From Belnapia moabensis DSM 16746 (GTDB lineage: Bacteria; Pseudomonadota; Alphaproteobacteria; Acetobacterales; Acetobacteraceae): a stretch of 64,000 nucleotides of DNA. Under the pieces are notes generated by a model. That model made no database searches. It was not told the origin of the DNA and was given only the letters and a program-made list of their open reading frames with translations. Shown here in pieces: positions 1 to 64,000 of the stretch (position 1 is its first letter; every line of letters begins with the position of its first letter). Made by a program: the position numbers and the translations under genes. The stretch is from contig NZ_JQKB01000005.1 in assembly GCF_000745835.1 (NCBI RefSeq), positions 124,001-188,000 on the forward strand, in the 5' to 3' direction.

Positions 1-882
1 CCCCTGGCCGATCAGCACGATCCGTGTCCGCCGCTCGCCCCCCGGCCATTCCGCGAGCCACTCCGGCGGATGCACCAGATGCTGCACCGCATGCACCACC
101 ATCGGCCGCATTGGTTCTTCGGCCAGCGCCACCAAGCCCTTCAGCCGCAGCAGCTTCGCCCCCGCATGCTCCGCCAGCGCCTGCATCCAGAGGGTGAGCG
201 CCAGCGCCGCCACCGGCGCCTCCCGCTCGATGACGATGCTCCCGACGCCCTCGCTGTGCCGCGCCACCGCCTCTACCGGCACCACCGGATCGCCCGGCGC
301 GAAGAGCCATTCCGGCTCCACCGCCCCCCGCACGGCCGCCCTGACAGCGAGCCCCGCCTGCAACCCCCGCACCGCGGCTTCCGCCGCCGCCGCATCGCCG
401 AGATCGGGCTTGGTCACCAGCACCCGGTCCGCCAGCATCACCTGCCGCCGCGCCTCCGGATGCCGCTCCAGCACTGCCGTCCCCACCACCGCATCCACCA
501 GCGTCACCACCGATATCAGCCGATGCGTCTCAATCACCAGTGCCTCCGTCATCAGCGCATGCAGGATCGGCGCCGGATCGGCCAGGCCCGACGTCTCCAC
601 CAGCACCCGCCGATAGGCCGGCACCTCCCCCGCCGCCCGCTTCCGCGCCAGCTCCATCAGCGTCGTGCCGAGATCCGTCCGCACCAGGCAGCAGAGGCAG
701 CCGGTCGAGACATTGACCAGCACCTCCTCGCTCGCCGCCAGCAGCTCATGGTCGAGCGCCACCTCGCCGAATTCGTTGACGATGACGGCGCTATCCGCCC
801 AGTCCGGATCGGCGAGTACCCGCCGCAGCAGCGTCGTCTTCCCCGCCCCGAGAAAGCCGGTGACGACGGAGACGGGAATCAC
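1..882 (-). CDS. CobW/COG0523-family GTP-binding metallochaperone (3' end cut by window)
   Basis: This is a G3E-class P-loop GTPase of the CobW/COG0523 family, whose members hand metal ions (Zn, Co) to client enzymes. The first 294 residues are visible. The Walker A loop GFLGAGKTT is at residues 9-17, NEFGE follows near residue 33, and the metal-binding GCLCC motif lies further on. A CobW C-terminal domain with VVHAVQHLVHPPEWL ends at the window edge. The GTG start at 882 overlaps the stop of the upstream small gene (GTGA), so translation is probably coupled. It is the last visible gene of an operon with a hydantoinase, a binuclear metal enzyme that could be its client; that link is inference. 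Confidence 0.93.
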   Translation of the reverse strand, partial: MIPVSVVTGFLGAGKTTLLRRVLADPDWADSAVIVNEFGEVALDHELLAASEEVLVNVSTGCLCCLVRTDLGTTLMELARKRAAGEVPAYRRVLVETSGLADPAPILHALMTEALVIETHRLISVVTLVDAVVGTAVLERHPEARRQVMLADRVLVTKPDLGDAAAAEAAVRGLQAGLAVRAAVRGAVEPEWLFAPGDPVVPVEAVARHSEGVGSIVIEREAPVAALALTLWMQALAEHAGAKLLRLKGLVALAEEPMRPMVVHAVQHLVHPPEWLAEWPGGERRTRIVLIGQG

Positions 883-1148
883 GCCCCCGCCACCCTGAGT
901 CGGCGCGCCTCACCCTCGCCGGCGCCGACCGCATTGCGCACCCCCCGCAGCAACCCGGAGACGGAGGTGCAGGGCCGCCTCTGCCCCGCCCGCTCGATCC
1001 ACCAGCGGATCGGCAAATCATCCCGAGCGGCCGCCGTCACCCGCAGCCCGCCCAGTTCCACGCCCCCCTCGAAGACGGCGACGCGCCCCGGCACCTCCCA
1101 CAGCGCCAGCGCATCGGAAAGCAGGTCGCGCAGCTCCGGCGGCGTCAC
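879..1148 (-). CDS. Small conserved-looking protein between hydantoinase and CobW, unknown function
   Basis: An 89-residue protein that I do not recognise. It starts at a GTG that overlaps the hydantoinase stop (GTGA at 1145-1148) and ends in a second GTGA overlap with the CobW gene, so it sits tightly inside the operon and is very likely translated. It has no signal peptide or membrane segment. The N-terminal half looks like a compact alpha/beta fold (starting TPPELRDLLSDAL) with a WW pair near residue 52, and the C-terminal third is Arg/Gly/Ala-rich. A longer form starting at 1196 is possible but would overlap the hydantoinase extensively. The position suggests a role in maturation or partnership with the neighbouring metal enzyme. 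Confidence 0.7.
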   Translation of the reverse strand: MTPPELRDLLSDALALWEVPGRVAVFEGGVELGGLRVTAAARDDLPIRWWIERAGQRRPCTSVSGLLRGVRNAVGAGEGEARRLRVAGA

Positions 1149-2575
1149 GGCGCCGCGCCGGCCCTGATCTCGTCGGGGATGCTGCGCGAAATCCACTCGC
1201 CCCCTCGCTCGTCCCCGACCCAGCGATCACCCTCGACGACGACCTTCCCACGCAGGATCGTCATTGCCGGCCAAGCATCCACCTGACGTCCTTCCCAGGG
1301 CGAGTAGTCGCTCTCATGCATCGCCTCGGCCCGCACCTCGCGCCGCAGCGCCGGGTCGAGGATACAGATGTCCGCATCCGCCCCCGGCGCGATGCAGCCC
1401 TTCCGCGGATACATTCCCATGATCCGCGCCGCATTGGTCGAGACTGCATCGACGAATTGCCGCAACGAGAAGCCCCGTTTCCCCACCATCTCCGAATACA
1501 TCACCGCCACCCGCGGCTCGACGCCGGAATTTCCCCCCGTGGTGTCGTCGATCCGCTTCCCCTGCGTCTTCACCGCCAGGGAACAGCACAGCTCGTCCGT
1601 GGCGACGCAGTTGATCGTCCCGTCCATCGCGCCCCGCCACAGCTCGTCCTGATCCGCCTGCGACTTCAGCGAGGGATAGGTGTGATACATCTGCCCGTTC
1701 GGCCGCTTGTAGTCGTCCGAGGTGTAGAGCATGTATTGATGCAGGCTCTCGCCATAGGCCGGCTGGTTGCGCGCCCGCGCCTCGCGGATCGCCCTTACGC
1801 CATCGGCCGCCGAGACATGCAGCATGTAGAGCGCCGTCCCCGGCACCTTCTCCGCCAGCCGCAGCACGCGGCGGAAGGAGAGGTCCTCGGACAGCGTGTT
1901 GTGCACCTCCGCCATGTTCTCGAAGCCCGCCCGCCCCTCGCGGAACAGCTTGGCGTACATGTGCATGACGATGTCGTTGTCCTCGGCATGGATGACGCCG
2001 AGCCCACCCTTGCGCGACAGCACCTGGAACACCTCCCAGATGTCGCCGAAATCCACCATCCGCCCTTTGCGGCTCGGGGTGATGTCGGTGGTGAAGATCT
2101 TCACCGAAGCATGCCCCGCCTCGATCGCCTCGCCGAGCTGCCCCGGCACCTCCGGCGGCAAATCACCTTCCACCATGGTGTGCAGCGCCCAGTCGCAGGC
2201 GCAGCCATCCGCCCGCCAGTCGGCCATGCGCGCCTCGATCGCGCCCTGCACGCTCTGCCCATGCGTCCAGCGGGTGAAGTCGATGATCGTCGTCGTCCCC
2301 CCGAACAGCGCCGCGCGGCCGACGACCGACGGCCCCTGCGTCAGCGTCGGCGTCCCATCCGGCACGACGACGGGCCAAAGGCAATGCGTATGCGGGTCGA
2401 TGCCGCCCGGCATGACGATTTTCCCCGTCGCATCGACATGCCGCGCCCCCTCGGGCACCGGGAAGCCGCCTCGCTCGGCGACGGCCACCACCTTGCCGCC
2501 CCCGATCGCCACATCCGCCGGTCCGATCGCATGCGGCGTGACGACGCAATCCCCGCTGACGATGAGATCGATCAT
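1145..2575 (-). CDS. hydA: Dihydropyrimidinase / D-hydantoinase family amidohydrolase
   Basis: A 476-residue cyclic amidohydrolase of the dihydropyrimidinase/hydantoinase family, which opens five- or six-membered cyclic ureides to N-carbamoyl amino acids in the cytoplasm. The binuclear metal site is complete: H62 and H64 (HTH), the lysine expected to be carboxylated (K159, VKIF), H196 (IHAED), H253 (LHVSA) and D327 (ATDEL). Length is normal for the family. Its ATG overlaps the stop of the upstream hydroxyacid dehydrogenase (ATGA), and a small unknown protein and a CobW GTPase follow with further overlaps. Substrate cannot be read from sequence; no N-carbamoyl amidohydrolase lies next to it. 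Confidence 0.92.
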   Translation of the reverse strand: MIDLIVSGDCVVTPHAIGPADVAIGGGKVVAVAERGGFPVPEGARHVDATGKIVMPGGIDPHTHCLWPVVVPDGTPTLTQGPSVVGRAALFGGTTTIIDFTRWTHGQSVQGAIEARMADWRADGCACDWALHTMVEGDLPPEVPGQLGEAIEAGHASVKIFTTDITPSRKGRMVDFGDIWEVFQVLSRKGGLGVIHAEDNDIVMHMYAKLFREGRAGFENMAEVHNTLSEDLSFRRVLRLAEKVPGTALYMLHVSAADGVRAIREARARNQPAYGESLHQYMLYTSDDYKRPNGQMYHTYPSLKSQADQDELWRGAMDGTINCVATDELCCSLAVKTQGKRIDDTTGGNSGVEPRVAVMYSEMVGKRGFSLRQFVDAVSTNAARIMGMYPRKGCIAPGADADICILDPALRREVRAEAMHESDYSPWEGRQVDAWPAMTILRGKVVVEGDRWVGDERGGEWISRSIPDEIRAGAAP

Positions 2576-3615
2576 GCCCCTGTCCCCCCAAAGGCGGCCG
2601 CCCGCCGCTCCTGGTAGCGCGGCAGCACATCCGGGTTGATGACCCGCGGCGGCAGCCTGCCCTCCGCCGCATCAGCGAAGGCCAGCGCCGCGATGCGGGT
2701 GATGTTCGCCCGGCTCTCCTGCGTCACCCCCGCCGTGTGCTGGGTTATGATCACGTTGTCCAACTGCAGCAGCGGATGCGAGGGCGGCGGCGGCTCCTGC
2801 GCCCAGACATCGAGCCCGGCTCCCGCCAGATGCCCGGAGGCCAGCGCCTCCGCCAGCGCCGGCTCGTCATGGATATGCCCCCGCGCCGTGGTGACGAAGA
2901 TGGCGCCCTGCTTCATCCGCGCGAAGCTCGCCGCGCCCATCATCCCGCGGCTCTCGGGCGAGAGCGGCAGGTGCAGGCTGACGACATCGCTCTCCGCCAG
3001 CAACTCGTCCATCTCCACCTTCCGCGCCCCCCGCGCCGCGATGGTCGCGGCATCCAGATACGGATCGCAGGCCAGCACCGTGCAGCCGAAGGCCAGCCGC
3101 ACGATCTCGGCGACGCGCGTCCCCACATGCCCGATGCCGACGAGCCCGACCGTGCGCCCCCTAAGCTCCCGCCCCATCAGCGCCTCGCGGCTCTGCGCCC
3201 GCCCGGCCCGCATCGCCGCCTGCGCCTCCGGCATGCGCTTCAGCAGCGAGAGCATCATGCCGACCGCGTGCTCGGCGACGCCCTCCGCATTGCCGCCCGC
3301 CTGGTTGACCAGCAGCACCCCCGCCCGCGTGCAGGCGATGGGATCGACAGTGTCGTAGCCCGCCCCGGTGCTGCCCACCATCAGCAGCCCCGGCAGCGCC
3401 TCCAGCAACGCGTCGTTCACATGGAACCGCCGCGGCAGCTCGTCCCGCGAGGCCATGCAGTAATACCCGTCCACCTCCCGCAGCGCCGCCAGCACGGCCT
3501 CCTCCGGCTGGTCGAGCGGAATCCGCACCACCTCCAGCGCCGCGCACCCGGCGGCGGTGTCGAGGAAGGCCCGATGCGGCAGATGCGACAGGTAGCCGAC
3601 ACGAAAGCGGCGCAT
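2572..3615 (-). CDS. D-isomer-specific 2-hydroxyacid dehydrogenase family protein
   Basis: A 347-residue NAD(P)-dependent oxidoreductase of the D-2-hydroxyacid dehydrogenase family (phosphoglycerate dehydrogenase/glyoxylate reductase type). The Rossmann motif GIGHVG is at residues 160-165 and the catalytic triad is present as R245 (TTARG), E274 (AQEPP) and H293 (TQHTAG). I chose the ATG at 3615 (MRRFRVGYL) because the open frame further upstream is noise antisense to the permease gene. It is the first gene of the minus-strand operon leading to the hydantoinase, whose ATG it overlaps. It is divergent from the TauE/SafE permease, with 88 bp between the two starts that must hold both promoters. 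Confidence 0.9.
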   Translation of the reverse strand: MRRFRVGYLSHLPHRAFLDTAAGCAALEVVRIPLDQPEEAVLAALREVDGYYCMASRDELPRRFHVNDALLEALPGLLMVGSTGAGYDTVDPIACTRAGVLLVNQAGGNAEGVAEHAVGMMLSLLKRMPEAQAAMRAGRAQSREALMGRELRGRTVGLVGIGHVGTRVAEIVRLAFGCTVLACDPYLDAATIAARGARKVEMDELLAESDVVSLHLPLSPESRGMMGAASFARMKQGAIFVTTARGHIHDEPALAEALASGHLAGAGLDVWAQEPPPPSHPLLQLDNVIITQHTAGVTQESRANITRIAALAFADAAEGRLPPRVINPDVLPRYQERRAAAFGGTGA

Positions 3616-3703
3616 GACCTTCCCCTCGATGTTGCTTGCCCCGGTTGTATCCCCCGCCGCCCCGCGCGAAAACCCGCAGCCTGACATTTCAAGGACCGCC
3701 GGC

Positions 3704-4447
3704 GTGACATTGGCGATGACCATCGTGGTGCTCGGCGGCGCGCTGGCCGGCTTCATCCAGGGCGTCTCCGGCTTCGCCTTCGGCCTGGTGGCGATGGCCT
3801 TCTGGTCCTGGGCGCTGGAGCCCGCCATCGCCGGCCCGCTGGTCGTCTTCTGCTCGCTCATCGGGCAGGCGATGGGCATGCGGATGCTGAAGATCTCCGC
3901 CATCCCCCGCGCCATCCCCTTCATCCTCGGCGGCCTGCCCGGCGTGCCGGTCGGCGTCTGGCTGCTGCCGATGGTCGACCCGCGCCTCTTCCAGGCCGGG
4001 CTCGGCGCCCTGCTGATCCTCTGGTGCCCGGCGATGTTGCTCGCCGCGCGCCTGCCGCGCATCACCTTCGGCGGCCCGGTGGCGGATGGCGTGGCCGGCT
4101 TCCTCGGCGGCATCATGGGCGGCCTCGGCGGCCTGCCGGGCCCGATCCCGACCCTCTGGTGCGTCCTCCGCGGCTGGGACCGCGCGACCCAACGCAGCGT
4201 CTTCCAACTCGTCTTCCTGACCATGCACACGACGACCATGGCCGGCTACCTGCTGACCGGCACCGTCTCCGCCCGCGCCGCCTGGCTCTTCCCGGTGATG
4301 CTCCCCATCGTCATCGCCACCGCGCTGCTCGGCGCCGCCGCTTACCGGCGCCTCGGCGATGTCGGCTTCCAGCGCGTGGTGCTGGCGCTGCTGGCGGCCT
4401 CCGGTGCTGCGCTCCTGGCATCGAGCCTGCCGAAGCTGCTCGGTTGA
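3704..4447 (+). CDS. TauE/SafE family sulfite/anion exporter-like membrane protein
   Basis: A 247-residue integral membrane protein of the TauE/SafE (DUF81) family, members of which move sulfite, sulfoacetate or other small organic anions across the inner membrane. It consists almost entirely of hydrophobic segments, with the family's N-terminal glycine-rich helix (GALAGFIQGVSGFAFG) and a repeat of it in the second half (ADGVAGFLGGIMGGLGGLPG). A GTG at 3704 is favoured as start because AAGGA lies 8 nt upstream; the ATG at 3716 would be too far from it. The gene faces the hydroxyacid dehydrogenase/hydantoinase operon and may carry its substrate or product, which is inference. Confidence 0.85.
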   Translation: MTLAMTIVVLGGALAGFIQGVSGFAFGLVAMAFWSWALEPAIAGPLVVFCSLIGQAMGMRMLKISAIPRAIPFILGGLPGVPVGVWLLPMVDPRLFQAGLGALLILWCPAMLLAARLPRITFGGPVADGVAGFLGGIMGGLGGLPGPIPTLWCVLRGWDRATQRSVFQLVFLTMHTTTMAGYLLTGTVSARAAWLFPVMLPIVIATALLGAAAYRRLGDVGFQRVVLALLAASGAALLASSLPKLLG

Positions 4448-4466
4448 GGAGGGCGCCGCCCTCCTC
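4446..4466. terminator. Stem-loop between convergent genes
   Basis: A perfect 9-bp stem (GAGGAGGGC / GCCCTCCTC) with a 3-nt loop begins at the stop codon of the TauE/SafE gene and lies between it and the convergent PrpF-like gene. There is no U-tract on either strand, which is common in very GC-rich genomes. Likely a bidirectional transcript end. Confidence 0.55.
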
Positions 4467-4510
4467 AAACTCCTCCCGCCAAAGGCCGAGAGGCCCCTAA
4501 ACCCCCTTAG

Positions 4511-5647
4511 TCAAGCTGGTACGGCCACCGCCCCCTGCATCAGCCGCCGCTGGGTGCGGAACACCACGGCACTCTCCGCATGCCACCCCTCCGCCCGCCA
4601 CTCCACCTCGGCACCCACCGTCAGCATCCCCGAAGGATGCGCCACCCGGATCTCCTCCGGCCGCACCCCGCGTCCCGCCAGCGCATGTGGGATGCTCCCC
4701 TCCACCCGGCAGGCGACGGCCAGCCCCATCGCCCCCGTCATCGGCACCGCCCGATGCGGCCGCTCCATCGACAGCATCCGCACCGTCACCTCATGCGAGA
4801 GGGGATCGAGCACCGCCCCATCCAGCGTCCGCGCCGCCAGCGGTCCCGCCACTAGCGCGATCCGCGGCGCTGCCAACCCCACCCTCTCGGGCGCATCGGC
4901 CAGCCCCATGGCAACCCCCGCCACCCGCCGGATGCGGTCCAGCAGCGCCATCAGCTCGCCCCGCGCCTCGATCTCCTCCGGGCTCTCCCCGCCCGTCATC
5001 CCGACATCCCGCGCATCGATGAAGGCCGCCGGATTCCCCGCATCCACCAGCGTCGCCCGCACCGAGCCGAACCCCTCCACCTCCAGCACATCGGCGACGC
5101 GCCCCGTCGGCAACAGCCCCGAAGTCTGCGTCCCCCCCGGCGCCAGGAAGTCGAGCCTGATCCGCGCCCCCGTCCCGGCCACGCCGGCGATGGCGAAATC
5201 CCCCCGCACCTCGGCCCTGCCATCCCGCACCGGAAACCGCGCATGGATGATCTTCCGCGTGTTGACCTGATGGATGCGCACCAGCGCCTCCCCATCCGCC
5301 ACCCGCACCAGCCCCTCGTCGACGGCGAACGGCCCGACCGCAGCCGAGAGATTCCCGCAATTCCCCTTCCAATCGACGATCGGCCTGTCCACCGCCACCT
5401 GCGCGAAGGTGTAGTCGACATCCGCATCCGGATGCGTCGGCGGCCCGATGATCACCGCCTTGGAGAGCGAGGAAATCCCGCCCCCCATCCCGTCGAGCTG
5501 CCGCCCATACGGGTCCGGGCTCCCCAGCACCGCGAGCAGCACCGGATCGATCTCTCCCCTGTCACGCGGCAGATCCCGCGCATGGAAGAACACGCCCTTC
5601 GACGACCCGCCGCGAATGAAGGCCGCCGGGATGAATCGCTGAGTCAT
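4511..5647 (-). CDS. PrpF / 4-oxalomesaconate tautomerase-like isomerase
   Basis: A 378-residue protein of the PrpF family (diaminopimelate-epimerase-like fold), which includes the aconitate isomerase PrpF, 4-oxalomesaconate tautomerase GalD and methylitaconate isomerase. Family hallmarks are the N-terminal IRGGSSKGVFF segment, the GMGGGISSLSKAVI stretch and the cysteine in GNCGNLSAAVGPFA. The ATG at 5647 overlaps the stop of the upstream molybdenum hydroxylase gene (ATGA), so the two form a translationally coupled pair. No prpB/C/D or AcnD gene is nearby, so propionate metabolism is not supported; a tautomerase acting on an unsaturated tricarboxylic or aromatic-ring-fission acid is more likely. 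The exact substrate is unknown. Confidence 0.87.
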   Translation of the reverse strand: MTQRFIPAAFIRGGSSKGVFFHARDLPRDRGEIDPVLLAVLGSPDPYGRQLDGMGGGISSLSKAVIIGPPTHPDADVDYTFAQVAVDRPIVDWKGNCGNLSAAVGPFAVDEGLVRVADGEALVRIHQVNTRKIIHARFPVRDGRAEVRGDFAIAGVAGTGARIRLDFLAPGGTQTSGLLPTGRVADVLEVEGFGSVRATLVDAGNPAAFIDARDVGMTGGESPEEIEARGELMALLDRIRRVAGVAMGLADAPERVGLAAPRIALVAGPLAARTLDGAVLDPLSHEVTVRMLSMERPHRAVPMTGAMGLAVACRVEGSIPHALAGRGVRPEEIRVAHPSGMLTVGAEVEWRAEGWHAESAVVFRTQRRLMQGAVAVPA

Positions 5648-7965
5648 GCCGCCACCTGCCGCCTGGACTGCAACACCCGCCACACCTTCTCCGCCGTCAC
5701 CGGCATGTCGATATGCGCGACGCCCAGCGCATCGCACACCGCCGAGACGATCGCCGGCGGTGCCCCGCAGGAACCGCCTTCGCCCGCGCCCTTCACCCCG
5801 AGGTCGTTGTTCGGGCACGGCACCACATGGAACCCAAGCTCGAAGTCGGGCGCATCGCTCGCCCGCGGCATGCAGTAGTCCTGGAAGCTCGCGCTGAGGA
5901 ACTGCCCGCTCTCCCGGTCATAGACCGCATGCTCCAGCAACGCCTGGCCGATCCCGCTCATGATCCCGCCATGCGACTGCCCATGCACCAGCATCGGGTT
6001 GATGACATTCCCCACATCATCGACGGCCGCATAGCGCGCGAGCGAAACCTGCCCCGTCTCCGGGTCGATCTCCACCTCCGCCACATGGCAGCCATTGGGG
6101 AAGTTGCACTCGGTGTTCCGCGTATAGAGCAGCGCCTCGTCGAGCCCCGCCGCCTCGCCCTCCGGTGGCTCCTGCGCCAGTTGATAGACGCGATCCCACC
6201 CAACCCTCAGATCCGTCCCCGCCACCCGGAACACGCCCCGCTCGAACTCCACGTCATCGACCGCGGCCTCCAACAGATGCGCCGCCAGCCGCCGCCCCTT
6301 GGCGATCACCAGCTCCGAGGCCCGCGCGACGGCGACGCCGCCCATCTGCGAGCTGCGCGACCCGCCCGTGCCGTTCCCCGCCTCGACGACGTCCGTGTCG
6401 CCCTGCACCAGCCTCACCTTGTCGAAATCGATTCCGAGCTTCTCGTGCAGCACCTGCGCGAACGTCGTCTCATGCCCCTGCCCATGGCTGAAGGTTCCCA
6501 CGGTGACCGAGACCGTCCCATCCTGCTCGAAGCGCACCCGTGCCCACTCGCTCGGCTGCCCGCCCGAAGCCTCGATGAAGTAGCCGAGCCCGATCCCCCG
6601 CAGCTTCCCCCGCGCCTGCGCTTCGGCCCTCCGCGCCGCGAACCCATCCCAGTCCGCCAGCGCCATCGCCCTTGCCTGCGTCTCCGCGAAGAACCCGCTG
6701 TCGATTGCATTGCCGACGACGTTCACATAGGGGATCTGCTCCGGCCGGATGTAGTTCCTGCGCCTGATCTCCTCCCGCCCGATGCCCAGCTCCGCCGCCC
6801 CTAGGTCGAGCAGCCGCTCCAGCACATAGGCCTGCTCCGGCCGCCCCGCCCCGCGATAGGCATCCGTTGGCGAGGTATTGGTGAAGACGCAGCTCACCTG
6901 CGCATTCAGCGCCTGGATGTCATAGACCGTGCCCATGATCCGCCCGCCCGCGACGGTCGGCACCCTTGGCCCGAAATCCTGCAGATAGGCCCCCATCGCC
7001 GCGAAGGTGCGGATGGCGACTCCCGTGATCCGCCCCTCGGCGTCGAAGCCCATCCGCGCCCGCGTCACATGGTCCCGCCCGTGCGGGTCGCAGAGGAAGG
7101 TCTCGCTCCGGTCGCTGACCCATTTCACCGGCCGCCCGACCCGCCTGGCGGCCCAAAGCACCATCCCGCTTTCCGGGTGGATCTTCCCCCGGAGCCCGAA
7201 CCCCCCGCCCACATCCGGCGAGACGACGCGCACCCGATCCTTCGGCACCTTCAGGACCAGCCGCGCCAGCCCGTCCTGCACCCGCATCACGCCCTGGGTC
7301 GGCGAGTGCAGCGTGTATCGCCCCGTCGCCGCATCGTACTCGCCGATGGCGACCCGCGGCTCCATCGGATTGCCCACCAGACGATTGTTCACCAGTTCGA
7401 TCGAGACGGTCCGCGCCGCCCGCGCCAGCCCCGCCTCGGCCTCCGCCTCGCGCCCGCTGTCCCAGAGCACGCAGAGATTGCCGCCATTCTCCTCCCAGAT
7501 CACCGGCGCCCCCGGCTCCAGCGCCGCGCCCGTCTCGGTGACGCTCGGCAGGATCTCGTATTCGACCTCCACTAGCTCCGCCGCATCCTGCGCCTGCGCC
7601 CGCGTCTCCGCGACCACCAGCGCTACCGGGTCGCCGACGAAGCGCACCTTCCGCGTCTGCAAAATCTCCCTCGGCGTCGAGAAGAGCTTCGTGCCGCCCT
7701 TGCCCGGCACCTCGACCATCGCCGGGAAGTGCCCGATGCCGTCCTTCGCCGCATCCAGCCCGGTCAGCACCGCGAGCACCCCCGGCGCCGCCATCGCCTC
7801 CACCGTATCGATCGAGACGACCCGCGCATGCGCATGCGGCGAGCGCAGGACATAGGAATGGACCTGCCCCGGCCGGTCGATATCGGCCGTATAGGTCCCC
7901 CGTCCGGTCAGCAGCCGCACGTCTTCCTTCCGCCGCACCGGCTGCCCGATCCCGAACTTCTCCAT
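5644..7965 (-). CDS. CoxL-like molybdopterin-binding subunit of a xanthine dehydrogenase-family enzyme
   Basis: A 773-residue molybdenum-cofactor subunit of the xanthine dehydrogenase/CO dehydrogenase family. It starts MEKFGIGQPVRRKEDVRLL, typical of aerobic CoxL-like subunits, with the a/b hammerhead domain in the first ~150 residues. The active-site loop reads AYRGAGRPE, as in form II CoxL homologues and not genuine CO dehydrogenase (AYRCSFR), and the C-terminal GAGEGGSCGAPPAI carries the expected catalytic glutamate. No FAD (CoxM) or 2Fe-2S (CoxS) gene is adjacent, so partners must be encoded elsewhere. A PrpF-like isomerase follows with ATGA overlap. Natural substrates of form II enzymes are mostly unknown aromatic or heterocyclic compounds. 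Confidence 0.92.
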   Translation of the reverse strand: MEKFGIGQPVRRKEDVRLLTGRGTYTADIDRPGQVHSYVLRSPHAHARVVSIDTVEAMAAPGVLAVLTGLDAAKDGIGHFPAMVEVPGKGGTKLFSTPREILQTRKVRFVGDPVALVVAETRAQAQDAAELVEVEYEILPSVTETGAALEPGAPVIWEENGGNLCVLWDSGREAEAEAGLARAARTVSIELVNNRLVGNPMEPRVAIGEYDAATGRYTLHSPTQGVMRVQDGLARLVLKVPKDRVRVVSPDVGGGFGLRGKIHPESGMVLWAARRVGRPVKWVSDRSETFLCDPHGRDHVTRARMGFDAEGRITGVAIRTFAAMGAYLQDFGPRVPTVAGGRIMGTVYDIQALNAQVSCVFTNTSPTDAYRGAGRPEQAYVLERLLDLGAAELGIGREEIRRRNYIRPEQIPYVNVVGNAIDSGFFAETQARAMALADWDGFAARRAEAQARGKLRGIGLGYFIEASGGQPSEWARVRFEQDGTVSVTVGTFSHGQGHETTFAQVLHEKLGIDFDKVRLVQGDTDVVEAGNGTGGSRSSQMGGVAVARASELVIAKGRRLAAHLLEAAVDDVEFERGVFRVAGTDLRVGWDRVYQLAQEPPEGEAAGLDEALLYTRNTECNFPNGCHVAEVEIDPETGQVSLARYAAVDDVGNVINPMLVHGQSHGGIMSGIGQALLEHAVYDRESGQFLSASFQDYCMPRASDAPDFELGFHVVPCPNNDLGVKGAGEGGSCGAPPAIVSAVCDALGVAHIDMPVTAEKVWRVLQSRRQVAA

Positions 7966-8088
7966 GGATGCGCGCCCTCCTGATCTGCCAGCAAACCCCC
8001 GCCATCCCCGCCTGTCGAGGGGGAGCAGGGAAGGGGGGTAGCGCCCGCGCCCGATCCGGGGCACCAATCGAGGCAAGGGAGAACGTCC

Positions 8089-9228
8089 ATGCCCAGCCTT
8101 CAATTCCCGCTCCGGGACACGCCCGCCGAGGCGCCCGCCCTCCGCGCCGAGCTGCGCGCCTTCCTCGCCGAGGCCGGCCGCGACTGGCCCCCGATGGTCC
8201 CCGCCTATTCCTGGATGGGCTTCGACCGCGAATTCTCCCGCGAGGTCGGGAAGCGCGGCTGGATCGGCATGACCTGGCCGATGGCCTATGGCGGCGGCGA
8301 GCGCACCGCCCTCGAGCGCTACGTGGTGCTCGAGGAAATGCTCGCCGTCGGCGCCCCCGTCGGCGCCCACTGGATCGGCGACCGCCAGTCCGGCCCCCTC
8401 ATCCTCCGCCTCGGCACCGAAGAGCAGCGCCGCGAATTCCTCCCCCGCATCATCCGCGGCGAGATGGCCTTCGCCATCGGCCTCTCCGAGCCCGACAGCG
8501 GCTCCGACCTCGCCAGCCTCCGCACCAAGGCGGAGAAGGTCCCCGGCGGCTGGAAGGTGAACGGCCGTAAGGTCTGGACCAGCAGCGCCCATCGCTGCGA
8601 CTTCATGATCGCGCTCCTCCGCACCGCCCCGGCACCGGACCCGAAGGCGAAGCACCAGGGCCTCAGCCAGTTCCTAGTCGACCTCCGCAGCTCCGGCCTC
8701 ACCATCCGCCCGATCCTCGACCTCGTCGGACAGGACGGCTTCAACGAGATCACCTTCGACGACGTCTTCGTCCCGGACAGCATGCTGGTCGGCCAGGAAG
8801 GCAACGGATGGGAACAGGCGACTGCCGAGCTCGCCTTCGAGCGCGCCGGCCCCGAACGCTACCTCTCCTCACTCCCCCTGCTGACCGAGGCGCTGGACGA
8901 CCTCCGCGCCGAGCCCGCCGCCCCCGAGGCCGTCGGCCGCCTGCTGGCCCGCGCCGCCACCCTCCGCCAGATGTCCCTCTCCGTCGCCGGCATGCTGCAG
9001 GAGGGCCATACCCCCGCCCGTGAGGCCGCCCTGGTGAAGGATGCCGGCAACGACTTCGAGCAGGCCCTGCCCGAGACCATCCGCCGCCTGGTCGACCCCG
9101 CCCGCACCCCGCCGCAGGTGATCGAGATGCTCGGCCTGATGACCATGGTCGCCCGCAGCTACAGCCTGCGCGGCGGCACCCGCGAAATCCTGCGCGGCAT
9201 CATCGCCCGCCAGCTGGGGCTCCGCTAA
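8089..9228 (+). CDS. Acyl-CoA dehydrogenase, larger partner of a pair
   Basis: A 379-residue FAD-dependent acyl-CoA dehydrogenase. The N-terminal helical domain is followed by the beta domain with FAIGLSEPDSGSDLAS and GRKVWTSSA, the flavin-contacting signatures, and a helical C-terminal domain ending RGGTREILRGIIARQLG. AGGGAG is a good ribosome site before the ATG at 8089. The stop overlaps the start of a second, shorter acyl-CoA dehydrogenase (TAATG) and an enoyl-CoA hydratase follows, so the unit encodes successive dehydrogenation and hydration of an unknown acyl-CoA. The two-gene arrangement resembles the alpha2-beta2 enzymes acting on bulky (for example sterol side chain or cyclic) acyl-CoAs; this is inference. 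Confidence 0.92.
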   Translation: MPSLQFPLRDTPAEAPALRAELRAFLAEAGRDWPPMVPAYSWMGFDREFSREVGKRGWIGMTWPMAYGGGERTALERYVVLEEMLAVGAPVGAHWIGDRQSGPLILRLGTEEQRREFLPRIIRGEMAFAIGLSEPDSGSDLASLRTKAEKVPGGWKVNGRKVWTSSAHRCDFMIALLRTAPAPDPKAKHQGLSQFLVDLRSSGLTIRPILDLVGQDGFNEITFDDVFVPDSMLVGQEGNGWEQATAELAFERAGPERYLSSLPLLTEALDDLRAEPAAPEAVGRLLARAATLRQMSLSVAGMLQEGHTPAREAALVKDAGNDFEQALPETIRRLVDPARTPPQVIEMLGLMTMVARSYSLRGGTREILRGIIARQLGLR

Positions 9229-10232
9229 TGAGCGACATCCGCGACATGGTGGTCGAGCAGGTCAGCCGCCTGCTCGCCGACCGCTCCGACCCCGCCACCC
9301 TCCGCGCCGCCGAGGCCGGCACCTGGCCCGAGGCGCTCTGGTCCGAAGCCGAAGCCCTCGGCCTCCCGCTCGCCCTCGTCCCCGAGGAGCAAGGCGGCGT
9401 TGGCCTCGGCTGGGGCGATGCCGCGGCGCTCTGGCAGGTGATGGGCCGCCACGCCGCGCCCATCCCCCTCGGCGAGAGCATGGCCGCCGCCGGCCTCCTG
9501 GCGGCCGCCGGCATCTCGCCCCCCACCGGCTTCATCGCCCTCGCCCTGCCGGGCGAGGCCGTCGCCTGGGGCCGCCGCGCCGGCCACCTCGCCCTCGCGC
9601 CCGGCGGCGAGGCCACCCTTCACGCCCCCACGGACTGGCAGCAGGGCAGGGGCCTCATCGCCCGCGAACCCGCCGACCAGCCAGTCCTCGGCACGCCCCT
9701 GGCCGAAGGCCGCCTCCCCGCCGCCTACGGCCCCGACGCCGCCCTGCTCGCCGGCGCCCTGCTGAACGCCGCCCGCATCGCCGGCGCCCTGGAGGCCGTG
9801 CTCGACATGACGGTGGACTACGCCAACACCCGCAAGCAATTCGGCCGCCCCATCGGCGGCTTCCAGGCCGTACAGCAGCTCCTCGCCCGCTGCGCCGGCG
9901 AAGTGGCGGCGGCCGGCGTCGCCGTCGCCAATGCCGGCCGCGCCGCCGACCGCCGCGGCCTCGCCGGCGCCGAGTTCGAGATCGCCGCCGCCAAGATCGT
10001 CGCCGGCGAAGCGGGCGGCACCGGCGCCGAGATCGTCCACCAGGTCCACGCCGCCATCGGCTTCACCGACGAGCACCCGCTGCACCTCTTCACCCGCCGC
10101 ATCTGGGCTTGGCGCGACGGCGCCGAGCCGGAGCGGCTCTGGGCCCGCCGCATCGGCGATGCCGCGCTCGCCCGCGGCGGCGCGCATCTCTGGGCCGACC
10201 TCACCAGCCGCGACGAGGAACCCGCCGCATGA
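9228..10232 (+). CDS. Acyl-CoA dehydrogenase, short partner subunit
   Basis: A 334-residue acyl-CoA dehydrogenase-family protein, about 45 residues shorter than its upstream neighbour. The N-terminal helical domain (LGLPLALVPEEQGGVGLG) and C-terminal helical domain (TRKQFGRPIGGFQAVQ) are clear, but the middle beta domain is reduced and the EPDSGSD-type flavin motif is missing. Such reduced subunits usually work only as a heteromer with a full-length partner, here the overlapping upstream gene. The enoyl-CoA hydratase gene downstream overlaps by ATGA. Substrate unknown. Confidence 0.88.
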   Translation: MSDIRDMVVEQVSRLLADRSDPATLRAAEAGTWPEALWSEAEALGLPLALVPEEQGGVGLGWGDAAALWQVMGRHAAPIPLGESMAAAGLLAAAGISPPTGFIALALPGEAVAWGRRAGHLALAPGGEATLHAPTDWQQGRGLIAREPADQPVLGTPLAEGRLPAAYGPDAALLAGALLNAARIAGALEAVLDMTVDYANTRKQFGRPIGGFQAVQQLLARCAGEVAAAGVAVANAGRAADRRGLAGAEFEIAAAKIVAGEAGGTGAEIVHQVHAAIGFTDEHPLHLFTRRIWAWRDGAEPERLWARRIGDAALARGGAHLWADLTSRDEEPAA

Positions 10233-11029
10233 CCGACTACGTGAAGTACGAGCAGGATGGCCCGATCGTCACCCTGACCCTCAACGCGCCGGAGAAGCGC
10301 AACGCCATCTCCACTTTCGCCGATTGCGACGACGTCGTCGCCGCCGTCCATCGCATCAACCGCGACCGCTCGGTCCGCGCCGTCATCCTCACCGGCGCCG
10401 GCACCGCCTTCTGCGCCGGCGGCGACCTCAAGGCCATGCGCGACCGAAAGGGCATCCTCGAGGGCAGCCATGCCGATGTGCGCGAGAATTACCGCCGCGG
10501 CGTTCAGGCCATGGCCAACGCCCTCTACGACTGCGACGCCCCCACCATCGCCGCGGTGAACGGCCCCGCCATCGGCCTCGGCCTCGACGTCGCCTGCATG
10601 TGCGACATCCGCATCGCCTCCGATAAGGCGAGCTTCGCCGAGAGCTTCGTCAAGGTCGGCATCGTCCCGGGCGATGGCGGCGCCTGGCTGCTGCCGCGCG
10701 TCGTCGGCATGTCCGTCGCCGCCGAGATGAGCTTTACCGGAGACCTGCTGAGCCCGCAGGAGGCCAAGGAAGTCCGCCTCGTCTCCAAGGTCGTCCCCCA
10801 CGAGGAGCTGATGGCCGCCGCCGGCGCGCTCGCCGCCCGCATCGCCGCCAACCCTCCCGAGATGGTGCGCATGACGAAGAAGCTGCTGCGCGAGGGCCAG
10901 CACACCCGCCTCTCGACGCTGCTCGAGATGTCCGCCGCCTTCCAGGCCCTCGCGCACACGACCGAGGACCACAAGGAAGCCGTCAACGCCATGCTGGAGA
11001 AGCGCAAGCCCACCTTCACCGGCCGCTGA
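10229..11029 (+). CDS. Enoyl-CoA hydratase/isomerase family protein
   Basis: A 266-residue crotonase-fold protein. The oxyanion-hole segments are visible as GTAFCAGGDLKAM and VNGPAIGLGLDVACMCDIR, and the region that carries the catalytic acidic residues reads FVKVGIVPGDGGAWLLPRVVG. It is the third gene of the acyl-CoA dehydrogenase operon (ATGA overlap with the short subunit) and probably hydrates the double bond they introduce. A 9-bp stem-loop follows before the convergent phasin gene. Whether it acts as hydratase, isomerase or hydrolase cannot be settled from sequence. Confidence 0.9.
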   Translation: MTDYVKYEQDGPIVTLTLNAPEKRNAISTFADCDDVVAAVHRINRDRSVRAVILTGAGTAFCAGGDLKAMRDRKGILEGSHADVRENYRRGVQAMANALYDCDAPTIAAVNGPAIGLGLDVACMCDIRIASDKASFAESFVKVGIVPGDGGAWLLPRVVGMSVAAEMSFTGDLLSPQEAKEVRLVSKVVPHEELMAAAGALAARIAANPPEMVRMTKKLLREGQHTRLSTLLEMSAAFQALAHTTEDHKEAVNAMLEKRKPTFTGR

Positions 11030-11034
11030 CCAGG

Positions 11035-11055
11035 GTAGGCGCCTCCGGCGCCTAC
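11035..11055. terminator. Perfect stem-loop at convergent gene ends
   Basis: A 9-bp perfect stem (GTAGGCGCC / GGCGCCTAC) with loop TCC, whose right arm includes the stop codon of the minus-strand phasin gene. It separates the enoyl-CoA hydratase gene from the convergent phasin. No U-tract. A very similar element with the same GGCGCCT core lies at 12783-12803. Confidence 0.6.
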
Positions 11056-11417
11056 TCCCCCTCCACCCGCATCGCCCGGTCCATCAGCTCCAGCGCCTCG
11101 CCCTGCACCCGCTCCATCAGCCGGGCCAGCTCCTCCGCCGTCTCCAGCCCGAGCCGCCGCGCCTGGTCCAGCATGGCGAGCATCGCCTCGGCCTGATCCG
11201 GCCCGACCCCGGCCGCCGCCACCCGCCGCGCCGCCTCGCTCATCTCCTCGAAGGTCCGCCGGCTGGCCGCCGCCTGCTGCTCGGCCGCGCTCCGCAGCCA
11301 GCCGAGCGCCAGCCGGTTCGCCGCCACCACCACCTCCAGCCCGTGCCGCTGCAGCGCCATCAGGTCCGGCGGCTCCGGAACCAGAGGCTGGAAGCTCCGC
11401 CGCGCCGATCCATCCAT
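11052..11417 (-). CDS. Phasin family protein
   Basis: A 121-residue, almost entirely helical, Ala/Glu-rich protein with the phasin pattern: LMALQRHGLEVVVAANRLAL, then a long amphipathic stretch around FEEMSEAARRVAAAG. Phasins coat polyhydroxyalkanoate granules. The ATG at 11417 (MDGSARRSF) is chosen because the frame upstream of it has no coding character. No PHA synthase is in the window. Short phasin-like proteins can also associate with other hydrophobic surfaces, so the granule role rests on family knowledge. Confidence 0.78.
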   Translation of the reverse strand: MDGSARRSFQPLVPEPPDLMALQRHGLEVVVAANRLALGWLRSAAEQQAAASRRTFEEMSEAARRVAAAGVGPDQAEAMLAMLDQARRLGLETAEELARLMERVQGEALELMDRAMRVEGE

Positions 11418-11550
11418 GGCCGACCTCGTGTTCTTGCGTTTCCGTACCAAGGCCAGCTTGCCTGATGCCACCCAGCCTGCGCCAGCCTGAAGTGAACGCC
11501 GCGCTGCCCGCCTGCGTTGTCCCCGCATCATCAGACCGAGGCGCGCCAGC

Positions 11551-11952
11551 ATGACCCATCTCTCCGAGATGCTCCGCAACCAGCCCCATCAGCCCTCGGC
11601 GCTGGCGGCGATCGAGGCCTGCATCGCCGCCTGCAACGACTGCGCCCAGAGCTGCACCAGCTGCGCCGACGCCTGCATGGCGGAGCGCGACCCGGCGATG
11701 CTGCTCTACTGCATCCGCCTCGACCTTGACTGCACCGACCTCTGCGCCGCCACGGGGCGCATCGTCTCCCGCATGACGAAGCCGAACCGCGCCCTGACCG
11801 AGGCCGCGCTCGAGGCCTGCATCATCGCCTGCGGCGCCTGCGCCGACGAGTGCCGTGAGCATGCCGAGATGCACGCCCATTGCCGTATCTGCGCCGAGGC
11901 CTGCGACGCCTGCGCCGAGGCTTGCCAGTCCCTTCTCGATGCCATGAAATAG
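11551..11952 (+). CDS. Four-helix bundle copper-binding protein (DUF326/Csp-like), 18 cysteines
   Basis: A 133-residue protein of the DUF326 family, related to the copper storage proteins in which cysteines line the core of a four-helix bundle and bind Cu(I). It has 18 cysteines in helical spacing: residues 24, 28, 31, 35, 38, 42, 54, 61, 65, 90, 94, 97, 101, 111, 114, 118, 121 and 125. Methionines and histidines (for example HAEMHAHC) lie near the bundle end. There is no signal peptide, so a cytosolic (Csp3-like) location is expected. A DUF6496 gene follows 12 bp downstream and is probably co-transcribed. Confidence 0.88.
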   Translation: MTHLSEMLRNQPHQPSALAAIEACIAACNDCAQSCTSCADACMAERDPAMLLYCIRLDLDCTDLCAATGRIVSRMTKPNRALTEAALEACIIACGACADECREHAEMHAHCRICAEACDACAEACQSLLDAMK

Positions 11953-11964
11953 GAGGCCTATGCC

Positions 11965-12282
11965 ATGGCGAAGCAATCCAAGCCCCAGCGCGAGACCATC
12001 GAGCGCGTCATGCGCGAGTTCAAGGAAGGCGACCTCGAGACCAGCCGCGGCGCCCCCGTCCGCAACCAGCGCCAGGCCGTTGCCATCGCGCTCCACGAGG
12101 CCGGCGCCTCGCGCGATGAAACCCTCGCCCGCAACCGCCGTAACCTCCACCGCACCAAGGCGCGTGAGCAGGACAGCGCCCAGACCAAGGCGGAGCTGAT
12201 GGAGGAGGCCCGCCGCCGCGGCATCCCCGGCCGCTCGCGCATGGACAAGCCCGCCCTGGTCCGCGCCCTCAACGCGCATTAG
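11965..12282 (+). CDS. DUF6496-domain protein with Rho-N/SAP-like C-terminus
   Basis: A 105-residue, strongly basic protein. The N-terminal half matches the DUF6496 pattern (TIERVMREFKEGDLETSRG, then VRNQRQAVAIALHEAG), a small domain common in alphaproteobacteria and often linked to stress-type gene sets. The C-terminal 35 residues (TKAELMEEARRRGIPGRSRM then KPALVRAL) look like a short helix-extended-helix of the Rho-N/SAP nucleic-acid-binding kind. AGGAGG lies before the ATG. It follows the copper-binding protein closely. Function unknown; nucleic-acid binding is inference from charge and the C-terminal motif. Confidence 0.8.
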   Translation: MAKQSKPQRETIERVMREFKEGDLETSRGAPVRNQRQAVAIALHEAGASRDETLARNRRNLHRTKAREQDSAQTKAELMEEARRRGIPGRSRMDKPALVRALNAH

Positions 12283-12314
12283 CCTTGGCGGACCCGCAGC
12301 GAGGAGCCGAGACC

Positions 12315-12776
12315 ATGCCCGACGCCAAGATCGCCCCCAACCTGCCGCAATGGATGCTGGACCACATCCAACGCTACCTCTCGAGCGGCGGCACCGACGG
12401 CCACATGTACAAGGTCACGCCCCCCGGCTATGCCGAGATGGTGGTCCCCGCCCTGCTGCTGACGACCACCGGCCGCAAGTCGGGCGAGCGCTTCATCTTC
12501 CCGCTCTTCTACGGCAAGGTCGGCGACGGCTACGTCATCGTGGCCTCAAAGGGCGGCGCGCCCGACCATCCCGGCTGGTACAAGAACCTCGTCGCCAACC
12601 CGGATGCCGAGGTGCAGGTCGGCACCGAGCACCGCCGCGTCCGCGCTCGCACCGTCTCCGGCGAGGAGCGCGCCCGCCTCTGGAAGCAGGCCCTCGAATT
12701 CTGGCCGCCCTATGCCGACTACGAGAAGAAGACCGACCGCGAGATCCCCGTCGTCATGCTCGACCCTGTCTCGTAA
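12315..12776 (+). CDS. Ddn-like nitroreductase-family (deazaflavin-dependent type) oxidoreductase
   Basis: A 153-residue split-beta-barrel protein of the Ddn/DUF385 family. Signatures are LLLTTTGRKSGERFIFPLFY, then VASKGGAPDHPGWYKNLVANP and the VQVG segment. Mycobacterial relatives use cofactor F420; whether this organism makes F420 is not shown here, so flavin or another cofactor remains possible. The start at 12315 is preferred because AGGAG lies 8 nt upstream; an upstream TTG at 12285 has no ribosome site. It ends facing asd, with a stem-loop between. Confidence 0.85.
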   Translation: MPDAKIAPNLPQWMLDHIQRYLSSGGTDGHMYKVTPPGYAEMVVPALLLTTTGRKSGERFIFPLFYGKVGDGYVIVASKGGAPDHPGWYKNLVANPDAEVQVGTEHRRVRARTVSGEERARLWKQALEFWPPYADYEKKTDREIPVVMLDPVS

Positions 12777-12782
12777 CCGACG

Positions 12783-12803
12783 GGGAGGCGCCTAGCGCCT
12801 CCC
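12783..12803. terminator. Perfect stem-loop at convergent gene ends
   Basis: A 9-bp perfect stem (GGGAGGCGC / GCGCCTCCC) with loop CTA. The loop and adjoining bases contain the stop codon of the minus-strand asd gene, so the hairpin ends both the oxidoreductase and asd transcripts. Confidence 0.6.
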
Positions 12804-13820
12804 TTCCACGATCCCCTGCTCGACCACCAGCTCGGCGATCTGTACCGCGTTCAGCGCCGCCCCCTTCCGCAGGTTGTCGCTGACGCACCAGAAGGCGAGG
12901 CCATGCGGCACCGTCGGGTCGCGCCGCAGCCGGCTGACGAAGACCGCATCCTCGCCCGCCGCGTCGATCGGCGTGACGTAGCCGCCATCCTCCCGCTTGT
13001 CGACGAGCTGGACCCCCGGCGCGTCCCGCAGCGCCTCGGTCGCCTGCTCGACGCTGATCGGCACCTCGAACTCCACATGCACCGCCTCGGCATGCCCGAC
13101 GAAGACCGGCACCCGGACGCAGGTGGCGATGACGGCGATGTCCGGGTCGAGGATCTTCCGCGTCTCCACCGCCATCTTCCACTCCTCCTTCGTCTCCCCG
13201 TCCTCCTGGAAGACGTCGATATGCGGGATGACGTTGAAGGCGATCGGCTTGGTGAACTGCTCCGGCACCGTCGCATCGTTCACGTAGATGGCGCGGGTCT
13301 GGTTGAACAGCTCGTCCATCCCCTCCTTCCCCGCGCCGCTGACGGACTGGTAGGTCGAGACGACGACGCGCTTGATGCGCGCGATGTCGTGCAGCGGCTT
13401 CAGCGCCACCACCATCTGGATCGTCGAGCAATTCGGGTTGGCGATGATGCCGCGCTTTCCTAGGCGCTTGAGCGCCTGCGGATTGACCTCCGGCACCACC
13501 AGCGGCACGTCGTGCTCCATCCGGAACCGGCTGGTATTGTCGATCACCAGGCACTCCGCGGCGGCGGCCCTTGGCGCATGCACCGCCGAGATCGCCGCGC
13601 CTGGCGAGAACAGCGCGATATCCGTCCCTTTGAAGTCGAAGCTCTCGAGGCTCCTGACCTTCAGCACCGACTTCTCGCCGAAGGACACCTCCGCCCCCAC
13701 CGAGCGCGCCGAGGCCAGCGCCACCACCTCGCGGACGGGGAAGTCCCGCTCCGCCAGGGTCTTCAAGATCTCGCGCCCCACCGCTCCGGTGGCGCCGACG
13801 ACCGCGACCCTGTAGCTCAT
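12792..13820 (-). CDS. asd: Aspartate-semialdehyde dehydrogenase
   Basis: A 342-residue NADP-dependent enzyme that reduces aspartyl-4-phosphate to aspartate semialdehyde in the lysine/threonine/methionine and diaminopimelate pathway. The nucleotide-binding motif GATGAVG is at residues 9-15, the catalytic cysteine is C131 (NPNCSTIQ), and the substrate-binding segment STYQSVSGAGKEGMDEL follows. Length and C-terminus are normal for the bacterial single-domain enzyme. It is divergent from pqqA; 111 bp lie between the two starts. This is a housekeeping gene flanked by accessory metabolism. Confidence 0.97.
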   Translation of the reverse strand: MSYRVAVVGATGAVGREILKTLAERDFPVREVVALASARSVGAEVSFGEKSVLKVRSLESFDFKGTDIALFSPGAAISAVHAPRAAAAECLVIDNTSRFRMEHDVPLVVPEVNPQALKRLGKRGIIANPNCSTIQMVVALKPLHDIARIKRVVVSTYQSVSGAGKEGMDELFNQTRAIYVNDATVPEQFTKPIAFNVIPHIDVFQEDGETKEEWKMAVETRKILDPDIAVIATCVRVPVFVGHAEAVHVEFEVPISVEQATEALRDAPGVQLVDKREDGGYVTPIDAAGEDAVFVSRLRRDPTVPHGLAFWCVSDNLRKGAALNAVQIAELVVEQGIVEGRR

Positions 13821-13931
13821 GCCCTGCTCCTTGCATCCTTCCGCTTCGGCGCGTCCGGCCTCAGCGAATGCTTGCCCATCGCCGATCCCGGCCCCACTAT
13901 CAAGCGGCCACCAACTCCGATGGAGGATATC

Positions 13932-14012
13932 ATGGCCTGGAAGAAGCCGCGGGTGACCGAAGTTTCGCTCGCCCTCGAAATCAACAGCTACGCCTGCGCC
14001 GAAATCGGCTGA
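13932..14012 (+). CDS. pqqA: PqqA, precursor peptide of pyrroloquinoline quinone
   Basis: A 26-residue peptide that supplies the glutamate and tyrosine fused to make PQQ. Its sequence begins MAWKKPRVTEVSLALE and contains the invariant E16-x3-Y20 (EINSY). GGAGG at 13922-13926 sits 5 nt before the ATG at 13932. The peptide is basic at the N-terminus, as expected for recognition by PqqD/PqqE. It is separated from pqqB by a strong hairpin and two genes for a PQQ-type dehydrogenase and a cytochrome, an unusual layout. A cysteine two residues after the tyrosine (SYACAEIG) is a small peculiarity. Confidence 0.95.
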   Translation: MAWKKPRVTEVSLALEINSYACAEIG

Positions 14013-14031
14013 CCGCCGATCTAGGCTAACG

Positions 14032-14068
14032 CAGCGCCGCGCCGGGGCACCCCTTCGGCGCGGCGCTG
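14032..14068 (+). terminator. Strong hairpin after pqqA
   Basis: A perfect 12-bp stem (CAGCGCCGCGCC / GGCGCGGCGCTG) encloses a second small GGGG/CCCC stem and starts 19 nt after the pqqA stop. It is not followed by a U-tract. By analogy with other pqq operons, where pqqA message exceeds that of the downstream genes, it likely ends or stabilises a short pqqA transcript. That role is inference. Confidence 0.6.
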
Positions 14069-14172
14069 TCGCGACCGGTCCTTTTCCTCACGGCGATGTC
14101 ATCCCGCCGCCGCCGCTTGCCTGCGCATGCTCCCGGGCGAACCGCCGTGAAGGCGGAAGCGGGGAGGGACCC

Positions 14173-15555
14173 ATGAAGCATTTCGCCATCCTGCTCGGCG
14201 CCGCCATTGCCGTGGCCGCGCCGGCCGTCGCCCAGAATCAGGCCCAGAACCAGGCCCAACCGGGCCGCGCCCCCACCAACACGGGCGGCGCCGTCCCCGG
14301 CGAGACCAGCCCCGCCGTCCGCCCGCCCCCACCCGGCCCCGTGCCCAATGCCGGGGCCAGCCAGAACAACCTCGACCGCCTCGGCCAATTCCGCACCACC
14401 GGCACCTCGATGCAGATCGAGACGGTGCCGCAGGACGGCCGCCGCGCCGACGCGATCCGCCGCAACCTCGAATCCATCCGCCTGCCCGAAGGCTTCCGCA
14501 TCGAGCTCTACGCCGTCGTCCCCGACGCGCGTCACATCGCGGTCGGCCCCTCCTCCGGCGTCGTCTTCGTCGGCACCCGCAAGCAGCGCGTCTGGGCCAT
14601 CACCGACCGCGACCGCGACCGCGTCGCCGACGAGGTGAAGGTCTTCGCCCCCTCGGTGCAGTTCAGCGTCCCCAACGGCCTCTGCTTCTCGCCCGACGGC
14701 ATCCTGCACATCGTCGAGCACAACCGCGTCATCGCCTTCCCCGCGGCCGAGTTCTTCTACGAGACGCCCGACGTCGCCGCCGAGGTGGTCGTTCCGCAAG
14801 GAGGGCTCATCCCCGCGGCGGAGGAGAGCTTCAACCACGGCGCCCGCGTCTGCCGCATCGGCCCGGACAACAAGCTCTACATCTCGCTCGGCCAGCCCTT
14901 CAACGTGCCGGCACCGGCCAAGATGGAGACCTACAACCGCGTCGGCATCGGCGGCATCGTGCGGATGGACCGCAACGGCCAGAACCGCGAGGTCTATGCG
15001 CGCGGCATCCGCAACAGCGTCGGCATCGCCTTCCGCCCGGGCACCAGCGAGCTCTGGTTCACCGACAACCAGGTCGACGGCATGGGCGACGACACCCCGC
15101 CCGGCGAGCTGAACCGCATCACCGCGGCGAACCAGAATTTCGGCTTCCCCTGGTATGGCGGCGGCACCGTCCGCACCAACGAGTACCGCACCGCCCAGCC
15201 CCCGGCCGAGGCCGTTCCCCCCGTGGTCGAGACCGCCCCCCACGCCGCCGATCTCGGCCTCACCTTCTATGAGGGCCGCATGTTCCCCGAGGAGTACCGC
15301 GGCGCCATCTTCAACGCGCAGCACGGCTCCTGGAACCGCACGACGCCCATCGGCGCCCGCATCATGGTCACCTTCCTCAACCAGGACGGCACGGTGCGCG
15401 AGCACAAGCCCTTCGCCGAAGGTTGGCTCGATTCCGAGACCAACGAGTATCTCGGCCGCCCGGTCGACGTGGCGACGCTGCGCGACGGCTCCCTGCTGGT
15501 CTCCGACGACATGGCCGGCGCCGTCTACCGCATCTCCTACGACCGCCGCCGCTGA
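14173..15555 (+). CDS. PQQ-dependent sugar dehydrogenase (L-sorbosone dehydrogenase-like), exported
   Basis: A 460-residue secreted beta-propeller enzyme of the soluble aldose/L-sorbosone dehydrogenase family. It has a Sec signal peptide (MKHFAILLGAAIAVAAPAVA, cleavage near residue 21), a Gln/Pro-rich linker to about residue 75, then the propeller with IRLPEGFRIELYA at its start. Family motifs include VRMDRNGQNREVYARGIRNS, LWFTDNQVDGMGDD, NFGFPWYGG and FNAQHGSWNRT. It would oxidise a sugar or aldehyde in the periplasm using PQQ made by the flanking genes. The overlapping downstream cytochrome c (TGATG) is the likely electron acceptor. Confidence 0.9.
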   Translation: MKHFAILLGAAIAVAAPAVAQNQAQNQAQPGRAPTNTGGAVPGETSPAVRPPPPGPVPNAGASQNNLDRLGQFRTTGTSMQIETVPQDGRRADAIRRNLESIRLPEGFRIELYAVVPDARHIAVGPSSGVVFVGTRKQRVWAITDRDRDRVADEVKVFAPSVQFSVPNGLCFSPDGILHIVEHNRVIAFPAAEFFYETPDVAAEVVVPQGGLIPAAEESFNHGARVCRIGPDNKLYISLGQPFNVPAPAKMETYNRVGIGGIVRMDRNGQNREVYARGIRNSVGIAFRPGTSELWFTDNQVDGMGDDTPPGELNRITAANQNFGFPWYGGGTVRTNEYRTAQPPAEAVPPVVETAPHAADLGLTFYEGRMFPEEYRGAIFNAQHGSWNRTTPIGARIMVTFLNQDGTVREHKPFAEGWLDSETNEYLGRPVDVATLRDGSLLVSDDMAGAVYRISYDRRR

Positions 15556-15881
15556 TGCGGCTCGCGTATCTCGGGCTGGCCTTTCTCCTGGCCAGCCCCG
15601 CTCTCGCGCAGGACGGCGACGCCCGCGCCGGCCGCCGCCTCGCCGGCGGCCGCTGCGCCGTCTGCCACGGCAATGACGGCATCGCCGTGCAGCCCGATGC
15701 CCCCAACCTCGCCGGCCAGAATCCCACCTACCTGGCCGCCCAGCTCCGCGCCTTCCGCGACAAGCTCCGCGTCCACGAGCAGATGAACCTCATGGCCGCC
15801 GCGCTGAGCGAGGCCGACATCGCCAACCTCGCCGCCTGGTACGCTGCCATCGAGGTGACGGCCACGCCCCCGGGGCGCTAG
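15555..15881 (+). CDS. Periplasmic class I c-type cytochrome
   Basis: A 108-residue monoheme cytochrome c with a signal peptide (MRLAYLGLAFLLASPALA) and the heme site CAVCH at residues 34-38. A methionine for the sixth ligand is available in HEQMNLMAAALSE. The ATG overlaps the stop of the sugar dehydrogenase gene, and pqqB begins 9 bp downstream, so this gene belongs to the pqq operon. It probably passes electrons from the PQQ enzyme to the respiratory chain; the partner assignment rests on the gene order. Confidence 0.92.
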   Translation: MRLAYLGLAFLLASPALAQDGDARAGRRLAGGRCAVCHGNDGIAVQPDAPNLAGQNPTYLAAQLRAFRDKLRVHEQMNLMAAALSEADIANLAAWYAAIEVTATPPGR

Positions 15882-15890
15882 TCTCCCCGC

Positions 15891-16820
15891 ATGCTCCACG
15901 CCATCGTCCTCGGCGCCGCGGCCGGCGGCGGCTTCCCCCAATGGAATTCCGCCGGCCCCGGTTGCCTCCGCGCCCGCGCCGGCGACCCTGCCGCGCGCCC
16001 CCGCACCCAGGCCTCCCTCGCTGTGACGGCCGATGGCGAGCGCTGGGTCCTGCTCAACGCCTCGCCCGACCTCCGCGCCCAGCTCCAGGCGACCCCCGCC
16101 CTCCACCCGAAGCCGCGCGACGGCGCCATCCGCCACTCCCCCATCGCCGCCGTAGTCCTCACCGGCGCCGAGGTGGACACCATCACCGGCCTGCTCACGC
16201 TCCGCGAAGGCCATCCCTTCGCCCTCTACGGCGCCCCGCAATCCCTCGATGTGTTGGCCGCCAATCCCATCTTCCTCGCGGTGAACCCCGACCTCGTCCC
16301 CCGTCGCCCGCTGCCGCTCGATGCGCCCCTGCCGCTGACGGATGCCGGCGGCACCCCCCTCGGCCTCACGGTCGAGGCCTACGCCGTCCCCGGCAAGATC
16401 CCGCTCTTCGCCGAGCAGGGCAGGGACCCCGGCCGCGCCGACGAGGGCGAGACCATCGGCCTCCGCCTCTCCGCCCATGGCCGCAGCCTCCACTTCATTC
16501 CCGGCTGCGCCGCCATGACCCCGGCCTTGGCCGCCCGCCTCCGCGACTCCGACTGCCTCTTCATCGACGGCACCCTCTGGCGCGACGACGAGATGATCCG
16601 CGCCGGCGCCGGCCCCAAGACCGGCGCCCGCATGGGCCATATGAGCATCTCCGGCCCCGAGGGCGTGCTCGCCGCCTGCGAGGGCCTTGGCATCCGCCGC
16701 CGCATCCTCATCCACCTGAACAACACCAACCCCGTTCTGCTGGACGACAGCCCCGAGCGCGCAGCGGTCCATGCCGCCGGCTGGGAAGTCGCCGAGGACG
16801 GCATGGAGGTCACCCCATGA
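15891..16820 (+). CDS. pqqB: PqqB, PQQ biosynthesis hydroxylase of metallo-beta-lactamase fold
   Basis: A 309-residue PqqB. Family segments are the N-terminal VLGAAAGGGFPQWN, WVLLNASPDLRAQL, PGKIPLF, SLHFIPGCAAM, DGTLWRDDEMIRAGAG, TGARMGHMSISG and IHLNNTNPVL. PqqB is an iron-dependent hydroxylase acting on the diamino-acid intermediate made from PqqA. Two features differ from the usual form: the cysteine cluster after PQWN is reduced to WNSAGPGC, and the usual histidine in the D-H pair is absent (GAEVDTITGLL). The gene overlaps pqqC (ATGA). Confidence 0.95.
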   Translation: MLHAIVLGAAAGGGFPQWNSAGPGCLRARAGDPAARPRTQASLAVTADGERWVLLNASPDLRAQLQATPALHPKPRDGAIRHSPIAAVVLTGAEVDTITGLLTLREGHPFALYGAPQSLDVLAANPIFLAVNPDLVPRRPLPLDAPLPLTDAGGTPLGLTVEAYAVPGKIPLFAEQGRDPGRADEGETIGLRLSAHGRSLHFIPGCAAMTPALAARLRDSDCLFIDGTLWRDDEMIRAGAGPKTGARMGHMSISGPEGVLAACEGLGIRRRILIHLNNTNPVLLDDSPERAAVHAAGWEVAEDGMEVTP

Positions 16821-17548
16821 CCGACACCGAACTGCTGAGCCCCGACGAGCTCCACGCCCGCCTGGAGGCGATCGGCGCCGAGCGCTACCACGTCCACCAC
16901 GCCTTCCACCGCCTGCTGCACAACGGGAAGTTGACCAAGGCCCAGGTCCAGGCCTGGGCGCTGAACCGCTACTACTACCAGGCCAGCATCCCTGCGAAGG
17001 ACGCCTCGCTCGTCGCACGCCTGCCGACGCCCGAGCTGCGCCGCGAATGGCGCCGCCGCATCGTCGACCACGATGGCGACGGCACCCATCCCGGCGGCAT
17101 CGAGCGCTGGCTGAAGCTCACCGACGGCCTCGGCCTCGACCGCGCCTACGTCGTCTCGCTCGAAGGCCTGCTCCCCGGCACCCGCTTCGCCGTCGACGCC
17201 TACGTGAACTTCGTGAAATCCCGCTCCATCCTCGAAGCCATCGCCTCCTCCCTGACCGAGATGTTCTCCCCCGCCATCATCTCCGAGCGCGTCTCCGGCA
17301 TGCTCCGCAACTACGACTTCGTCTCCGAGGAGACGCTGGCCTATTTCACCCCCCGCCTCACCCAGGCGCCGCAGGACGTCGATTTCGCCCTCGGCTACGT
17401 GAAGCGCGAGGCCCGCACCCGCGCCGAGCAGGAGCAGGTGCTCGCCGCCCTCCGCTTCAAATGCGACCTGCTCTGGGCCCAGCTCGACGCCCTCCACTTC
17501 GCCTATGTCGAGCCCGCCCTGCCGCCTCCCGGCGCCTTCCGCCCATGA
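16817..17548 (+). CDS. pqqC: PqqC, pyrroloquinoline-quinone synthase
   Basis: A 243-residue cofactor-free oxidase that carries out the final ring closure and eight-electron oxidation giving PQQ. It is an all-helical protein with the signatures YHVHHAFHRLLHNGKL, ALNRYYYQASIPAKDA, IVDHDGDG and SLTEMFSPAIISER. Length is typical. The start overlaps the pqqB stop (ATGA) and pqqD overlaps its end (ATGA); C and D are separate genes here, not the CD fusion found in some methylotrophs. Confidence 0.97.
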   Translation: MTDTELLSPDELHARLEAIGAERYHVHHAFHRLLHNGKLTKAQVQAWALNRYYYQASIPAKDASLVARLPTPELRREWRRRIVDHDGDGTHPGGIERWLKLTDGLGLDRAYVVSLEGLLPGTRFAVDAYVNFVKSRSILEAIASSLTEMFSPAIISERVSGMLRNYDFVSEETLAYFTPRLTQAPQDVDFALGYVKREARTRAEQEQVLAALRFKCDLLWAQLDALHFAYVEPALPPPGAFRP

Positions 17549-17814
17549 GTCCGGAGTCGATCCCGAAGCTCGCCCGCGGCATGAAGCTCCGCGAGGACAA
17601 GGCCCGCGCCCAATGGGTCGTCCTCGGCCCCGAGCGCATGTTCGTTCCCGACGAGATCGCCCTCGAGGTCATCCGCCTGCTCGACGGCACCAGCAGCCTC
17701 GCCGCCATCGCCGACACCCTCGCCGCCCGCTACTCGGCCCCGCGCGAGGAAATCCTCGCCGACATCACCACCATGCTGGACGATTTGGCCGCCAAGGGCG
17801 TTGTGACGACATGA
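17545..17814 (+). CDS. pqqD: PqqD, peptide chaperone for PqqA
   Basis: An 89-residue RiPP-recognition-element protein that binds the PqqA peptide and presents it to the radical-SAM enzyme PqqE. It shows the winged-helix pattern PKLARGMKLREDKARAQWV, LLGPER-type turn (VLGPERMF), then ALEVIRLLDG and ILADITTMLDDLAAKG. It overlaps pqqC and pqqE by ATGA, consistent with stoichiometric coupling. Confidence 0.96.
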   Translation: MSPESIPKLARGMKLREDKARAQWVVLGPERMFVPDEIALEVIRLLDGTSSLAAIADTLAARYSAPREEILADITTMLDDLAAKGVVTT

Positions 17815-18935
17815 CCGCCCCCCCGCTCGCCCTCCTGGCCGAGCTCACCCATCGCTGCCCCTTGCGCTGCCCCTACTGCTCCAACCCGACCGCGCTCACC
17901 CGCCCGGGCGAGGAGCTGGACACCGCCACCTGGTCCCGCATCTTCGCCGAGGCCGCCGATCTCGGCTGCCTGCAGATCCACCTCTCCGGCGGCGAACCCA
18001 CTGCCCGCCGCGACATCCTCGACCTCGTCCGCGCCGCCAGCGAAGCCGGCCTCTACACCAACCTCATCACCTCCGGCGTCCTGCTGAACGGCACCCGCCT
18101 CGACGCGCTGGCCGAGGCCGGCCTCGACCACGTCCAGCTCTCCATCCAGGACGCCGAGCCGACCTCCGCCGACCGCATCGGCGGCTATCGCGGCGGCCAT
18201 GCGAAGAAGCTCGCCTTCGCCCATCTGGTCACCGAAGCCGGCCTGCCGCTGACGCTGAACGCCGTCGTCCACCGCCAGAACCTCGACCGCCTCCCGGCGA
18301 TGATCGACCTCGCCCTCGCCCTCGGCGCCGGCCGGCTGGAGGTCGCCCATGTCCAGTACTACGGCTGGGCGCTCGCCAACCGCGACGCCCTGATGCCGAC
18401 CCGCGCCCAGCTCGACGCCGCGACGGCAACGGTGGAGGCCGCCCGCGCCACCCATCGCGGCCGCCTCGTCATCGACTACGTGGTCCCCGACTACTACGCG
18501 ACCCGCCCGAAATCCTGCATGGGCGGCTGGGGCCAGCGCTTCCTCGCCGTCTCCCCCGCCGGCCGCATCCTCCCCTGCCACGCGGCGGAGAGCCTTCCCG
18601 GCTTCGACTTCCCCAACGCCCGCACCACCACCCTCCGCGCCGCCTGGGACACTTCGGAGGCCTTCAACCGCTTCCGCGGCACCGGCTGGATGCCCGAGCC
18701 CTGCCAGGGCTGCGCCCGCGCCGAGCAGGACTGGGGCGGCTGCCGCTGCCAGGCCTTCGCCCTCACCGGCGACGCCGCCGCGACCGACCCCGCCTGCTCG
18801 CTCTCGCCCCACCACGCGCTGCTCGCCCTGGCGCTGGAAGCCTCCGACCGGGCCGGGGAGGCCTTCACCTATCGCGAGCCTGGCCGCGAGCCCGGCCGCT
18901 TGCCTCAGCCTGTACCGGCCCCACCTCTAGCCTGA
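17811..18935 (+). CDS. pqqE: PqqE, radical-SAM PqqA peptide cyclase
   Basis: A 374-residue radical-SAM/SPASM enzyme that forms the C-C bond between Glu and Tyr of PqqA. The radical-SAM cluster is C16-x3-C20-x2-C23 (CPLRCPYC), and the GGEP motif follows (LSGGEPTARRD). The auxiliary cluster ligands appear in the C-terminal half: CMGGWGQ, LPCHAAE, CQGCARAEQDWGGCRC and DPAC. The last ~25 residues are a proline-rich tail. No pqqF/pqqG protease gene is present downstream. Confidence 0.97.
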   Translation: MTAPPLALLAELTHRCPLRCPYCSNPTALTRPGEELDTATWSRIFAEAADLGCLQIHLSGGEPTARRDILDLVRAASEAGLYTNLITSGVLLNGTRLDALAEAGLDHVQLSIQDAEPTSADRIGGYRGGHAKKLAFAHLVTEAGLPLTLNAVVHRQNLDRLPAMIDLALALGAGRLEVAHVQYYGWALANRDALMPTRAQLDAATATVEAARATHRGRLVIDYVVPDYYATRPKSCMGGWGQRFLAVSPAGRILPCHAAESLPGFDFPNARTTTLRAAWDTSEAFNRFRGTGWMPEPCQGCARAEQDWGGCRCQAFALTGDAAATDPACSLSPHHALLALALEASDRAGEAFTYREPGREPGRLPQPVPAPPLA

Positions 18936-18952
18936 ACCCGGGAGACACCAGC

Positions 18953-19189
18953 ATGTTCATGCGCGCCGCCGCCACCACCGCCGCCGCTGCCACGACCACC
19001 GGCATGGTCGTCGCCAGCTTCGCCTTCCTCACCGGCCTCGGCCTCGGCGCGGCCGCCGTGGGTGGCGCCTGCCTCGCCCGCCAGGCGATGAAGCGCCGCA
19101 ACAGCTGGAAGGACGACACCACCAGCATGCCCGTCACCGATCCGATGCCGGACGAGGGCGAGCCCATGCCCGGCGCTAACCCCATCTGA
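18953..19189 (+). CDS. Small single-pass membrane protein, unknown function
   Basis: A 78-residue protein with one predicted membrane segment (residues ~17-43, GMVVASFAFLTGLGLGAAAV) followed by a basic MKRRNSW stretch and an acidic, Pro/Met-rich tail. GGGAG lies before the ATG. It follows pqqE by 17 bp and may be in its transcript, but no family link to PQQ is known to me. A hairpin follows it. Confidence 0.6.
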   Translation: MFMRAAATTAAAATTTGMVVASFAFLTGLGLGAAAVGGACLARQAMKRRNSWKDDTTSMPVTDPMPDEGEPMPGANPI

Positions 19190-19198
19190 CCGGCGGTC

Positions 19199-19223
19199 GC
19201 CCCGGGCGGAGCCCGCTCGGGGC
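19199..19223. terminator. GC-rich hairpin between convergent genes
   Basis: Arms GCCCCG and CGGGGC enclose a further GGGC/GCCC pair. It lies between the end of the small membrane protein gene after pqqE and the end of the convergent CDF transporter gene. There is no U-tract. Confidence 0.45.
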
Positions 19224-19231
19224 ATGGCCCC

Positions 19232-19873
19232 TCAGGCCGGTGCCGCAACGCCCTGCGGTACCCGCAGCTCCGCCCGGGCCTGCCGCACGATCTGCCACCC
19301 ACCGCTGATCCCGAGCGCGGCCATGACCGTGGCGACGATCAGGTCCGGCCAGGCCGTGCCCGTGCCGAAGACCCCCGCCGCCGCCGCCAGCACTGCGATG
19401 TTGCCGAGGGCGTCATTGCGCGAGCAGATCCAGACCGAGCGCATATTCGCATCGCCCTCGCGGTAGCGGTACAGCATCAGCGCCACCCCCGCATTGGCGA
19501 CGAGCGCCAGCAGCCCAACCACACCCATCGTTCCCGCACCCGGCAGGCTACCCGCATAGGCATGCCACGCGGTCGAGGCCAGCACCCCGGCCCCGAGCAG
19601 CCCGAGCGACCAGCCCTTCACCAGCGCCGCCCGCGCCCGCCAAGCCAGCGCCATGCCGGCCACGCCGAGGCTGATGCCGTAATTCGCCGCATCGCCGAGG
19701 AAGTCGATCGCATCCGCCTGCAAGGACGCGGAGCCCGCCGCCACGCCCGCGCCGATCTCGGCCAGGAACATCCCCGCATTCACCGCCAGCGCGATCCAGA
19801 GCGCCCGCCGCCATTGCGGCGTATTCGGCGACGGCGTGGAGGAGCAGCCCTCCGGCCCGCAACATCCCGCCAT
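19232..19873 (-). CDS. CDF-like heavy-metal cation transporter without C-terminal domain
   Basis: A 213-residue membrane protein of the cation diffusion facilitator group, which exports Zn/Cd/Pb-type ions by proton antiport. It has about six hydrophobic segments and the intramembrane metal-site motif ADAIDFLGDAANY; the second expected site reads SRNDALGN. It stops straight after the last helix, so the ~80-residue cytoplasmic dimerisation domain of ordinary CDFs is absent. The N-terminus MAGCCGPEGC has three cysteines (4, 5, 10) that could bind metal. It is driven by the MerR-type promoter at 19906-19936 and divergent from the MerR gene. Confidence 0.86.
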   Translation of the reverse strand: MAGCCGPEGCSSTPSPNTPQWRRALWIALAVNAGMFLAEIGAGVAAGSASLQADAIDFLGDAANYGISLGVAGMALAWRARAALVKGWSLGLLGAGVLASTAWHAYAGSLPGAGTMGVVGLLALVANAGVALMLYRYREGDANMRSVWICSRNDALGNIAVLAAAAGVFGTGTAWPDLIVATVMAALGISGGWQIVRQARAELRVPQGVAAPA

Positions 19874-19905
19874 GGCATCACCTCGTCCCGTCCGATATGG
19901 CCGCC

Positions 19906-19936
19906 TAGATAGGGTCTGTAGCGGCTACAGGGTCAA
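19906..19936 (-). promoter_or_regulatory. MerR-type promoter/operator for the CDF transporter
   Basis: Read on the minus strand there is a -35 TTGACC, a 19-bp spacer and a -10 TATCTA. The spacer holds a perfect 7-1-7 dyad, CTGTAGC-C-GCTACAG (19916-19930). A 19-bp spacer with a centred dyad is the signature of MerR-family activated promoters, where the regulator untwists DNA on metal binding. It is 33 bp upstream of the transporter ATG and only 10 bp before the merR-type ATG. Confidence 0.85.
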
Positions 19937-19940
19937 GGCG

Positions 19941-20348
19941 ATGGAAGGCTTGTCGATCGGCGCGCTCGCACGGGCCACGGGCACGCAGGTGGAGACCATC
20001 CGCTACTACGAGCGGATCGGCCTGCTGCCCGCGCCCGCCCGCACCACGGGCAATTACCGCAGCTACGATCCTGCTCAACTCGGCCGGCTGAGCTTAATCC
20101 GCCGCGCCCGCGACCTCGGCTTCCCGCTCGACCAGGTCCGCACCCTGCTCCACCTCGCCGACGAGCGGGACCGGCCCTGCGACGCCGTCGACGCCATCGC
20201 CCGCGAGCACCTCGCCGAGGTCGAGCGGAAGATCGCCGACCTCACCGCGCTCCGCGACGAGCTGACGGAGGTGATCGGCCGCTGCCGCCAAAATACCGTC
20301 GCCGATTGCCGCATCATCGAGACGCTGGTGCCGCTCACTCCGGAATGA
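19941..20348 (+). CDS. MerR-family metal-responsive regulator (CadR/PbrR/ZntR type)
   Basis: A 135-residue activator with the MerR winged helix at the N-terminus (SIGALARATGTQVETIRYYE, GLLPAPART, NYRSYD) and a dimerisation coiled coil. Metal-site cysteines are C80 (DRPCDAV), C115 and C123, with the C115-x7-C123 loop typical of divalent-metal sensors for Cd, Pb or Zn. The ATG at 19941 has no Shine-Dalgarno sequence and is only 10 bp from the operator dyad, so a leaderless or very short-leader transcript is likely. Its last 14 bp overlap the convergent RidA gene. Confidence 0.93.
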   Translation: MEGLSIGALARATGTQVETIRYYERIGLLPAPARTTGNYRSYDPAQLGRLSLIRRARDLGFPLDQVRTLLHLADERDRPCDAVDAIAREHLAEVERKIADLTALRDELTEVIGRCRQNTVADCRIIETLVPLTPE

Positions 20349-20730
20349 GCGCCGTCGCCTCGATCTCGACCCGCGCCTCCGGCTCCACCAGCGCCACCAC
20401 CTGCACCAGCGTCATCGCCGGAAAATGCCGCCCCATGACGGCGCGGTAGACCAGCCCCAGCGCCCTCAGGCTGTCCCGGTACTCCGCCATGTCGGTGACG
20501 TACCAGGTCATCCGCCCGATATGCTCCGGCCCGCCCCCCGCCTCGGCCAGCACGGCGAGGATGTTCCGCAGCGCCTGTTCCACCTGCCCGATGAAGGCAC
20601 CGGCGAAACGCCCTTCGGCATCCCACCCGATCTGCCCGCCGAGCAGCACGGTCTTGCCGCGTCCCGCCATGCCGTTCGCATAGCCCTTCGGCTGCGGCCA
20701 GCTCGGCGGCTGAAGGCTCTCGAGACTCAC
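20335..20730 (-). CDS. RidA/YjgF family enamine/imine deaminase
   Basis: A 131-residue RidA-family protein, which hydrolyses reactive enamines and imines to ketones and ammonia. It has the family's WPQPKGYANGMAGRGKTVLL start, LGGQIGWDAEGRFAG, and the C-terminal arginine/glutamate segment ARVEIEATALIPE. It is the last gene of the anthranilate-type operon and overlaps the CoA-ligase stop by ATGA. In that pathway the reductase product is an enamine, a natural RidA-type substrate, which makes this placement informative. It is convergent with, and overlaps, the MerR gene. Confidence 0.9.
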   Translation of the reverse strand: MSLESLQPPSWPQPKGYANGMAGRGKTVLLGGQIGWDAEGRFAGAFIGQVEQALRNILAVLAEAGGGPEHIGRMTWYVTDMAEYRDSLRALGLVYRAVMGRHFPAMTLVQVVALVEPEARVEIEATALIPE

Positions 20731-22346
20731 GCGACCTCTCCCTGACGCAAGGCGAAGCGTTGCAGCTTGCCGGTCTCCGTCCGCGGCAGGCCCGCCACGA
20801 ACTCCATCCGGCGCGGATACTTGTAGGGCGCGATCTCCGCCTTCACATGCTCCTGCAAGGCCCGCACAGTCGCCGCATCGCCGACAGCGCCGTCCTCGAG
20901 CACGACGAAGGCCTTCACCACCATCCCCCGCTCATCGTCGGGCACGCCGACCACCCCGCATTCCCGCACCAGCGGATGCGTCAGCAGCGCCGCCTCCACC
21001 TCGGGCCCGGCGATGTTGTAGCCGGCGGAGACGATCATGTCGTCGCTCCGCGCCTGGTACCAGAAATAGCCGTCCTCATCCTGGATGTAGGTATCCCCGG
21101 TGATGTTCCAGCCGCGCTCGACATAGCGCGCCTGCCTCGGGTCATCGAGGTAGCGGCAACCCGTCGGCCCCCTCACCGCGAGCCGCCCCGCGACGCCGCG
21201 CGGCACCTCCTCGCCATCCGCATCGACGACCTTCGCCTCGTAGCCCGGCACTGGCAGCCCGGTCGCGCCGGGCCGGATCTCCTCCTCCCGCGCGGCGATG
21301 AAGATGTGCAGCATCTCCGTCGCCCCGATCCCATCCATCAGCGGCAGGCCCGTCGCCGCCCGCCATGCCTCGAAGATCGGCTTCGGCAAGACCTCTCCCG
21401 CCGACACGCACTTCCTCAGCGACGACAGGTCGTGCTCGCTGGCTTTCGCCGCCATCGCCCGATAGGCAGTCGGCGCGGTGAAGCACACCGTCGCCCGATG
21501 CCGCGCAATCGCCGGCAACAGATCGTCCGGCGACGCCCGCTCCAGCAGCACCGCCGTCGCCCCGACGCTGAAAGGAAACAGCACCAGCCCCCCGAGCCCG
21601 AAGGTGAAGGCCAGAGGCGGCGAACCGATGAACACGTCGGCGGGCTCCGGCCGCAGCACCTCCCGCCCATAGGCGTCACAGATCGCCAGCATGTCGCGAT
21701 GGAAATGCAGCGTCCCCTTCGGCTCCCCCGTGGTGCCCGAGGTGAAGCCGATCAGGCATATGTCGTCGGCTGTCGTATCGCAGGCGGCAAATTCGGGGCT
21801 TTCCCCGGCGCAGAGCCCCTCCAGCTCCCCATCCCCCCAATGCAGCACATGCGCGAGGTCCGGCGCTTCCGCCTCGGCCAGCGCCTCGCGCAACCTGGAA
21901 TCGCACAGCGCATGGGTGATCCGCGCCTTCCGCAGCATCTGCCCCAGTTCCTTGGCGCGCAGCAGCGGCATGGTGGCGACGACGATTCCGCCCGCCTTCA
22001 GCACCGCGAAATAGGCCGCCACCATCCAGGCGGTATTCGCCCCCCGCAGCAGCACCCTGTTGCCCGGCACCAGCCCCGTGCGATGCACCAGCACATTGGC
22101 GATCCGGTTCACCCGCTCCGCAAGCTGCGCATAGGTCAGCGTCTCCGCAGGCGTCACCAGCGCCGGATGATCGGCCCGCGCGGCGAGCTTCCCATCCAGC
22201 AGAACGCTCGCGCAATTGACCCGCGCCGGGTAGCGCAGCTGCGGCAAGGTGAATCGGAACTCCGGCCACATCTCCCGCGGCGGCAACCGCTCCCGCGCGA
22301 AGCCATCGACATGCGCCGAGACGGTCTCCATCATCATGCCATCCAT
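20727..22346 (-). CDS. abmG: 2-aminobenzoate (anthranilate)-CoA ligase family AMP-forming synthetase
   Basis: A 539-residue adenylate-forming acid-CoA ligase. The P-loop FTSGTTGEPKG is at residues 201-211 and continues TLHFHRDMLAICD as in 2-aminobenzoate- and benzoate-CoA ligases; the C-terminal catalytic lysine lies in PRTETGKLQRF. The ATG at 22346 has GGGAGG 5 nt upstream. It would make anthraniloyl-CoA from anthranilate, CoA and ATP. Specificity for the amino compound is inferred from the neighbouring fused monooxygenase/reductase of the 2-aminobenzoyl-CoA type and from RidA; benzoate or salicylate are alternatives. Confidence 0.85.
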   Translation of the reverse strand: MDGMMMETVSAHVDGFARERLPPREMWPEFRFTLPQLRYPARVNCASVLLDGKLAARADHPALVTPAETLTYAQLAERVNRIANVLVHRTGLVPGNRVLLRGANTAWMVAAYFAVLKAGGIVVATMPLLRAKELGQMLRKARITHALCDSRLREALAEAEAPDLAHVLHWGDGELEGLCAGESPEFAACDTTADDICLIGFTSGTTGEPKGTLHFHRDMLAICDAYGREVLRPEPADVFIGSPPLAFTFGLGGLVLFPFSVGATAVLLERASPDDLLPAIARHRATVCFTAPTAYRAMAAKASEHDLSSLRKCVSAGEVLPKPIFEAWRAATGLPLMDGIGATEMLHIFIAAREEEIRPGATGLPVPGYEAKVVDADGEEVPRGVAGRLAVRGPTGCRYLDDPRQARYVERGWNITGDTYIQDEDGYFWYQARSDDMIVSAGYNIAGPEVEAALLTHPLVRECGVVGVPDDERGMVVKAFVVLEDGAVGDAATVRALQEHVKAEIAPYKYPRRMEFVAGLPRTETGKLQRFALRQGEVA

Positions 22347-22393
22347 CGCTACCTCCCATCCCGGAGTGCAGTCGGCCGGCTGTGCTGGCTTCC

Positions 22394-23206
22394 CTAATCG
22401 CCCTTGAAGACCGGGCGCTGCTTGGCCGCGAATGCCTCATAGGCGCGGCGAAAATCCCCTGTGGTCATGCAGAGCGCCTGCGCGACGGCCTCGGCCTCGA
22501 TCGCCTGCTCGACGCTCATCGCCCATTCCATCTGCAGCATGCGCTTGGTCATCGCATGCCCGAAGCTCGGCCCCTCCGCGATCTCCCGCGCCAGCGCCGC
22601 CGCGCGGCCGGCCAGCTCCTCCGCCGCATGCACCGCGTTGAAGAACCCCCAGGCGAGCCCCTCCTCGGCGACCATGCTGCGCCCGAGATAGAGCAACTCG
22701 CTCGCCCGCCCTTGGCCGATGATCCGCGGCAGGATCGCGCAGGCGCCCATGTCGCAACCCGCGAGCCCCACGCGGTTGAACAGGAAGGCCACCTTCGCTC
22801 GCGGCGTCGCCAGCCGCAGGTCGGCGCTCATGGCAAGGATCGCCCCCGCGCCGGCCGCCACGCCATCGACCGCCGCGATGATCGGCTGCGGGCAGGCCCG
22901 CATCGCCTTCACCAGCTCCCCCGTCATCGCGGTGAATTGCATCAGCCCCTTGGCATCGCGCTCGATGAGCGGCCCGATGATCTCATGCACGTCGCCACCC
23001 GAGCAGAAATTCCCCCCCGCGCCGGCGAGGACGAATACCTTCACCTGCTCCTCCCGCGCCGCCGCCCGGAACAGCGCACCGAGTTCGGCATAGCTCTCGA
23101 AGGTCAGCGGATTCTTCCGCTCCGGCCGATCGAGCGTGATCGTCGCCACCGCGCCCTCGACGCCGAGCCGGAAATGCTCCGCCCGATACCCCGCCAGCGG
23201 AATCAT
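22394..23206 (-). CDS. Enoyl-CoA hydratase/isomerase family protein (aromatic operon)
   Basis: A 270-residue crotonase-fold protein. Oxyanion-hole segments are [13 protein letters not shown] and [14 protein letters not shown]; the catalytic-acid region reads [19 protein letters not shown], a variant with aspartate in a CDMG motif instead of the usual glutamates. It lies between the MarR gene (ATGA overlap) and the CoA ligase (47-bp gap). It probably hydrates or hydrolytically opens the non-aromatic ring product after dearomatisation of anthraniloyl-CoA. Confidence 0.88.
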
Positions 23207-23697
23207 GCCCCACCCTCCTGCAAGCCCGCGCGCACGCTCGCCTTCGCCCGCCCGAGCAGCCGTTGCAGCGCCTCCCGCTCGACGAGGCTCAGCCCGCCCA
23301 GCAGCTCCGCCACCCAGCCCTCATGCGCCGCCGACTGCCGTGCGAATTCCTTGCGGCCGCGCGCCGTCAACCGAAGGCTCTGCGCCCTGCGATCCGTCGC
23401 GCTGACCCGCCGCTCGACCAGCCCCTCCTCCTCCAGCCGCGCGGCGAGACCCGTGACATTGCCGTTGCTCACCATCATCCGCCGCGAGATCTCGCCGAGT
23501 GTCAGCCCGCCCGGATGCCGCTCCAGCTGCGCCAGCAGGTCGAAGCGCGGCAGCGTCGTGTCGAACTCCGCCCGCAGCCGCCGCCTGATCTCCGCCTCAA
23601 TGAGATTCGTGCAGGTGAGCAAGCGCAGCCACAGCCGCACCTCGTCCTTGTGCCCCGGCGGCGCATCGGCGAGGGCCGTCTCCGCATCGAGCAGCAT
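23203..23697 (-). CDS. MarR-family transcriptional regulator of the aromatic operon
   Basis: A 164-residue winged-helix repressor of the MarR family. The DNA-binding core is [20 protein letters not shown] with the wing [18 protein letters not shown]. MarR proteins in CoA-type aromatic pathways are usually released by the aryl-CoA thioester. The ATG at 23697 overlaps the SDR stop and its own stop overlaps the hydratase start. The probable operators are the similar palindromes at 24441-24462, 24505-24524 and 34412-34431. Confidence 0.92.
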
Positions 23698-24440
23698 CAC
23701 GCCTCGCCCCCCGCCACCGGCAGCGCCACACCATTCACCGCCGCCGCCTCGGGCGAGCAGAGAAACAGCACCGCCGCCGCCACCTCTTCGGGCTGCACCA
23801 GGCGCCCCTGCGGATTGTGCCGCACCAGCTCCGCCCGCGCCTCCGCCTCGCCCCGCCCGGTCTTCGTCATGATGCGCGCGATGCTCTCGGCAACGATCTC
23901 CGTCTCGGTGAACCCCGGACACACGCAGTTCACCGTGACCCCGCGCCCCGCCACTTCCAGCGCCAGCGCCCGCGTCAGCCCGAGCAGCCCATGCTTCGCC
24001 GCCGCATAGGCGCTGACATAGGGATACCCCTTCACCGCCGCCGTCGAGGCGATATTGACGACCCGCCCATGCCCCGCCCCGAGCATCCCCGGCAGCACCG
24101 CCCGTATCACGGCCGCCGCCCCCAGCAGGTTCACCCTCAGCATCCGCCCCCAGAGCGCCTCATCCGTTCTGAGAAACGGCGCGCTCTCTGCGGCGCCGGC
24201 CGCATTCACCAGCAGCGCCACGCGGGGCAGGGGAGGGATCTCCCCCGCCACATCCCCCACGACGAACCTCCGCGCCGCTCCCGCTTCGACGGCCGCCCGC
24301 AACGGCGCCTCCCGCCGCCCGAGCACCGTGACCTCGGCCCCCGCCGCGCTCAGCGCCCGCGCGCAAGCCAGGCCGATCCCGCTGCCCCCGCCGGTGACGA
24401 GCGCAGGCAGACCCTTCAATGCGGCGCTGCCATGATCCAT
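23697..24440 (-). CDS. Short-chain dehydrogenase/reductase (3-hydroxyacyl-CoA dehydrogenase-like)
   Basis: A 247-residue NAD(P)-dependent SDR with the cofactor motif TGGGSGIG (16-23), NAAGAAES, catalytic S132, Y145 and K149 (YAAAK), and PG after strand six. In anthranilate-CoA clusters an SDR of this kind oxidises a 3-hydroxyacyl-CoA after ring hydration; this is inferred from context. It is the first gene of the minus-strand operon. Its ATG at 24440 has no Shine-Dalgarno and directly abuts a candidate MarR operator, which suggests a very short or leaderless message. Confidence 0.9.
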   Translation of the reverse strand: MDHGSAALKGLPALVTGGGSGIGLACARALSAAGAEVTVLGRREAPLRAAVEAGAARRFVVGDVAGEIPPLPRVALLVNAAGAAESAPFLRTDEALWGRMLRVNLLGAAAVIRAVLPGMLGAGHGRVVNIASTAAVKGYPYVSAYAAAKHGLLGLTRALALEVAGRGVTVNCVCPGFTETEIVAESIARIMTKTGRGEAEARAELVRHNPQGRLVQPEEVAAAVLFLCSPEAAAVNGVALPVAGGEA

Positions 24441-24462
24441 GATGCTTGAAGCCTAAAACATC
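24441..24462. promoter_or_regulatory. Candidate MarR operator 1
   Basis: An imperfect inverted repeat (GATGcTTgAaG / CcTaAAaCATC, 8 of 11 pairs) around the core TTGAAGCCTAAA. It directly precedes the SDR start codon, where bound repressor would block the minus-strand operon that contains the MarR gene itself. Confidence 0.6.
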
Positions 24463-24504
24463 GCCTCCGCGCCCCGCAACGCCCAATTCCGGTTGCGGCG
24501 AAAA

Positions 24505-24524
24505 ATAGTTGAAGCCTAAACTAT
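24505..24524. promoter_or_regulatory. Candidate MarR operator 2
   Basis: The 20-bp inverted repeat ATAGTTgAaG / CcTaAACTAT (8 of 10 pairs match) carries the same TTGAAGCCTAAA core as operator 1. It lies 22 bp upstream of the ATG of the fused monooxygenase/reductase gene, ahead of its GGAGG ribosome site. Confidence 0.7.
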
Positions 24525-24546
24525 CCGCACGAGCGGAGGTTCCTCC

Positions 24547-26865
24547 ATGCGCATTGCGATCATCGGCGGCGGCCCCGCCGGCCTCTACTTCGCCATCCTT
24601 ATGCAGCGCGACTTCCCCGAGGCGCGCATCACTGTGGCCGAGCGCAACCGCGCCGACGACACCTTCGGCTTCGGTGTCGTCTTCAGCGACGCGACGCTCG
24701 ACGCCTTCGCCGCCGCCGACGCGCCGAGCTACCGCGCCATCACCGAGAGCTTCGCCTACTGGGACGACATCGCCATCCACGCCAAGGGCGCGGAGCACCG
24801 CATCGGCGGCAACGGCTTCTGCGGCTGCTCCCGCCGCACCCTCCTGCTGCTGCTGCAACAACGCGCCCGCCAGCTCGGCGTCGAGCTCCGCTTCGGCGAG
24901 GAGGCCACGCCCGAGGACTTCCCGGATGCCGACCTCATCGTCGCCGCCGACGGCATCAACAGCCCGATCCGCACCCGCTTCGCGGATCACTTCCAGCCCG
25001 AGGTCACCCTCCGCCCCAATCGCTTCGCCTGGATGGGCAGCACGCGCCCCTTCGACGCCTTCACCTTCTTCTTCAAGGAGCGGCCCGAGGGCATCTTCAT
25101 CGCCCATTGCTACCAGTACGAGGCGAATGCCAGCACCTGGGTCTTGGAGACCGACCCCGACACCTTCACCCGCGCCGGCCTCGACAGCATGGACGAGACC
25201 CAAAGCGCCCGCTTCATGGAACAGGTCTTCGCCGAGGAGTTGCAGGGCCACCGCCTCATCACCAACCGCTCCGCCTGGCGCCGCTTCCCCGCACTGAAAT
25301 GCGCCCGCTGGACGCGCGGCAACCTCGTCCTCATCGGCGACGCCAAGGCCAGCGCGCATTTCTCCATCGGCTCCGGCACCAAGCTGGCGATGGAGGACGC
25401 CATCGCCCTCCACCGCGCCTTCCTCCAAACCGGCAGCGTGGCCGACGCCCTCTCCCGCTTCGAGCACGGCCGCCGCGAGGATGTGGAGAAGACCCAGCAC
25501 GCTGCCGACGTCTCCCTCGTCTGGTTCGAGCATGTCCGCCGCTTCTGGGACATGCATCCGATCCGCTTCGCCTTCGGCCTGATGACCCGCAGCAAGGCCA
25601 TCACTTGGGACAACCTCTCGCTCCGCGCCCCCGAATTCGTCGCCGAGACGCAAGCCGTCTTTGCGGCCGAGGAAGGCGGCGACCCCTCGAAGCCCCCCAT
25701 GTTCCAGCCCCTCCGCCTCCGCGGCATGGAGCTGCCGAACCGCACCGTCGTCTCGCCCATGTGCATGTACAGCGCCGAAGAGGGTGTCCCCACCGACTTC
25801 CACCTGATGCATTACGGCGCCCGCGCCGTCGGCGGCGCCGGCCTCATCTTCACCGAGATGACCTGCCCCTCCGCCGAGGCGCGCATCACCCCCGGCTGCA
25901 CCGGCCTCTGGAACGACGCTCAGGAAGCTGCCTGGACCCGCATCGTCCGCTTCATCCACGCCCATGGCCCCGCGAAGATCGCCCTGCAATTGGGCCATGC
26001 CGGCCGAAAGGGCGCGACGAAGCTGATGTGGGAAGGCATGGACCGCCCGCTCGACTACGGCGCCTGGCCCGTCATCTCGGCGAGCCCCATCCCCTACCGC
26101 CCCGACAACCAGACCCCACGCGCGATGACGCGCGCCGACATGGACGCCGTGAAGGCCGATTTCCTGGCCGCCGCCATACGCGCCCTCCGCTGCGGCTTCG
26201 ACATGCTGGAGCTGCACTGCGCCCATGGCTACCTGCTCGCCAGCTTCCTCTCCCCGCTGACCAACCACCGCACCGACGACTATGGCGGCCCCATCGCCAA
26301 CCGCCTCCGCTACCCGCTTGAGGTCTTCACCGCCCTCCGCGCCCTCTGGCCTGCCGACAAGCCCATGTCCGTCCGCATCAGCGCCACCGACTGGGCCGAT
26401 GGCGGCATCGCCGACGCGGACACGCTCGCCATCGCCCGCGCCTTCGCCGCCGCCGGCTGCGACCTGATCGACGTCTCCACGGGGCAAACGGTCCACGACG
26501 CCGCCCCCGTCTATGGCCGCATGTTCCAGGTTCCTTGGTCCGACATGATCCGCCAGGAAGCCGGCATCGCCACCATGTGCGTCGGCAACATCACCACCGC
26601 CGACCAAGTGAACACCATCCTCGCCGCCGGCCGCGCCGACCTCGTGGCGCTCGCCCGCCCGCACCTCACCGACCCCAGCTTCACCCTCCGCGCCGCCGCG
26701 AGCTACGGCGTCGCCGACATCGCCTGCCCGCCGCAATACCGCTGGGGCAAGGACGCGCTGCTGCGTAACGCCGCCCGCGAGCAGTCGGACCTGCGCGATC
26801 TCCGCCTGAAGGCCCGCCCCCGCAGTCACGCTCCCGGATTGCCGCTCGCCCGCGCCGCGGAGTAG
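24547..26865 (+). CDS. Fused flavin monooxygenase / Old Yellow Enzyme reductase (2-aminobenzoyl-CoA monooxygenase/reductase type)
   Basis: A 772-residue bifunctional flavoprotein. Residues 1 to ~380 are an aromatic-hydroxylase-type FAD monooxygenase (GGGPAGL at 7-13; [22 protein letters not shown] as second FAD motif). From about residue 384 there is an Old Yellow Enzyme domain ([55 protein letters not shown]). This domain order is that of the 2-aminobenzoyl-CoA monooxygenase/reductase, which hydroxylates and then dearomatises anthraniloyl-CoA without ring-cleaving dioxygenase. The family is also annotated as salicylyl-CoA 5-hydroxylase/oxidoreductase. GGAGG is 7 nt before the ATG. Confidence 0.93.
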
Positions 26866-26905
26866 CCTCGCCGCGCAACGGAACGGGCAGGGGAGGGGGG
26901 CAGGC

Positions 26906-28111
26906 ATGATCCTCATCGCAGGCGGCGGCGTCGGCGGCCTCACCCTCGCGCTGATGCTCCACCATCGCGGCATCCCCTGCACCGTCCTCGAGGCGGCGAC
27001 GGAGATCCGCGAACTCGGCGTCGGCATCAACACCCTGCCGCACGGCATCGCCGAACTCGCCGAGCTGGGCCTGCTCCCCGCCCTCGACGCGGTGGCGATC
27101 CGCACCCGCGAGCTTCGCTACCTCAACCATCTCGGCCAGACCCTGTGGTCGGAACCCCGTGGCCTCCATGCCGGCCACGCCACGCCGCAATTCTCAATCC
27201 ATCGCGGCCGCCTGCACGGCCTCCTCTGGCGCGCTGCCGCCGAGCGCCTTCCCCCCGGCGCGCTCCGCACCGGTGAGCACCTGCTCGGCTTCGAGCAAGG
27301 TGCCGAAGGCGTCACCGCCCACTTCACCAGCGGCCCCCTCCGCGGCACCGCCCTGGTCGGCGCCGACGGCATCCACTCCGCCCTCCGCGCCCTCCTGCAC
27401 CCCGATGACGGCGGCATCCGCTGGCAGGGCATCCAGATGTGGCGCGGCGCCCTCGACTGGCCCGCCTTCGAGAGTGGCGACGTCATGCTCATCGCCGGCG
27501 ACCTGAAGGCGAAGCTCGTCTTCTACCCCATCGCCCCCGGCAGCACGCCCGCCCACCGCCTGACCAACTGGGTGATCTACGCCCGCACCGCGACGGGTGA
27601 GGCCACGCCGCCCCGCCGTGAGGACTGGTCCCGCCCCGGCCGGCTGAAGGACGTCCTCCCGCTCGCCCGCCGCCTGAAGCTGCCCTTCCTCGACGTCGAG
27701 GCGATGATCCGCGCCTCGCCCATGCGCCTCGAATACCCGATGTGCGACCGCGACCCGCTTCCCTGGTGGACGCAGGGCCGCGTCACCCTGCTCGGCGACG
27801 CCGCCCACCCGATGTACCCGGTCGGCTCCAACGGCGCCTCGCAGGCGATCCTCGACGCTCGCTGCCTGGCGGACCTGCTCGCCGCCCACCCCATCCCGGC
27901 CGCGCTGGCCGCCTACGAGGCCGACCGCCTCCCGAAGACGGCGGCCCTCGTCGCCAGCAACCGCCGCGGCGGGCCGGAGCGCGTTGTGGACGTGGTCTGC
28001 GAACGTGCGCCCCGCGGCTTCACCCGCATCGAGGATGTGATCCCCATGGAAGACCTCGCCGCCATCGCCCGTGGCTATGCCCAAACCGCCGGCTTCGCGG
28101 TCGCCCGCTGA
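26906..28111 (+). CDS. FAD-dependent aromatic-ring monooxygenase
   Basis: A 401-residue class A flavoprotein monooxygenase. The FAD/NAD motifs are GGGVGGLTLAL near the start, the GADGIHSALR motif mid-protein and GDAAHPMYPVGSNGASQAI near residue 298. It belongs with 3-hydroxybenzoate/6-hydroxynicotinate hydroxylase and PhzS-like enzymes. It follows the fused monooxygenase/reductase by 40 bp with a purine-rich ribosome site and overlaps the next hydratase gene (TGATG). A second hydroxylase suggests that the pathway handles a substituted substrate, for example by preparing a hydroxy- or alkyl-anthranilate; the exact role is unknown. Confidence 0.9.
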   Translation: MILIAGGGVGGLTLALMLHHRGIPCTVLEAATEIRELGVGINTLPHGIAELAELGLLPALDAVAIRTRELRYLNHLGQTLWSEPRGLHAGHATPQFSIHRGRLHGLLWRAAAERLPPGALRTGEHLLGFEQGAEGVTAHFTSGPLRGTALVGADGIHSALRALLHPDDGGIRWQGIQMWRGALDWPAFESGDVMLIAGDLKAKLVFYPIAPGSTPAHRLTNWVIYARTATGEATPPRREDWSRPGRLKDVLPLARRLKLPFLDVEAMIRASPMRLEYPMCDRDPLPWWTQGRVTLLGDAAHPMYPVGSNGASQAILDARCLADLLAAHPIPAALAAYEADRLPKTAALVASNRRGGPERVVDVVCERAPRGFTRIEDVIPMEDLAAIARGYAQTAGFAVAR

Positions 28112-28887
28112 TGCCCGGCACCATCCACGTCACCCATAGCGAAGCGCCCGAGACCGGCCGCGTCGCCCATCTGACGATCGACAACCAGGCCAAGCTGAAC
28201 ACGCTGAACCCGGCGCTGATGGCCGATTTCGTCGCCGCCATGGCCAGCCTCTCGGGCGACGACAGCCTGCACGCCGTGGTGGTGACGGGCGCTGGCCCCA
28301 AGGCCTTCATCGGCGGCGCCGACATCAACACCATGGCCGCCATCGCCACCGAGGCCGAGGCGGAGGTCTTCATCACCCAGGTCCACGACTGCTGCCGCGC
28401 CGTCCGCGCCTGTCCCGCCCCGGTGATCGCCCGCATCAATGGCTGGACCCTCGGCGCCGGCCTCGAACTCGCCGCCGCCTGCGACCTCCGCCTCGCCGCG
28501 CAATCCGCCCGCTTCGGCATGCCCGAGGTCCGCGTCGGCATCCCCTCTGTGGTGGAGGCGGCGCTGCTCCCCGGCCTCATCGGCTGGGGCCGCACCCGCC
28601 GCCTGCTCCTCCTCGGCGAGACCATCGAAGCGGCCGAAGCCCTCGATTGGGGCTTGGTCGAGCGCATCTGCCCGGACGAAGCCCTCGACACCTCGCTGGC
28701 CGAATGGCTCGCCATGCTCGGCGCCGCCGGGCGGGAGGCGCTGCGCCTGCAGAAGGCCCTCATCCGCCGCTGGGAGGACTTGCCGGTGACGGAGGCCATC
28801 GCCGCCGGCATCCCAAGCTTCGCCAGCGCATGGCGCACGGACGAACCCCGCCGCATGCTCGGCGCCTTCGCTCATCGCCGGCGGTAA
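28111..28887 (+). CDS. Enoyl-CoA hydratase/isomerase family protein
   Basis: A 258-residue crotonase-fold protein with oxyanion-hole segments KAFIGGADINTM and INGWTLGAGLELAAACDLR and the catalytic-loop PEVRVGIPSVVEAALLPGLIG. It is the third gene of the plus-strand part of the anthranilate-type locus, overlapping the monooxygenase stop by TGATG. It differs clearly from the other hydratase of the locus at 22394-23206 (VEAALL in place of CDMG), so the two probably act at different steps. Confidence 0.9.
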   Translation: MPGTIHVTHSEAPETGRVAHLTIDNQAKLNTLNPALMADFVAAMASLSGDDSLHAVVVTGAGPKAFIGGADINTMAAIATEAEAEVFITQVHDCCRAVRACPAPVIARINGWTLGAGLELAAACDLRLAAQSARFGMPEVRVGIPSVVEAALLPGLIGWGRTRRLLLLGETIEAAEALDWGLVERICPDEALDTSLAEWLAMLGAAGREALRLQKALIRRWEDLPVTEAIAAGIPSFASAWRTDEPRRMLGAFAHRRR

Positions 28888-28978
28888 ACCCTCCCGCGCC
28901 TGTGATTGTGCGCTGCAGCGACATCGCCCTTCGCGATCCATTACCCTCCTATGAGCCAAGGTTGGAACGCAGGAGACG

Positions 28979-29467
28979 ATGTCGCCCGATCCCACCCCCG
29001 ATCCCGTCACTGGCTGGCTGGCCCTGCCGCGCTGCCGCGTCGGCGGCCAGCTGCTGCCGCTGGTGCTGCTGCATCCGCGCTTCGGCATCGCCATCCAGGG
29101 CGGCCCGCCCGATGCCGTGCCGCTGCTCCGCCAACGCCTGGAGCGCGCCCGCTTTGCGGCGATCTTCCCCGGCCACCTGCCGGTCGTCCGCATCGCCCCC
29201 GGCCAGCCGCCGGAGGCCGGCTTCGACCCGAAGGCACGGCTCGACCTGCCCGGCGGCGATGCCTGGCTTACCTGCGCCCGCCGCGTGTTGGAGCGCGACG
29301 CCCCGCAGGGAGAGATGGTCCCCATCCCCTCCCGCCGCCGCCGTCACCGCCGCACCCGGCGCCTCGCCATCGCCGCCGGCCTCGCCGCCCTGCTGTTCGG
29401 CGGCGTCACCCTCTCGGTCCTCGAGGCGGTGCCGGCGCGATCCACGCTGGTCACCGCCCCGCCCTGA
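28979..29467 (+). CDS. Hypothetical protein with C-terminal membrane anchor
   Basis: A 162-residue protein I do not recognise. Residues 1-115 form a soluble domain (LPRCRVGGQLLPLVLLHPRFG near the start), then an arginine-rich stretch (SRRRRHRRTRR) and one hydrophobic segment (LAIAAGLAALLFGGVTLSVL) close to the C-terminus, consistent with a tail-anchored, cytoplasm-facing protein. GGAGACG is the ribosome site. It is 91 bp after the hydratase and ends 6 bp from the convergent cupin gene. Confidence 0.65.
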   Translation: MSPDPTPDPVTGWLALPRCRVGGQLLPLVLLHPRFGIAIQGGPPDAVPLLRQRLERARFAAIFPGHLPVVRIAPGQPPEAGFDPKARLDLPGGDAWLTCARRVLERDAPQGEMVPIPSRRRRHRRTRRLAIAAGLAALLFGGVTLSVLEAVPARSTLVTAPP

Positions 29468-29473
29468 CGCGCC

Positions 29474-29920
29474 TCAGCCCGGCGGCGGCAGGAAGTCCAC
29501 GGCATACTCCGCCGCGATCCGCACCACCTCCGCCGGGTCGCCGAGATTGTGGATGCGGCTGAACAGCTCGTAGAGCCCATGGCTCGGCGCCACCCAGAAC
29601 AGCGCCGTCACCGGGCTGCCCGACTTGTTGAAGATGCCATGCGGCTGCCCCATCGGCATGCGGATCAGGTCGCCCTTGCCGGCCTGCTGCGTCTGCCCGT
29701 CGAGCATCAGCTCGAAGCGCCCATCGAGGATGTAGATGAACTCGTCCTGCTCCCGGTGCACATGCGGCGGCACGAAGGTGCCGTCCGGAAAATAGGTGTG
29801 GAAGGCGAAGGACGCCGCCGAATGCTGCAGCGGCTTGTAGGTCTGGCCGAGGATGTTCCAGGCCACGCCCCCTTCGCCCTCGCCCGCCGGCGTGATTCCG
29901 GCCGTCATCGGTCCCACCAT
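29474..29920 (-). CDS. Cupin-domain protein
   Basis: A 148-residue single-domain cupin. Motif 1 is PPHVHREQDEFIYILDGRFE with two histidines and a glutamate as metal ligands; motif 2 is GDLIRMPMGQPHGIFN with the last histidine. Such small cupins may be dioxygenases, isomerases or binding proteins. A strong GAGGAGG precedes the ATG at 29920. It lies 13 bp downstream of the ABC ATPase gene, as the last member of the transporter operon, so it likely acts on or senses the imported compound or a derivative. Confidence 0.85.
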   Translation of the reverse strand: MVGPMTAGITPAGEGEGGVAWNILGQTYKPLQHSAASFAFHTYFPDGTFVPPHVHREQDEFIYILDGRFELMLDGQTQQAGKGDLIRMPMGQPHGIFNKSGSPVTALFWVAPSHGLYELFSRIHNLGDPAEVVRIAAEYAVDFLPPPG

Positions 29921-29933
29921 TCTCGCCTCCTCC

Positions 29934-30637
<704 letters not shown>

Positions 30638-30641
<4 letters not shown>

Positions 30642-31393
30642 GCCGCCTCATCCTCGCCGAGATACGCCGCCCTGACCTCCGCATTGGCCCGGATCACGGC
30701 GGGCAGGTCGGTCGCAATCACCCGTCCATAGACCAGCACCGAAATCCGGTCGGCGAGCGCGAACACCGCCTGCATGTCATGCTCGACCAGCAGGATCGCA
30801 TACTGCCCCCGCAATCCTCGCAGGATGCCGACCAGCCGCTCCGTCTCCTCCGGTCCCGCGCCCGCCAGCGGCTCATCGAGCAGCAGCAACCTCGGCCTCA
30901 TGGCCAGCGCGACGGCGAGTTCGAGCTGCCGCTTCTCCCCATGCGACAGCCGCCCCGCCATCACCCCCGCCCGCGCCCCGAGCCCCACCGCATTGAGTGC
31001 CGCCATCGCCTCATCGTTGAGCCCCCGCTCCGTGGCTGCCGCCCGCAGGAACCGAAAGGACGACCCGCTCCGCGCCTGCACCGCCAGCGCCGCATTCTCC
31101 AGCGCCGAGAACCCCGGCAGCACCGAGGTGATCTGGAAGCTCCGCGCCAGCCCCAGCCTCGCCCGCCGCGCCAGCCCCATCCCGACAATCTCGCGCCCGC
31201 CGAAGCGGATGCTCCCCGCATCCGGCCTGAGCGTCCCCGAGAGCTGATGGATCAGCGTCGTCTTCCCCGCCCCATTCGGCCCGATCACCGCATGGATTTC
31301 GCCCGGCGCGACATCGAAGGAGACATCATCCGTCACCGCCAGCCCGCCGAACCGCTTCCGCAGCCCGGCCACCTCCAGCAGCGCCTCAGCCAC
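30638..31393 (-). CDS. LIV-type ABC importer ATPase (LivG-like)
   Basis: A 251-residue ABC ATPase of the LivG subtype, with Walker A GPNGAGKTT, the ARSFQITSVLPGFSALEN segment typical of LivG, signature LSHGEKRQLE, Walker B LLLLDEPLAGAGPEE and the switch histidine VEHDM. LSHGE is a conservative variant of LSGGE common in LivG. Overlaps the LivM-like gene by 8 bp. Confidence 0.94.
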
Positions 31394-32294
31394 GCCGCAG
31401 CACCCCCACCAGCCCGCCCTTCAGGAACAGCACCGACAGCACCAGCAACGGCCCGAAGATCAGCCGCCAGTGCTCGGTGAGATGCCCGAGCCACTCCTCC
31501 AGCAGCACGAAGCCGACCGCCCCCAGCACCGCCCCCTGCAAGGAGCCAAGCCCGCCCAGGATCACCATGAACAGCAGGTCGCCCGACCGCTGCCAGGCAA
31601 GGTAGGACGGCGCCACGAACTCCGTCGCATTGGCCAGCAGGACGCCCGCCAGCCCCGCCACCGCCCCCGCCGCCGCATAGGCCACCAGCCGGTATGGATA
31701 GGGCGAGAATCCCACCGCCTCGACCCGCAGCGCATTCTCCCGCGCCGCCCTGAGCACCCGCCCGAAGCGCGAACCCAGCACCATCTGCGTCCCCAGCAAC
31801 GCCAGCGCCAGCAACCCGAGGCAGAGGTAATGGAAGACCAGCCGGTCCTCCAGCCAGCGATGCCCGAGCACCGTCATCCGCCCATAGAGCGTGTACCCGT
31901 CATCCCCGCCATAGGCCGCCAGCGACGACGCGGTGAAGAAGGCCATCTGCCCGAAGGCCAGGGTGATCATGATGAAATGCACCCCGCTGGTACGGATCGC
32001 CACCGCCCCCGTCACCAGCGCGAAGAACGCGGCGGCCCCCATCGCCACCGGCACCACGACCACGGCATCGGTGATGCGCGCATCATCGAGCACGACCAAG
32101 GCATAGGCCCCGACCCCCAGCATCGCCGCGTGCCCGAGGCTGACCAGCCCCGCCCCGCCCACCAACAGCCACAGGCTCACGGCCGCCATCGCCAGGATCA
32201 TCGCCCGCGCCAGCAAGGTCAGCGAATACCCCTCGCCAAACCCGAGGAAGGGCGCCGCCGCGAGCCCCGCCAGCACGACCAGCGCCGCGCGCAT
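31386..32294 (-). CDS. LIV-type ABC importer permease (LivM-like)
   Basis: A 302-residue permease with about eight to nine membrane spans. LivM markers are GGAGLVSLGHAAMLGVGAYA, RTSGVHFIMITLAFGQM, GRVLRAARENALRVEAVGFSPYPYRL (the cytoplasmic EAA-like loop) and VILGGLGSLQGAVLGA. The ATG at 32294 overlaps the LivH-like stop (ATGA). It works with the LivH-like permease as the membrane channel. Confidence 0.93.
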   Translation of the reverse strand: MRAALVVLAGLAAAPFLGFGEGYSLTLLARAMILAMAAVSLWLLVGGAGLVSLGHAAMLGVGAYALVVLDDARITDAVVVVPVAMGAAAFFALVTGAVAIRTSGVHFIMITLAFGQMAFFTASSLAAYGGDDGYTLYGRMTVLGHRWLEDRLVFHYLCLGLLALALLGTQMVLGSRFGRVLRAARENALRVEAVGFSPYPYRLVAYAAAGAVAGLAGVLLANATEFVAPSYLAWQRSGDLLFMVILGGLGSLQGAVLGAVGFVLLEEWLGHLTEHWRLIFGPLLVLSVLFLKGGLVGVLRRG

Positions 32295-33214
32295 CAGCCC
32301 CGCACCGGAAACAGCCCGCGCGGCCTGACCGCCAGGATCAGCGCCATGGCGATATAGACCAGCATGGAGCCGAGCGCCGCCCCCGCCTGCCGCGCCGGCG
32401 AGGCCGCCATCACCAGCCGCAGCAGGTCCGGCAGCAGCGACCGCCCGAGCGTCTCGATCACCCCCACCAGCAGTGCCGCGATGAAGGCCCCGCGCACGCT
32501 GCCGATCCCGCCGATGGTGATGACGACGAAGGCGAGGATCAGCACCGTATCCCCCATCCCCGGGTCGACCGAGAGCACCGGCGCCGCCATCACCCCCGCG
32601 AAGCCGGCAAGCATCGCCCCGAAGCCGAACACGAGCATGAACAGCCCGCGGATATCGACCCCGAGCGCCGCCACCATCGGCGCATGGGTAGCGCCGGCCC
32701 GCACCAGCGCCCCGATGCGCGTCCGCTCCACCAGTACCCAGAGCAGCCCGGCGACGGCCAGCCCCGCCACGAGGATGGCGATCCGGTAGACCGGATACTG
32801 CAACCCAGGCATCAGCTGCACCCCGCCCTCGAGAAGGGTAGGCACCGGCATCTGCAACGGCGCCGAGCCCCAGATCGCCCGCACCGCTTCGTTGAGGAAC
32901 AGGATCACCCCGAAGGTCGCCAGCACCTGGCTCAGGTGATCCCGCTCGTAAAGATGCCGGAACACCAGCCACTCCAGCACCAACCCGCAGACCAGCGCGG
33001 CCGGTAGCGCCAGCACCAGCCCCAGCCAGAAGCTCCCCGTCCAGGCCGCGAGGCTCGCCCCGAGATAGGCGCCCAGCATGTACTGCACGCCATGCGCCAG
33101 GTTGATGAAGTCCATCACCCCGAAGACCAGCGTCAGGCCCGCCGCCACGAGGAAGAGCAGCACCCCGAATTGCAGCCCGTTCAGCCCCTGGACCAGCAGC
33201 AGCCCAAGGCTCAT
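32294..33214 (-). CDS. LIV-type ABC importer permease (LivH-like)
   Basis: A 306-residue permease with several membrane spans and the LivH patterns GLNGLQFGVLLFLVAAGLTL, VMDFINLAHG, and GFGAMLAGFAGVMAAPVLSV followed by VVITIGGIGSVRGAF. I chose the ATG at 33214 because it overlaps the stop of the binding-protein gene (ATGA); an ATG four codons earlier is possible. Second gene of the transporter operon. Confidence 0.93.
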   Translation of the reverse strand: MSLGLLLVQGLNGLQFGVLLFLVAAGLTLVFGVMDFINLAHGVQYMLGAYLGASLAAWTGSFWLGLVLALPAALVCGLVLEWLVFRHLYERDHLSQVLATFGVILFLNEAVRAIWGSAPLQMPVPTLLEGGVQLMPGLQYPVYRIAILVAGLAVAGLLWVLVERTRIGALVRAGATHAPMVAALGVDIRGLFMLVFGFGAMLAGFAGVMAAPVLSVDPGMGDTVLILAFVVITIGGIGSVRGAFIAALLVGVIETLGRSLLPDLLRLVMAASPARQAGAALGSMLVYIAMALILAVRPRGLFPVRG

Positions 33215-34392
33215 CGCATGCGGCACTCGGCGGCGTAGGGGTCGGTATCGTGCGACAGCACCTTCCGCACCGTCTCGGTCTGGAACTTGCCGTCCGCCCG
33301 CTTCGCCACCTGGCAGAGCCAGAAATCCTGCACCGGATAATGATTGCCGCCGAACTCGAATGGCCCGCGCACCGAGGAGAACTGCGCCGCCCTGATCGCC
33401 GCCCTGACGGCATCCTTGTCGCCGAGCCGCCCACCCACCTTGCGCACCGCGCTGTCGAGCAGCATCGCCCCGTCATAGGCCTGCGCCGCGTAGGTCGCCG
33501 GCACATAGCCGTAGCCCGCCTCGAAATCCTTCACGAACTTCGTGTTCGCCGGATTGTCCATGTTCGGCGCCCAGGACGCCGCCGAGTAGAAGCCGAGCGC
33601 CGCTTCGCCCTGTGCCGGCAGCGTCGCCTCGTCCACGGTGAAGGTCGACAGGAACGGGATGTTCGCCAGCCCCGCCTGCCGGTACTGCCGCACCAGGTTC
33701 ACCCCCAGCCCGCCTGGCATGAAGGTGAACACCGCATCGGGCTTCGCCGCCGCGATCTTCGCCAGCTCCGCCGAGAAGTCGAGCTGCGTCAGCGGGACGT
33801 AGACCTCGTCCACCACCTCGCCCTTGAAGCGCGATTTGAACCCCGCCGCCGCATCCCGCCCCGCCTGGTAGTTCGGCGTGAGCACGAAGACGCGCTTGTA
33901 CCCGCTGTCCTGCGCCGCCTGGCCCATCACGCTGTGGACCTGGTCGTTGTTGTAGGAGGTGGTGAAGAAATTCGCGTTGCACCCGCGCCCCGCGAGCGTC
34001 GAAGGGCCCGCATTGGTCGAGATCAGGAAGGTCCCGGATTCCGTCACCGGCCGGACGATGGCGGCGAGGATGTTCGAGAACACCACGCCCACAACGAAAT
34101 CCACCTTGTCCCGCTCGATCGCCGCCCGCACCTTGGTGACGGCCACCTCCGGCCGCAGCTCGTCGTCGATGACCAGCACCTCGGCCGGCAGCCCGCCGAG
34201 CTTGCCGTCGAGATGCTTCAGCCCCTGGAGGAAGCCGTCGCGGAGCTGGGTCCCGAGCGCCGCCTGCGGCCCGGTCTGCACCGCGACAAGCCCGATCTTC
34301 ACGCCCGCCGCTTGCGCCCGCGCCCGCACCGCCGGCATCGCCAGCACCGCACCCGCGGCGCCCAGCACGCCCCGTCTGCCGATCTTCGTCAT
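33211..34392 (-). CDS. Periplasmic substrate-binding protein of the LIV-type importer
   Basis: A 393-residue Leu/Ile/Val-type receptor (periplasmic binding protein fold type I). It has an export signal with twin arginines (GRRGVLGAAGAVLAMPAVRA) and begins the mature domain with VKIGLVAVQTGPQAALG. Relatives in aromatic-degradation loci bind benzoate-type acids. It is the first gene of a six-gene operon (receptor, LivH, LivM, LivG, LivF, cupin). The candidate operator at 34412-34431 lies 20 bp upstream of its ATG, so it may be under the MarR protein at 23203-23697. Confidence 0.93.
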   Translation of the reverse strand: MTKIGRRGVLGAAGAVLAMPAVRARAQAAGVKIGLVAVQTGPQAALGTQLRDGFLQGLKHLDGKLGGLPAEVLVIDDELRPEVAVTKVRAAIERDKVDFVVGVVFSNILAAIVRPVTESGTFLISTNAGPSTLAGRGCNANFFTTSYNNDQVHSVMGQAAQDSGYKRVFVLTPNYQAGRDAAAGFKSRFKGEVVDEVYVPLTQLDFSAELAKIAAAKPDAVFTFMPGGLGVNLVRQYRQAGLANIPFLSTFTVDEATLPAQGEAALGFYSAASWAPNMDNPANTKFVKDFEAGYGYVPATYAAQAYDGAMLLDSAVRKVGGRLGDKDAVRAAIRAAQFSSVRGPFEFGGNHYPVQDFWLCQVAKRADGKFQTETVRKVLSHDTDPYAAECRMR

Positions 34393-34411
34393 CCCGAACT
34401 CCCCCGGCTGA

Positions 34412-34431
34412 TTGCTTTAAGCCTCAACCAT
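34412..34431. promoter_or_regulatory. Candidate MarR operator 3, before the ABC transporter operon
   Basis: The sequence GCTTTAAGCCTCAACC closely resembles the TAGTTGAAGCCTAAACTA core found in the divergent promoter region at 24505-24524. It is a weaker inverted repeat (5 of 8 inner pairs). It lies just upstream of the substrate-binding protein gene, within leader or promoter distance. Confidence 0.5.
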
Positions 34432-34586
34432 ATCGCTTCGCCACTCAAGCAGCTTCGCAGAGCAAGCGGCGAAGCAGAAGCCTTGCCGGCAACGACGTAT
34501 TCTCGCCAGTCCTGCAATGAACGAATCCAGCTTTGTCCTGTTGTGTACCCAGTCGAGGCGGGCAAACGCCGTGGGAATTGCAATAC

Positions 34587-35030
34587 GTGTCAGAGAAGAA
34601 CGAAATACCGCCTTCCGACGATACTGAAGCGGTTCCTGTCCTCGAGGAAAGGCTGAGCATCCACCGCCGCGAGGTGGAGACCGGGCGCCTGCGCGTCCGC
34701 CTCCGCACCGAGACGGAGGAGACCCAGCTCCACGCCGATCTTCGCTCCGAGGCGGTCGAGGTCGAGCGCATCCCCATCGGCCGCCAGCTGGCCGAGGGCG
34801 AGGCGCCGCCCGGCCCGCGCGAGGAGGACGAGGGCAGGGTGCTCGTCATCCCCGTCCTCGAGGAGGTGCTTGTCGTCGAGAAGCGCCTGGTGCTGCGCGA
34901 GGAAATCCGCCTCCGCCGCACCAGCGCCAGCGAGCCGGTCGAGATGCCGGTCACGCTGCGCCGCCAGCACGCCGAGATCGAGAGGCTGCCGCCTCGCACA
35001 ACTGAAGAAACAGGGAAGCCCAACGCATGA
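34587..35030 (+). CDS. DUF2382 (YsnF/AvaK-type) stress protein, short form
   Basis: A 147-residue protein of the DUF2382 family. It has two copies of the characteristic strand pattern: VPVLEERLSIHRREVETGRL with VRLRTETEETQLHADL, then IPVLEEVLVVEKRLVLREEI with MPVTLRRQHAEIERL. It is very rich in Glu and Arg. The start is uncertain: the GTG at 34587 is used, but no good ribosome site is visible, and a TTG at 34578 or 34533 is possible. It overlaps the next DUF2382 gene by ATGA. The domain is linked to stress responses in other bacteria; the molecular role is unknown. Confidence 0.8.
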   Translation: MSEKNEIPPSDDTEAVPVLEERLSIHRREVETGRLRVRLRTETEETQLHADLRSEAVEVERIPIGRQLAEGEAPPGPREEDEGRVLVIPVLEEVLVVEKRLVLREEIRLRRTSASEPVEMPVTLRRQHAEIERLPPRTTEETGKPNA

Positions 35031-35941
35031 GCAACCGCACCATCACCGCCGTCTTCGATTCCGCCGCCGAGGCCGATGCCGCGTCCCGCGACCTCGCCAC
35101 CAAGGTCGGCGGCGTCCGCGCCGCGGTCTTCACCAATGCCAATCAGAGCCGCGAATTCGACTCGCTCGGCATCGCCGGCCCCGACCGCAGCGTGCTGGAG
35201 GAGGCGATGCGCCGCGGCAGCGTCGTCCTCTCGGCCACCGTCCCCGAGGACCGCTTCGAGGCCGCCGCCGACGTGATCGAGTCCTCTGGCGCCGTCGACC
35301 TCGACAGCCGCGAGCAGGAGTGGCGCGGCGCCGGCTGGAGCGAGGACAACATCGCCGAGCACAGCACCATGAGCACCGAGACCGCGCCCGCGACGCCGCA
35401 GCAGGCGACCATGGGCCGCGCCGACCTCGCCGCCAATGCCGGCACCCCGACCGCCACCACCACCACCACCGGCATGACCGGCGGCACGATGGGCACCGGC
35501 CTCGGCGCCGGCCGCGAGGAGAGCATCCCCATCGTCGAGGAGCGCCTCCGCGTCGGCAAGCGCGAGACCGCGCATGGCCGCGTCCGCGTCCGCTCCTATG
35601 TCGTCGAGACCCCGGTGCAGGAGCAGGTGACGCTGCACCAGGAGCATGTGCAGGTGGAGCGCCGCCCGGTCGACCGCCCGCTGGAGGCCGGTGCCGACGC
35701 CTTCCGCGAGCGCACCATCGAGGCCACCGAGACTGCCGAGGAAGCGGTCATCGCCAAGGAGGCCCGGGTGACGGAGGAAGTCGTCATTCGCAAGACCGCC
35801 GATGACGAGACCCGCACGGTGCAGGACACCGTCCGCCGCACCGAGGTCGAGATCGAGGACGACCGGGTCGGCACCCGCAGCGCGGGCACGACCACCGGTA
35901 CGACCACGGGCACCGGCACCACCCCGAGCCGCGATCGCTAA
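35027..35941 (+). CDS. Two-domain DUF2382 stress protein (YflT/GSP17M-like N-terminus)
   Basis: A 304-residue protein. Residues 1 to ~85 form a small alpha/beta domain like general stress protein 17M/YflT (ITAVFDSAAEADAASRDL, then SVVLSATVPEDRFEAAADVI). A Thr/Ala/Gly-rich linker (about 115-165) leads to a DUF2382 domain (IPIVEERLRVGKRETAHGRV, VRVRSYVVETPVQEQVTL) and further Glu/Thr-rich strands, ending in a TTGTTTGTGTT tail. It is coupled to the upstream short DUF2382 gene. A 12-bp stem hairpin follows, inside the end of the convergent hydrolase gene. Confidence 0.85.
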   Translation: MSNRTITAVFDSAAEADAASRDLATKVGGVRAAVFTNANQSREFDSLGIAGPDRSVLEEAMRRGSVVLSATVPEDRFEAAADVIESSGAVDLDSREQEWRGAGWSEDNIAEHSTMSTETAPATPQQATMGRADLAANAGTPTATTTTTGMTGGTMGTGLGAGREESIPIVEERLRVGKRETAHGRVRVRSYVVETPVQEQVTLHQEHVQVERRPVDRPLEAGADAFRERTIEATETAEEAVIAKEARVTEEVVIRKTADDETRTVQDTVRRTEVEIEDDRVGTRSAGTTTGTTTGTGTTPSRDR

Positions 35942-35942
35942 G

Positions 35943-36740
35943 CTACCTAGCGAGTTGGGCAGCGCGCTCCACTAGCGCGCTGCCCGGATCGGCGAGCGGC
36001 TCGAGCACCGTGAAGTGGTCGAGCCCCGCCAACTCCGCGGCCGTGCCGTTCCAATGCGCCGCGAAGTCCCGCGTCTGCCGCCGGAACTCCCCGCTCTCCG
36101 CCCCGCCGACCACGGCATGGATCTCGGCCCCCTCCGGCCGCGCCAACAGGGCAGGGGAGAGCGCCCGCGCCTCCGCCTCATCCAGCTTCAGCCCGGCCCC
36201 GACGCTCGTCCCGATCAGCGGCCACAGCTCGAACACCCCCGAGATCGCCATCCCCCGCGAGACCAGCCCCGCCGGCAGCCCCCGCTTTACCCAATCCGTC
36301 GCCATCAGCATCGCCGCCAGATGCCCGCCGGCCGAATGCCCCATCGCCATAACCCGCCCGGCTCCCCGCCGGTGCAGCAGCGCGACGGCTTCCCGCATCT
36401 GCTCGACGATGGCCCGCAACGCGACCCCCGGGCACAGGTCATAGGACGGCACCGCGACCGCCACCCCCCGCGCCAGCAACCCCCGCGCGCAATGGCTGGC
36501 GAAGCTCCGGTCGAGCGCCTGCCAATACCCGCCATGGATGAACATCGCGACCGGCCAGTCCCCGCCCGGCCCCGGCCGGAACAGGTCGAGCCTCTCCCGC
36601 TCCCCCGCCCCATAGGCGACGCCCAGCTCCTTCTCCACCCAGGACGCGCGGAAGGCCGCCGCATCCCGCGCCCAGCCGGCGATGATCGCCCCGCTCTCCG
36701 GCACCCGCGCCCGGTTGTTGTACTCCGCCTCCGCATCCAT
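35943..36740 (-). CDS. Alpha/beta hydrolase, kynurenine formamidase-like
   Basis: A 265-residue serine hydrolase with the oxyanion HGGYW at residues 69-73 and nucleophile S136 in GHSAGGH. HGGYW and the N-terminal EYNNRARVPE match the group containing arylformamidases (N-formylkynurenine hydrolases) and related carbohydrate-free esterases. If it is a formamidase it would feed tryptophan breakdown towards anthranilate, the probable substrate of the 20-34 kb cluster; other amidase or esterase roles are equally possible. The terminator of the convergent DUF2382 gene lies within its 3' end. Confidence 0.82.
   Translation of the reverse strand: MDAEAEYNNRARVPESGAIIAGWARDAAAFRASWVEKELGVAYGAGERERLDLFRPGPGGDWPVAMFIHGGYWQALDRSFASHCARGLLARGVAVAVPSYDLCPGVALRAIVEQMREAVALLHRRGAGRVMAMGHSAGGHLAAMLMATDWVKRGLPAGLVSRGMAISGVFELWPLIGTSVGAGLKLDEAEARALSPALLARPEGAEIHAVVGGAESGEFRRQTRDFAAHWNGTAAELAGLDHFTVLEPLADPGSALVERAAQLAR
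35957..35985 (+). terminator. Perfect 12-bp hairpin after the DUF2382 genes
   Basis: Arms GGGCAGCGCGCT and AGCGCGCTGCCC with loop CCACT form a perfect 12-bp stem 16 nt after the DUF2382 stop. It lies inside the 3' end of the convergent hydrolase gene and encodes part of its C-terminus. Confidence 0.6.
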
Positions 36741-36766
36741 CGCGCTTGCCCCCTGCGCCGATCCGC

Positions 36767-36772
36767 ATTATA
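36767..36772 (-). promoter_or_regulatory. Candidate -10 box for the alpha/beta hydrolase
   Basis: A perfect TATAAT on the minus strand lies 27 bp before the hydrolase ATG, in a short AT-rich island unusual for this sequence. No convincing -35 is seen 16-18 bp upstream, so activator dependence or another sigma factor is possible. Confidence 0.4.
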
Positions 36773-36935
36773 GGAATATAATCAAAGAGAGGACCATCGG
36801 ACGATGCGGAAGGGTCATGCCCTCCACCCTGTGCCTGGGCCTCGTCCGGCCATCCCTTAAAACCTTAAAACCCTCAATTTCTCCACCCGGCGACCAGCAA
36901 TTCCAACACCTTGCCTCACCGACTCCGCCTGCCGC

Positions 36936-37685
36936 CTAAACCCGATTGAGCGAATTGAAGCGCCGCGGCCTGAGCCCCGCCTGGAACCACGACACCATCG
37001 AGTAGATGTCATAGACGGGCCGCCCGACCTCCGCCCGCAGCGCCGCCGCATAGGGCGGCATGTTGGTGCATTCGAGCACGATCGCCCCGACCTCCGGATG
37101 CGCCTCCACCAGCGCCCGCCCGGCCTCGACGACATCCCGCTCGGCAAGATCGATATCGAAGTCGTCCTTCTCTGCCGTGATCAGCACCCGGAAGAACTCC
37201 CGCCCGCCCTCGGTCCCGGCGATGGGCGTATCCAGCGGCACCCCCGCCGCCGCCAGATGCGCCTCCGTCAGCGACGCCTTGCTCACCGTCACGACGCCGA
37301 CCCGCTGCCCCGGCGGCAGCATTGCCTGCACCCAGGGCACCTGCATCAGCGAGGAGGTGGCGACCGGCACGCCCACCGCCTCCGCCAGCTCGCGCTGGAA
37401 CAGCGACAGGAACCCGCAATTGGTCGTAATCGCCTCCGCCCCAAGATCCACCAGCTCGCGCGCCGCGGCGATGAAATCCGGCAGCAGCCCGCGCGCCCCG
37501 CGCAGCACCACCCGCTCCGGCGTCGCCCCCCGCACCACGCGGAACAGCACGGGGAAGGGCCAGGTCTCGCCATTGCCCATATCGCCCGGAATGCGTGGAA
37601 AACGGGCTTCCAGCATCAGGATGCCGAGGGGCGCGCCATAAATGGATTTGCCGCCGCGCGCGATGCGGCCGGAAGGACTGTTCAT
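36936..37685 (-). CDS. Aspartate/glutamate (hydantoin) racemase-family protein
   Basis: A 249-residue protein of the Asp/Glu/hydantoin racemase superfamily, cofactor-independent enzymes with two active-site cysteines. Both are present: AITTNCGFLSLFQ near residue 91 and IVLECTNMPPYAAAL near residue 205. Relatives include maleate isomerase, arylmalonate decarboxylase and hydantoin racemase. It ends before a 195-bp gap and is divergent from a Bug-type receptor gene 53 bp away, a pairing that suggests the receptor may deliver its organic-acid substrate. Confidence 0.85.
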   Translation of the reverse strand: MNSPSGRIARGGKSIYGAPLGILMLEARFPRIPGDMGNGETWPFPVLFRVVRGATPERVVLRGARGLLPDFIAAARELVDLGAEAITTNCGFLSLFQRELAEAVGVPVATSSLMQVPWVQAMLPPGQRVGVVTVSKASLTEAHLAAAGVPLDTPIAGTEGGREFFRVLITAEKDDFDIDLAERDVVEAGRALVEAHPEVGAIVLECTNMPPYAAALRAEVGRPVYDIYSMVSWFQAGLRPRRFNSLNRV

Positions 37686-37738
37686 CCCCCGAGCCTATCC
37701 CACACCATGCACGCGTCGAAACCGAAAGGAGAGCCGGG

Positions 37739-38728
37739 ATGCTCCGCTGGATCGCCGCCGCCTTGCTGGCCCTGTCGCCTACCCTCGCCCCCACCTTCGC
37801 CCGGGCCGACGATGCCTGGCCCAATCGCCCGATTACCATCCTCGGCGGCTTCCCGAACGGCGCCGGCACCGACATCTACGCCCGCAAGCTGGCTGAGCCG
37901 CTTTCCCGCGCCCTCGGCCAGCCTGTCGTCGTCGACAACCGCACCGGCGCCGGCGGCAATATCGCCTCCGACGCCGTGGCCAAGGCGAGGCCCGACGGCT
38001 ACCTCTTTCTCCTCGGCACGGCCGGTACGCATGCCATCAATTCCGGCCTCTACCGCAACCTCCCCTTCGACGCGCTGCGCGACGTCACCCATGTCATCCT
38101 GCTCGGCGACGTCCCCAACGTCCTGCTGGTCAGCCCGGAGAAGCGCCCGCAATACCGAAGCTGCCAGGACCTGCTGGCGGCCGCCCGCGCCCGCCCCGGC
38201 GCGCTGAACTACTCCTCCACCGGCAACGGCGCCTCGACCCATCTCGCCGCCGCTCAATTCGCCGCCGCGACCGGCATCGACCTGACCCATGTGCCCTATC
38301 GCGGCCAGCCCGGCGCGATGTCGGCGCTCCTCGCCGGCGACGTGGACCTGTTCTTCAACCAGAGCGGCCCCTCCATCGGCCCGGTGCAGCAGGGCCAGGT
38401 GCGCGCCCTCGGCACCAGCACCCTGGCCCCGCTGCCGGCGCTGCCGGGCGTGCCGACCATCGCCGAGGCCTGCAACCTGCCGGGCTTCGAGACCAGCACC
38501 TGGTACGGCCTCTTCGCCCCGCCCGGCCTGCCGCCCACCATCCAGGCCCGGATGAGCACCGAAATCGCCCGCATCATCGCCACACCCGATTTCCGCCAGT
38601 GGCTGGTCGACTCCCAAGGCATCAGCCCCCCCGCCGACCTGACGCCGGAAGGCTTCCGCCGCATCCATGAACGCGACATCGCCCGCTGGGGCGAAATCAT
38701 CCGCAGATCGGGCGCGAGCGTGGACTGA
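37739..38728 (+). CDS. Tripartite tricarboxylate transporter (Bug) substrate-binding protein
   Basis: A 329-residue periplasmic receptor of the Bug/TctC family. A signal peptide (LRWIAAALLALSPTLAPTFARA) precedes WPNRPITILGGFPNGAGTDI, and the family motifs VVVDNRTGAGGNIASDAVAKA and INSGLYRNLPFDALRD follow. AAGGAG is 7 nt before the ATG at 37739. Bug proteins bind carboxylates; TctA/TctB membrane subunits are not in the window, which is common for this over-expanded family. Neighbours are the racemase-family gene (divergent) and a GntR regulator (downstream). Confidence 0.92.
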   Translation: MLRWIAAALLALSPTLAPTFARADDAWPNRPITILGGFPNGAGTDIYARKLAEPLSRALGQPVVVDNRTGAGGNIASDAVAKARPDGYLFLLGTAGTHAINSGLYRNLPFDALRDVTHVILLGDVPNVLLVSPEKRPQYRSCQDLLAAARARPGALNYSSTGNGASTHLAAAQFAAATGIDLTHVPYRGQPGAMSALLAGDVDLFFNQSGPSIGPVQQGQVRALGTSTLAPLPALPGVPTIAEACNLPGFETSTWYGLFAPPGLPPTIQARMSTEIARIIATPDFRQWLVDSQGISPPADLTPEGFRRIHERDIARWGEIIRRSGASVD

Positions 38729-38780
38729 GGCGCCTCAATTCCTCAAATCCAAAACCGGGTGCGATTCTGGATATACCGAA

Positions 38781-38825
38781 CAAAGATCGTGCGATGGTTT
38801 GCGGCATCATCCATCGCCGTATAAT
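38781..38825 (+). promoter_or_regulatory. Candidate GntR promoter with overlapping inverted repeat
   Basis: A TATAAT -10 at 38820-38825 lies 31 bp before the GntR ATG; TTTGCG at 38798-38803 is a possible -35 with a 16-bp spacer. A near-palindrome, CAAAGATCG-TG-CGATGGTTTG (38781-38801), overlaps the -35 and could be the autoregulatory operator. Confidence 0.45.
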
Positions 38826-38856
38826 ATCTCCGCTCCACAGAACCGGGGCGCGCCGC

Positions 38857-39555
38857 ATGTCCTTCCTCGCACCCATCCCCATGCCCGCGCCGCTCACCGC
38901 ACGGGCGCTGGAGCTGCTGCGCCACGACATCCTCACCACGCGCCTCGCCCCGGGCGAGACCCTGTCCGAAGCCGCCACCGCCGCCCGCCTCAACCTCGGC
39001 AAGGCCCCCATCCGCGCCGCCCTCGCCCGCCTCGCGGAGGAGGGCCTGGTCCAGGCGATGCCGCGCCGCGGCTGGGTCGTCTCGCTCGTCACCATCCGCG
39101 ACATCCACGAGGTCTTCGACCTCCGCCTGCTGCTGGAGCCCGAGGCCGCCCGCCGCGCCGCCCTCGACCCACGCGCCCGCGGCGACGCGGCGGCGCTCGC
39201 CCGGCTCGATGCCGTATGCGCCGCCGGCTACCGGCCCGAGGCGGCCGAAACCGCCCTCGGCTTCCTTGAGGCCAACCGCGCATTCCACGTCGCCATCGCG
39301 GAATTGTCCGGCAATGCCCGCCTTGCCCGCCAGATCGGCCGGCTGCTCGACGAAAGCACCCGGATGCTCGTTCTCGGCCTCCGCCGGCGCGACCGCAGCG
39401 GCGAGATGGCCCATGAGCACCGTGCACTGATCGAGGCGCTTGCCGCCGGCGATGCCGCCGCCGCAGCAGCGCGGATGCGCGACCAGGTCGCCGCAAGCCG
39501 CGCCATGGTGCTCGCCGCCCTGACCGCGCCGGACACCGCCATCCCGCTTCCCTGA
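38857..39555 (+). CDS. GntR-family regulator, FCD subfamily
   Basis: A 232-residue regulator. The N-terminal winged helix includes ALELLRHDILTTRLAPGETL, AATAARLNLGKAPIRAALARL and GLVQAMPRRGWVV; the helical FCD effector domain follows (DIHEVFDLRLLLEPEAAR, NRAFHVAIAELSGN, HRALIEALAAGD). FCD regulators respond to organic acids. I used the ATG at 38857. It probably controls itself and the upstream Bug receptor or racemase genes, based on proximity. Confidence 0.92.
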   Translation: MSFLAPIPMPAPLTARALELLRHDILTTRLAPGETLSEAATAARLNLGKAPIRAALARLAEEGLVQAMPRRGWVVSLVTIRDIHEVFDLRLLLEPEAARRAALDPRARGDAAALARLDAVCAAGYRPEAAETALGFLEANRAFHVAIAELSGNARLARQIGRLLDESTRMLVLGLRRRDRSGEMAHEHRALIEALAAGDAAAAAARMRDQVAASRAMVLAALTAPDTAIPLP

Positions 39556-40129
39556 CCATCCTCCGCAAAGCTCCGGCCGCCCTCTGGAGTTCTCCCTCCT
39601 ACATTTGGCCAACTTTGGCGTCCGCACCCGCATCTTCTCGGCATGCGGGGCATTGATCGGCTTCGGCAGCCTGCGGGGTCCTGTTGCATTCCGCCACCGA
39701 ACTTGAAACCCTCACCGCCCGGTCAGGGGCAGTGCGCCGCCCCCCTGCTGCGCTTCCGCCTCGGCGGCAAGCAGCTCGGCGGCACGGAACCAGCTCGGAG
39801 GCGCTGCTGCGCCAGATAGGCGTTACCACCAGGCAGATGGACGAGACCGCCACCGCATTCGAGCAGCAGGGTGCCGCGCCGCGCGAGATCGCCGGCAGCT
39901 TGCCCAGACCGCACTGCGCAGAGGAGGTCGTTGCCAACTTCCAGGGCGTCGCGCAGGCGACCGAGACGGTCGGCGGCGCTTCCTGCAAGTGCTGACAACT
40001 GCGGAGAACCTTTCGCAACAGGCCCTGCGCCTTCGCAGCGAGGCCGTCCGCTTCCTCGACGGCGTCCGCGCCGCCTGAGGGGATGAACTCCCACCAGCCT
40101 GCCGCGCTGTCCTTGCGGAGGTTGGTGGG
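39556..40129. other. Gene-free interval at the strand-composition switch
   Basis: These 574 bp between the GntR and AsmA genes contain only the chemotaxis-receptor remnant. Left of here the plus strand is C-rich even inside minus-strand genes (29 C, 16 G at 2101-2160); right of here it is G-rich inside minus-strand genes (38 G, 16 C at 47761-47820). I see no DnaA box-like TTATCCACA, no AT-rich unwinding tract and no parS-like site. Confidence 0.6.
39800..40078 (+). pseudogene. Decayed 3' end of a methyl-accepting chemotaxis protein
   Basis: Two reading frames together spell the C-terminal end of a chemotaxis receptor. The first frame gives LLRQIGVTTRQMDETATAFE and QQGAAPREIAGS up to a stop at about 39995. 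A shifted frame from 39986 gives QVLTTAENLSQQALRLRSEA then VRFLDGVRAA and a stop at 40076-40078. Both match the end of MCP signalling domains (EQQGAATREIA and RFLxGVRAA patterns). The upstream receptor is missing, so this is a truncated, frameshifted remnant. The 574-bp interval 39556-40129 holds no intact gene. Confidence 0.7.
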
Positions 40130-42049
40130 ATGCGTTTGCGCCGTTGGGCATTGGGACTGGGCTTGCCGTTACTGGCGATCGGCGTCTTCGTTGCGCTGTT
40201 CCGCTGGGACTGGCTAATTCCGATTGTCGAGGCGCAGGCGAGCGCCAAGCTCGGCCGGAAGGTGACGATCGAGCATCTGCACGTCTCGCTCGGCCGTGTC
40301 AGCACCATCAGCGCGGAGGGGTTGAAGATCGGCAACCCGCCCGGCTTCGAGGACGCACCGCCCTTCGCCGATGTGCGGCGCGCCAGCATCGACCTCGACG
40401 TCGGCGCCTATATCGAGAGCCGCGCCATCGTCATCCCCTCGGTGACGCTGGAACGGCCGCAACTCGAAGTCCTCGGCAAGCCGGACGGCCAGAACAACTA
40501 TAGCTTCGATCTCGGCGGCGGCGCATCCACCGGTGATGCTCCGGGGCCGCGCATCGGCGCGCTGCGGCTGATCGATGGCGAGGCGCATGTCGCCATTGCC
40601 AAGCTGCGCTCGGACTTCCGCGTCACCGCCGCCACTGAGGATCCGCCGGGCGAGGAGTCGCGGCTCGTCGCCCGCGCCAGGGGCACCTACGCTGCGCAGC
40701 CGATCACCGCCGAGTTGCGCGGTGGCGCCATCCTCAACCTGCGGGACACGGAGCGGCCCTGGCCGATCGGTCTCGACCTCGCCAACGGGCCGACCAAGGT
40801 GACGCTGCGCGGCACGGTGCAGGACCCGCTGGCGCTGGCCGGCGCGGATATCCGGCTCGACATCAACGGGCCGGACATGGCGCTGCTCGCGCCGCTCACC
40901 GGCGTCGCCATCCCGGCGACGACGCCGTTCCGCGTCACCGGTAAGCTCGACTATGCCGACCGGGCCTTCCGGTTCACCGATGTCGAGGGGCGGCTCGGCA
41001 GCAGCGATCTCAATGGCCGCTTCAGCATCACTCCTGGCAAGGACCGGCCGGTGCTGGATGCAGACGTGTTTTCGCGCAAGGTGGATTTGGCCGATCTCGG
41101 CGGCTTCGTCGGCTCGACGCCGGGTCGCGTCGGCACGCCGGGGCAGACGGCACAGCAGCGTCAGGCGCTCGCCCGGGCCGAGGCCAACCCGCGCCTGCTG
41201 CCGACCCAGCCGATCAGCATCCCCCGGTTGCGGGCGGCGGACATCCATTTGCGCTACCGGGCGGCGGCGATCCAGGGACGCGGGATGCCCTTCGACAGCC
41301 TTGCCGTCACCGCCGATATCGAGGACGGCAATATCCGCCTGCATCCGGTGCAATTCGGCATCGGCCAAGGGCGCCTCTCAGGCGATTTCACCCTGACCCC
41401 GCAGGAGAACGGCGCGCTGCGGGCGAAGGGGCAGATCGACCTGCGACGGGTCGACATCTCCCGCCTGATGCAGGCGGCGGGGGCAGGCGGGGCGGGGACT
41501 TTGGGCGGCGTCGGCAAGATCGACGGCACCGGGCGCTCGGTCTCGGAACTCCTCGGCAATGCCAATGGCGAGCTGACGCTGGTGACGGTCGGCGGCAACC
41601 TCTCCGCGCTGCTGGTCGACCTCTCCGGCCTGCAATTCGGCAATGCGCTGCTCTCGGCGCTCGGCGTCCCGGCACGGACCGAGATCGAATGCCTGATCGC
41701 GGATTTCGGCCTACAGCGCGGCATGCTCGAGACGCGGACGCTGATGCTGGACACCGACAGCTATGTGTTGACCGGCGGCGGCAGGGCTAGCCTCGGCCGG
41801 GAGGTACTGGATCTCTGGCTTCGCACCAACAGCAAGCATTTTACCATCGGCTCGCTGCCGACACCGATCGGCATCGGCGGAACCTTCAAGAACCCTTCGA
41901 TCATGCCGGAGATCGGCGAATTGGCGGCGCGCGGCGGGGCGGCGGTGGGGCTCGGCCTCATCTTCCCGCCGCTCGCCCTGCTGCCGACCATCCAGCTCGG
42001 CGTTGGCGAGAACAATCGCTGCGAGCGGCTGACGCGCCGCGCCGGGTAG
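40130..42049 (+). CDS. AsmA-family envelope protein
   Basis: A 639-residue protein with an N-terminal signal anchor (LGLGLPLLAIGVFVALFRW) and the repeated beta-strand pattern of AsmA/TamB-like proteins, thought to bridge inner and outer membranes and affect lipid transport and outer membrane assembly. Family segments include KLGRKVTIEHLHVSLG near the start and, in the C-terminal AsmA domain, GKIDGTGRSVSELLGNANGE, LGREVLDLWLRTNSKHFTIG and PTPIGIGGTFKNPSIMPEIG. No operon partner is obvious. Third-codon composition is more G-rich than in plus-strand genes left of 39.6 kb. Confidence 0.9.
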   Translation: MRLRRWALGLGLPLLAIGVFVALFRWDWLIPIVEAQASAKLGRKVTIEHLHVSLGRVSTISAEGLKIGNPPGFEDAPPFADVRRASIDLDVGAYIESRAIVIPSVTLERPQLEVLGKPDGQNNYSFDLGGGASTGDAPGPRIGALRLIDGEAHVAIAKLRSDFRVTAATEDPPGEESRLVARARGTYAAQPITAELRGGAILNLRDTERPWPIGLDLANGPTKVTLRGTVQDPLALAGADIRLDINGPDMALLAPLTGVAIPATTPFRVTGKLDYADRAFRFTDVEGRLGSSDLNGRFSITPGKDRPVLDADVFSRKVDLADLGGFVGSTPGRVGTPGQTAQQRQALARAEANPRLLPTQPISIPRLRAADIHLRYRAAAIQGRGMPFDSLAVTADIEDGNIRLHPVQFGIGQGRLSGDFTLTPQENGALRAKGQIDLRRVDISRLMQAAGAGGAGTLGGVGKIDGTGRSVSELLGNANGELTLVTVGGNLSALLVDLSGLQFGNALLSALGVPARTEIECLIADFGLQRGMLETRTLMLDTDSYVLTGGGRASLGREVLDLWLRTNSKHFTIGSLPTPIGIGGTFKNPSIMPEIGELAARGGAAVGLGLIFPPLALLPTIQLGVGENNRCERLTRRAG

Positions 42050-42088
42050 CGCCTGATCCGCGACCACCGGATCGCCGATCAAGCTTCG

Positions 42089-42295
42089 TCAGGACGTGGC
42101 GCGACCGGACAGGCAGGTCTTCATGAAGTCGCGCCGCGGCTGGCCGCGCAACTGCTGGCCAGCGGCCTGTGTGGAGCAGCTTCGCATTTTCGCCTGCTGG
42201 GCACGCTGAGCGGGGCTCGGCTCGCGTTGTTGAGCGGCGGCCTCGGCGAGGCCAGGCGTCAGGGTGAGAGCAAGGGTCAAGGCCAGCCAGCGCAT
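42089..42295 (-). CDS. PsiF-repeat family small exported protein
   Basis: A 68-residue protein with a signal peptide (MRWLALTLALTLTPGLAEA) and one PsiF-like motif: AKMRSCSTQAAGQQLRGQPR followed by RDFMKTCLSG, with the paired cysteines of the family. The E. coli namesake is phosphate-starvation inducible; function is unknown. I used the ATG at 42295, which gives a proper signal peptide, with GGAGACG upstream; an ATG at 42331 would add 12 residues. Confidence 0.75.
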   Translation of the reverse strand: MRWLALTLALTLTPGLAEAAAQQREPSPAQRAQQAKMRSCSTQAAGQQLRGQPRRDFMKTCLSGRATS

Positions 42296-42690
42296 CGCGT
42301 CGTCTCCGTAACGAAATGCGGTGCGTGCCATGTCCGGCGGCCGGATTCAACGGGAAAATCAGGCGGGCCTGGCACCGGCATAGGGTTCTGCCGCGGCGCC
42401 CAGGCCGCTGAGGCCTGTTCGGAAGGCGCAACTGCTGGCACAGGAGGGCGATCCCGCTTCGTGAGGGGCTTGCTGCCGGCGTCGCTGCGGATGGTGCCGT
42501 CCTTCAGCTTGTGGCCCTCGGCAAGGGTGGGCGGCTTGGCTTTGAGCAAGGCATGGGCGGGCTCATGCACGATGCAGTTGGCCACCACCCATTCGGCATC
42601 GGGGGAAGGACTGCCGCGCTTGATGCCGCCCTGGACGATCCGCCGCATGTAAATCTCGCAAGCCACTGCCTGCTCCGCAGGGCTGAACAT
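42277..42690 (-). pseudogene. Possible decayed gene, unknown family
   Basis: Within the gene-poor interval 42296-43092, a minus-strand frame from an ATG at 42690 has protein-like composition and GC-rich third positions for about 70 codons (FSPAEQAVACEIYMRRIVQG, then WVVANCIVHEPAHALLKAKP). The remainder loses that character and overlaps the PsiF upstream region. Further up, near 42800-42915 on the same strand, two other frames give short gene-like pieces (FDEARRRACATALQGYSASI and VAVFDGVTVTWHGKAS). I read this as a remnant with frameshifts, not an intact gene, and cannot name a family. Confidence 0.3.
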
Positions 42691-43092
42691 CGTGGAGCCG
42701 GAGAAACCGGGCGTCGGCTCCTTCGTCGCCCTGGCGGCGACGATGCTCTCCTTACTTTTGGCGGCAGATGGCCGACACAGTCGCGCGGCTTTGGCTAGCT
42801 GGCCTTGCCGTGCCAGGTGACTGTGACGCCATCGAAGACAGCGACGCATTGAGGATGCTGGCGGAGTAGCCCTGCAAGGCAGTGGCGCAGGCCCGCCGCC
42901 TGGCTTCGTCAAACATGCCTTGTTGACGAAATAGAGGGTCAGCCTCTCCGCCATGATGACTTTTTCGGCCCCGCTGATCGTCGCCGAAACGGGTAAACCC
43001 CTTGGACTCACCATCTCGCGAAAGGCCGCGAGCGGAAGGACAGGCATGCAGCTTGCTAATCTCACCCCACGATCACGCGAAGGAGGGATGCG
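42296..43092. other. Gene-poor interval between PsiF and AtzG genes
   Basis: About 800 bp with no convincing intact gene. It has lower and more mixed codon character than its surroundings and short gene-like pieces in several minus-strand frames (see the possible remnant at 42277-42690). A purine-rich AAGGAGGG ribosome site for the AtzG-like gene closes it. No repeat, tRNA or insertion-sequence end is visible. Confidence 0.5.
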
Positions 43093-43293
43093 ATGGAGCC
43101 GGACCGGGTGACCATGGAGGCGATCGGCCGCTGGAGCGGGATTGCCTTGCCGAACGAGGCGGCGCGCATCGGCCTCGCCGACAATGCGGCGTTGATCGCC
43201 GAGCTGGAGGCGCTGCGGGGCGGGATGGGCTTCGAGGAAGAGCCGAGCGGCTTCGAGGCCGCGCTGCGCGACTGCAAGGAGCCTGGCCAGTGA
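43093..43293 (+). CDS. AtzG-like (DUF4089) small amidase partner
   Basis: A 66-residue protein resembling AtzG, the small subunit that stabilises the AtzE-type amidase (1-carboxybiuret hydrolase). It shows the GIALPNEAARIGLADNAALI helix and the conserved GGMGFEEEPSGFEAAL end (FE.EP.. motif). AAGGAGGG precedes the ATG. The stop overlaps the GTG of the amidase gene (GTGA), as in other AtzG/E pairs, so the two very likely form a complex. Confidence 0.85.
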   Translation: MEPDRVTMEAIGRWSGIALPNEAARIGLADNAALIAELEALRGGMGFEEEPSGFEAALRDCKEPGQ

Positions 43294-44717
43294 ACGCCCC
43301 CGTCGCCGCCGCCGACCTTGCCTCCCTCTCCATGACCGAAGCGGCGGATGCCTTCGCCGCAGGCGAGGTGACCGCCACCGCGCTCACCGAGGCTTGCCTC
43401 GCGCGGATTGCGGCGCATGACGGCGTGGTGAACAGCGTCATCCGCCTCGACCGGGACGCCGCCTTGGAGGCCGCCGCCGCGGCGGATGCGGCGCGCGCCG
43501 CCGGCCGGCCACTCGGCAGGCTGGCCGGGGTGCCGATGATGCACAAGGACATGTACTACCGTGCCGGAAAGGTGAGCAGCTGCGGCTCCCACATCCGCCG
43601 CGACTACAAGCCGGCGGCGACGGCGACGGTGCTGGAGCGGCTGGACGCCGCCGGCGCCATCGACATGGGCACCCTGAACATGGCCGAGTTCGCGCAGAAC
43701 CCGACCGGCCACAATCGGCATTTCGGCGACTGCCACAATCCATGGAACCCGGCCTATTGCACAGGCGGCTCCTCCTCCGGCTCCGGCGCGGGTGTGGCGG
43801 CGCGGTTCTTCTACGCGGCGCTCGGCTCGGATACCGGCGGGTCGATCCGCCTGCCAGCGACGCTCTGCGGCGTGACAGGGCTGAAGGCGACGCAGACGCG
43901 CGTCTCGCGGGCGGGGGTGATGCCGCTCTCCTTCTCCTGCGACAATGTCGGGCCCCTTGTGCGAACGGCGCGCGACGCAGCGCGCTTCCTCGGCGTGACG
44001 GCGGGGCATGATCCGCGCGATCCGACCAGCGCGCGCGAGGCGGTGCCGGACTACGAGGCGGCGCTGACGGGCGACATCCGCGGGATGCGCATTGCGGTCT
44101 GCGAAAACTGGTTCCTCGAGGGCGCCGATGCGCCGGTGGTCGCGGCTTTCGAGGCGGCGCTCCAGGCGCTGCGGACGCGGGGCGCGGTCGTCACGCGCAT
44201 CGCCGCGCCGTCGCTTCGTGCCATCGCCGCCTATACGGCACTGGTCAGCCGCGTGGAAGGAGCGGCGATCCATGCCAACTGGATGCGCGAGCATCCGGAC
44301 GACTACGCCATCCATCTGAGCGCGCGGATCTATGGCGGCTATGCCTTCCCCGGGCATCTCTATGTCGAGGCGCTGTCGCGGCGCGGGCCCTTGCTGCGAC
44401 AATTCGTTGCTGAGGCGCTGACCGGCCACGACCTGGTGGCGACGCCGACGCTGCGCACTCGCGTGCCGACGCTGGCCGAGACGGATATCGACGCCGATCC
44501 GTCGAACTGGTCGCGCTTCATGGCGGTGTCGGCGAATACGCGCCCGTTCAACTACCTTGGGCTGCCGACGGTCAGCGTGCCATGCGGCTTCGACGATCGC
44601 GGCCTGCCGGTCGGGTTGCAGCTCGCCGGCCGGCCCTTCGGCGAGGCGACGGTGCTGCGCGCGGCGGATGCCTTTCAGCAGGAGACGGGCTGGCACCGTA
44701 AGGCACCGGCCCTGTAA
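43290..44717 (+). CDS. Amidase-signature hydrolase (AtzE-like)
   Basis: A 475-residue amidase-signature enzyme. The Ser-cisSer-Lys triad is K86 (MHKDMYY), S161 (GGSSSGSG) and S185 (GSDTGGSIR), with the spacings of the family. The GTG start at 43290 overlaps the AtzG-like stop. AtzE proper hydrolyses 1-carboxybiuret in cyanuric acid breakdown, but no AtzD/AtzF/AtzH gene is nearby, so the real amide may differ (other AtzG/E-like pairs are widespread in catabolic loci). A perfect hairpin terminator follows. Confidence 0.9.
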   Translation: MNAPVAAADLASLSMTEAADAFAAGEVTATALTEACLARIAAHDGVVNSVIRLDRDAALEAAAAADAARAAGRPLGRLAGVPMMHKDMYYRAGKVSSCGSHIRRDYKPAATATVLERLDAAGAIDMGTLNMAEFAQNPTGHNRHFGDCHNPWNPAYCTGGSSSGSGAGVAARFFYAALGSDTGGSIRLPATLCGVTGLKATQTRVSRAGVMPLSFSCDNVGPLVRTARDAARFLGVTAGHDPRDPTSAREAVPDYEAALTGDIRGMRIAVCENWFLEGADAPVVAAFEAALQALRTRGAVVTRIAAPSLRAIAAYTALVSRVEGAAIHANWMREHPDDYAIHLSARIYGGYAFPGHLYVEALSRRGPLLRQFVAEALTGHDLVATPTLRTRVPTLAETDIDADPSNWSRFMAVSANTRPFNYLGLPTVSVPCGFDDRGLPVGLQLAGRPFGEATVLRAADAFQQETGWHRKAPAL

Positions 44718-44725
44718 GCAGGAGG

Positions 44726-44749
44726 GCCCTGCCCCGGAAGGGGCAGGGC
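44726..44749. terminator. Perfect 10-bp hairpin with GGAA loop
   Basis: GCCCTGCCCC-GGAA-GGGGCAGGGC: a perfect 10-bp stem closed by a tetraloop, 8 nt after the amidase stop and before the end of the convergent secreted-esterase gene. Likely bidirectional terminator; no U-tract. Confidence 0.65.
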
Positions 44750-44762
44750 TGTCGTGACCGGC

Positions 44763-46484
44763 TCAGACGAAGAGCGTGTCGGCCGTGGTCAGGTTGTTGA
44801 CGTGCGGGAGGAAGACGTTCTCCGCCGTTGCGTCGAAGATGACGAGCGTGCCGGAGACGCCGCCCTCGCTCGCCGCGATGATGTGCATCGTCGCCTTGTC
44901 GAAGCCCTCGAACTGCAGCTTGTCGGTGCCGGCGGTGAAGTTGGCGATCACCATGTCGCCGTCGCCATGCTGAACGGCGAAGACATCCTTGCCCGCGGTG
45001 CCGCTGAAGGTGGCGCCGAGGCCGTCCGCCGTCTCGGTGAAGCGGAAGTCGTTCGGGCCGTTGATCTTGAAGACCGCGGAATGCTTGCTGAGGGCGGAGC
45101 CGTTGTAGCTGGCGTCATCGACATAGAGGTTGCGGTCACCGCCCGGGCCCGAGGCGTCGTTCAGGAAGCGCACGGTCAGCTTGTGGTCGCCCGCACCCCA
45201 ATCGCCCTTAATGGTGATCGTGTCCTCGTTGCCCGAGCCGTGCAGCGCGCCGGCGCTCAGCGTGCCGCCGACCTGCTTGCCGTCGACGAAGAGGCTGTAC
45301 TGCGCATTGCCCTGCCAGGCATCCTGGCTGACCTTGAGCACAAGGCTGTCGGCGCCGGTGCCGATGGTCTTCACCACCGCGCTGCCGGCGGCTGGCGGCG
45401 GAGTGGGGGCCGAGGGGACGCTTCCGTCGGTGAAGGCGAAGTCGACAGGGCCGTTCTTCAGCAGGTCGGCCGAACCCTTGGCGAGCGCCTTGCCGTTATA
45501 GGTGATGCTGTCGACATGCAGGTTGCGATCGGTCGCCGCGGTGCCGTCCCAGGCGTCGTTGAGAAAGTTGACCGTCACCTTGTGTGCACCGGCAGCCCAG
45601 TCGCCCTTCACGGTGATGATGTCGGCCTGGCCTGCGGCGTGCGAGGCGCTGGCAGTCAGCGTGCCGCCGATCTGCTTGCCGTCGACGCTTATGGTGTACT
45701 GCGCATGGCCTTTGTAGGCATCCTCGCTGATCTTCAGCACCAGGCTGTCGGGGCCGGAGCCGATGACCTTCATGGTGTTGCCGCCCGGCGGCAGCGGGCT
45801 GACCGGCGGTGTCACCGGGGGCGACGGCGGAGAGGATGTCGCGCCCTTGGCGAGGTTGGAGACGATGCCCTTCATGTCGACGGCGAGGCGGTCCGCGACC
45901 AGGATCGCATCGCCCTGGCCCATATGGCTGCTATTGGCATAGCCGTCGCCGTCCATCCTCAGGCCGTTCATCGCCGTGCTGTCGAAGATGGCGTTGAAAG
46001 CCGGATCGGCCGAGAGCTGGCGCATGCCAGCCTGGATGTTCGCCGGGCTGTTGCCCTGGGCGTAGTTGTAGGGGACATAGGTGAACACGTAGGGCGTCGT
46101 CGCCGCGGACTGGTCGAGGACGTCGCGCACCAGCGCGGCATCGGTCTTCACCTCGGAAATCCAGTGGGCGGTCGTGACGCCACCGGTGTTGCCGTCATAC
46201 TCGTTGTGCATCCACAGCGTAACGGTGGGGTTGTCCTTGATGTCCGTCGACTGGGCCTTCACGTAGTTCAACAGGCCCTGCTGCTGGCCGTCGGTATCCC
46301 ATTTCAGGAAGGCGGTGCCGGAATGGATCGTCGAATTCTTGTCGCCGTAATGCTGGATGATGTTGACGTTGACGCCCGGCAGGCTGGCCTCAAGATCCTT
46401 TTCGAGTTCGCGCGCGCCGCCATTGGCGACGAAAAGGAGCGCGTTGCTCTGGCCCCGGATCAGGATGTTCACGTCGGTCGTCAT
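44763..46484 (-). CDS. Type I-secreted SGNH esterase-like protein with two carbohydrate-binding modules
   Basis: A 573-residue modular protein. Residues 1 to ~215 are an SGNH/sialate-O-acetylesterase-like domain (ILIRGQSNALLF with the Ser-containing GQSN block; SHMGQGDAILVA near the end). A Pro/Ser linker leads to two ~105-residue repeats of a Ca-dependent xylan-binding-type module (VIGSGPDSLVLKISEDAYKG and TIGTGADSLVLKVSQDAWQG begin them). The C-terminal ~85 residues (GTAGKDVFAVQHGDGDMVIA, NFTAGTDKLQFEGF) match RTX-type C-terminal secretion targets. There is no N-terminal signal peptide, consistent with type I secretion; no T1SS transporter gene is in the window. Confidence 0.83.
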   Translation of the reverse strand: MTTDVNILIRGQSNALLFVANGGARELEKDLEASLPGVNVNIIQHYGDKNSTIHSGTAFLKWDTDGQQQGLLNYVKAQSTDIKDNPTVTLWMHNEYDGNTGGVTTAHWISEVKTDAALVRDVLDQSAATTPYVFTYVPYNYAQGNSPANIQAGMRQLSADPAFNAIFDSTAMNGLRMDGDGYANSSHMGQGDAILVADRLAVDMKGIVSNLAKGATSSPPSPPVTPPVSPLPPGGNTMKVIGSGPDSLVLKISEDAYKGHAQYTISVDGKQIGGTLTASASHAAGQADIITVKGDWAAGAHKVTVNFLNDAWDGTAATDRNLHVDSITYNGKALAKGSADLLKNGPVDFAFTDGSVPSAPTPPPAAGSAVVKTIGTGADSLVLKVSQDAWQGNAQYSLFVDGKQVGGTLSAGALHGSGNEDTITIKGDWGAGDHKLTVRFLNDASGPGGDRNLYVDDASYNGSALSKHSAVFKINGPNDFRFTETADGLGATFSGTAGKDVFAVQHGDGDMVIANFTAGTDKLQFEGFDKATMHIIAASEGGVSGTLVIFDATAENVFLPHVNNLTTADTLFV

Positions 46485-46580
46485 CGTTCCGTCCGTTCTG
46501 CCCCGATGAACTCGGGGCGGCCCACGGAGGGCCCTGTGGAAGGAGCCCTCAGGCTCCCGGGAATGTTCCGGGCGCCAAAC

Positions 46581-46598
46581 CCTCACGGCGCCGTGAGG
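46581..46598. repeat. 18-bp perfect palindrome in the leader of the secreted-esterase gene
   Basis: CCTCACGGC-GCCGTGAGG is a perfect palindrome about 97 bp upstream of the esterase ATG. Two further hairpins lie between it and the gene: GCCCCGA/TCGGGGC at 46500-46518 and GGAGCC/GGCTCC at 46542-46557. It may be an operator or part of a structured 5' leader. Confidence 0.55.
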
Positions 46599-46697
46599 AA
46601 CGGTATATCGTATTCACGGACATTTGCACATTAATTCGCTCTTGGGTTGAGAGAAGCCGCACGGGCCAATCAACCCAGAGATTTAGAATGCCAAGGT

Positions 46698-48308
46698 TTA
46701 GCCACGCAAGACTTTGATCTGGCTCGGATAACTGGCTGGATCGACCCGGACGTCGAGCAGCACGGGGCCAGGCGCGGCGAGGGCGTTAGCAAGCGCCTCA
46801 CGGTATTCCGCTTCATTGCCTACCCGTAGGCCAGTGCCGCCGAGGGCCGCGAAGGCCGCGGCGAAATCGGCCTCCGGCCAGCCGAGCGCCGCCTCGGGGA
46901 TGCGACGGCCGTCCTTCTTGATGTCGATTAGCGAGAGCGTTGCGTCGTTGAAGACGATGATGGTGAGCCGCACGCCAAGCACCGCCGCCGTCGCCAGCTC
47001 GCCGAGCGCCATCAGCAAGCCGCCGTCCCCGGTGAAGGCGATGGCGCCGCGAGCCGGGTCCTGCATCGCTGCGGCGATGCCGGCGGGAAGCGCAAAGCCC
47101 ATGGTGGCGAGGCCGTTCGAGATCAGCAGGTCGCCCGGATGGCTGGCCTGCCAGAAGCTGGTGCAAGGGAACATATGCGCCCCGGCATCGACGGCGATGC
47201 GCGGCTCGGCCCCGGCCTCGCGGCAGGTGGCCTGAGCGAGTTCCACCACCGCCTGCGGCGAGAGGCCGCGATTGCCGCTCGGTCCGTTGCCGAGCGCGTC
47301 GCGCCAGCGGCGGCGATGCGCAGCGATCTCCTCCGCCTTCCAGGCGCTGCGCGGCGCCTCCAATGCGGCGAGCGCAGGGGCGATGGGGCCGTGCAGCGCC
47401 ACCTCCGGTACGCGATAGGCGATGGGGCGCGGCGCCGTGGCCAGCTCTATGACAGGCGCGCCGTAGCGCCAAGGCTGCGGGATGAACTCCACCGGGTCGG
47501 CGCCGGCGAGGATGATGCAATCCGCCTCGGCAAGCACCGGCGCCTCGGCCGCGCCGCCGGTGAAGACGCCGGCGAAGAGCGAGTCGGCATCTGGCACAAC
47601 GCCCTTGGCCTTGTAGGTCACAAGGGCCGGGCAGCCGAGCCGCGCGATCAGCCCGCGCAGCGCGGCGCAAGCGGCAGGCTCCGTTGCCTCCAGCCCGGCG
47701 ATAAGCACGGGCCGGCGGGCAGCGGCGAGGATGCGGCGCGCTTCGGCCAGGGCGGGGCCGGGGGCGAAGCCGGGCGGGGCGGCCTCGGCGAGCGGCGGGG
47801 GCAGGGCAGGGGCGCGGGCGGCGGCGGCAGAGAGCTCCAGCAGCACCGGGCCGCGCGGCGCCTGCATCGCCAGGGCAAGCAGGCTCGCCGCCATCACCCC
47901 GGCGGCGGCGCCGGGCTCGACAGCGCGGGCGGCGCCCTTGGTCACCGGCGCCAGCAGCGCCGCATGGTCGAAGTACTGGTGGTTGGCGAAGCCGCGCTCG
48001 GCGCCGGTGAAGCCATCGGCCAGCAGCAGCACCGGGGCGCGGTCGAGGCTCGCCTGGGCCATGCCGTTGGCGGCGTTGGAGACGCCTGGGCCACGCGTCA
48101 CCAGGGCGACGCCGGGCCGGCCGGTCAGCTCCGCCTCGGTCGCCGCCATGATGACGGCGGCGCTCTCCTGCCGCGCCAGGATGAAGCGGATGCCGCGTGC
48201 TGCCGCCGCCTCGATCAGCGCCAGGCTCGATCCGCCGCCGGGCACGCCATGGATGCGCTCCACCCCTGCCGCCGCCAGAGCTGCGGCCACTGCATCCGCA
48301 CCCGTCAT
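46698..48308 (-). CDS. Thiamine-diphosphate-dependent enzyme, acetolactate synthase/benzoylformate decarboxylase superfamily
   Basis: A 536-residue ThDP enzyme. Catalytic Glu is E48 (ARQESAAVIMAA), and the ThDP/Mg site is FTGDGGLLMALGE with asparagine ~27 residues on (IIVFNDATLSLI). It has the three-domain layout of large-subunit acetolactate synthases but no regulatory subunit gene follows, so it is more likely a catabolic decarboxylase, carboligase or C-C lyase. It stands alone on the minus strand, divergent from the ATP-grasp gene across 184 bp. Substrate unknown. Confidence 0.88.
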   Translation of the reverse strand: MTGADAVAAALAAAGVERIHGVPGGGSSLALIEAAAARGIRFILARQESAAVIMAATEAELTGRPGVALVTRGPGVSNAANGMAQASLDRAPVLLLADGFTGAERGFANHQYFDHAALLAPVTKGAARAVEPGAAAGVMAASLLALAMQAPRGPVLLELSAAAARAPALPPPLAEAAPPGFAPGPALAEARRILAAARRPVLIAGLEATEPAACAALRGLIARLGCPALVTYKAKGVVPDADSLFAGVFTGGAAEAPVLAEADCIILAGADPVEFIPQPWRYGAPVIELATAPRPIAYRVPEVALHGPIAPALAALEAPRSAWKAEEIAAHRRRWRDALGNGPSGNRGLSPQAVVELAQATCREAGAEPRIAVDAGAHMFPCTSFWQASHPGDLLISNGLATMGFALPAGIAAAMQDPARGAIAFTGDGGLLMALGELATAAVLGVRLTIIVFNDATLSLIDIKKDGRRIPEAALGWPEADFAAAFAALGGTGLRVGNEAEYREALANALAAPGPVLLDVRVDPASYPSQIKVLRG

Positions 48309-48492
48309 CGTGTCACTCCTCCCGGAACGACGCCGATCCTAGGGCGGCTCACGGCTGGCGCCAAAATCGCCGCGATCGGGGCGGGGCTGGCCATGGGTTG
48401 GGCAGAGCGGTGCCGGCATGGCCAAAACCTCGTGGCGGGACGCTTGCGGCGGAACCACGGTCCGTGCTGCTTTGCTTAGACGAGAATGCAGA

Positions 48493-50052
48493 ATGGGGGC
48501 CGCATCGTCCGTGCCGCAGGCTAGAATCGCCGCTTTCGACGAAATGCGGGCAGAGGACGGCGTCCGCGCCGCCTATGCCGACATCGACCGCTGGCTCCGC
48601 GCCACTCCACGGGAGCAGCTCGACGCCAAGCGGCGGGAAGCGGAGCTGCTATTCCGCCGCATCGGCATCACCTTCGCCGTCTATGGCGAGGGTGGCGACC
48701 CGGAGCGGCTGATCCCCTTCGACATCATACCACGCATCATCGCGCGCTCGGAATGGGAACGGCTGGCGCTCGGCCTGCGCCAGCGGGTGCGTGCGCTGAA
48801 CGCCTTCCTTGCCGATGTCTACGGCAAGCAGGAGATCCTGCGCGCCGGCCGCATGCCGGCCGCCCTGATCCTGGAGAACGAGGGCTACCGCGCGGAGATG
48901 GTCGGCATCGCGCCGCCCGGTGGGGTCTACACCCATGTCGCTGGCATCGACATGGTGCGCACCGGACCGGACGAGTTCTACGTGCTCGAGGATAATTGCC
49001 GCACGCCCTCCGGCGTCTCCTACATGCTGGAGAACCGCGAGGCGATGCTGCGGCTCTTCCCCAAGCTCTGCGCCCAGCACCGCGTCGCCCCGGTCGGCCG
49101 CTACCCGGAGGAACTGCTGGAGACGCTGAAGGCCGTCGCCCCGGCCCGCGCCGGCGCCGACCCCTGTGTCGTGCTGCTGACGCCCGGACCCTACAACAGC
49201 GCCTATTACGAGCACTGCTTCCTCGCCGACGAGATGGGCGTCGAAGTGGTGGAGGGCGCCGATCTCTGCGTCGATGACGACATCGTCTACATGCGGACCA
49301 CGGCGGGGCCGCGGCGCGTCGATGTCATCTACCGCCGCATCGACGACGAGTTCCTCGACCCGAAGGTCTTCCGCGCCGACAGCCTGGTCGGCGTGCCGGG
49401 GCTGATGTCGGCCTATCGCGCCGGCAATGTCGCGCTCGCCAACGCGCCCGGCGCCGGCATCGCCGACGACAAGGCGATCTATCCCTACGTGCCGGAGATG
49501 GTGCGCTTCTATCTCGGCGAGGAGCCGCTGCTCGCCAATGTGCCCACCTTCCTCTGCGACCGGGAGGAGGACCGCAGGTATGTCCTCGCCAATCTCGACA
49601 AGCTGGTGGTGAAGCTGGCCAAGGGCTCCGGCGGCTACGGAATGATGATCGGCCCGCATGCCACGCGGGACGTGCGGGAGGAATTCCGTGCCCGCATCCT
49701 GGCAAAGCCCGGTGACTACATCGCGCAGCCGACGCTGGCGCTCTCCACATGCCCGACGGTCGTCGAGCAGGGCATCGCGCCGCGCCATGTGGACCTCAGG
49801 CCCTTCATACTCTCGGGCAAGGAAATCCGAATCGTCCCCGGCGGGCTGACGCGTGTTGCCATCCGCGAGGGCTCGCTCGTCGTCAATTCCTCGCAGGGCG
49901 GCGGGACGAAGGATACTTGGATCCTTGAGGACGAGGGGCCTGGCGAGGCCGCGATTCAATCGCAGTCCCAGTCTCAATCGCAATCCCAGTCTCAATCGCA
50001 ATCCCAGTCTCAATCGCAATCCCAGTCTCAATCGCAATCGGTGGGCGGCTGA
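48493..50052 (+). CDS. Circularly permuted ATP-grasp protein (DUF404/407, COG2308) with (QS)14 tail
   Basis: A 519-residue predicted ATP-dependent carboxylate-amine ligase of the circularly permuted ATP-grasp family. Typical segments are FDEMRAEDGVRAAYADIDRW, LFRRIGITFAVYGEGGD, ERLIPFDIIPRII, GLRQRVRALNAFLADVY, VLEDNCRTPSGVSYML, KLVVKLAKGSGGYGMMIGPH and IVPGGLTRVA. Proteins of this family occur with alpha-E and Anbu proteins and are thought to make or attach short peptides. The C-terminus is an unusual run of 14 Gln-Ser pairs encoded by an 18-bp tandem repeat. The start is uncertain: ATG at 48493 or 48418, both with weak ribosome sites. It overlaps the alpha-E gene by one base. Confidence 0.92.
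   Translation: MGAASSVPQARIAAFDEMRAEDGVRAAYADIDRWLRATPREQLDAKRREAELLFRRIGITFAVYGEGGDPERLIPFDIIPRIIARSEWERLALGLRQRVRALNAFLADVYGKQEILRAGRMPAALILENEGYRAEMVGIAPPGGVYTHVAGIDMVRTGPDEFYVLEDNCRTPSGVSYMLENREAMLRLFPKLCAQHRVAPVGRYPEELLETLKAVAPARAGADPCVVLLTPGPYNSAYYEHCFLADEMGVEVVEGADLCVDDDIVYMRTTAGPRRVDVIYRRIDDEFLDPKVFRADSLVGVPGLMSAYRAGNVALANAPGAGIADDKAIYPYVPEMVRFYLGEEPLLANVPTFLCDREEDRRYVLANLDKLVVKLAKGSGGYGMMIGPHATRDVREEFRARILAKPGDYIAQPTLALSTCPTVVEQGIAPRHVDLRPFILSGKEIRIVPGGLTRVAIREGSLVVNSSQGGGTKDTWILEDEGPGEAAIQSQSQSQSQSQSQSQSQSQSQSQSQSQSVGG
49957..50040 (+). repeat. 18-bp tandem repeat encoding (Gln-Ser)14
   Basis: Four full copies of CAATCGCAATCCCAGTCT (the first, 49957-49974, with one G for A; copies at 49975, 49993 and 50011) and a partial 12-bp copy at 50029-50040. 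Every unit is 18 bp, so gain or loss of copies keeps the frame and changes only the length of the QS tail of the ATP-grasp protein. The low-GC, CAA/TCG/TCC/TCT codon use stands out from the surrounding gene. Confidence 0.95.
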
Positions 50053-50990
50053 TGCTCAGCCGCACGGCCGACAACCTGTTCTGGCTGGCGCGCTACACGG
50101 AGCGGGCCGGCAATGTCGCCCGCGGCCTCGGCGTCGCATCACGCATGGCGGCGCTCACCGCGCGGCTCGGTGCGGAGGCGGATGAATGGCGTTCGCTCGT
50201 CACCGCCTCGGGCAGCGATGCCAGCTTCTACCGGAAATACGAGGCGCCGACGGCGGAGGCGGTCGTCCACTGGCTGGTCTTCGACCCAGAGAACCCCTCC
50301 GGCATCCTTCCCTCCATCGAGGCGGCGCGGCGCAACGCGCGGGCGGTGCGGACGGCGCTGACCGTCGACATGTGGGAGGCGCTGAACGACACCTGGAACC
50401 ACCTCCGCGCCTTGCCGCCCGAAGCTATGGAAGGCGAGAAGCTCGCCGATTTCCTCAGCTGGGTGCGCGAGCGCGTCACGCTCTTCAACGGCGCGGCACA
50501 TGACACCATGCTGCGCGACGAGGCCTGGCGCTTCGTCCATCTCGGCACCATGCTGGAACGCGCCGACAACACCGCGCGGCTGCTCGACGTGAAGCACCAC
50601 CTGTTGACGGCGGAGGCGGAGGGCGCGGTCGATTACGTGCAGTGGCAGGCGGTGCTGCGGTCCGTCTCGGCGCTGCGCTCCTACCAGTGGATCTACCGCG
50701 ACCGGCTGAACCCGCGACGCATCGCGGAGCTGATGATCCTCCGCCCCGAGCTGCCGCGCAGCCTGATGGCCTGCTTCGCCGAGGTGGCGGAGACGCTGGA
50801 AGCGATCGCGCTCGGCCATGGTGGGCGGCGTGGCGAGTGCCATCGCCTTGCCGGCACTCTGCAGGCGCAGCTGCGCTACGGGCGGATCGACGCCATCATG
50901 GAGGAGGGGCTGCATGCCTTCCTCACGACGATGATCGAACGTGTCGCGGCGCTCGGCGGCGAGATCGACGCCTTCTACATCCGGCATTGA
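50052..50990 (+). CDS. Alpha-E domain protein (DUF403, COG2307)
   Basis: A 312-residue all-helical protein of the alpha-E family. Diagnostic segments are MLSRTADNLFWLARYTERAG at the start, the repeated LGTMLERADNTARLLDVKHH, VLRSVSALRSYQWIYRD and the C-terminal ERVAALGGEIDAFYI. It always travels with the circularly permuted ATP-grasp ligase, and is considered its partner in an uncharacterised peptide-forming reaction. It overlaps the ATP-grasp stop (TGATG) and precedes the Anbu gene by 7 bp. Confidence 0.93.
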   Translation: MLSRTADNLFWLARYTERAGNVARGLGVASRMAALTARLGAEADEWRSLVTASGSDASFYRKYEAPTAEAVVHWLVFDPENPSGILPSIEAARRNARAVRTALTVDMWEALNDTWNHLRALPPEAMEGEKLADFLSWVRERVTLFNGAAHDTMLRDEAWRFVHLGTMLERADNTARLLDVKHHLLTAEAEGAVDYVQWQAVLRSVSALRSYQWIYRDRLNPRRIAELMILRPELPRSLMACFAEVAETLEAIALGHGGRRGECHRLAGTLQAQLRYGRIDAIMEEGLHAFLTTMIERVAALGGEIDAFYIRH

Positions 50991-50997
50991 GCACGAG

Positions 50998-51750
50998 ATG
51001 ACCTACTGCGTCGGCCTGCATCTGCGTGAGGGGCTGGTCCTGCTCTCCGACACGCGGACCAATGCAGGCGTCGACAACATCTCGACCTTCGGCAAGATGC
51101 AGGTCGAGGAGAGCCCTGGCGAGCGGGTGCTGGCGATGCTCTCGGCCGGCAACCTCGCCATCACCCAGGCGGTATGGAACCGGCTGCAGGAAGGCGTTTC
51201 CCTCGGCGGCGAGATCTTGACCCTGCGCAGCGCGCCCAGCATGTTCCGCGCGGCACAGCTGGTTGGCCAGGCGGTGCGCGAGGTCTATGCCGCTGACGGC
51301 CCTGCGCTCTCGGCGCAAGGCGTGCGCTTCGACATCTCGCTGATGCTCGGCGGGCAGATCGCCGGCGGGCCGCCACGGCTCTTCCTCGTTTATGCGGCTG
51401 GGAATTTCATCGAGGCGACGACCGACACGCCCTTCCTCCAGATCGGCGAGCACAAGTATGGCAAGCCGATCCTCGACCGCGTCGTCGGATTCGACACGCC
51501 GCTGATGGATGGCGTGAAGCTGGTGCTCATCAGCATGGACAGCACGCTGCGCTCCAACCTCACCGTTGGCATGCCCGTGGACCTGCTGCTCTATGGAACG
51601 GACAGCTTCCGCGTAACGCTCAGGCGGCGGATCACCGAGGAGGACGCGTATTTCCGGGCGGTCTCGGAGGGTTGGTCCGGTGCGCTGCGCAACGCCTATA
51701 TGGCCCTGCCGCGGCCGGACTGGCTGGCGGAGGCTGCAGCGGGGGAGTAG
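50998..51750 (+). CDS. Anbu proteasome-like peptidase (COG3484)
   Basis: A 250-residue Ntn-hydrolase of the Anbu (ancestral beta subunit) family, a bacterial relative of HslV and the 20S proteasome. It begins MTYCVGLHLREGLVLLSDTR; removal of the methionine leaves Thr as the N-terminal nucleophile, with D18 and K33 (numbered with Met) at the proteasome active-site positions 17 and 32/33. Length and the C-terminal ITEEDAYFRAVSEGWSGALR are typical. No ATPase partner is known for Anbu. It ends the three-gene cassette with the ATP-grasp and alpha-E genes; the transglutaminase-like gene usually found in this cluster is absent here. Confidence 0.95.
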   Translation: MTYCVGLHLREGLVLLSDTRTNAGVDNISTFGKMQVEESPGERVLAMLSAGNLAITQAVWNRLQEGVSLGGEILTLRSAPSMFRAAQLVGQAVREVYAADGPALSAQGVRFDISLMLGGQIAGGPPRLFLVYAAGNFIEATTDTPFLQIGEHKYGKPILDRVVGFDTPLMDGVKLVLISMDSTLRSNLTVGMPVDLLLYGTDSFRVTLRRRITEEDAYFRAVSEGWSGALRNAYMALPRPDWLAEAAAGE

Positions 51751-51784
51751 CCTCGGCGGCAAGAATGGTCTTGAGGGAACGTCC

Positions 51785-52744
51785 ATGCGCCGCCGCATGC
51801 TGCTTGCCGCGCCGTGCCTCCTTGCCCAGCCGCGCCCTGGTGCCGCGCAGCCCTGGCCGAGCCGCCCGGTACGCATCGTCGTGCCCTTCGGCCTCGGCGG
51901 CTCGGCCGATATCGCCGCTCGCCTCCTTGCCGATCCGCTAAGTGCGGCGCTCGGCCAGCCGGTCGTCGTCGAGAACCGGCCGGGGGCGGGGGCTGTCATC
52001 GGCACGGATGTGGTGGCGAAGTCGCCGCCCGACGGCCACACCTTGCTGCTGATGTCGAACACCCATACTGCCAACGAGACGCTGTTGCAGAACCGGCCCT
52101 ATGCGCTGATGCGCGACCTGGTACCCGTCGCCGCCATCAACATCGCCTATCACGTCCTGGCGGTGCATGCCTCGCTCGGCATCCAGACGGTGCCCGAGTT
52201 GATCGCCAGGGCGCGCGCGGCGCCGGGCAAGCTCGACTACGCCTCCTCCGGGCCGGGGACGCCGTATCACATCGCCTCCGAGGTATTCGCGGCGATGGCC
52301 GGCATCCGGCTCAACCACATCCCCTTCCGTGGCAGCAACGAGGCGCGGACGGCGCTGATCGCGGGCCAGGTGCCGATCATGTTCGACGCCATCCCGACCA
52401 TGCGGGAGCAGATCGTCAATGGCCGCGTCATCGGCCTCGGCACCACCGGCCCCGCGCGCAGCCCTCTGCTGGTGGATCTGCCGGCTGTGGCGGAGACGTT
52501 GCCGGGCTTCGAGGCCTCGATATGGCTCGGGCTGATGGCGCCGGCCGGGTTGCCGACGCCCATCGCGGCGCGGCTGCACGGGGAGGTCGGCAAGGTCCTC
52601 GCCTCGCCCGCGGTACGGGATGTGATGGCGAAGGGCGGAGCAGAGCCGATGCCGATGACGGTCACCGAGTTCGAGGCCTTCCTTCGCCGTGACATCGAGC
52701 GGCAGCGGGAGTGGATCCGCATGGCGAAGATCGAGATGGGTTGA
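51785..52744 (+). CDS. Tripartite tricarboxylate transporter (Bug) substrate-binding protein
   Basis: A 319-residue periplasmic Bug receptor: signal peptide (RRRMLLAAPCLLAQPRPGAA), WPSRPVRIVVPFGLGGSADI, VVVENRPGAGAVIGTDVVAK and the YASSGPGTPYHIASEVF loop. It starts 35 bp after the Anbu stop, but its close spacing (5 bp) to the downstream 2Fe-2S subunit gene puts it with the catabolic unit that runs to 58326. It probably captures the carboxylate or heteroaromatic compound degraded by that unit; no TctAB subunits are in the window. Confidence 0.92.
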   Translation: MRRRMLLAAPCLLAQPRPGAAQPWPSRPVRIVVPFGLGGSADIAARLLADPLSAALGQPVVVENRPGAGAVIGTDVVAKSPPDGHTLLLMSNTHTANETLLQNRPYALMRDLVPVAAINIAYHVLAVHASLGIQTVPELIARARAAPGKLDYASSGPGTPYHIASEVFAAMAGIRLNHIPFRGSNEARTALIAGQVPIMFDAIPTMREQIVNGRVIGLGTTGPARSPLLVDLPAVAETLPGFEASIWLGLMAPAGLPTPIAARLHGEVGKVLASPAVRDVMAKGGAEPMPMTVTEFEAFLRRDIERQREWIRMAKIEMG

Positions 52745-52749
52745 GACCG

Positions 52750-53208
52750 ATGCTCTCCTTCACCCTGAACGGCGCGGCCGTCACGCTCGACATGCCTGAC
52801 GATGTCGCCCTGCTGCATGTGCTGCGCGGTCCGCTCGGCCTCTCCGGCCCCCGCTTCGGCTGCGGCAACGAGCAATGCGGCGCCTGCATGGTGCTGGTGG
52901 ACGGCGAGCCGCGTTGCGCCTGCACGGTGCCCGCCGCCGCCGTCGCTGGCAAGGTGGTGGTGACGGTCGAGGGGCTCGGCACGCCGGAAGCACCGCATCC
53001 GCTGCAGGCGGCCTTCCTCGCCGAACAGGCGGGCCAATGCGGCTATTGCCTCTCCGGCATCCTCGTCAGCGCTGCGGCGTTGCTGGCGCGCAATCCGATG
53101 CCCGAGGAATCCGCGATCCGCGCGGCGCTCGAGCCGCATCTCTGCCGCTGCGGCAGCCACAATCGCATCCTCCGCGCCGTGGCACAGGCCGCGCGGGAAA
53201 TGGCGTGA
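52750..53208 (+). CDS. 2Fe-2S subunit of a molybdenum hydroxylase
   Basis: A 152-residue xanthine-dehydrogenase-family small subunit with two 2Fe-2S clusters: plant-ferredoxin type C38, C43, C46, C58 and the second cluster C97, C100, C132, C134. Together with the downstream molybdopterin subunit (ATG overlaps the stop) it forms a two-subunit enzyme lacking a FAD subunit, as in nicotinate or isoquinoline dehydrogenases that pass electrons to a cytochrome. Cytoplasmic; no signal peptide. Confidence 0.95.
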   Translation: MLSFTLNGAAVTLDMPDDVALLHVLRGPLGLSGPRFGCGNEQCGACMVLVDGEPRCACTVPAAAVAGKVVVTVEGLGTPEAPHPLQAAFLAEQAGQCGYCLSGILVSAAALLARNPMPEESAIRAALEPHLCRCGSHNRILRAVAQAAREMA

Positions 53209-55304
53209 TGCATCGTCTTCCAGGCAACCTGAACACCAACCGCCGCCTCTCCCAATGGCTGGCGATCCATCCCGAGGGGCGCGTCACCATTACGCCCGGC
53301 AAGGTGGAGCTGGGACAAGGAATCCTCACCACCCTCAGCCAGATCGCGGCGGAGGAGCTGGAGGTCGACCTCGCCCGCATCGAGGCGCGGCCGGCCGCGA
53401 CGCCCGACAGCCCCGATGAGGGCGTCACCTCCGGCTCGCTCTCGACGCAGGACAGCGGCGGCGCGCTGCGCCATGCCTGCGCGGCGGCGCGGGCGATCTT
53501 CCTCGGCGTCATCGCGCAGCGTGTCGGCGTGCCGCCGGAGGCGATCCGCATCGAGGATGGCATCTTCCACGGCCCGGCCGGCCCGATCGGCAGCTACTGG
53601 TCGCTCGCCGACCAGGCGCTGCTGGATTGCGAGGCGCCGGCCGAAGCGCGACCCCGCGCGCCGGGCGAGCGGCGGATCGTCGGCCGCTCCGTCCCGCGGC
53701 TCGACCTGCCGGACAAGGTTTTCGGCGCCGCGCGCTACGTCCATGATCTGCGCCTGCCGGGAATGCTGCATGCGCGGGTGGTGCGGCCGCCAGCGCGGGG
53801 AGCGCGGCTCGTAGCGTTGCGCGACGGTCCCTTGCCGGACGACGCGCGGGTGGTGCGGGATGGCAGCTTCCTGGCCGTCCTCGCTGCCACGGAATGGCAG
53901 GCCGAGGCCGCCGCCACCCGTCTCGCCGCCCGCGCCGGGTGGGAAGCCGAGGACACGCTGCCCGAGCAGGCCCTTCTCATCGACTGGCTGCGCGAGGCCG
54001 CGGCACGCGGCGAGCGCAGCAGCGTCGCCAGCCGCGCCGAGCCGGCGCCGCCCGCCGCGCAGACGCTGCGCCGGAGTTTCCACCGGCCCTATCTGGCCCA
54101 TGCCTCCATCGCCCCCTCCTGCGCCGTTGCACGATGGGATGGCGATGCCGTCGAGGTCTTCACCCACAGCCAAGGCCCCTACAACCTCCGTGCCGACCTG
54201 GCGAAGACGCTGCGCTGCGACCCGGCGTTGATTACCGTCCGCCACCGCGAGGGCGCTGGCTGCTACGGCCATAACGGTGCCGATGACGTGGCGCTCGATG
54301 CGGTACTTGCGGCCCGCGCCGCGCCCGGCACGCCCGTCCGCCTGCTCTGGTCGCGCGCGGAGGAACTGGGCTGGGCGCCCTTCTCCCCGGCCATGCTGGC
54401 CGATGTGGAGGCCGATCTCGATGCTGCGGGCAACCTCGTCGGTTGGCGCAGCCACATCGTCAGCAACGGCCATTCCAGCCGGCCGGGGCGCGACCCGGAG
54501 CCGACGCTGCTCTCGGCCTCCATGCTCGCCGCACCCTTTCCGGTGAAGCCGAGCATCAACCCGGCCATGGCGGCGGGCGGCGGGGCGCCGCGCAACGGGG
54601 TGCCGCTCTACCGCATCCCGGTGATGGGCGTGGAGACGACGCGGCTGCTGGACATGCCGATCCGCACTTCCGCGCTGCGCGGCCTCGGCGCCACGCTCAA
54701 TGTTTGGTCGATCGAGAGCGTGATGGACGAAGCGGCGGCGCTGGCCGGCGCCGACCCGCTCGACTACCGCCTGCGCCATCTCGACGACCCGCGCGCCATC
54801 GCCGTGCTGCGGCGGGTGGCCGACCTCGCAGGTTGGGCCGGGCGGGTGCGACGCGAGGGCTTTGGCATGGGTATCGGCTTCGCCCGTTACAAGAACACCG
54901 GAGCCTGGGCCGCCGTCATCGCCGAGGTGGAAGCGTTGGACCGCATCCTCTGCCGCCGCCTCTGGATCGCCGGGGATGTGGGCGAGGCGGTGAACCCCGA
55001 CGGCGTGCTGAACCAGCTCGAGGGCGGCGCCATCCACGGCGCCTCCGTAGCGCTGCTGGAGGAGGTGCGCTTCGACCGCCGCAGCGTCACCAGTGACCAT
55101 TGGGAGGGCTACCCGATCCTCCGCTTCTCCGAGGTGCCGAAGGTGGACCTCGCCCTAATCGACCGGCCGGAGGAGGCCTTCCTCGGTGCCGGGGAGGCCA
55201 GCATGGCGCCAACCATCGCCGCCATCGCCGGCGGCATCACCGAGGCGCTCGGCATCCGGCCGCGCCAGCTTCCCTTCACCCCTGAGACCCTGGCCCGCGC
55301 ATGA
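53208..55304 (+). CDS. Molybdopterin subunit of a two-subunit molybdenum hydroxylase
   Basis: A 698-residue catalytic subunit. It opens with NRRLSQWLAIHPEGRVTITP and GKVELGQGILTTLSQIAAEE, as in nicotinate dehydrogenase subunit B-type proteins, has SALRGLGATLNVWSIES in the substrate-channel region and ends with GAGEASMAPTIAAIAGG containing the catalytic glutamate. There is no Tat signal. It is coupled with the 2Fe-2S gene upstream and a dihydroxyphthalate-decarboxylase-like gene downstream (ATGA). It likely hydroxylates an N-heteroaromatic or aromatic carboxylate using water; the substrate is unknown. Confidence 0.92.
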   Translation: MHRLPGNLNTNRRLSQWLAIHPEGRVTITPGKVELGQGILTTLSQIAAEELEVDLARIEARPAATPDSPDEGVTSGSLSTQDSGGALRHACAAARAIFLGVIAQRVGVPPEAIRIEDGIFHGPAGPIGSYWSLADQALLDCEAPAEARPRAPGERRIVGRSVPRLDLPDKVFGAARYVHDLRLPGMLHARVVRPPARGARLVALRDGPLPDDARVVRDGSFLAVLAATEWQAEAAATRLAARAGWEAEDTLPEQALLIDWLREAAARGERSSVASRAEPAPPAAQTLRRSFHRPYLAHASIAPSCAVARWDGDAVEVFTHSQGPYNLRADLAKTLRCDPALITVRHREGAGCYGHNGADDVALDAVLAARAAPGTPVRLLWSRAEELGWAPFSPAMLADVEADLDAAGNLVGWRSHIVSNGHSSRPGRDPEPTLLSASMLAAPFPVKPSINPAMAAGGGAPRNGVPLYRIPVMGVETTRLLDMPIRTSALRGLGATLNVWSIESVMDEAAALAGADPLDYRLRHLDDPRAIAVLRRVADLAGWAGRVRREGFGMGIGFARYKNTGAWAAVIAEVEALDRILCRRLWIAGDVGEAVNPDGVLNQLEGGAIHGASVALLEEVRFDRRSVTSDHWEGYPILRFSEVPKVDLALIDRPEEAFLGAGEASMAPTIAAIAGGITEALGIRPRQLPFTPETLARA

Positions 55305-56248
55305 GCCGATTGACCCTCAGCCTCGCCTGCCACGCCTCCGACCGCACGCGGCCTCTCCTGGACGGGCGCGTCACCATCCCCGGCGTCGATCTCGTACCGC
55401 TGGTGGGCGAGCCGGAGGACATCTTCCGCCGTGCCCTGCGCGACAGGGCCTTCGACATCACCGAGCTGTCGATGGGCTCGCACATCGTCACCACGGCGCG
55501 GGGCGACAGCGCCTATGTCGGAGTGCCGGTCTTCCCGAGCCGGGCCTTCCGCCACTCGGCAATCTACATCCGCACAGATCGTGGCATCCGCAGCGCCGCC
55601 GACCTCGCCGGCCGCAGCATCGGCCTGCCGGAATACCAGCAGACCGCGGCGCTCTGGGTGCGCGGCATCCTGCGCGAGCATTACGGCGTCGATACGCGCG
55701 GTATCGCCTGGCGAACGGGAGGCGAGCGCATCGCCATCACCCTGCCACACGGATTCGACGTGCGGCCGCTCGGGCGTGACCCTGCCCTGGCGCTGGCCGA
55801 GGGCGCCATCGACGCGCTCATCGCCCCACGCCCGCCGAGCGGTCCCGGCATCGCCCGGCTCTACCCGGACTACAAGACAGAGGAGATCGCCTGGCACCGC
55901 GCTACCGGCTTCTTCCCCATCATGCATTGCATCGCCCTGCGGCGGGAGCTGGCGGAGCGGCATCCTTGGCTGCCGCTGGAGCTTCATCGCGCCTTCGCCA
56001 AAGCCCGCGACCTGGCGCTCGGCGAGCTGCAGCTGGTCAACGTGCTGCGCGCCTCGCTGCCCTGGATCGCCGCCGCCTATGAGGAGCAGGCGGCGATCAT
56101 GGGCGGTGATCCATGGCCTTATGGCTTCGCCCGCAACCGCGAGGAGGTCGCGGCGATGATCCGCTTCGCCGTCGCCGACGGACTGGCGGCGAAGCCCATC
56201 GCGCCCGAGGCACTGTTCCACCCGAGCACGCTGGGAGAGAGCGCATGA
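55301..56248 (+). CDS. 4,5-dihydroxyphthalate decarboxylase-like / NMT1-fold protein
   Basis: A 315-residue protein with a periplasmic-binding-protein-like fold, resembling 4,5-dihydroxyphthalate decarboxylases and related ABC-type receptors (start SRLTLSLACHASDRTRPLLD, then GVDLVPLVGEPEDIFRRAL, ITELSMGSHIV, VFPSRAFRHSAIYIRTD). It lacks a signal peptide, which favours a cytosolic enzyme over a receptor. It sits between the molybdenum hydroxylase and an acyl-CoA synthetase, with ATGA overlaps on both sides, so a decarboxylation step of the same pathway is plausible. Catalytic residues cannot be assigned with confidence. Confidence 0.82.
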   Translation: MSRLTLSLACHASDRTRPLLDGRVTIPGVDLVPLVGEPEDIFRRALRDRAFDITELSMGSHIVTTARGDSAYVGVPVFPSRAFRHSAIYIRTDRGIRSAADLAGRSIGLPEYQQTAALWVRGILREHYGVDTRGIAWRTGGERIAITLPHGFDVRPLGRDPALALAEGAIDALIAPRPPSGPGIARLYPDYKTEEIAWHRATGFFPIMHCIALRRELAERHPWLPLELHRAFAKARDLALGELQLVNVLRASLPWIAAAYEEQAAIMGGDPWPYGFARNREEVAAMIRFAVADGLAAKPIAPEALFHPSTLGESA

Positions 56249-58326
56249 CCACGGCCAGCCTCGCCGAAGCGCTGTTCCACCCGCGCTCCATCGCCCTGAT
56301 CGGCGCCAGCCCGGACTCGGCCAAGACGAACTCGCGCCCGCAGCGCATCCTCGCCAAGGCGGGCTATGCCGGGCGCATCCTGCCGATCAACCCCTCGCGC
56401 CGCGAGATCGGCGGGCTGCCGGCCTATCCTTCAGTGCGCGACGCGCCGGGGCCGGTCGATCATGCCCTGATCATGCTCCCGGCCGCCGCCGTGCCGGACG
56501 CCATCGAGGATTGCGTCGCTGCCGGCATCCCCGCCGCCACCATCTACAGCGCCGGCTTCGCCGAGATCGGCGAGGAAGGGCGTGCCTTGCAGGACCGCAT
56601 CGTAGGCATCGCGCGGGCGGGCGGGATGCGGCTGGTCGGGCCGAACTGCCTCGGCTTGCTGAATGTCACGGATGCCATTCCCATCACCGTCAACGCGGCG
56701 GTGGAGGCGGAGCCGCTGCTGCCCGGCTGGCTCGGCATGGTCTCGCAGAGCGGCAGCATGATGGGCGCGCTGCTTTCGCGCTGCGCCGCGCGCGGTCTCG
56801 GCTTTTCGAAGCTCGCCTCGGTCGGCAACGAATGCGACCTCGGCGTCGGCGAGATCGCCGAGATCCTGGTCGAGGACGAGGCGACCCGGGCCATCCTCCT
56901 GTTCCTCGAGACCTTCCGCGATGCGGAGGCGCTGGCCCGCGCCGCCCATCGCGCCCATGCGCTCGGCAAGCCTGTCATCGCCTACAAGCTCGGTCGGTCG
57001 GAGCTCGGGCGGCGCATCGCCGTCTCGCATACCGGTGCGATGGTCGGCGGCGATGAGCTGGCGGCAGCCTTCTTCCGCGACCACGGCATCCTCCGCGTCG
57101 AGACGCTGGAGGGGCTGGTCGAGCTGCCGAGGCTTGTGCTCGGCCACAAGCCCGGCACCGGCGCGCGGCGGCGCGTCGCGGCGCTGACCGGCACCGGCGG
57201 CGGGGCGGGGATGATCGTCGACCGGCTCGGCCTGCTCGGCGACGAGGTGCCGGTGCCACCGGAGTCCTTCCGCGCCGCCCTCGCCGCGGAGGGCGTGCCC
57301 GTCTCCGACTCGCCGCTGATCGACCTGCCGATGGGCGGCACCAGGGGCCAGTACCCGGCGGCGCTGCGGGCGCTGCTGCGCTCCGGGCATTGCGATGCGG
57401 TCCTCGCCGTGCTCGGCAGCACCGCGCGGCTGAAGCCGGAGAGCCATGTGGAGGAGTTCATCCTCGCCGCCGGACCGGGGCCGAAGCCGCTCGCTGTCTT
57501 CTGCGCGCCGCAGGCGGATGGCGCGCTGGCCGTGCTCGACCGGGCCGGCATCGCCGGCTTCCGCACGCCCGAGAGCTGCGCCGATGCGCTGCATGCCTTC
57601 CTTGCCTGGCGGGCGCCGCGCTGCCGCCCGCCGGCGCCGGCGCAGTCGGTAAAAGGCCCGCGGGCGGTGCTTGCCGGACGCACCGCCGGGGTGCTGGACG
57701 AGGCGGAATCCTGCACCCTCTTCGCCGCCCTCGGCATTGAAGTGCCGAAGTTGCAATTGCTGCAATCGCCCGGGGAGTTCACCGGCGAGGGCCGCTACGC
57801 CGTGAAGATCCTCTCGCCCGACATCGCCCACAAGACCGATGCCGGCTTGGTTCGTCTGGGTCTCGAGGGTGAAGCGGCGGTGCGCGCGGCAGCGGCCGAG
57901 CTACTGGACCGCGCCCGCGGCCATTTCCCCGCGGCGCGGCTGCGCGGCGTGCTGGCGGCGCCGATGCAGCAGGGCCTCGCCGAGGTCATCCTCGGCTTCC
58001 GCCGCGACCCCGAGGTGGGGCCGGTCGTGGTGCTCGGCATGGGCGGCGTGATGGCGGAGCTGCGCCGCAGCTTCACCCTCCGCCTCGCTCCGGTCACCCC
58101 GGCCGAAGCGCAGGAGATGATCGAGGACCTGACCGAGCTGAAGCCGCTCGCCGGCTGGCGCAACCTGCCGCGTGGCGATCTCGGCGCGCTGGCGCGGGCC
58201 GTCGCCAGCTTCTCCGCGCTCGCCGCGCTGCCCGAGGTGCAGGAGGCGGAGATCAATCCGCTGCTGATACGCGCCGAGACAGAGGGCGGGGTCGTGGCGC
58301 TGGACGGGTTGGTGCGCCTGGGCTGA
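56245..58326 (+). CDS. NDP-forming acyl-CoA synthetase (acetate-CoA ligase family)
   Basis: A 693-residue fused alpha/beta acyl-CoA synthetase (ADP-forming). The N-terminal CoA-binding domain begins [20 protein letters not shown], the phosphorylated histidine is H262 ([12 protein letters not shown]), and the C-terminal ATP-grasp domain contains [39 protein letters not shown] and EAEINPLLI. Proteins of this class in catabolic operons activate aromatic or short-chain acids (pimeloyl-, feruloyl-, citryl-type). Last gene of the five-gene unit; substrate unknown. Confidence 0.93.
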
Positions 58327-58405
58327 GCCATCGCGACAACGGCATGCCGTCACTTGGCCCGTAGATGGTTTGATCCACCGCACGGATACGGGAGGATCGA
58401 TCCCA

Positions 58406-58864
58406 ATGACGACCCTGACCATCAACGGCACGGAGCGGCGCTTCGAGGGCGACCCCGACATGCCCCTGCTCTGGTTCCTGCGTGACGAGCTCGGCCTCAC
58501 CGGCACCAAATTCGGCTGCGGCCAGGCGCTCTGCGGCGCCTGCACCGTGCATGTCGACGGCAATGCCGTGCGCGCCTGCCAGACGCCGGTCTCCTCCATC
58601 GACGGCGCCAAGGTGACGACCATCGAGGGACTCTCGCCCGATGGTGAGCACCCGGTCCAGGTTGCATGGCGGACGCTCAACGTGGCGCAATGCGGCTATT
58701 GCCAGACCGGACAGATCATGCAGGCGGCCTCGCTGCTGAAGGACATCCCGGACCCGAGCGACGACGACATCGACACGGCGATGAGCGGCAATCTCTGCCG
58801 CTGCGGCACCTACCCGCGCATCCGCGCGGCGATCAAGCAGGCGGCGAAGGGGGGGCGGCCATGA
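58406..58864 (+). CDS. 2Fe-2S subunit, isoquinoline 1-oxidoreductase alpha-type
   Basis: A 152-residue small subunit with 2Fe-2S ligands C38, C43, C46, C58 and C96, C99, C131, C133. GGAGG at 58391-58395 precedes the ATG at 58406. It overlaps the IorB-type gene by ATGA. Its sequence ([20 protein letters not shown]) is typical of IorA-like subunits that pair with a Tat-exported IorB. It is folded with its cofactor and carried out with the large subunit. Confidence 0.95.
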
Positions 58865-61128
58865 TCGTCAATCTCAGCCGGCGCGGCCTTCTGGGCGGGC
58901 TCGCCGCCGGCGGCCTCGTCCTTGGTATCGGCCTGCCACGCTCCGAGGCGCAACAGGCGGGCTTCGGTGCCGACGGCATGCCGAATGGCTGGCGTGACGA
59001 CCCGCGCCTCTTCATTGCCGTCGCCGAGGACGGCATCGTCACCGTCACCTGCCACCGGCAGGAGATGGGGCAGGGGGTGCGGACCTCCATCCCCATGGTC
59101 GTCGCCGAGGAGCTGGAGGCCGACTGGTCGAAGGTCCGCGTCACCCAGGCGGATGGCGACGAGGGCCGGTTCGGCAATCAAGACACCGACGGCTCACGCA
59201 GCCTGCGGCACTTCTTCATGCCCATGCGCCGGGCCGGTGCCGCGGCGCGGACGATGCTGGAGGCGGCGGCGGCAAAGCAATGGGGCGTGCCCGTTGGCGA
59301 GGTTCGGGCGGCGAACCATCAGGTGCTGCACGAGAAGTCCGGCCGCTCGCTCGGATACGGCGCGCTGACGAAGGCGGCGGCCGACATGCCGGTGCCGGAC
59401 CGCGCGACCGTCCGGCTGAAGGACCCGGCCAATTTCCGCCTGATCGGCAAGGAAGGCACGGAGCTTCTCGACAACCGCGACATCACCACCGGAAAGGCCA
59501 TCTACGGCATCGATGCGCGGGCGGAAGGCATGCTCTACGCCGTCGTCGCCCGCCCGCCGGTCTTCGGCGGCAAGGTGACCTCCTTCGACGCGGCCGAGAC
59601 CATGAAAGTGCCGGGCGTCGTCAAGGTTGTGGCCATCGACCCGCCGGCGATCCCCTCGGAGTTCCAGCCGCTCGGCGGCATCGCCGTCATCGCCCGCAAC
59701 ACCTGGGCGGCAATGCAGGGACGCGACAAGCTGAAGATCGCCTGGGATGACGGGCCGCATGCCGTCTATTCCTCCGACACCTACCGCGCTCAGCTGCAGG
59801 AGGCGGCGCGCAAGCCGGGCAAGGTCGTCCGCACCGCCGGCGACGTGGACCGCGCGATGGCCGGCGCGGCGAAGCGCGTCGAGGCGGAATACTACATCCC
59901 TCACCTCGCCCAGACGCCGCTGGAGCCGCCCGCCGCCCTGGTGCGCATTGTCGACGGACGCTGCGAGGCCTGGGCCTGCACCCAGGCGCCGCAGGCGACG
60001 CGGACACGCCTCGCCGAGCGGCTGAAGATGCCGGAGGACAAGGTCACGGTGCATGTGACGCTGCTCGGCGGCGGCTTCGGGCGGAAGTCGAAGCCCGACT
60101 TCGTGCTTGAGGCGGGGCTGTGCAGCCAGGCCATGGACGGCGCCCCGGTCAAGCTGACATGGACCCGCGAGGACGACCTGCATCACGGCTACTACCACAC
60201 GGTCTCGGTTGAGCGGATCGAGGCGGGGCTGGATGCCGCCGGCAAGCCGGTCGCCTGGCTGCATCGGAGCGTGGCGCCGACCATCGGCTCCATCTTCGCG
60301 CCCGACCCGAAGCATGAGCTGCCGCTCGAACTCGGCATGGGGCTGGTCAACACGCCTTTCCTCCTCCCCAACATCCGGATCGAGAACCCCGAGGCGCAGG
60401 CGCATGCGCGGATCGGCTGGTTCCGATCCGTTTCCAACATCCCGCATGCCTTCGCCATCCAGTCCTTCGTCGCCGAGCTGGCGCATGCCGCGGGCAAGGA
60501 TCCAAAGGACTACCTGCTGGAACTGATCGGCGCACCACGCGTCGTCGACCCGACCACGCTCGGCGATGTCTGGAACCATGGCGAGGACCCGAAGCGCTAC
60601 CCGATCGACACCGGCCGTCTGCGCCGGGTGATCGAGACGGCAGCCGAGGGCATTGGCTGGGGCAGGGCGATGCCGCAAGGCAGCGGCCTCGGCATCGCCG
60701 GGCATTACAGCTTCGTCTCCTATGTTGCCGCCGCTGTCGAGGTGAAGCTCGGCAGCCGGGGCGAGCTGAGCTTCCCACGGGTTGACATCGCCATCGATTG
60801 CGGGCCGCAGGTGAACCCGGAGCGCATCCGCTCGCAGATGGAAGGCGCCGTCGTCATGGGTACCGGCCTCGCTCTCTCGGCCGAGGTCAGCTTCAAGGAC
60901 GGGCGTGTGCAGCAGAACAATTTCGACGCCTATGAGCTGACGCGCATCGACAGCGCGCCGCGCGAGATCCATGTCCATCTGCTGCCCTCGCGCGACTACA
61001 ACCAGCCGCTCGGCGGCGTCGGCGAGCCGGGGGTGCCGCCGGTTGCGCCGGCCATCGCCAATGCCGTCTTCGCCGCTTCGGGCAAGCGGATACGACAGCT
61101 GCCGATCCGGGATCAGGTGACGACATGA
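58861..61128 (+). CDS. Molybdopterin subunit, isoquinoline 1-oxidoreductase beta-type (IorB-like), Tat-exported
   Basis: A 755-residue catalytic subunit with a twin-arginine signal ([20 protein letters not shown]) and the periplasmic-enzyme pattern [79 protein letters not shown] and [18 protein letters not shown] with the catalytic glutamate. Such enzymes oxidise aldehydes or N-heterocycles in the periplasm and donate electrons to a cytochrome c. None is encoded next to it; the nearest in the window is the pqq-linked cytochrome at 15555. A small exported protein follows. Confidence 0.95.
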
Positions 61129-61523
61129 GGCCGGTACTGACCTTTCTTGGCCTGGCGATGCTCGCCGGGCCGGCCCTCGCCTCGCCCTGCACGGACCAGA
61201 TCGCGGCGCTGGAGCGGCAGGTTTCCGGCGCCGGGGCTGAGGCGGCCGCCGCCTCCTCGGGTGGGCAGGGCGTCGCCGCAGCCCGCGAGAGCCAGGCGGT
61301 GCAGCCGCCCCCGGCGAACCAGCCCGCGCCGCCGAGCGGACCTTTCCAGTCTGCGCCGCGAGAAGCTCAGGCGACGCAACGCGCCGCCGAGGCCGGCGCA
61401 GGCGGCGATGGCGTGGTGCAGGCCAGGGCGAAGCTCAACGAGGCCCGCGACCAGGCCGGGCGCGGCGACGAGGCCGGCTGCCTCGCCAGCCTCGCCGAGG
61501 CGCGGCGGCAGGTGAATCGCTAG
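61125..61523 (+). CDS. Small exported protein of unknown function
   Basis: A 132-residue protein with a signal peptide ([19 protein letters not shown]) and two cysteines (residue 22 and near 120) in an otherwise Ala/Gly/Pro/Gln-rich, probably disordered chain whose C-terminal 35 residues are helical (QARAKLNEARDQAGRGDEAG). It overlaps the IorB-type gene stop (ATGA), so it is co-translated with a periplasmic enzyme and may be its accessory. No family recognised. Confidence 0.75.
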   Translation: MRPVLTFLGLAMLAGPALASPCTDQIAALERQVSGAGAEAAAASSGGQGVAAARESQAVQPPPANQPAPPSGPFQSAPREAQATQRAAEAGAGGDGVVQARAKLNEARDQAGRGDEAGCLASLAEARRQVNR

Positions 61524-61646
61524 AGCAGCGGGCAGGGCAACCTCGACCGGAAAGGAAGCGGCTCCACCGGCCCCATCGACAGCGGCTGACGGCGACGTGA
61601 CGCCCGGGCGCTGGCCCGCCGTGGCCATGCTCGTTAGTTTGCCCGC

Positions 61647-61895
61647 ATGGCCTCCTCCCCTCCCGAACGACCCGATCCGACCTCCGAGGACAAGGTGGTG
61701 TCCGCAGCCACCCGTCGCGCGGAGATGCAACGAACGCGCTTCCGCGTCGCCGAGCAGCGCGCCCGCAGCGAGCAGGCTGGCGGCAAGCCGAGCGAGGACG
61801 AAGCGGCTCGCATGTTGGCCGAATTCTACGCCCGTGGCGGCCAGGTCACGGTGGTGCCGCCAGCGGAGGAAAGCGAGACCGAACTGAAGCGCTGA
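61647..61895 (+). CDS. Small charged hypothetical protein
   Basis: An 82-residue, highly charged, helical protein (RRAEMQRTRFRVAEQRARSE, then SEDEAARMLAEFYARGG). No signal peptide or membrane segment. Alphaproteobacteria often encode similar short Arg/Glu-rich proteins, but I cannot assign a family. It stands 123 bp after the exported protein gene; the intervening bases show no clear signal. Confidence 0.55.
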   Translation: MASSPPERPDPTSEDKVVSAATRRAEMQRTRFRVAEQRARSEQAGGKPSEDEAARMLAEFYARGGQVTVVPPAEESETELKR

Positions 61896-61975
61896 GTCGC
61901 CACGGCCCACTGTTGCTGCCGCCTAAAGTCGTCCTTGTCGCAGGTCGGTAGGCCGCTCGCCGGTTGCAGCAGGCC

Positions 61976-62037
61976 GCGGGCGACGAGGATCGGGAGCGGC
62001 TTTGCTCCACCGCGACGATCCGGCCGGCGTCGCCCGC
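61976..62037. other. Three-tier nested hairpin between convergent genes
   Basis: Outer arms GCGGGCGACG / CGTCGCCCGC (10 bp), middle arms GGATCG / CGATCC (6 bp) and inner arms GGAGC / GCTCC (5 bp) with loop GGCTTT nest in order. It lies 8 bp beyond the queC stop, in the 150-bp gene-free stretch 61896-62045. Probably a bidirectional terminator or a small structured element; no known RNA family is recognised. Confidence 0.5.
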
Positions 62038-62045
62038 TGCCCCGG

Positions 62046-62753
62046 TCAGCCCGTCGTAAGCCGCCAGCGCTCCCAGCCATTGCGCCGCAGCTCACAGGCC
62101 GGGCAGCTGCCGCAGCCATAGCCCCAGTCGTGCAGCTTGCTGCGGTCGCCGAGATAGCAGCTATGCGTATCCTCGCGGATCGCCTCGACCAGCGCCGCGC
62201 CGCCGAGCCGCGCCGCCAGCCCCCATGTCGCCGCCTTGTCGCGCCACATCAGCGGCGTGTGCAGCACGAATCGCCGCTCCATGCCGAGATTGATCGCCAC
62301 CTGAAGCGCCTTCAGCGTGTCGTCGCGACAATCCGGGTAGCCGGAGTAGTCCGTCTCGCACATGCCGGCGACCAGGTGCTTCAGCCCGCGCCGATAGGCG
62401 AGCGCCGCGGCGAAGGTGAGGAAGAGAAGGTTGCGGCCGGGGACGAAGGTGTTCGGCAGCCCATCCGCCTGCATGGCGATCTCGGTATCCCGCGTCAGCG
62501 CGGTGTCAGAGACGGCGCGCAGCGCGTCGAGCGCCAGCAGATGGTCCTCGCCGAGCCTCGCCGCCCGGCCCGCATTCTCGCGCAGCAAGCGGACGCGGAA
62601 TCCCTCCCGCACCTCCAGCTCCACCCGGTGCCGCTGCCCATAGTCGAAGCCGATGGTCTCGACATGGGCGAAGCGCTCCAGCGCCCAGGCGAGGCAGGTG
62701 GCGCTGTCCTGCCCGCCACTGAACAGGACGAGCGCCGCATCCTCCCGCATCAT
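62046..62753 (-). CDS. queC: QueC, 7-cyano-7-deazaguanine (preQ0) synthase
   Basis: A 235-residue ATP-dependent enzyme turning 7-carboxy-7-deazaguanine and ammonia into preQ0. The PP-loop is [15 protein letters not shown] (residues 11-25), and the zinc ligands are C199, C214, C217 and C220 (CGSCPAC). PGRNLLFLT is also diagnostic. The ATG overlaps the queG stop (ATGA). Third gene of a queF-queG-queC order for tRNA queuosine modification. Confidence 0.97.
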
Positions 62754-63781
62754 GCCGCCTCCAATCGCGTGGCCGCCCAGCGCGCCGCCTCCGCCACCAC
62801 CGGGTCGGCATCTTCGGTGAGAGCCTGGGCCGTCGCGCGCAAGCCAGGCTCGCCGGAATTGCCGATCGCCACAAGCACGTTGCGAACGAAACGGTCCCGC
62901 CCGATGCGCTTCACCGGGCTCGCGGTGAAGAGCGCGCGGAAGCCGGCATCGTCCAGCATCGCCAGCTCGGCCAGGCGCGGCGCATCGAGCGAGGCGCGCG
63001 GGGCGAAGGCCGGCTCGCTATGGGCGCGGGCGAATTTGTTCCAGGGACAAACGGCGAGGCAGTCGTCGCAGCCGTAGATGCGGTTGCCCATTGGCGCGCG
63101 ATGCTCCTCAGGGATCGGCCCGCGATGCTCGATGGTGAGGTAGCTGATGCAGCGCCGCGCATCGAGCCGCCGCGGGGCAGGGAAGGCGCGGGTCGGGCAG
63201 ATTTCGAGGCAGGCGCTGCAACTCCCGCAGCGATCCTGTCCGGGCGGATCGGGCGGCAGGTCGAGCGTCGTGTAGATCTCGCCGAGGAAAAGCCAGGAGC
63301 CGTGCTGCCGGCTCACAAGGTTGGTGTGCTTGCCCTGCCAGCCGAGCCCGGCCTGCTGCGCCAGCGGCTTCTCCATCACCGGCGCGGTGTCGACGAAGAC
63401 CTTCACCAGCGCCTCCGGCCAGCGCGCCACCATCCAGCGGGCGAGGGCCTTGAGGCGGGACTTCACTACGTCATGGTAGTCGCGGTTCTGCGCGTAGACG
63501 CTGATGGCGCCACGGTCGCGCCGTGCGAGCACCGCCAGCGGGTCCTCCGCCGGCGCATAGCTCATGCCGAGCGAGACGACGCTCACCGCCTCGGGCCAGA
63601 GCGCGCGCGGATGCGCCCGTTGTTCAGCGCGCGCCTCCATCCAGCCCATCGTGCCGTGCATGCCCTCGGTGAGGAAGCGGTTCAGCCGAGCGCGGGCCTC
63701 CTCCGGCAGGGTGGCGGTGGTGACGCCCAGGGCGTCGAAGCCGAGGCGCCCGGCCTCGGCGCGGATCAGATCGATGGTCAC
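62750..63781 (-). CDS. queG: QueG, epoxyqueuosine reductase
   Basis: A 343-residue cobalamin- and iron-sulfur-dependent enzyme that reduces epoxyqueuosine in tRNA to queuosine. It shows [53 protein letters not shown] and two 4Fe-4S sets ([16 protein letters not shown] and [14 protein letters not shown], with the extra RRCISY cysteine). The C-terminal ~60 residues form the HEAT-like region. I chose the GTG at 63781 (followed by [14 protein letters not shown]) because the frame upstream is non-coding and overlaps queF. Confidence 0.96.
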
Positions 63782-63827
63782 GCCGCGCTTCCCCTTCCTG
63801 CGCGCCGAGGAAATTCGCGGCGGAACT

Positions 63828-64000
63828 TCAGCCCCGCCCCCGATACCCCGGCACGCCCTGGTCCGGCACCCAGACGCCCTCCGGCGCCGGCCCCGTCGCG
63901 TAGAAGACATCGATCGGGATGCCGCCGCGCGGATACCAGTAGCCGCCGATGCGCAGCCATTCCGGCTCCAGCTCCTCAACCAGCCGCCGGGCGATGGCGA
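63828..64000 (-). CDS. queF: QueF, preQ1 synthase (NADPH-dependent 7-cyano-7-deazaguanine reductase), C-terminal end only
   Basis: The last 57 residues of an open frame running in from the right edge. It reads [20 protein letters not shown], then [20 protein letters not shown] and [15 protein letters not shown], the C-terminus of the short alphaproteobacterial QueF type. It would be the first of the queuosine genes in this order and is followed 46 bp downstream by queG. The catalytic cysteine and aspartate lie outside the window. Confidence 0.88.

Follow-up and report, generated by a model that had tools for sequence, protein, structure and literature searches.

In Yersinia bercovieri, according to PMC6376114, and in 85 of the loci collected in this study, the Anbu operon has four genes, encoding an ATP-grasp ligase, an alpha-E protein, a transglutaminase (TG), and the proteasome-like protein Anbu. 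A peptide-synthesis system in which Anbu acts as the peptidase was proposed earlier in PMC5666114. The window, i.e., the whole stretch of 64,000 nucleotides of Belnapia moabensis DSM 16746 analyzed here, carries a cassette that shares three of these genes, their order, and the Anbu active site with the four-gene operon but has no TG gene and encodes a ligase with a long Gln/Ser tail. The locus raises the question of whether this cassette is an intact operon in its own right or one whose TG now lies or acts elsewhere, and of how the ligase tail relates to the missing gene.

An intact operon of three genes

The preliminary description, drawn from the sequence alone, had read three closely joined genes as those of an ATP-grasp ligase, an alpha-E protein, and Anbu. 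Both the families and the intactness of the operon were confirmed by Pfam matches, by solved PDB chains, by the TGATG overlap between the first two genes, and by the 7-nt gap between the alpha-E and Anbu genes (Table 1); the COG numbers are those of that description, the families themselves having been tested here by Pfam and PDB. All three genes lie on one strand in the canonical operon order minus the TG.

Table 1. Features of the Anbu cassette, with positions counted from the first nucleotide of the window
Feature	Positions	Strand	Evidence
Circularly permuted ATP-grasp ligase (COG2308)	48493..50052	+	CP_ATPgrasp_2 550 bits; PDB 3n6x E 2e-205
(QS)14 C-terminal tail of the ATP-grasp	49957..50040	+	TRF; 6-bp codon pairs within an 18-bp tandem unit
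TGATG, overlap of ATP-grasp stop and alpha-E start	50050..50054	+	Sequence
Alpha-E protein (COG2307)	50052..50990	+	Pfam Alpha-E 327 bits
Anbu Ntn-hydrolase (COG3484), Thr1/Asp17/Lys32 intact	50998..51750	+	PDB Anbu chains; alignment

The ATP-grasp protein covers the CP_ATPgrasp_2 family over its whole length (374 of 374 Pfam positions), and its gene may start at either of two in-frame ATGs, 48493 or 48418, which corrects the single start given previously. Its core (residues 35 to 505) aligns with PDB 3n6x, an ATP-grasp protein labeled as putative glutathionylspermidine synthase, whose crystallized chain ends at KDTWILKD and bears no tail, unlike the window ligase. The 1-nt overlap with the alpha-E gene recurs in 23 of the 46 loci of the clade described below, as judged from the start of the alpha-E match. 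The alpha-E protein matches positions 1 to 293 of the 294 positions of Pfam Alpha-E, carries an ER motif (E17 R18) that is invariant in 12 sequences, and is predicted to be all-helical (pLDDT 90), its model having no match among solved PDB folds at E ≤ 0.001. The Anbu gene product matches the solved Anbu chains 5loy, 5nyj, 5nyf, 5lox, and 5nyw (E 7e-93 to 4e-71), four weak matches of the same query to designed TIM barrels being set aside, and had no Pfam match at E 0.001; none of the three proteins had an NCBIfam match. Measured against two genomes of the same genus, the three cassette genes have omega values of 0.05 to 0.12, and therefore the window's copy is not decaying. As for the flanks in same-genus loci, a TPP enzyme adjoins the cassette in 5 of 7 and a Fer2 protein in all 7.

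The Anbu active site had likewise been described as intact, and both the sequence and the alignment agree: the protein begins MTYCVG at position 50998, with Thr1 following the Met and with Asp17 and Lys32 in place. PMC6376114 names the N-terminal Thr, Asp17, and Lys32/33 for Y. bercovieri Anbu. The Thr/Asp/Lys set is kept by Anbu in 189 of 192 loci, a conservation that is partly due to bait bias because the loci were found through Anbu. In two loci (L281 and L293), the presumed nucleophile is Ser instead of Thr (MSYC), and a divergent Anbu (L050) has its Lys one place earlier. An open-ring (split-ring) assembly is known for Anbu homologues, as reported in PMC5666114.

Probable repeated loss of the linked TG

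Among genomes of the order, Anbu occurs in 97 of 394; the corresponding counts are 125 of 387 for the class and 161 of 397 for the phylum. We read 199 loci, of which 192 were kept once seven duplicates had been dropped; a readable ATP-grasp/alpha-E pair lies beside Anbu in 152, the other 40 being excluded from the tail counts. Since the 80 named loci were the best 80 of 587 relatives, and the rest came from all 18 relatives found by the Anbu search and from hand-picked matches in the order, class, and phylum, locus frequencies in this study are not population estimates.

Across the 152 loci, the TG is live between alpha-E and Anbu in 85, dead (without its Cys) in 12, absent in 52, and elsewhere in the stretch in 3, and the tree of these loci contains 13 maximal clades without a live linked TG. 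Linked TG catalysis, or the gene itself, would have been lost about 13 times, a number that is approximate because the FastTree tree has weak branches. The three loci with the TG elsewhere (L160, L162, and L299) are rearranged, the TG lying on the far side of Anbu or, in opposite orientation, upstream of the ATP-grasp gene. The interval between alpha-E and Anbu can hold other genes: a reverse-strand ORF, oxidoreductase-like by eye, separates TG and Anbu in genome G049 (L045:4870-5968; this locus is also L099, Rhodospirillales bacterium TMPK1), and ORFs unrelated to the TG, of 183 and 128 codons, lie between alpha-E and Anbu in L207 and L093, respectively.

The TG-less form is best represented in a clade of 46 loci (FastTree local support 1.0), which we label roseomonad after its named members among the relatives listed (Roseomonas, Neoroseomonas, Falsiroseomonas, Pseudoroseomonas, Rhodovarius, and Humitalea). 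None of the 46 has a live linked TG; 44 have no linked TG gene, and 2 have a TG lacking the catalytic Cys. A profile scan for TG remnants in 23 gaps of >60 nt between alpha-E and Anbu in TG-absent loci gave a best E of 0.29 and no credible match. In the two exceptions, Falsiroseomonas stagni (L094) and genome G422 (L229), both the Cys and the Asp of the TG are replaced. The nesting of these dead TGs in an otherwise TG-less clade fits inactivation of the TG before its deletion, re-acquisition of a TG being a possible alternative for these two loci.

Among dead TGs, the Cys is replaced by D, A, V, P, or Y, in a context that aligns plainly in all but L167, and the frame is open in L123, L128, L146, L158, L167, L168, L107, L265, L268, and L270. 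The Cys-less operon TG is a recurrent pseudoenzyme, seen in Bosea, Methylobacterium, Siculibacillus, and others. Omega is 0.22 to 0.43 for dead TGs (three pairs) versus 0.10 to 0.14 for live TGs (three of four pairs, where computable). A relaxation specific to the Cys-less TG is unsupported, because the alpha-E omega of dead-TG pairs is also higher and the ratios of TG to alpha-E omega within the same pair are alike (1.5 to 2.6 for dead and 1.6 to 2.6 for live TGs). Cys-less TGs stay under purifying selection, which suggests that they may have a non-catalytic role.

A proposed ligase/alpha-E/Ntn-hydrolase core

A live linked TG is missing throughout the 46-locus clade and from about a dozen more clades, all of which retain the ligase, alpha-E, and the active site of Anbu. 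We propose that the cassette is an intact three-gene Anbu operon that arose from the four-gene form, with the ligase, alpha-E, and the Ntn-hydrolase as the core, the TG as an accessory, and a ligase arm that was tolerated or favored after TG loss, a reading to which we assign a probability of about one half. The ATP-grasp would activate a carboxylate with ATP and, together with alpha-E, form an amide bond on some substrate, and Anbu would cleave or edit the amide-bond product via its N-terminal Thr. TG chemistry would be a dispensable step, the TG protein would partly serve as a scaffold, and within the clade it would have been inactivated first and deleted later. The ligase arm may be a low-complexity segment for interactions, tolerable and sometimes even advantageous when the C-terminus is freed from its part in a TG-containing complex. 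For Y. bercovieri, PMC6376114 reports that the ATP-grasp releases phosphate from ATP, that Anbu has no activity on proteasome substrates, and that the operon proteins did not form a stable complex in the tests made; the last two results count against the proposed reading.

The preliminary description had suggested a minimal variant in which three proteins suffice. The variant stands: the cassette belongs to a real, clade-wide three-gene variant of the known Anbu operon, in which the TG-less form is stable, and the repeated losses show the catalytic step of the TG to be one that has been given up again and again in evolution. Sufficiency does not follow, because four TG-domain matches lie elsewhere in the genome, although none of them is operon-type. 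A search of the literature, with most subscription papers outside its reach, found no description of TG-less Anbu operons. Natural three-gene operons, together with those holding a Cys-less TG, suggest which step of the unsolved Anbu chemistry is dispensable. The three-gene form also offers a simpler protein set for reconstitution, and the intermediates L094 and L229 a way to ask what the TG contributes besides catalysis.

The ligase tail and the state of the TG

The (QS)14 tail reported on the ligase was recovered by TRF as 4.7 copies of the 18-bp unit with a 98% match, and an exact run of 3.5 of these codon pairs is found at no other place in the 6.7-Mb assembly. Judged from this repeat, the length of the window tail is evidently the product of tandem expansion. 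The predicted ATP-grasp model (pLDDT 47.8) is too poor to place the tail.

Where the TG is live, the ligase usually ends ~4 residues past the conserved KDTW. Tails of at least 8 residues past KDTW are found in 8 of 85 loci with a live TG, 6 of 12 with a dead one, 48 of 52 with none, and 1 of 3 with the TG elsewhere. The association was tested on the tree because much of the pattern comes from one clade: the LRT for correlated evolution gave p = 0.008 with all loci, p = 0.015 with the 46-locus clade as one tip, and p between 0.015 and 0.035 in four codings with the three rearranged loci scored as TG-absent instead of elsewhere. Outside the clade, long tails occur in 8 of 18 dead or absent loci, the other 10 having none, versus 9 of the 88 remaining loci (Fisher p = 0.0015, tree-blind). 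Eight live-TG loci have long tails, with at least 3 Gln in L165 and L272; Gln-richness recurs outside the clade in these two and in L107 and L267. Altogether, there is modest support for the view that longer, often Gln-rich ATP-grasp C-termini tend to go with a dead or absent TG.

Within the clade, Gln makes up 17.9% of the tails versus 1.9% of the ligase core. Gln-richness looks like a property acting at the protein level, because the tail Gln codons are mixed, the other two frames do not have Gln among their six commonest residues, and the residues between Gln vary (S, G, A, T, or M). It is dispensable, since the tail holds fewer than 3 Gln in 11 loci of the 46-locus clade and some tails there have none at all. 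This composition bears on a neutral origin of the tail, in which a lost stop led to readthrough into the spacer, as far as the stop overlapping the alpha-E start, and slippage then lengthened it, so that relaxed constraint after TG loss would suffice. The nearly perfect 18-bp expansion, the wide variation in length among relatives, and the Gln-poor clade members all speak for such an origin, as do tail ends that follow from how the two genes overlap (a 7-nt overlap onto the alpha-E start accompanies 18 of the 19 terminal Cys). What it leaves less well explained is the recurrence of Gln-richness with mixed codons and varied intervening residues, also in the four loci outside the clade, and we regard it as a tentative but quite conceivable account. 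The same overlap makes the terminal Cys a by-product and rules it out as a chemical handle; a terminal Gly-Gly was set aside for the same role, as it probably reflects a ribosome-binding sequence.

Other TGs of the genome

The absence of the TG member from the cassette was confirmed, with no TG gene in the operon and, in the genome-wide TG-domain search, none on its contig (C5). The search for COG1305 genes and extra ATP-grasp/alpha-E copies, suggested as a check in the preliminary description, returned four TG-domain matches, none operon-type, and two further ATP-grasp/alpha-E pairs, in a genome with three ATP-grasp genes, three alpha-E genes, and one Anbu. Two matches lie on contig C59 beside an ATP-grasp/alpha-E fusion, and two form a tandem pair on contig C16. 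The C59 cluster has the ligase and alpha-E families in common with the cassette but differs from it by its fused proteins and linked TGs, and no Anbu lies beside it, the only Anbu match of the genome being that of the cassette. The scenario of a complete COG1305-tied copy elsewhere with a broken cassette here does not describe this genome, given the low omega of the cassette and a C59 copy without Anbu.

With the operon TG of G049 as the query, scores were 605, 261, 221, and 141 bits in G049, G118, G027, and G422 and at most 89 bits in 13 searched genomes whose Anbu has no linked TG, the window's genome reaching 72.5 bits. In a TG tree with unresolved deep branches, built from 54 of 80 TG matches of 19 Anbu genomes plus 15 more operon TGs and leaving out long COG1305 proteins and some C59-type TGs, the C16 pair and the small C59 TG fall in groups other than the operon TG; in G049, an operon TG occurs alongside likely orthologues of the C16 pair. 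Because the bit scores separate cleanly, the C16 and C59 TGs group elsewhere, and G049 has both kinds, the operon TG is, on this comparison, to be considered lost from the window's genome rather than moved. The C16 pair as a relocated operon TG was ruled out by the tree and by the low scores.

Other COG1305 proteins, of the C16 pair or the C59 fusion cluster, could still supply the TG function in trans, which would leave the system four-membered. TG domains are encoded by 19 of 19 Anbu genomes tested, and both C16 proteins keep their Cys motifs; however, the likely orthologues of the C16 pair coexist with an operon TG in G049, the TGs of the window's genome do not exceed the 72.5 bits given above, and 12 operons keep a TG gene from which the Cys is missing. 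We consider supply in trans rather unlikely.

Other possible roles for the tail

Besides the dispensable-TG reading that we prefer, the ligase C-terminus and the TG might dock at the same site, on alpha-E or on the Anbu staircase, with the Gln-rich arm replacing the dead or lost TG. We hold such a shared site to be improbable; if true, there would be two interchangeable kinds of Anbu system, one gated by the TG and the other by the tail, both built on the same minimal core of ligase and Ntn-hydrolase. A Gln in a flexible context of small residues is a plausible TG site, and the tail could be a self-substrate, with the TG or the ligase acting on its Gln side chains or its C-terminal carboxylate and Anbu removing them. 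Long tails, however, occur mostly where a linked TG is absent, and their ends are not conserved, the terminal Cys being due to the overlap, which makes self-modification very unlikely. The earlier suggestion of the tail as a linker or self-substrate gains no support from its widely varying length or from the 11 Gln-poor clade members. Least credible of all is a role at the RNA level in keeping the alpha-E translation start unstructured, for although CAA accounts for 71 of 221 tail Gln codons (32%) versus 20 of 398 in the core (5%), synonymous versions of the start regions are not significantly more structured than the native ones (p = 0.14 for 46 loci; p = 0.23 for the 35 with at least 3 Gln).

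A Gln/Ser tail is also seen on another protein of the same genome: contig C96 (L030:1-3165) carries another ATP-grasp/alpha-E pair, whose alpha-E bears a QSQSQSQ tail, followed by an N-terminal proteasome-like ORF of ~28 residues that is cut by an apparent transposase gene, recognized by eye, at the contig end.
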